In this document: positions 1 through 16,384 of the stretch, piece after piece
Layout: the number at the start of each line of letters is the position of its first letter
Numbering within the stretch: position 1 is the first letter of the stretch
Assembly (NCBI GenBank): GCA_913009285.1
Contig: CAJVYE010000003.1
Coordinates: 1-16,384 of the forward strand
Direction of reading: 5' to 3'
DNA: 16,384 nucleotides
Source: an uncultured Nitrospirota bacterium
GTDB taxonomy: Bacteria; Nitrospinota; Nitrospinia; SZUA-224
Translations under genes and position numbers: made by a program
The notes under the pieces: generated by a model
What the model was told of the DNA's origin: nothing
Databases searched by the model: none
The model's input: the letters and a program-made list of their open reading frames with translations, nothing else

Positions 1-72
1 TTTTTTCAAGCAGAAGACGGCATACGAGATAAAGGAATGTGACTGGAGTTCAGACGTGTGCTCTTCCGATCT
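1..72 (+). other. Illumina P7 / TruSeq index adapter (non-genomic)
   Basis: After six T bases, positions 7-30 match the P7 flow-cell sequence (begins CAAGCAGAAGACGGCATACG), 31-38 is an 8-base index (AAAGGAAT), and 39-72 matches the TruSeq read-2 adapter ending GCTCTTCCGATCT. The order P7-index-read 2 primer is the standard library layout, so this is untrimmed adapter fused to the contig end. Genomic sequence begins at about base 73. Any reading frame that starts inside this block (for example a GTG at 56) is artificial. Confidence 0.97.
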
Positions 73-112
73 TGAAAAGACAACAACAGATGAGGAGACA
101 AGGACGCCTACC

Positions 113-826
113 ATGGGTGTTAATATCAAAAAGAGTCCAACTGGTGCACCGGCGTGGGTGGTGACATTTGCTGATCTCTCTACATTGATGTTGACCTTTT
201 TTGTACTTCTCCTCTCCTTTGCAAATACAGATATCGTAAAGTTTAGGGAGATGTTAGGATCGGTTCAGGAGGCATTTGGCGTCCAGACCGAGACAAGAGG
301 TGAGTATCAGTCAACACTGAAGGGACCGGCTGTTGGGGCAGATGTGGCGACCAGGATCGCAAAAGCAATGGAAGAGAATGAAAAAGAAGAAATGGCCGAT
401 GCACTTAGAGATATAGTAGCTAAGACAGGTTTGAGTGATAGTATCAATGTTATGACAGAATCTAAGGGTGTAAGGATAAGGGTAAAAGGACAAACATTCT
501 TTGATCCAGGCTTAGCAGAATTAAAGAATGGGGCATTTTCATTACTGGATGGGATAGCTAAACTTATGCAAGAATCCCCTTTTCATCTCTCTGTCGAAGG
601 TCATACAGACAATTTACCTATATCTACTGATCGCTTTCCTTCAAACTGGGAGCTTTCAGCAGTTAGGGCAACTACTGTTCTTAGATATATCATGGAGAAG
701 GGGGATATATCACAGGAGAGATTGATGGCTATAGGCTTTGCAGATAATAAACCATTAGTACAAAATGAAACCCCTGAGAATAGGGCAAGTAACAGGAGGG
801 TTGAGTTTCTCTTTACAAAGAAATAG
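113..826 (+). CDS. motB: MotB-type flagellar stator / OmpA-family peptidoglycan-binding protein
   Basis: This is probably the MotB subunit of the flagellar stator: it anchors the ion channel to peptidoglycan and carries the ion-binding aspartate. From the ATG at 113 it has 237 residues. The N-terminus has the MotB signature GAPAWVVTFADL with the candidate ion-binding Asp21, inside a single membrane segment (about residues 16-36). The C-terminal OmpA-like domain (about 130-235) includes VEGHTDN, NWELSAVRA and NRRVEF. The frame is open back to 73, where adapter begins, so the true start could lie upstream. ATG 113 is the only clear start in genomic DNA and has just a weak AGG about 9 bases ahead. 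It is convergent with the next gene, with 10 bases between stops. MotA is not visible, being beyond the contig end. A non-flagellar MotB-like stator is the alternative. Confidence 0.85.
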   Translation: MGVNIKKSPTGAPAWVVTFADLSTLMLTFFVLLLSFANTDIVKFREMLGSVQEAFGVQTETRGEYQSTLKGPAVGADVATRIAKAMEENEKEEMADALRDIVAKTGLSDSINVMTESKGVRIRVKGQTFFDPGLAELKNGAFSLLDGIAKLMQESPFHLSVEGHTDNLPISTDRFPSNWELSAVRATTVLRYIMEKGDISQERLMAIGFADNKPLVQNETPENRASNRRVEFLFTKK

Positions 827-836
827 CGATAAGCCC

Positions 837-1493
837 TTATTGTTGTCCGAGTTTCTTTAATTCTTCGAGAGAGAGGGTAATCTCGTCTTTTTTATCCTCG
901 TGAGCTGTATTTAATTTCTTTATTTTCTCTATAGTTAAGGAGGTCTCTCCATCTTCCCTTTGCCCTCTGTGCTCTTCATCTCTCTGATGTGGCAGGATAA
1001 AATCATCACTACTATTTTTAATATCATCAGGTCCCAACGAGATAATAAGAAAGTCGTACGATTTGTCTGAATTAGCTATCTCAAATCTGATCTCATTTCC
1101 CCACGCATCGAGGGGATGCCTTATTTCATAGCCCGCAGGGTAATCCCCCTTTTTTTCTTTATATGAAATGAGTATATTCTCTAGCTTAATCATCTGCCTC
1201 GAGGTCCATGACTTGAGTAATGTTCCTGGTGAATATCCTCTTGGCTCAAGTTTCTTTTTGATCTTCTCCAGCACCACTGTGCCTGAATACTCTTTCGCTA
1301 TCTTATCATATACCCCGAATGCTTCCACCTCTTTTCCTAATTTATCCAGTCTCTCAGCCTCATTATAAAGCACCCCTGCTTCTGCCTCCCTTTTCTTCAT
1401 TGCCTCCTCTTTATCTTCACAACCTAAATAGACAATTGATATACTTAATAATATAATAAATATCTTAATCGGAAAATGATATTTTTTATCCAC
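837..1493 (-). CDS. Lipoprotein with GspG-like (pseudopilin C-terminal) domain
   Basis: The 218-residue product starts with a short basic region, a hydrophobic core (about residues 9-23) and a lipobox YLGC, so Cys25 should be lipidated. The +2 residue is Glu, not Asp, so under the proteobacterial Lol rule it would go to the outer membrane. Residues about 40-80 are charged and helical, reminiscent of a TPR-like segment. Residues about 100-168 resemble the C-terminal half of the type II secretion major pseudopilin GspG: a helix, then GDYPAG, HPLDAWGNEIRF, YDFLIISLGPDD. The pseudopilin N-terminal helix and prepilin cleavage site are absent, so this is a lipoprotein that borrowed the fold, not a pilin. 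The start is GTG, with GAGAGG five bases upstream. Specific function is unknown. It is divergent from the DksA-like gene across 128 bp. Confidence 0.8.
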   Translation of the reverse strand: MDKKYHFPIKIFIILLSISIVYLGCEDKEEAMKKREAEAGVLYNEAERLDKLGKEVEAFGVYDKIAKEYSGTVVLEKIKKKLEPRGYSPGTLLKSWTSRQMIKLENILISYKEKKGDYPAGYEIRHPLDAWGNEIRFEIANSDKSYDFLIISLGPDDIKNSSDDFILPHQRDEEHRGQREDGETSLTIEKIKKLNTAHEDKKDEITLSLEELKKLGQQ

Positions 1494-1564
1494 ACTTCCC
1501 TCTCTCTTTTAACTCCTTAAGCTCAATATATTAGCGATCAGAACCAATTGTCAAATTTTTAGAC

Positions 1565-1593
1565 TTGACATATCCCCTTATCTTAGTTAAATT
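1565..1593 (+). promoter_or_regulatory. Sigma70-type promoter for the DksA-like gene
   Basis: A perfect -35 box TTGACA (1565-1570) is followed by a 17-base spacer and TAAATT (1588-1593), a 4/6 match to TATAAT. The start codon lies 29 bases after the -10 box, giving a short leader that contains an AAAGGGG ribosome-binding site at about 1606-1612. Confidence 0.6.
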
Positions 1594-1621
1594 GTAACTT
1601 TAATCAAAGGGGTAATTAATT

Positions 1622-1984
1622 ATGGAAAAGAGCCAAATTGATTTCTTTAAGAAAGATCTGTTAAGAAGAAAGCAGGAACTTCTCGATGAAGTAAATAAGA
1701 CCATAAATGATGGTCTTCATGTTCAGAAGGAGGAACTTTTTGATACCGTGGATCGCTCATCATCTGAGTCTGACCGTAACTTTATGCTGAGGTTGAGGGA
1801 AAGAGAGAGGAAATTGATAAAGAAGATAGATGAGGCACTTCAGAGGATAGAGAATAATACCTTTGGAATATGCGAAAAGTGCGAAGAAGAGATAGGAGAA
1901 AAGAGATTAACCGTTCGTCCTGTAGCAACCCTATGCATAGAGTGTAAAGAGGAAGAGGAGAGAAAAGAAAATCTGTCAGTTTAA
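1622..1984 (+). CDS. DksA/TraR-family C4 zinc-finger regulator
   Basis: This belongs to the DksA/TraR family, whose members bind the secondary channel of RNA polymerase and adjust transcription, often together with ppGpp. The 120-residue product has an N-terminal coiled coil (about residues 5-75). The tip motif is DTVDRS (Asp41 and Asp44), matching the acidic D-x-x-D-x-A tip of DksA except for Ser in place of Ala. A C-terminal zinc finger follows, Cys84-x2-Cys87-x17-Cys105-x2-Cys108, the classical DksA spacing. At 120 residues it is a little shorter than E. coli DksA (151). It ends 29 bases before the convergent transglycosylase. Whether it is the housekeeping DksA or a paralogue cannot be decided here. 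Confidence 0.9.
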   Translation: MEKSQIDFFKKDLLRRKQELLDEVNKTINDGLHVQKEELFDTVDRSSSESDRNFMLRLRERERKLIKKIDEALQRIENNTFGICEKCEEEIGEKRLTVRPVATLCIECKEEEERKENLSV

Positions 1985-2013
1985 GGGCTCGCCCATAAGG
2001 TAATAAAGATTTT

Positions 2014-2658
2014 CTATGCCGTACTATTATTCTTCAATCGTCTATAATTATTAAAGACCTTTTCAGAATATCCATAGGAGAGAAGTCTCCCTTTATTTAA
2101 CATTCTAGCAACCCTTGTAGGACCTCTATTGTATGCCTCCAGTGCCAATCCGAGATCATCAAACCTCCGGACAAGTTTTGACAGGTAATATGTTCCCAGT
2201 GTTATGTTAAGACGGGGAGTATGAAGGGTTTTCTTGCCCTCCCACTCAATATTCGTTTCCCGGGCAACTGCTTTTCCGGTTGGTATAAGAATCTGCATAA
2301 GCCCTCTCGCTCCAGCAGTGGAGATAGCCTCATTATAAAATGAGCTTTCTGTCTTAATTATGGCTATTAATAATAGAGGGTCATAGCCATATTTTATCCC
2401 TTGACTGTATATGACATCACTAAGATGTTCCCTCTCATCAGGTGTGAGGTCAGTTTTGTAACTATATATTATCTTACGAATTTGGAGGGTGATATCTAAT
2501 TCCCTGGATCTCGACTTCTGTTCAAAATATTCCTCTTCCACTTTCGTGATTTCCTGGTCTTTTTTGACCAGGAAATAGAAAGAGGTATAGGTTTGGGATA
2601 TAAAAATTAGTATAAGAGAAAGGTTTAATATTGCGCTTTTTCCAGTAAATCCTATCAT
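2014..2658 (-). CDS. Membrane-anchored lytic murein transglycosylase (SLT domain)
   Basis: The product should cleave the MurNAc-GlcNAc bond of peptidoglycan in the periplasm. It has 214 residues from the ATG at 2658. An N-terminal hydrophobic segment (about residues 8-30) acts as signal anchor and is followed by a charged linker. The SLT/MltC-type catalytic domain spans about 90-205: IIKTESSF with catalytic Glu104, ARGLMQ, the LGTYYLSKL helix, and AYNRGP (usually AYNAGP). A longer reading from a TTG at 2673 is possible, but that TTG overlaps GAGGAAC, which is the ribosome-binding site for the ATG, so I chose the ATG. Family members range from cell-wall remodelling enzymes to secretion or flagellar accessory enzymes; context does not choose between these. 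Confidence 0.88.
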   Translation of the reverse strand: MIGFTGKSAILNLSLILIFISQTYTSFYFLVKKDQEITKVEEEYFEQKSRSRELDITLQIRKIIYSYKTDLTPDEREHLSDVIYSQGIKYGYDPLLLIAIIKTESSFYNEAISTAGARGLMQILIPTGKAVARETNIEWEGKKTLHTPRLNITLGTYYLSKLVRRFDDLGLALEAYNRGPTRVARMLNKGRLLSYGYSEKVFNNYRRLKNNSTA

Positions 2659-2673
2659 TTTTCTGTTCCTCAA

Positions 2674-3034
2674 GAATTAATCCGAATTTAGCTCACTTTA
2701 TGCGCTAACTTCAGAATCCAGAATATATCATTATTTGAAAAGGTGGATATATATTTTATGTATGGATTTTATTCAATATCTGTGCCATTTGATCCTCTGA
2801 TGAAATCAGTTTTTTGAAAAACATTTAACCAATTGAAAAATAATGAATAAATTGTAGTATACAAGCTTCAAGCTTGTATTGCAATACAGATAATCTGAGG
2901 GGTACAGGATCATCTTATGCGCCAAATAGGTATATGGATTAGGGAATTCAAACACCTTTTGGAAGTAATAACATAAAATACAATAAGTTATGATTCTATG
3001 CCAAATCAGTACAAGAAATCCTGTTTGGTACTAT
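2674..3034. other. AT-rich intergenic region upstream of the transglycosylase
   Basis: About 360 bases without a credible gene. It contains the REP-like palindrome pair at 2859-2887 and ends with one copy of the ACTAT direct repeat (3030-3034) that flanks the fold-back element. I see no convincing consensus promoter for the minus-strand transglycosylase. Confidence 0.5.
2859..2887. repeat. Two overlapping short palindromes, REP-like
   Basis: ATACAAGCTT-C-AAGCTTGTAT (2859-2879) is a perfect 10-bp inverted repeat around one base. It overlaps GTATTGCAATAC (2876-2887), a perfect 12-base palindrome. The first resembles the palindrome at 6965-6982; both fit TRCARGCT-n-AGCYTGYA. They may be copies of one dispersed REP-type family. 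Confidence 0.55.
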
Positions 3035-3346
3035 GGGCTCGGACAAAAATAACTTTACAGTTTTGATTCCACTGCAAAAACATGAAAAAACCCAAATAAT
3101 ACAATTGAAATCGTTAGAATACGCAGAAGAAGTGCCACAGGCAAGGCGCTTTAATAGCTTTGGGCACAGACATATTGAAAAATTTCTGTGGTCAAAGCTA
3201 TTGAAGCTTTTGCCGCCTGTGGTGCTGATTTCAAGTATTATGACGGTTTCAATTGCATTATTTGGGTTTAAGCAAGCTTTTTCGCAGGCCAAAGCCGGCG
3301 GCTACCAATTTTGGGGTTTTTGCAGTTGAGTTATTTTTGACAGGGC
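3035..3346. mobile_element. 312-bp fold-back MITE-like element with 5-bp target duplication
   Basis: The ends are imperfect inverted repeats sharing CAAAAATAACT (left GACAAAAATAACT, right complement GTCAAAAATAACT). The arms continue to pair inward: CCCAAATAAT-n-CAATTGAAA, CCACAGGC and AATAGCTTTG occur in both, with an extra stretch of about 40 bases in the right arm. The centre is a CACAGA...TCTGTG hairpin near 3163-3190. ACTAT directly repeats at 3030-3034 and 3347-3351. The right copy contains the stop codon of oppF, so the insertion sits exactly at that gene's end. Open frames on both strands inside the element mirror each other because of the palindrome and are not genes. No transposase is present; mobilisation in trans is inferred. 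Confidence 0.75.
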
Positions 3347-3347
3347 A

Positions 3348-4331
3348 CTATCTCAGATGGCAGGCGACAAAATGCCCACTATTTACCTCTTTAAGTGTAG
3401 GTTCTATTATCTTACAATCATCAAATTTGTATGGGCAGCGGGTATGAAAATAGCATCCAGATGGTGGATTTATAGGACTTGGTGGATCCCCTTTAAGTAT
3501 GATCTTTTCCCTCCTTGTTGTTGGATCCGGAAGAGGTACAGCGGATAGAAGTGCCTCTGTATAGGGATGCTGTGGGAAGGCATATAGTTTATTGCTATCT
3601 CCTATCTCTACGAGTTTTCCGAGGTACATTACTGCTACACGATCACTCATATGCTCAATCAGGCTTAGATCATGAGAGATGATAAGATAGGAAAGATGAA
3701 ACTCCTCTTGTAGATCCTCAAGGAGGTTAATCACCTGAGCCTGTATAGAGGCATCCAGTGCAGAGACAGGTTCATCCCCTACAATCAGATCAGGACTCAA
3801 GATTATTGCCCTGGCAATCCCTACCCTTTGTCTCTCTCCTCCGCTGAGCTGGTAGGGATAGCGCCGCATATCCTCTGTCTTTAAACCAACCCTTTTAAAT
3901 ATAGAGACCACCCTCTCTTCCTTGTCTGATCCTTTAGCGACCTTATGTATATCAAGGGGTTCGCTGACTATACTGCCCACTGTCATCCTGGGGTTTAATG
4001 ATGAATAAGGATCCTGAAAGATGATCTGCATTTTACTTCTCAATCTCCTCATATCATCACTCCTTAATGTACATATATCTACCCCCTCAAATTCGATACT
4101 TCCATCTGTAGGTTCAATCAATCTGAGTATCGTCTTACCTGTAGTAGTCTTCCCACACCCACTCTCACCCACGAGACCAAGCGTTTCTCCCCTTTTTATA
4201 TCAAAGCTTACCCCATCCACAGCATATACGTATCCCTTTCTCTTAGATAAAATACCCTCTTTAACAGGAAAAATTTTTTTGAGACCTTTTACCCTAAGGA
4301 GGGGTTTTTCTACTAACCTTGCTGAGTTCAT
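3348..4331 (-). CDS. oppF: Oligopeptide/dipeptide ABC transporter ATPase, OppF/DppF type
   Basis: This is one of the two ATPases that drive an Opp/Dpp-class peptide (or nickel) importer. Its 327 residues contain Walker A GESGCGKT (55-62), a Q-loop IIFQDPYSSLNP, signature LSGGERQRVGIARA and Walker B with the following loop, LIVGDEPVSALD. The C-terminal oligopeptide-transporter extension has HPYTEALL and Cys-x5-Cys-x6-Cys with a further Cys near the end, a pattern that binds an iron-sulfur cluster in some OppD/DppD proteins. The DPYSSLNP and EPVSALD forms fit the F rather than the D subunit. The ATG at 4331 lacks a good ribosome-binding site. It is separated from oppD by 165 bp holding a fold-back repeat. 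The substrate cannot be deduced because permease and binding-protein genes are absent. Confidence 0.92.
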   Translation of the reverse strand: MNSARLVEKPLLRVKGLKKIFPVKEGILSKRKGYVYAVDGVSFDIKRGETLGLVGESGCGKTTTGKTILRLIEPTDGSIEFEGVDICTLRSDDMRRLRSKMQIIFQDPYSSLNPRMTVGSIVSEPLDIHKVAKGSDKEERVVSIFKRVGLKTEDMRRYPYQLSGGERQRVGIARAIILSPDLIVGDEPVSALDASIQAQVINLLEDLQEEFHLSYLIISHDLSLIEHMSDRVAVMYLGKLVEIGDSNKLYAFPQHPYTEALLSAVPLPDPTTRREKIILKGDPPSPINPPSGCYFHTRCPYKFDDCKIIEPTLKEVNSGHFVACHLR

Positions 4332-4367
4332 AATATAGGAATTTCCATTTTGGACACAGATTATCGG

Positions 4368-4494
4368 GTTACGGGTTGCGGGTTACGAGTTACGCGTTAA
4401 CCCTGTGTAGTAGTAAAATTTCAACCTTATATACATGGTTGAAATTCATTACTCTACAGGGTAAATATTAAACTCGCAACCCGCAACCCGTAAC
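4368..4494. repeat. 127-bp fold-back repeat built from GGGTTAC heptamers, between oppD and oppF
   Basis: Positions 4368-4391 and 4471-4494 are inverted repeats matching at 23 of 24 bases. Each arm consists of heptamers of the form GGGTTRC. Inner pairing continues: ACCCTGT (4400-4406) with ACAGGGT (4456-4462), and AATTTCAACC (4417-4426) with GGTTGAAATT (4437-4446), around a 10-base loop. The right end lies three bases beyond the oppD stop codon. In RNA it would form a long hairpin between the two ATPase genes and could attenuate or stabilise part of the transcript; that role is inferred. Confidence 0.8.
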
Positions 4495-4496
4495 TT

Positions 4497-5459
4497 TTAA
4501 CTTGTTAACCAACACCTCATCCACTGTCCATCCTCTAATTCAATCAAATCAGGTTCATGTTCCTTGCATATATTCATAACATGAGGGCACCTGGGGTAGA
4601 ATCTACACCCTGTGGAGATATCTGAGTATGTTGGCCTTATCCCCGGGATCTCATGTAACCTCTTCTTCTTATTCCTGTGCAATCGGGGAAGGGAGTTTAA
4701 AAGACCTATTGTATACGGATGGCTGGGGTTCCTGAATATTCTCTCCACATCACCCTTTTCCATTACCCTTCCAGAATATATTACCACTACCCTCTGGGCA
4801 GTCTCGGCAATAATACCTAAATCGTGTGTAATAAGGATTATAGAGGTTCTCATCTCATCCTTTAACCTGAGCATTAGATCGAGTATCTGAGCCTGAATGG
4901 TTACATCAAGGGCCGTGGTAGGTTCATCAGCGATTAAGACCTTTGGATTGCAGGAGAGGGCGATTGCTATCATCACCCTCTGTCTCATACCTCCACTGAG
5001 GAGGTGTGGGTATTCATGCACCCTCTTTTCTGGAGAGGGTATATGTACGAGTCTCAGCATCTCTATGGATCTATCTAATGCATCCTTCCTGCTGAGCCCC
5101 TCATGGAGCCTCAACATCTCTGATATCTGGTTCCCTATAGTAAAAAGGGGATTAAGAGAGGTCATAGGCTCCTGAAAGATCATAGAGATCTTTTTCCCTC
5201 TGACTTTGCGTATCTGGGCAGGAGTATATCTGAGGAGATCATCTCCATCAAAGATGATCTTTCCTCCTATTATCCTTCCTGGTGGTTGCTGGATCAGTTG
5301 CAGGATAGAGAGCGCGCTCACGGTCTTACCACATCCTGATTCCCCAACCAGACCAAGGGTTTCACCACTCTTAAGTTCGTAGCTTAGACCATCTACTGCC
5401 CTGACTTCCCCATCAGATGTATAGAAATATATCTTGAGATCCTTAAGGCTAAGTAGCAT
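4497..5459 (-). CDS. oppD: Oligopeptide/dipeptide ABC transporter ATPase, OppD/DppD type
   Basis: This is the partner ATPase of the peptide importer, 320 residues long. It has Walker A GESGCGKT (39-46), a Q-loop [17 protein letters not shown], signature [15 protein letters not shown] and Walker [14 protein letters not shown]. The EPMTSLNP and EPTTALD forms are typical of the D subunit. The C-terminal extension has [12 protein letters not shown] and then Cys-x5-Cys-x6-Cys plus a Cys five residues from the end (RCWLTS), the set associated with an iron-sulfur cluster in some OppD/DppD proteins. The ATG at 5459 lies 11 bases inside the end of gatB, which suggests translational coupling. The linkage to gatB with no permease genes is unusual. 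Confidence 0.92.
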
Positions 5460-6897
5460 TACGATCCAGCCTATCCTTCAAAAGCTTGTTGACCAGTGCC
5501 GGATTTGCCTTACCCTTACTTGCCTTCATCACCTCTCCAATAAAGTAACCAAAGAGTTTAGTCTTCCCCTTCTGATAGGCCTCCACCATAGCGGGATTCT
5601 CTCCTATCACCCGATCTACAAATCCGAGTAATTCCCCCTCATCAGATATCTGAACCAAACCCTTCTTCTTTACAACCTCATCGGACGTCTTACCTGATCT
5701 ATACATCTCCTCAAATACGGTCTTGGCTATCTTACCACTGATTCTCCCCTCCTCTATCATTTTCAACATCCCTGTCAGGTGTTCAGGGGTAATAGGACAT
5801 TCATTGATCCCTCGTTCATCATTCTTTAATTCCCTTAATATGTCCCCCATCACCCAATTACTTATGATCTTAGGTTTAGGGAATATCCTTACACACGCCT
5901 CATAATAGTCTGCCAGGGGTCTTAAAGAGGTCAGCACCCCTGCATCATACTCAGGTATGCCATATTCCCTCACAAAACGCTCCCTCTTTGCATCTGGGAG
6001 TTCAGGAAGTTTACTCCTGACATCCTCGATCCAATCTTCACTTATTACCGTTGGTACGAGATCAGGTTCTGGAAAATATCTATAATCATGTGCCTCCTCC
6101 TTGCTCCTCATGGATATGGTCCTCTCGCTATTCACATCCCAGAGTCTTGTCTCTTGAACAATCTCTCCCCCTTTCTCAAGGATCTGAATATGTCTCTTTA
6201 TCTCATACTCCAATGCCTTCTGGACATTCTTAAAGGAGTTCATGTTCTTTAGCTCTGTCTTTACCCCGAATTCCTTTCTCCCCTTAGGTCTGACAGATAT
6301 ATTTGCATCACAGCGGAGGTTTCCCTCTTCCATATTACAATCACATACCTTGATATATTCCAGGACCGCCTTCAGCTTCAATAGATACTCCCGTGCCTCC
6401 TCTGGCGTACGGATATCAGGTTCGCTTACAATCTCCATAAGGGGAACCCCTGTCCTGTTGAAATCCACATAACTGCTGTCAGGATGTCCAAGATTCTCAC
6501 CATGTATAAGCTTTCCCGCATCCTCTTCCATATGGATACGGGTTATCCCTATCCTTTTTTTCTTTCCATTGGAGCCTATTTCGATATATCCATCCATTGC
6601 AAGGGGGAGTTCATACTGGGATATCTGATACCCCTTGGGAAGATCAGGGTAGAAGTAATTCTTTCTGGCGAACCTGCTGAATGGGGCGATTCTGCAATTG
6701 GTGGCCAATGCAGCCCTTATAGTGAACTCTACGACATCCCTGTTGAGGACCGGCAATACCCCTGGCATACCCAGACAGATAGGGCAGGTATTCTGATTCG
6801 GCTTTGCACCGAATTGTGTACTGCAAGAACAGAAGATCTTTGACCTTGTGAGTAGCTGTGCATGTACCTCCAGACCTATTATTGCCTCATAATCCAT
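5449..6897 (-). CDS. gatB: Asp-tRNA(Asn)/Glu-tRNA(Gln) amidotransferase subunit B
   Basis: GatB is the kinase/transamidase-partner subunit of GatCAB, which converts misacylated Glu-tRNA(Gln) or Asp-tRNA(Asn) to Gln-tRNA or Asn-tRNA in the cytoplasm. The product has 482 residues, usual for the family. It begins [17 protein letters not shown]. The zinc-site cysteines are at Cys23, Cys25, Cys38 and Cys41 (CSCST...CPIC). Then come [23 protein letters not shown] and [15 protein letters not shown], with a C-terminal YqeY-like tRNA-binding tail ending in [11 protein letters not shown] start it at ATG 6897 because GAGGAG sits six bases upstream; a TTG ten codons earlier would put that ribosome-binding site inside the gene. 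gatA and gatC are not in the window. oppD overlaps its 3' end by 11 bases. Confidence 0.95.
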
Positions 6898-6927
6898 AAT
6901 TTTCTCCTCTAGTTTTCCATATAACAA

Positions 6928-7140
6928 ATTACATTACACTGCGTTATCAGTAGGAATCCTCGACAATGCAGGCTAAAGCCTGCAGCTACCATGGATTTCT
7001 TCTTATAGCCTCGTGTAACTTATTATCTGAAAATCTATATATTTCACACAGAGATCGCAGAGGATTTATTTTCTTTCTCTGTAAAGTTTAAGAATATCAC
7101 CGGGATATTTATGTGTCAAGGTAGGGAAAACAATTTTATC
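6928..7140. other. Intergenic region between gatB and the rhodanese genes
   Basis: This divergent gap runs to the promoter at 7141. Apart from the palindrome at 6965-6982, I see no gene or RNA in it. No consensus promoter for gatB stands out on the minus strand. Confidence 0.5.
6965..6982. repeat. REP-like palindrome
   Basis: TGCAGGCT-AA-AGCCTGCA is an 8-bp perfect inverted repeat with a 2-base spacer, in the intergenic region upstream of gatB. It resembles the palindrome at 2859-2879, suggesting a small dispersed repeat family. Confidence 0.55.
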
Positions 7141-7169
7141 TTGACAAAATAATTAGTTACAAGTATAAT
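7141..7169 (+). promoter_or_regulatory. Perfect consensus sigma70 promoter upstream of the Cys-type rhodanese gene
   Basis: TTGACA (7141-7146) and TATAAT (7164-7169) are both exact consensus, with the ideal 17-base spacer. Transcription would start near 7176 and give a leader of about 115 bases before the ATG at 7290. Confidence 0.8.
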
Positions 7170-7181
7170 AAAATTTATATT

Positions 7182-7207
7182 TATGGGGAATAAGTGTATT
7201 CCCCATA
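7182..7207 (+). promoter_or_regulatory. Leader stem-loop at the 5' end of the rhodanese mRNA
   Basis: TATGGGGAATA pairs perfectly with TATTCCCCATA around an AGTG loop (11 bp stem, 4-base loop). It begins only a few bases after the predicted transcription start. It could be a 5' mRNA-stabilising hairpin of the ompA type, or an operator for a dimeric repressor. No T-run follows, so a terminator is unlikely. Confidence 0.6.
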
Positions 7208-7289
7208 TTCAGTCCAGACTAAAAATCAATTAATCGCATTCAAGAATCAGCATTATTTTAATGTTAATCGTAGATAAGGAGGAAGAAAT

Positions 7290-9854
7290 ATGCAATTTAG
7301 ATCAAAAATCAGAAAGGTATTATTTCAGGTGGGTGTTGTGTGTTTATCTATTGTGTTTATGTCCGTTTTGAACGTCAAGAGTGTTAATGCCGCTGATGCT
7401 ATTCAATGGCCTGTACAGCGCGTTATTGTAGATAAGGCATGGTTGGATAACGAGTACGGAGGCGATGTTACTAAAGCCAATGTGCTCTTTATTGAAGTAA
7501 CTTCAGATGAGGCAGATATGTTACATCCATATGGGTTTAGTGGGAGGCATATAAAAACCATACCTTCAGAATATTCACTGCATACCCCATGGCCTACCAA
7601 CCTTTCTAACCCTCCTGTGACGCTTGAGACTCCCAAGTTTGGATTGGATACAATGAAAAACAGTGCAGATTTGTCTTGTCCTGACTATCCTAATGGGAAT
7701 TGTATTAATAAAGATCCTGGTATGCTAGGCCTACTCGATCCCCAAGTTATTGTTGCTGCTGAATATTTTAAAAAGATGGGCATTAGTCATGGAGATCCCA
7801 GTGCCAAACACAATGATATCCCAATCGTTATTTATACAGACCGCTTACCTCATGATTATGCTTTTATAGCATTGCTTTACTGGCTTCTGGAGTATTATGG
7901 TTATCCTGAGGATAAATTACATGTGCTGGATGGTGGATTACAGAGGTGGGCGGCTGAAGACGGCGCTACAGTGACCGGTCCAGGTGATCAAATAGACCCG
8001 AATGATTACAATTTTATCCCAGATTTAAAACCGGAGTTGCTTGGAGAGAAGACCTTTATACAAGCGGTAACAAAGGATGTAATTAATGGCATTCTAATAG
8101 ATATACGTTCACCACGTGATGAAAATCCATATCCCATAGAGCCTGGACGAAAAAGTTGGCCTGCATATCCGTGGTGGGACCCTGCATATGGCTATCACAT
8201 CCCGAAAGACGGATGGTATGACTGGCATTTTTCATGGGAAGAACAATCTGGTCCTGATCCTGAGAATTTTGGAAAAAAATTGGTATGGGAAGAATGGAAG
8301 AATAAAGGGGTATTAGAAGCACATATCTCATCAGTTTTTAATGAAGCTAATAAGACGATTGATAAGAACAATGATCCTATTATTTTCTATTGCTCATGTG
8401 AAGGGACAGCCTCGGCATCTGGTTATCTGACCTTTAAGGCTCTCGGATATAAAAAAGTTCGTAATTATCAGGGAGGACTCGATGATTGGGTCTCTTCTTC
8501 AATGGATGATTATATGGGTAATCTGACAACCCAAGGGAAGAAGATGAGTGATGGTACAATAGTGGTAGATAATTCATGGGCTAACAGGAGTGGGAACTGG
8601 ATGGTAGTAGGTGATGACATAAATGGAGTTGACCCGTTTCCTGATTTAGATGGGGGAAAGTATCGCTTTTATCGAATAATCAGGGAAGAGGGCGCCTTTC
8701 TAAATTTTGATTACCTCAAAAGTAATGGCAAAGCCTCGATCACATGGGTTCCTGATATACTTGTTAATGGCAGTTATGAGGTGTATGTATGGTTAAATAA
8801 GGATGTTTCTTCTTTGGAACATACCTATGTGATAAATTATAATGGTGGTCAGGATACAACAGCTAAAATCAAACCTTCTACCACTGGCTGGCATTTATTA
8901 GCCGGAGAAAAAGCGCAAACCTTTACCGAGTGTGGTGGTGATAAATCTTATTCCTTTTATTCCTTTGAGGAAGGGAGGAGTGGAAGTGTAATGTTAAGTG
9001 CCAGTGGTGCGGATTTTTATGCTGATGCTGTTATGTTTTATAAATTATCAGACTTTGGGACAGATTCAGATTCAGATGGGATACCTGATTACAAAGAAGA
9101 GGAGATAGGCTCTGATCCAAATTCAAATGATACAGATGGTGATGGTATATTAGATAGTATTGAAGCAGGTGATCTGTGTGAACCACCTAAAGATTCCGAT
9201 AAAGATGGTATCTTTGATATCTTCGAATATGATAAGTCGGCCAATAATGCAGCTATCATAGAGTGTATAATATTGGATGATCTTGGACTGTCGGGCTTTG
9301 CAGGTGAAATACTTAAGATAGAGACCGACACAGGAACACTATCCTTTACTCAAGCCGCTACTCAGCCAACGCCATTATCAAAGGGGCCTGATTTTGACTC
9401 TGATGATGATTATACTTATGAGTACCCTCTGGGACTCTATTCGTTTAATGTAGATGGTGCTTCCACCGCTACCGTTACAATAACCCTTCCTGAGGGTATA
9501 GTTATCCCAACTGATACCATCTATCGTAAGGCGAAGACGAATGATAAGGGGGATATTTTCTATACAACCTTTCAGGGTGTTGAGGGTCTGAATGATGGAG
9601 ACAATATATTTACACTCACACTAATAGATGGTGGTGATGGTGATGCTGATGGTGAAGTTAATGATAAAATAGTCGATCCTGGTGGCCCTGCTATTCGTAT
9701 CCCTAAGCCTAAAGAGAGAACCATAGGTGGTGTTGGAGACTGCTTTATCACTACAGCGGGTTATTATGGTTTACATTGGGGAATATTGGCTGTAACCTTG
9801 CTGTTGGCTCTAGTGGTCTTATCCGTACTCCTTAGCCAGAGGAGACGATCATGA
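7290..9854 (+). CDS. Exported tandem-rhodanese protein (Cys-x-Cys form) with golvesin-like, thrombospondin-3 and C-terminal anchor domains
   Basis: The 854-residue protein starts with a signal peptide (likely cut after SVNA, residue 34). Two rhodanese-like domains follow. The first (about 44-225) lacks a catalytic Cys (VIYTDRLPHDY) but keeps LHVLDGGLQRW. The second (about 250-403) has FYCSCEGTAS, with Cys368 and Cys370, and ends NYQGGLDDW. The loop is atypical: Gly lies four residues after the first Cys, where sulfurtransferases have C-x-x-G. Cys130 and Cys138 form another pair shared with the next gene. Next come a golvesin C-terminal-like domain (about 424-585), calcium-type DxDxDG thrombospondin-3 repeats (591-648), a segment resembling the choice-of-anchor U domain (about 655-803), and a C-terminal CFI motif, membrane helix and RRR tail. 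A perfect AAGGAGG lies seven bases before the ATG. It probably handles sulfur or selenium at the cell surface; substrate unknown. Confidence 0.9.
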   Translation: MQFRSKIRKVLFQVGVVCLSIVFMSVLNVKSVNAADAIQWPVQRVIVDKAWLDNEYGGDVTKANVLFIEVTSDEADMLHPYGFSGRHIKTIPSEYSLHTPWPTNLSNPPVTLETPKFGLDTMKNSADLSCPDYPNGNCINKDPGMLGLLDPQVIVAAEYFKKMGISHGDPSAKHNDIPIVIYTDRLPHDYAFIALLYWLLEYYGYPEDKLHVLDGGLQRWAAEDGATVTGPGDQIDPNDYNFIPDLKPELLGEKTFIQAVTKDVINGILIDIRSPRDENPYPIEPGRKSWPAYPWWDPAYGYHIPKDGWYDWHFSWEEQSGPDPENFGKKLVWEEWKNKGVLEAHISSVFNEANKTIDKNNDPIIFYCSCEGTASASGYLTFKALGYKKVRNYQGGLDDWVSSSMDDYMGNLTTQGKKMSDGTIVVDNSWANRSGNWMVVGDDINGVDPFPDLDGGKYRFYRIIREEGAFLNFDYLKSNGKASITWVPDILVNGSYEVYVWLNKDVSSLEHTYVINYNGGQDTTAKIKPSTTGWHLLAGEKAQTFTECGGDKSYSFYSFEEGRSGSVMLSASGADFYADAVMFYKLSDFGTDSDSDGIPDYKEEEIGSDPNSNDTDGDGILDSIEAGDLCEPPKDSDKDGIFDIFEYDKSANNAAIIECIILDDLGLSGFAGEILKIETDTGTLSFTQAATQPTPLSKGPDFDSDDDYTYEYPLGLYSFNVDGASTATVTITLPEGIVIPTDTIYRKAKTNDKGDIFYTTFQGVEGLNDGDNIFTLTLIDGGDGDADGEVNDKIVDPGGPAIRIPKPKERTIGGVGDCFITTAGYYGLHWGILAVTLLLALVVLSVLLSQRRRS

Positions 9855-9932
9855 CGATAGAAAAATTAGTGCTGCGGTGTTTGCAGTGAAATCAACGTTA
9901 ATCTGCGTCCTATGAAGGGTATTTTTATCTGT

Positions 9933-9973
9933 AAAAACAGGATGACCTTTGCTTTAGGTCATCCTGTTTTTTT
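9933..9973. terminator. Strong rho-independent terminator
   Basis: AACAGGATGACCT and AGGTCATCCTGTT pair perfectly around a TTGCTTT loop, with five A on the left and a run of seven T on the right. It therefore works for plus-strand transcription from the upstream rhodanese gene and could also work in reverse. It makes co-transcription of the two rhodanese genes unlikely. Confidence 0.9.
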
Positions 9974-10025
9974 GCAATTGTTCAAGTATTATAGCCACAA
10001 AGGTAAAAGAGTTATAGATAATGTC

Positions 10026-10130
10026 CGTTGATAGTTGTCAATTGTCCCTTGCAAAAAATCGGATAGTGTACGTGTTTTATAGTTTATAGTCAGCTGTATT
10101 TGTATTCCAAACAACAGACAACTAACAACG
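10026..10130. repeat. Weak inverted repeat with GTTGTC motifs
   Basis: CGTTGATAGTTGTC (10026-10039) is complementary to 10117-10130 at 13 of 14 positions. The surrounding sequence is rich in TTGTC/GACAA heptad-like repeats. It lies in the 348-base gap between the rhodanese genes, which holds the terminator and no other gene. I could not find a convincing promoter for the downstream gene here. Confidence 0.4.
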
Positions 10131-10202
10131 TCCAACTGACAACAATCGACTAATACCACAATGTTCTCTGTGAATTCCGTGGTAAATTAATGGAGGAGAG
10201 AG

Positions 10203-11990
10203 ATGGGGCTTAATGCAAAGATCAAGAAGTTCTTATTGCAGACAGCAATAGTAGGAATATCTATTATTCTGGTATCATTTATAAGCGTCAGGAATGTAAC
10301 TTGCTTTGAGATAAAGGACTGGATCATTGTTGATAAGGCATGGCTTGATAAGAATCTGGGTGGGAATGATAAAGACATTACTACACAGGGAACAGAAGAC
10401 CCTTCAAATCCAACAGTGCTCTTTATAGAAGTGGCCCCTGATAGTGAGTATACTGGATGGAACAGTATTGAAAATAAATGGGGTACCTTTAAAGGATATG
10501 CATCTGAACATATCGGCAAAAAAAAGGGTGGCAAGATATTGTGGGAAGCTATACACACTGAATGGCCTAGTGCTGTTGATAGAGATACAAGCAAATGGGC
10601 CCCCGGTATTCAGCCGAATCATTATCCTAATTTTGTATTAGATACAATGAAATCGAGTGCAGATGTATCATGCCTGACTACTGAGAATAAGTGGTGTACT
10701 CGAAAGGCCCCTGGTATGTTGGGGCTACTCGATCCTATTACAGCAACAAATGAGTTAAAGAAATTTGGTGTCAGTCATGGTGTGTCTTCTGCAAAAAACA
10801 ATGATATCCATATAGTGATCTATGCAGAACTTCTTCATCATGATTATCTTTATGCAACTACCCTTTACTGGCTTTTTGATTTTTACGGCTATCCCTCTAA
10901 GAATCTGCATATACTAAACGGTGGTAAACAGAAGTGGAAGAATGATGGCGGGCCTGTAGTCTCTGGTAAAGGGCCAACAATAAATCCGGCTGATTATAGA
11001 TTTATTCCAAAACTAAGGCCTACGATATTAGCAGACAAGACCTTGATACGTGCTGTAACAAAAGGCGTAATGAAGGGGATAATACTTGATGTACGTGGTG
11101 ATCGTGCCAATTGTAAGGATCCATTAGAACCTGGAGGGATCCCAGGGTGGCCTTCTTCACCAAATTGGTGGGACCCTATGCAGGGGTATCACATTCCAAA
11201 TGACGAGCCTTTTTCTTGGGATGATTCACTAGAGAAGAATGCTGAGGGTAAGTGTATAGATTATAAAGGTGAGTGTGTGTGGAAGTATGGATTAGAAGCA
11301 GGGCTAAAGAAGACCTTTGAAGCAAGATCGATTGGAAAGGACGATCTTATTATCCTCTATTGATCATGAGAGGGTGAGACCTCGTCACATAGTTATGTGA
11401 CATTAAAGGCACTTGGATATACAAATGTTAGGAATTATTGGGGCGGGACAGAGGATTGGGTCTTTTCCTCCATGAATGATATGATGGCTAATCTCCTTTC
11501 AAACCACAAGTGGACAGATGGAACAATCGTGGTTGACAATGTATGGGCTAACAGGAGTGGCAAATGGTCAGTAATAGGGGATGATATAACAAGAGATCCA
11601 CATGGTCATGATTTTTCAACAAAGATTGTTTCAGGTACCTTTCTAAACTATAATTACCTCCTTAGTAATAGTAAGGCCTCGATCTCATGGGTTCCAGAGA
11701 TCCCTGTAACTGGCAATTACGAGGTATATGTATGGTTAAACAATAAGGTTTCTTCCAAGAATCATACCTATACGGTTAATTACAGAGGTAGTAAAGATAC
11801 TATTACCGTCACCCCCAAGCATATAGGTTGGCATTTGTTGGCAGGGAAGAAGGCAAAAAAAGGAACAATATCCAAAAAGACCTATCAATATTATCGGTTT
11901 AATAAGGGGATGAAGGGTAGTATAATACTGAACACAGATACAAAAAATATATATGCTGATGCAGTAATGTTTTATAGGGTGCCTGAATAA
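10203..11990 (+). CDS. Predicted selenoprotein: exported tandem-rhodanese protein with a Sec-x-Sec active loop
   Basis: Read through two in-frame TGA codons (11361-11363 and 11367-11369), this is a 595-residue paralogue of the preceding gene. It has an N-terminal signal segment (about 1-34), a degenerate first rhodanese domain (about 40-255, with the shared Cys157/Cys165 pair), a second rhodanese domain (about 275-422) and a golvesin-like domain (about 440-593) ending YADAVMFYRVPE. It lacks the thrombospondin repeats and membrane anchor of the paralogue. The TGAs are codons 387 and 389 and align with Cys368 and Cys370 next door (LY-U-S-U-EGETSS against FY-C-S-C-EGTASA). Homology continues in frame for about 200 residues to TAA. 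A stem-loop follows the second TGA. GGAGG lies six bases before the ATG. Sec insertion is inferred, not shown. Conventional calling gives two fragments, 10203-11363 and 11397-11990. Confidence 0.85.
11384..11401 (+). promoter_or_regulatory. Candidate bacterial SECIS stem-loop
   Basis: GTCACATA-GT-TATGTGAC is a perfect 8-bp inverted repeat inside the coding frame, beginning 14 bases after the second TGA and 20 after the first. In RNA the likely form is a 6-7 bp stem with a small loop containing GU (AGUU or UAGUUA). The UGA-to-loop distance is about 22 bases for the second UGA and 28 for the first, within the 16-37 range used for bacterial SECIS elements. The equivalent region of the Cys paralogue (about 8414-8431) has no such stem. 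A smaller hairpin (11370-11383, GAGG/CCTC) lies just before it. Confidence 0.7.
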
Positions 11991-12047
11991 ACTGTTCAAA
12001 TCGTTTATAAACCGTTCAAGCCGTTTGAACTGTTTAAACTGTTGTAA

Positions 12048-12291
12048 CCGTTCACAGTTTGAAATTGGAAATTAGAAATTGGAAATTTGTGTTATCGTAG
12101 TAATTCACCACGAAAAGACACGGAATATCACTGGAATTTATTAATAGGACTTTATCTCACGATGAAGTTCCATTAATAAATCTCAGTGTAAATCCGTGAA
12201 TATCCGTGGTAACGTATTATGCTTTTTAAGGATTAAAATTATGGCTGAACTATTACCTAATTTCTAATTTCCAATTTCAAACTGTGAACGG
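12048..12291. repeat. 244-bp fold-back element with 33-bp perfect inverted ends
   Basis: Positions 12048-12080 and 12259-12291 are perfect 33-bp inverted repeats, beginning CCGTTCACAGTTTGAAATTG. The interior also folds back: a CACCACG...GACACGG...CACTG...TTTATTAAT stretch after 12105 is complementary to 12160-12215. The right end lies 10 bases from the secA stop codon. Just outside the left end (11995-12047) are degenerate repeats of CCGTTCAA / TTTGAAC. I saw no clean target-site duplication. It fills most of the gap between the selenoprotein gene and secA. Confidence 0.85.
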
Positions 12292-12301
12292 ATACAAATT
12301 C

Positions 12302-14893
12302 TTATTGTCCACAACATTTCTTATACTTTTTTCCACTCCCGCAGTGGCATGGTTCATTTCTCCCTATCTTCTTTTCCTTTCTCTTCACCGTTGTTACAGT
12401 TGCAGTTTCACCTCCACCTCTACTCGACTGAGAAAGCTCTCCCCTGTGTTCCATAACCCTCTGTCTAGTATGGACTCTGGCAAACCCATCTTCCCTTTCA
12501 CTGGTAATCTGAAGCTTAAAGATATACTCAGTTATTCCCTCCCTTATACGCCTTATCATATCCATAAACATCTCATACCCTTCTCTCTTATACTCATTAA
12601 GGGGATCCTTCTGGGCATAACCACGCAGTCCTATTCCCTCTTTTAGATGATCCATTGCAAGAAGATGATCCTTCCAGAGATTATCAATAATCTGCAGCAT
12701 CACCATCTTCTCCAGATATCGCATCATCTCATTTCCTAACTCCTGCTCCTTGTTCTCGTAATTTGCATGGATTACATCTAATAATAGCTCCTTAAGCTTT
12801 TCCTGATTCGTATCAGCAATCTTTAGCCCTTCTTTACCGGTTATCCGTAACTCCTTTGATCCGTCACCACTATCAGTAGTAATATCCATAGAGAATTGTC
12901 TGCTCAGTCCATCCCTCAATCCCTCCAGATCCCACTCTTCAGGATAGACATCCTCATTTGCATAGAGAGAGATGATATTATCCAACACATCTGCTATCAT
13001 CTCAAAGATACTCTCCTTGAGATTCTCCCCTTCCAGAACCTGCCTTCTCTGTTCATAGATGACCTCACGCTGTTTGTTCATTACATCATCATATTCAAGG
13101 AGATGTTTCCTTATATCAAAATTACGTCCCTCAACCTTACGCTGGGCATTCTCAATAGCCTTTGAGATCATCTTATGCTCTATGGGCTGCCCATCATTCA
13201 TACCTAATTTCCCCATTATCCCTGATATCCGGTCCGATCCAAATATTCTCAAGAGATCATCCTCTAATGAAAGATAGAAACGAGAAGAACCTGGATCTCC
13301 TTGTCTTCCAGATCTTCCTCTCAACTGATTATCTATTCTTCTACTCTCATGTCTCTCTGTTCCTAGAATATGTAATCCTCCTCTCTCTGCTATCCCTTCT
13401 CCAAGGACAATATCTGTTCCTCTTCCAGCCATGTTTGTAGCTATAGTAACCGCTTCCTTCTGACCGGCATCTTGAACGATCTCTGCCTCTTTTTCATGGT
13501 ATTTGGCATTTAGTACATGATGCCTTATACCCTTCTTCTTTAACATCCTGCTCAACTTTTCAGAATTCTCTATCGATATTGTCCCTACCAGTACCGGACG
13601 TCCTTTCTTGTGTAACTCCTCTATTTCATTTACAGCGGCATTAAATTTTTCTCTTTCTGTTCTGTATATCACGTCCGGATATGAATTCCGAACCAGTGAT
13701 CTATTTGGAGGTATTACAACAACCTCAAGTTTATATATATCGTTAAATTCTGATGCCTCAGTATCTGCTGTACCAGTCATCCCTGCAAGCTTATTATATA
13801 GTCTGAAATAATTTTGAAAGGTGATAGATGCAAGTGTCTGGTTCTCGCTCTCTATCTTTACACCCTCTTTTGCCTCTAAGGCCTGATGGAGCCCCTCACT
13901 GTATCTTCTGCCGGGCATCATCCTTCCTGTAAACTCATCAACTATGATTACCTCCCCATTCTTTACAACATAGTCTACATCGTTCTTAAAGAGAGCATGT
14001 GCCTTTAATGCCTGATTTACATGGTGGAGTATCTCCATATTGGAAGGATCATAAATATTATCTGTTGCTAGGAGTTTTTCTACATGACCGACTCCATCAT
14101 CAGTCAATGCCACGGTTCTTGTCTTCTCCTCGACCTGATAGTCCTTATCTTTTTTTAGGTTGGGAATTATTCTGTTGATTTTATAATACTTATCTGTTGA
14201 TTCCTCAGAGGGACCTGAGATTATCAGAGGTGTACGTGCCTCATCAATCAGAATACTATCTACCTCATCAACTATGGCATAGTTCAAAACCTTCTGGACG
14301 TAATTCTCAATAGAGAACTTCATATTATCTCTAAGATAATCAAAACCAAACTCATTATTAGTACCATATGTGACATCAGCCCTGTAAGCCTCCTGTCTCT
14401 CAGTATCACCGAGACCATGTTGTATTGTCCCTACCGTCAAACCTAAAAATTTATATATCTTACCCATCCATTCACTATCTCTACTAGCAAGATAATCGTT
14501 AACTGTAATTACATGGACACCCTTCCCAGTCAGGCTATTGAGGTACACAGGTAGAGTAGCAACTAGGGTCTTACCCTCACCTGTTGCCATCTCAGCGATC
14601 TTACCTTCATGAAGAACCACCCCTCCCATCAACTGGACATCGAAATGACGCATATTCAGGGTCCTTCTGGCTACCTCGCGGACAACAGCAAATGCCTCGC
14701 AGAGGATATCTTCTATATTAGCACCTCTATCAAGAGTCTCCTTAAATTCTGGTGTCTTTGCCTTTAACTCCTGATCAGAGAGCTCTTTGATTTTAGGTTC
14801 AAATTGATTTATCTTCTCCACGTAAACCTGCAGCCTTTTTATCTCTCTATCATTCTTACTCCCCACTATCTTCTTTAAAAATTGGCCTATCAT
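12302..14893 (-). CDS. secA: Preprotein translocase ATPase SecA
   Basis: SecA is the ATP-driven motor that pushes unfolded preproteins through SecYEG. At 863 residues it is of normal length. Walker A is MATGEGKT (102-109) and Walker B contains DEVD (209-212), followed by [15 protein letters not shown]. Nucleotide-binding domain 2 has [10 protein letters not shown] and [12 protein letters not shown]; the scaffold and wing region includes [11 protein letters not shown]. The C-terminus carries the zinc-binding SEC-C motif [16 protein letters not shown] (Cys849, Cys851, Cys860, Cys861), which in E. coli contacts SecB and lipids. The ATG at 14893 has GGAG five bases upstream. It is separated from the M23 gene by that gene's terminator, so it probably has its own promoter in 14894-15160. 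Confidence 0.97.
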
Positions 14894-14949
14894 TTTATCT
14901 CCATTAATAAATTATTCTCTTTCATGTAACCAGAAATTGAAAACTGATA

Positions 14950-15105
14950 AAAATCAAAGATTAAAGATAAAAAATCAAAATGACAGATTAAAAGTCAAAA
15001 ATGAATAGAGAAACGAATACTTAACCTTGACAGTCAAGGGATAATTCTTACATTTTGATTTATCGTTTTGCATTTTGATTTTTTATTTTTAATTTGGTTT
15101 TGAGT
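14950..15105. repeat. AT-rich fold-back repeat upstream of secA
   Basis: ATAAAAAATCAAAATG (14967-14982) is perfectly complementary to 15071-15086. Pairing extends less perfectly on both sides: outer AAATCAAAGATTAAAG against AAACCAAATTAAAA, inner AGTCAAAAATG against AAATCAAAATG. The arms are low-complexity, so part of the match could be chance, but the order and spacing match throughout. The element lies in the secA upstream region, which otherwise shows no gene. Confidence 0.65.
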
Positions 15106-15163
15106 AGCTCAACTTTTTTACAAAAAGACCTAATATTATCTTAACATAAAATGTCTTATAAAC

Positions 15164-15202
15164 AAAAAAAACCCTGAAGAGTTAACTAACTCTATCAGGG
15201 TT
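15164..15202 (-). terminator. Rho-independent terminator of the M23 peptidase gene
   Basis: Read on the minus strand, AACCCTGA pairs with TCAGGGTT, and an inner GAGTTA/TAACTC stem follows after a small internal loop; a run of seven T comes after. It lies about 40 bases past the M23 stop codon and separates that transcript from secA. Confidence 0.85.
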
Positions 15203-15241
15203 CTCCTTATCTCGTAATAATGGTAATTAAACTGAAGGGCT

Positions 15242-16183
15242 CTAATAATAATCTAAATTGTTATCCAGGATATATCTGAATGGGTTTACCTGAACACCAT
15301 TTACAATGACTTCGTAATGGAGATGAGAACCTGTACTACGTCCTGTATTCCCTACTAAAGCTATAAGCTGTCCCCTCTTTACCCTATCACCAACCTTTAC
15401 TAAGTGCTTCGAATTATGACCATATCTGGTAACAATACCATATCCATGATCGATCTCCAATACATTCCCATATCCGTAATCCCTCCCTGTACGAATCACA
15501 ACCCCGTCCGCAGGAGAAATAATAGAAGATTTGATCCTTGTGGCAATATCTAACCCTTCGTGCATCTCCCTTACACCTGTAAATGGTGACTTTCTGTAGC
15601 CAAACCTTGAAGTAACCCATCCCTTTGTCGGCCATATAGAGGGAGTAGCAGAAAGGAGTGATGTCTGATCCTTGAAGAATTCATCCAATTTCTGGAAACT
15701 TATCTCCTGTAAGTCGGCCTGAAGTTTAAGATGTTTCAGATCTTCATGCAGACCCCCAATAATACTACCAGAATGATCCTTTGAGGTTGAATAAAAACTC
15801 TCGGATCTTTCTTTATCTGCCCCACCAACACCCCATGCTTTGTGGAAGGAATTCTCAGAGTCCTCTAATGAAGTCATAATCCGCAACTTCTTATCGAATA
15901 TCTCAAGCCGCACCATCTGACCCTCAAAGTCCTTGACCCTTTGAGCAAATTTCTCTATCTGTGCCTTTTGGATCTTTGTTTCCTTACGAAAACCCTCTAT
16001 CTCCGCTACCTCCTTTTTCATCTCTATATAACGATTAGTAAAAAAAATAGAGGTAACAATGGAACAGATTATAAAGAGGCAGGAAAGGATGGTGAATGTC
16101 TGTACTATAAACTTTGATATAATGATTTTACGAGGCTTGCCAATCATATCAGGAAACACCATTATTGTATATTTTCCTTTCAT
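15242..16183 (-). CDS. Membrane-anchored M23-family peptidase (LytM domain) with coiled coil
   Basis: This is a peptidoglycan endopeptidase or a regulator of one, held in the inner membrane with its domain in the periplasm. Of its 313 residues, about 27-48 form the membrane segment, 52-100 a coiled coil and 180-305 the M23 domain. The zinc and catalytic motifs are intact: His208 and Asp212 (HEGLD), His256 (YGHNS) and His287-x-His289 (HLHYEV), so it should be an active enzyme, unlike EnvC or NlpD. GWVTSRFGYRKSP and ADGVVIRTGRDYGYGN are typical of the family. The ATG at 16183 follows AGGAGG at ideal spacing. It has its own terminator. M23 genes often lie beside secA or bactofilin genes in such genomes, but no bactofilin is visible here. 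Confidence 0.93.
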   Translation of the reverse strand: MKGKYTIMVFPDMIGKPRKIIISKFIVQTFTILSCLFIICSIVTSIFFTNRYIEMKKEVAEIEGFRKETKIQKAQIEKFAQRVKDFEGQMVRLEIFDKKLRIMTSLEDSENSFHKAWGVGGADKERSESFYSTSKDHSGSIIGGLHEDLKHLKLQADLQEISFQKLDEFFKDQTSLLSATPSIWPTKGWVTSRFGYRKSPFTGVREMHEGLDIATRIKSSIISPADGVVIRTGRDYGYGNVLEIDHGYGIVTRYGHNSKHLVKVGDRVKRGQLIALVGNTGRSTGSHLHYEVIVNGVQVNPFRYILDNNLDYY

Positions 16184-16240
16184 TATACCTCCTTTCAGTC
16201 AAATTATGTAGTTTATGCAGATTTAATTAAAGTTTTATAT

Positions 16241-16269
16241 TTTTAACACATCTATCATACTTTTGTCAA
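16241..16269 (-). promoter_or_regulatory. Candidate sigma70 promoter for the M23 gene
   Basis: On the minus strand, TTGACA (16264-16269) is followed after 17 bases by TTAAAA (16241-16246). The -35 box is perfect and the -10 box is weak. The start codon is about 57 bases downstream. Confidence 0.45.
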
Positions 16270-16294
16270 GTGATTTTTCGGCTTGCTATTTTAT

Positions 16295-16384
16295 TTAACC
16301 CCCACCAATCATTAACTCAGAGACCCTTATACTTGGAGACCCAATCCGACCAAAGAAGCGTAAGTTGTTGGCAACACCATCTAG
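16295..16384 (-). CDS. Possible 3' end of a gene running off the contig
   Basis: The minus-strand frame is open from the window edge for 29 codons to TAA at 16295-16297 and reads ...GVANNLRFFGRIGSPSIRV and then SELMIGGG. The composition looks protein-like, but the stretch is too short to assign; a LamG-like or other beta-sandwich tail is only a guess. If real, it is upstream of the M23 gene on the same strand. Confidence 0.3.
   Translation of the reverse strand, partial: LDGVANNLRFFGRIGSPSIRVSELMIGGG

Follow-up and report, generated by a model that had tools for sequence, protein, structure and literature searches.

Paired in-frame UGA codons predict a double-selenocysteine tandem rhodanese family in Nitrospinota

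Described rhodanese selenoproteins and the UxU locus

A 2026 inventory (PMC13188914) comprises 119 prokaryotic selenoprotein families, and the five rhodanese forms given in its Table 1 are UxxS (form 1), UxxG (forms 2 and 4), CxU (form 3) and UxxxxU (form 5, TsoB), none of them UxU. Forms 1, 2, 4 and 5 share with the protein described here a rhodanese domain with selenocysteine (Sec), but none of them has the U-x-U arrangement in that table; TsoB also has two Sec, but these stand four residues apart, and the protein is named there as rhodanese/DsbD fusion-like. Form 3 is represented by the model NF041203 (rhodanese_LYCAU, one Sec), which gave the best NCBIfam match of the UxU protein (28.9 bits, residues 374–421) and resembles it in the rhodanese domain and in a C-x-[C/U] loop whose second position is Sec. 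However, this score lies far below the cut-off of 115 bits, NF041203 has Cys where the UxU family has its first Sec, and the model is short (126 positions) compared with an exported tandem domain plus a golvesin part. ExtH (NF040901) of a selenite/tellurite reduction cluster, also rhodanese-like, was matched weakly (26.9 bits, below the cut-off of 200), and no porin or cytochrome cluster was seen by eye beside the UxU gene. The tandem rhodanese sequence and, by a fold search from a weak model, also the fold resemble those of the Thermus-type rhodanese 1uar and of mycobacterial sulfurtransferases, whereas the solved tandem rhodaneses have Cys instead of Sec, a loop one residue shorter (three alignments) and, in these alignments, nothing matching the golvesin part.

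By text search, the string UxU was absent from the searchable text of PMC13188914 and PMC9312934; it occurs in PMC11818150, where the text retrieved holds no rhodanese. Passages of PMC8318568, PMC5877670, PMC12013277 and PMC1088965 were covered as well. Among the matches listed from the open-licence literature, no title or opening of an abstract described such a family, which within this scope agrees with the original prediction that the protein looks undescribed or rare, and no paper treating Nitrospinota together with selenocysteine was found in that literature.

By reading UGA as a residue, a gene of 595 codons is obtained in the window, i.e. the whole 16,384-nt stretch of DNA analysed here (Table 1). 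TGA at codons 387 and 389 are its only in-frame stops and the frame stays open from there to a TAA; in the adjacent paralogue the same two columns are occupied by TGC at codon 368 (position 8391) and by TGT at codon 370. The gene caller reported a 386-aa protein and then a 197-aa ORF starting at GTG 11397. The two in-frame TGAs with an open frame behind them, their coincidence with two Cys codons of the paralogue and the splitting of the gene by standard annotation had all been put forward in the original prediction, and all were recovered. Genuine termination, yielding an exported 386-aa protein and a separate 3′ product from the downstream GTG, could draw on that in-frame GTG and on similar ones in relatives; however, the rhodanese domain would then be truncated in the middle of its active loop, translation of the downstream ORF would begin within the same domain, and the presence of two UGAs at exact Cys columns would be left unexplained, making this reading very improbable.

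Table 1. Positions of the features discussed (window coordinates, except for the last row)
Feature	Position	Strand	Basis or remark
UxU rhodanese gene	10203..11990	+	595 aa, both in-frame UGAs read as Sec; TAA stop
N-terminal hydrophobic export signal	10203..10304	+	by eye
First rhodanese-like unit, core, ~residues 190-262	10770..10990	+	profile alignment to solved tandem rhodaneses; borders approximate
Second rhodanese unit, residues 370-420, active loop	11310..11462	+	PF00581, 38.3 bits (cut-off 22.2)
First predicted Sec codon UGA, residue 387	11361..11363	+	aligns with conserved loop Cys of solved rhodaneses
Second predicted Sec codon UGA, residue 389	11367..11369	+	
Putative bacterial SECIS	11370..11401	+	4-bp hairpin 11370-11383, then 7-bp hairpin 11384-11401
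Golvesin C-terminal domain, residues 488-591	11664..11975	+	PF25275, 35.9 bits (cut-off 31.6)
Cys/Cys paralogue, 854 aa	7290..9854	+	loop YCSCEG, without hairpin, TGA stop
Distant single-UGA rhodanese, G001 C26	L059:2872-4131	-	loop VYUQAGVRSS

Recurrence of the UGA pair in related loci

A six-frame search for the family in 100 genomes gave matches in 27, with high scores confined to two members of one genus, G000 (the window's genome) and G001; the best match in the remaining 25 reached 46.1 bits, and none of the matches listed there had an internal stop. Nine close homologous loci of G000 and G001 cover the active loop, eight of which carry the TGA pair (C3, C216 and C117 in G000; C96a, C96b, C79, C83 and C170 in G001), and the ninth, the window paralogue, has Cys/Cys. 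Mixed C/U or U/C loops were absent among the nine, so that the residues at both positions, which the original prediction had proposed to compare among homologues, are either Sec/Sec or Cys/Cys as encoded. The loop is spelled YUSUEG at seven UxU loci and YUTUEG at one, with TGA in all 16 codons of the two columns. The 4251 codons compared hold no further stop, counted from the start codon chosen for each locus and, in C216, up to an adapter-like tail that has another TGA. Decaying pseudogenes, with the UGAs as disabling mutations, would be in keeping with the splitting of the gene by gene callers and with the frequency of dead copies in multicopy families; however, the identical two TGAs in 8/8 UxU loci, the lack of any other stop and the conservation across divergent copies of the codons past the UGAs render decay exceedingly improbable, in agreement with the earlier argument that random decay would not strike both Cys codons and nothing else.

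At C96b, C83, C216 and C117 the contig runs out close to the loop or a short way past it, in C83 at 12 codons past the second TGA. The contig ends of C83 and C96b share an overlap of exactly 87 nt, and the identical 87 nt are also present in C79; judged from these sequences, C83 and C96b probably represent a single gene that the assembly split at a repeat, giving about seven UxU genes rather than eight, namely three in the 58.9%-complete window bin and about four in G001. The 87-nt stretch, which spans the UxU site and coincides with two contig ends, is read by us as the outcome of a recent duplication, or of gene conversion between copies. In their N-terminal parts, the UxU proteins are 41–79% identical to the window protein. 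Two contig ends carry apparent artefacts: L052 (C216) ends in LQIGRAHV, which we take to be adapter-like, and the first window ORF (2-73) begins FFKQKTAYEIKECDWSSDVCSSDL, presumably a translated Illumina adapter; the window contig end looks contaminated, and the start of the MotB-like ORF there looks not to be real. A 3′ family fragment lacking the loop was also observed in G000 (C127, L058), matching residues 493–518 and 540–595 and adjoining a multihaem-cytochrome-like ORF (by eye); it may be the part that C216 or C117 lacks at its end. In G001, a LarE-like ATP-dependent sulfur transferase gene (by eye, L061:3649-4464) follows a UxU gene.

A pattern search for the TGA pair in 77 genomes of the phylum produced ten matches in four genomes, eight of them the known loci, versus one match of a reversed control pattern; the other two, L101 (G047) and L102 (G032), were rejected as chance, their frames showing no family resemblance by eye. 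Among viral contigs, a pattern search gave 27 matches, none of which was confirmed. G001 is the MAG SZUA-224 ('Nitrospirae bacterium SZUA-224'), assigned to Nitrospinota class UBA9942 and of hydrothermal vent origin (PMC10839748), and the presence of the UGA pair in this separately assembled genome argues against a base-calling error. From a further Nitrospinota MAG, represented by protein records, P0010 (ACC630_00860) has as its last residue the Tyr that precedes the first UGA column, and P0015 (ACC630_00865) constitutes a 3′ half, its contig being equal in size to that of P0010; P0011, likewise a protein record, ends at the same place as P0010, before the first UGA column. The family was observed in one narrow lineage.

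The Cys/Cys paralogue next door is 45% identical to the UxU gene over 621 alignment columns, and has a choice-of-anchor U domain (NF041766 at window 9414-9695, 62.1 bits, cut-off 32) and weak TSP3 repeats. Orthology of this paralogue with G001 C96b was initially hinted at, since in each case a closely related UxU gene follows directly downstream and the two have a long C-terminal part in common. The midpoint-rooted tree gave it no support, grouping the paralogue on a long branch with the window gene and C96a (83/87), and the flanking genes differ; given this placement and these flanks, we claim neither orthology nor a direction of the Sec/Cys change.

The putative SECIS and the selenocysteine machinery

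All four components proposed as a check by the original prediction were detected in the window bin, i.e. selA (532.6 bits), selB (374.8 bits), selD (393.8 bits) and tRNA-Sec (67.3 bits, anticodon UCA), with selA, selB and tRNA-Sec together on contig C19. The selD gene (G000 C78, L057:1635) is itself a selenoprotein gene with the motif GAGUACK. In G001, selB (374.4 bits) adjoins tRNA-Sec (67.9 bits). G002 of the same genus (83% complete) yielded neither selB nor tRNA-Sec over the cut-off (best 138 and 40.1 bits, respectively) and no UxU family member in the six-frame search, the Sec trait being either lost or missing from the bin; co-occurrence of family and machinery is accordingly a comparison of three genomes only. 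A genome-wide reading of UGA as Cys, Trp or Gly might be suspected from the rarity of TGA stops in the window (one of 11 genes) and from the lack of a detected release factor 2 in the 58.9%-complete bin, whose sole match to that model stayed under the cut-off at 289.1 bits. Nevertheless, the other ten window genes checked have no in-frame TGA and use TGG, the Cys paralogue terminates in TGA, G001 has a release factor 2 over the cut-off (522.2 bits), and tRNA-Sec and SelB are present, all of which reduce reassignment to a virtually negligible probability.

The sequence right after the second UGA is GAGG-6nt-CCUC, followed by GUCACAU-AGUU-AUGUGAC, with the apical loop AGUU at 11391-11394; at all eight UxU loci this loop starts 27 nt after the first UGA and 21 nt after the second. 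The bacterial SECIS model of PMC13188914 (Fig. 2 legend) specifies a distance of 16-37 nt from the UGA, a loop of 3-9 nt with G in the first two positions, a stem of 4-16 bp and an energy of ≤ -7.5 kcal/mol, and its geometry was found for both UGAs at 8/8 loci (loop of 4 nt, G second, stem of 5-7 bp). Since some allowed stem-loop also follows 344 of the 672 TGA trinucleotides in the window, geometry alone is weak evidence and conservation carries the case; a stem-loop at -6.8 kcal/mol or better was found at 5 of 670 other TGA sites. Folding of the 46 nt downstream (37 nt in C83) gave -12.7 to -14.9 kcal/mol at all eight loci, while the apical hairpin alone reached -6.8 kcal/mol; the value of -7.5 is passed by the downstream stretch as a whole and not by this hairpin, and the PMC13188914 passage does not say to which of the two it applies. 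At C216, C117 and C170, a G-A mismatch reduces the seven-pair stem to five clean pairs (-2.2 kcal/mol alone), and in the RNAfold structure the base of the stem pairs differently, around a bulge. The same stretch of the Cys paralogue folds at -9.3 kcal/mol into another shape, with no qualifying hairpin at the equivalent place.

The window element folded only modestly better than its shuffled versions (z -1.7 to -2.6, with 4 to 12 in 200 of these folding equally well), and sliding the pairing by 1-3 columns lowered the paired cells from 93.9% to 25.8-65.2%. No covariation was found in the stem across the eight loci, no pair having changed on both sides and the stem being nearly invariant; from the first UGA on, 35 of 46 columns are invariant over these loci (six distinct rows). 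Codon identity at conserved residues amounted to 181/217 in the 13 codons after the second UGA versus 1622/2873 elsewhere, ranking this stretch first of 363 windows. With C83 and C96b left out, the values were 89/112 versus 1086/1946 and the rank was 8 of 391, the seven windows above it having 26-58 comparisons each versus 84. Between the Cys paralogue and the UxU set, codon agreement in this stretch was about equal to that elsewhere (31/51 versus 845/1489). The hairpin after the second UGA is designated a putative bacterial SECIS, a sequence-based assignment.

A further reading is that only one UGA takes Sec efficiently, the other being read by another tRNA or often ending the chain. The single hairpin must indeed work at two distances (27 and 21 nt), and Sec insertion competes with termination, as described for SECISBP2-dependent eukaryotic decoding (PMC9599142); but the paralogue has Cys in each of the two columns and 8/8 UxU loci have TGA in each, with no mixtures among the nine, and we regard a single efficient insertion as unlikely. 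In G001, a distant rhodanese has a single UGA (C26), at the first position (the loop Cys) and with Ala near the second; its hairpin has a different 6-bp stem, with AGUU again as the loop, 18 nt past the UGA. This gene adjoins one for a golvesin-like protein (by eye).

The UxU rhodaneses are very probably a real double-Sec family of exported proteins with predicted Sec. We are highly confident that the best explanation is an exported tandem rhodanese with two Sec in the active loop of its second domain (Y-U-S-U-E-G), in which, as we infer, SelB and tRNA-Sec would decode both UGAs; the most economical arrangement would be one SECIS hairpin, directly after the second UGA, that serves both codons.

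Protein architecture and proposed function

The family profile matched solved tandem rhodaneses (1uar, E 4e-22), and residue 387 was aligned on the conserved YC of 1uar, 8k55 and 3aax, whose loop Cys we take to be the catalytic Cys of rhodaneses. The active loop of rhodaneses has six residues, and that of the UxU protein is one residue longer than in these three structures; it may resemble Cdc25/arsenate-reductase loops. The loop of the first rhodanese-like unit lacks Cys and Sec (by eye), and at the C-terminus the predicted golvesin-type domain scored over the gathering cut-off of PF25275. In the related members C216, C117 and C170, a lipobox-like FAGC was seen by eye. The AlphaFold model was poor (mean pLDDT 50.3), too weak for loop geometry, and a Foldseek search from it placed sulfurtransferases on top and, below them, sugar-binding beta-sandwich proteins and toxin components sharing the general fold only. 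The neighbours in the window, named by reading as GatB, ABC transporter ATPases, SecA and an M23 peptidase, seem to point to no pathway.

Outside the cytoplasm, Sec387 would act as the nucleophile and form Se-S with sulfane sulfur or a related chalcogen, which Sec389 would then resolve via a diselenide or selenenyl-sulfide cycle, while the golvesin domain may perhaps hold the protein at the cell surface. From its fold class, we tentatively propose that the UxU protein may be an extracytoplasmic sulfur (or selenium) transferase or reductase with a redox pair, a possibility that we hold at somewhat less than even. Class UBA9942 has been credited with sulfur-oxidation genes (PMC10839748), which fits the proposed function and proves nothing.

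U-x-U would represent an additional class among rhodanese selenoproteins, in the phylum Nitrospinota, and current records obscure it by filing its halves as separate unnamed or hypothetical proteins. The gene offers a natural test of decoding where a single bacterial SECIS would have to serve two UGAs separated by one codon, and the adjoining Cys/Cys paralogue provides a natural control. On balance, we favour the view that one hairpin drives two Sec insertions (at 27 and 21 nt, SelB tolerating the 6-nt shift) to give an active-loop diselenide U-x-U, and that the expanded exported family would make selenium part of the lineage's extracytoplasmic sulfur/selenium chemistry.
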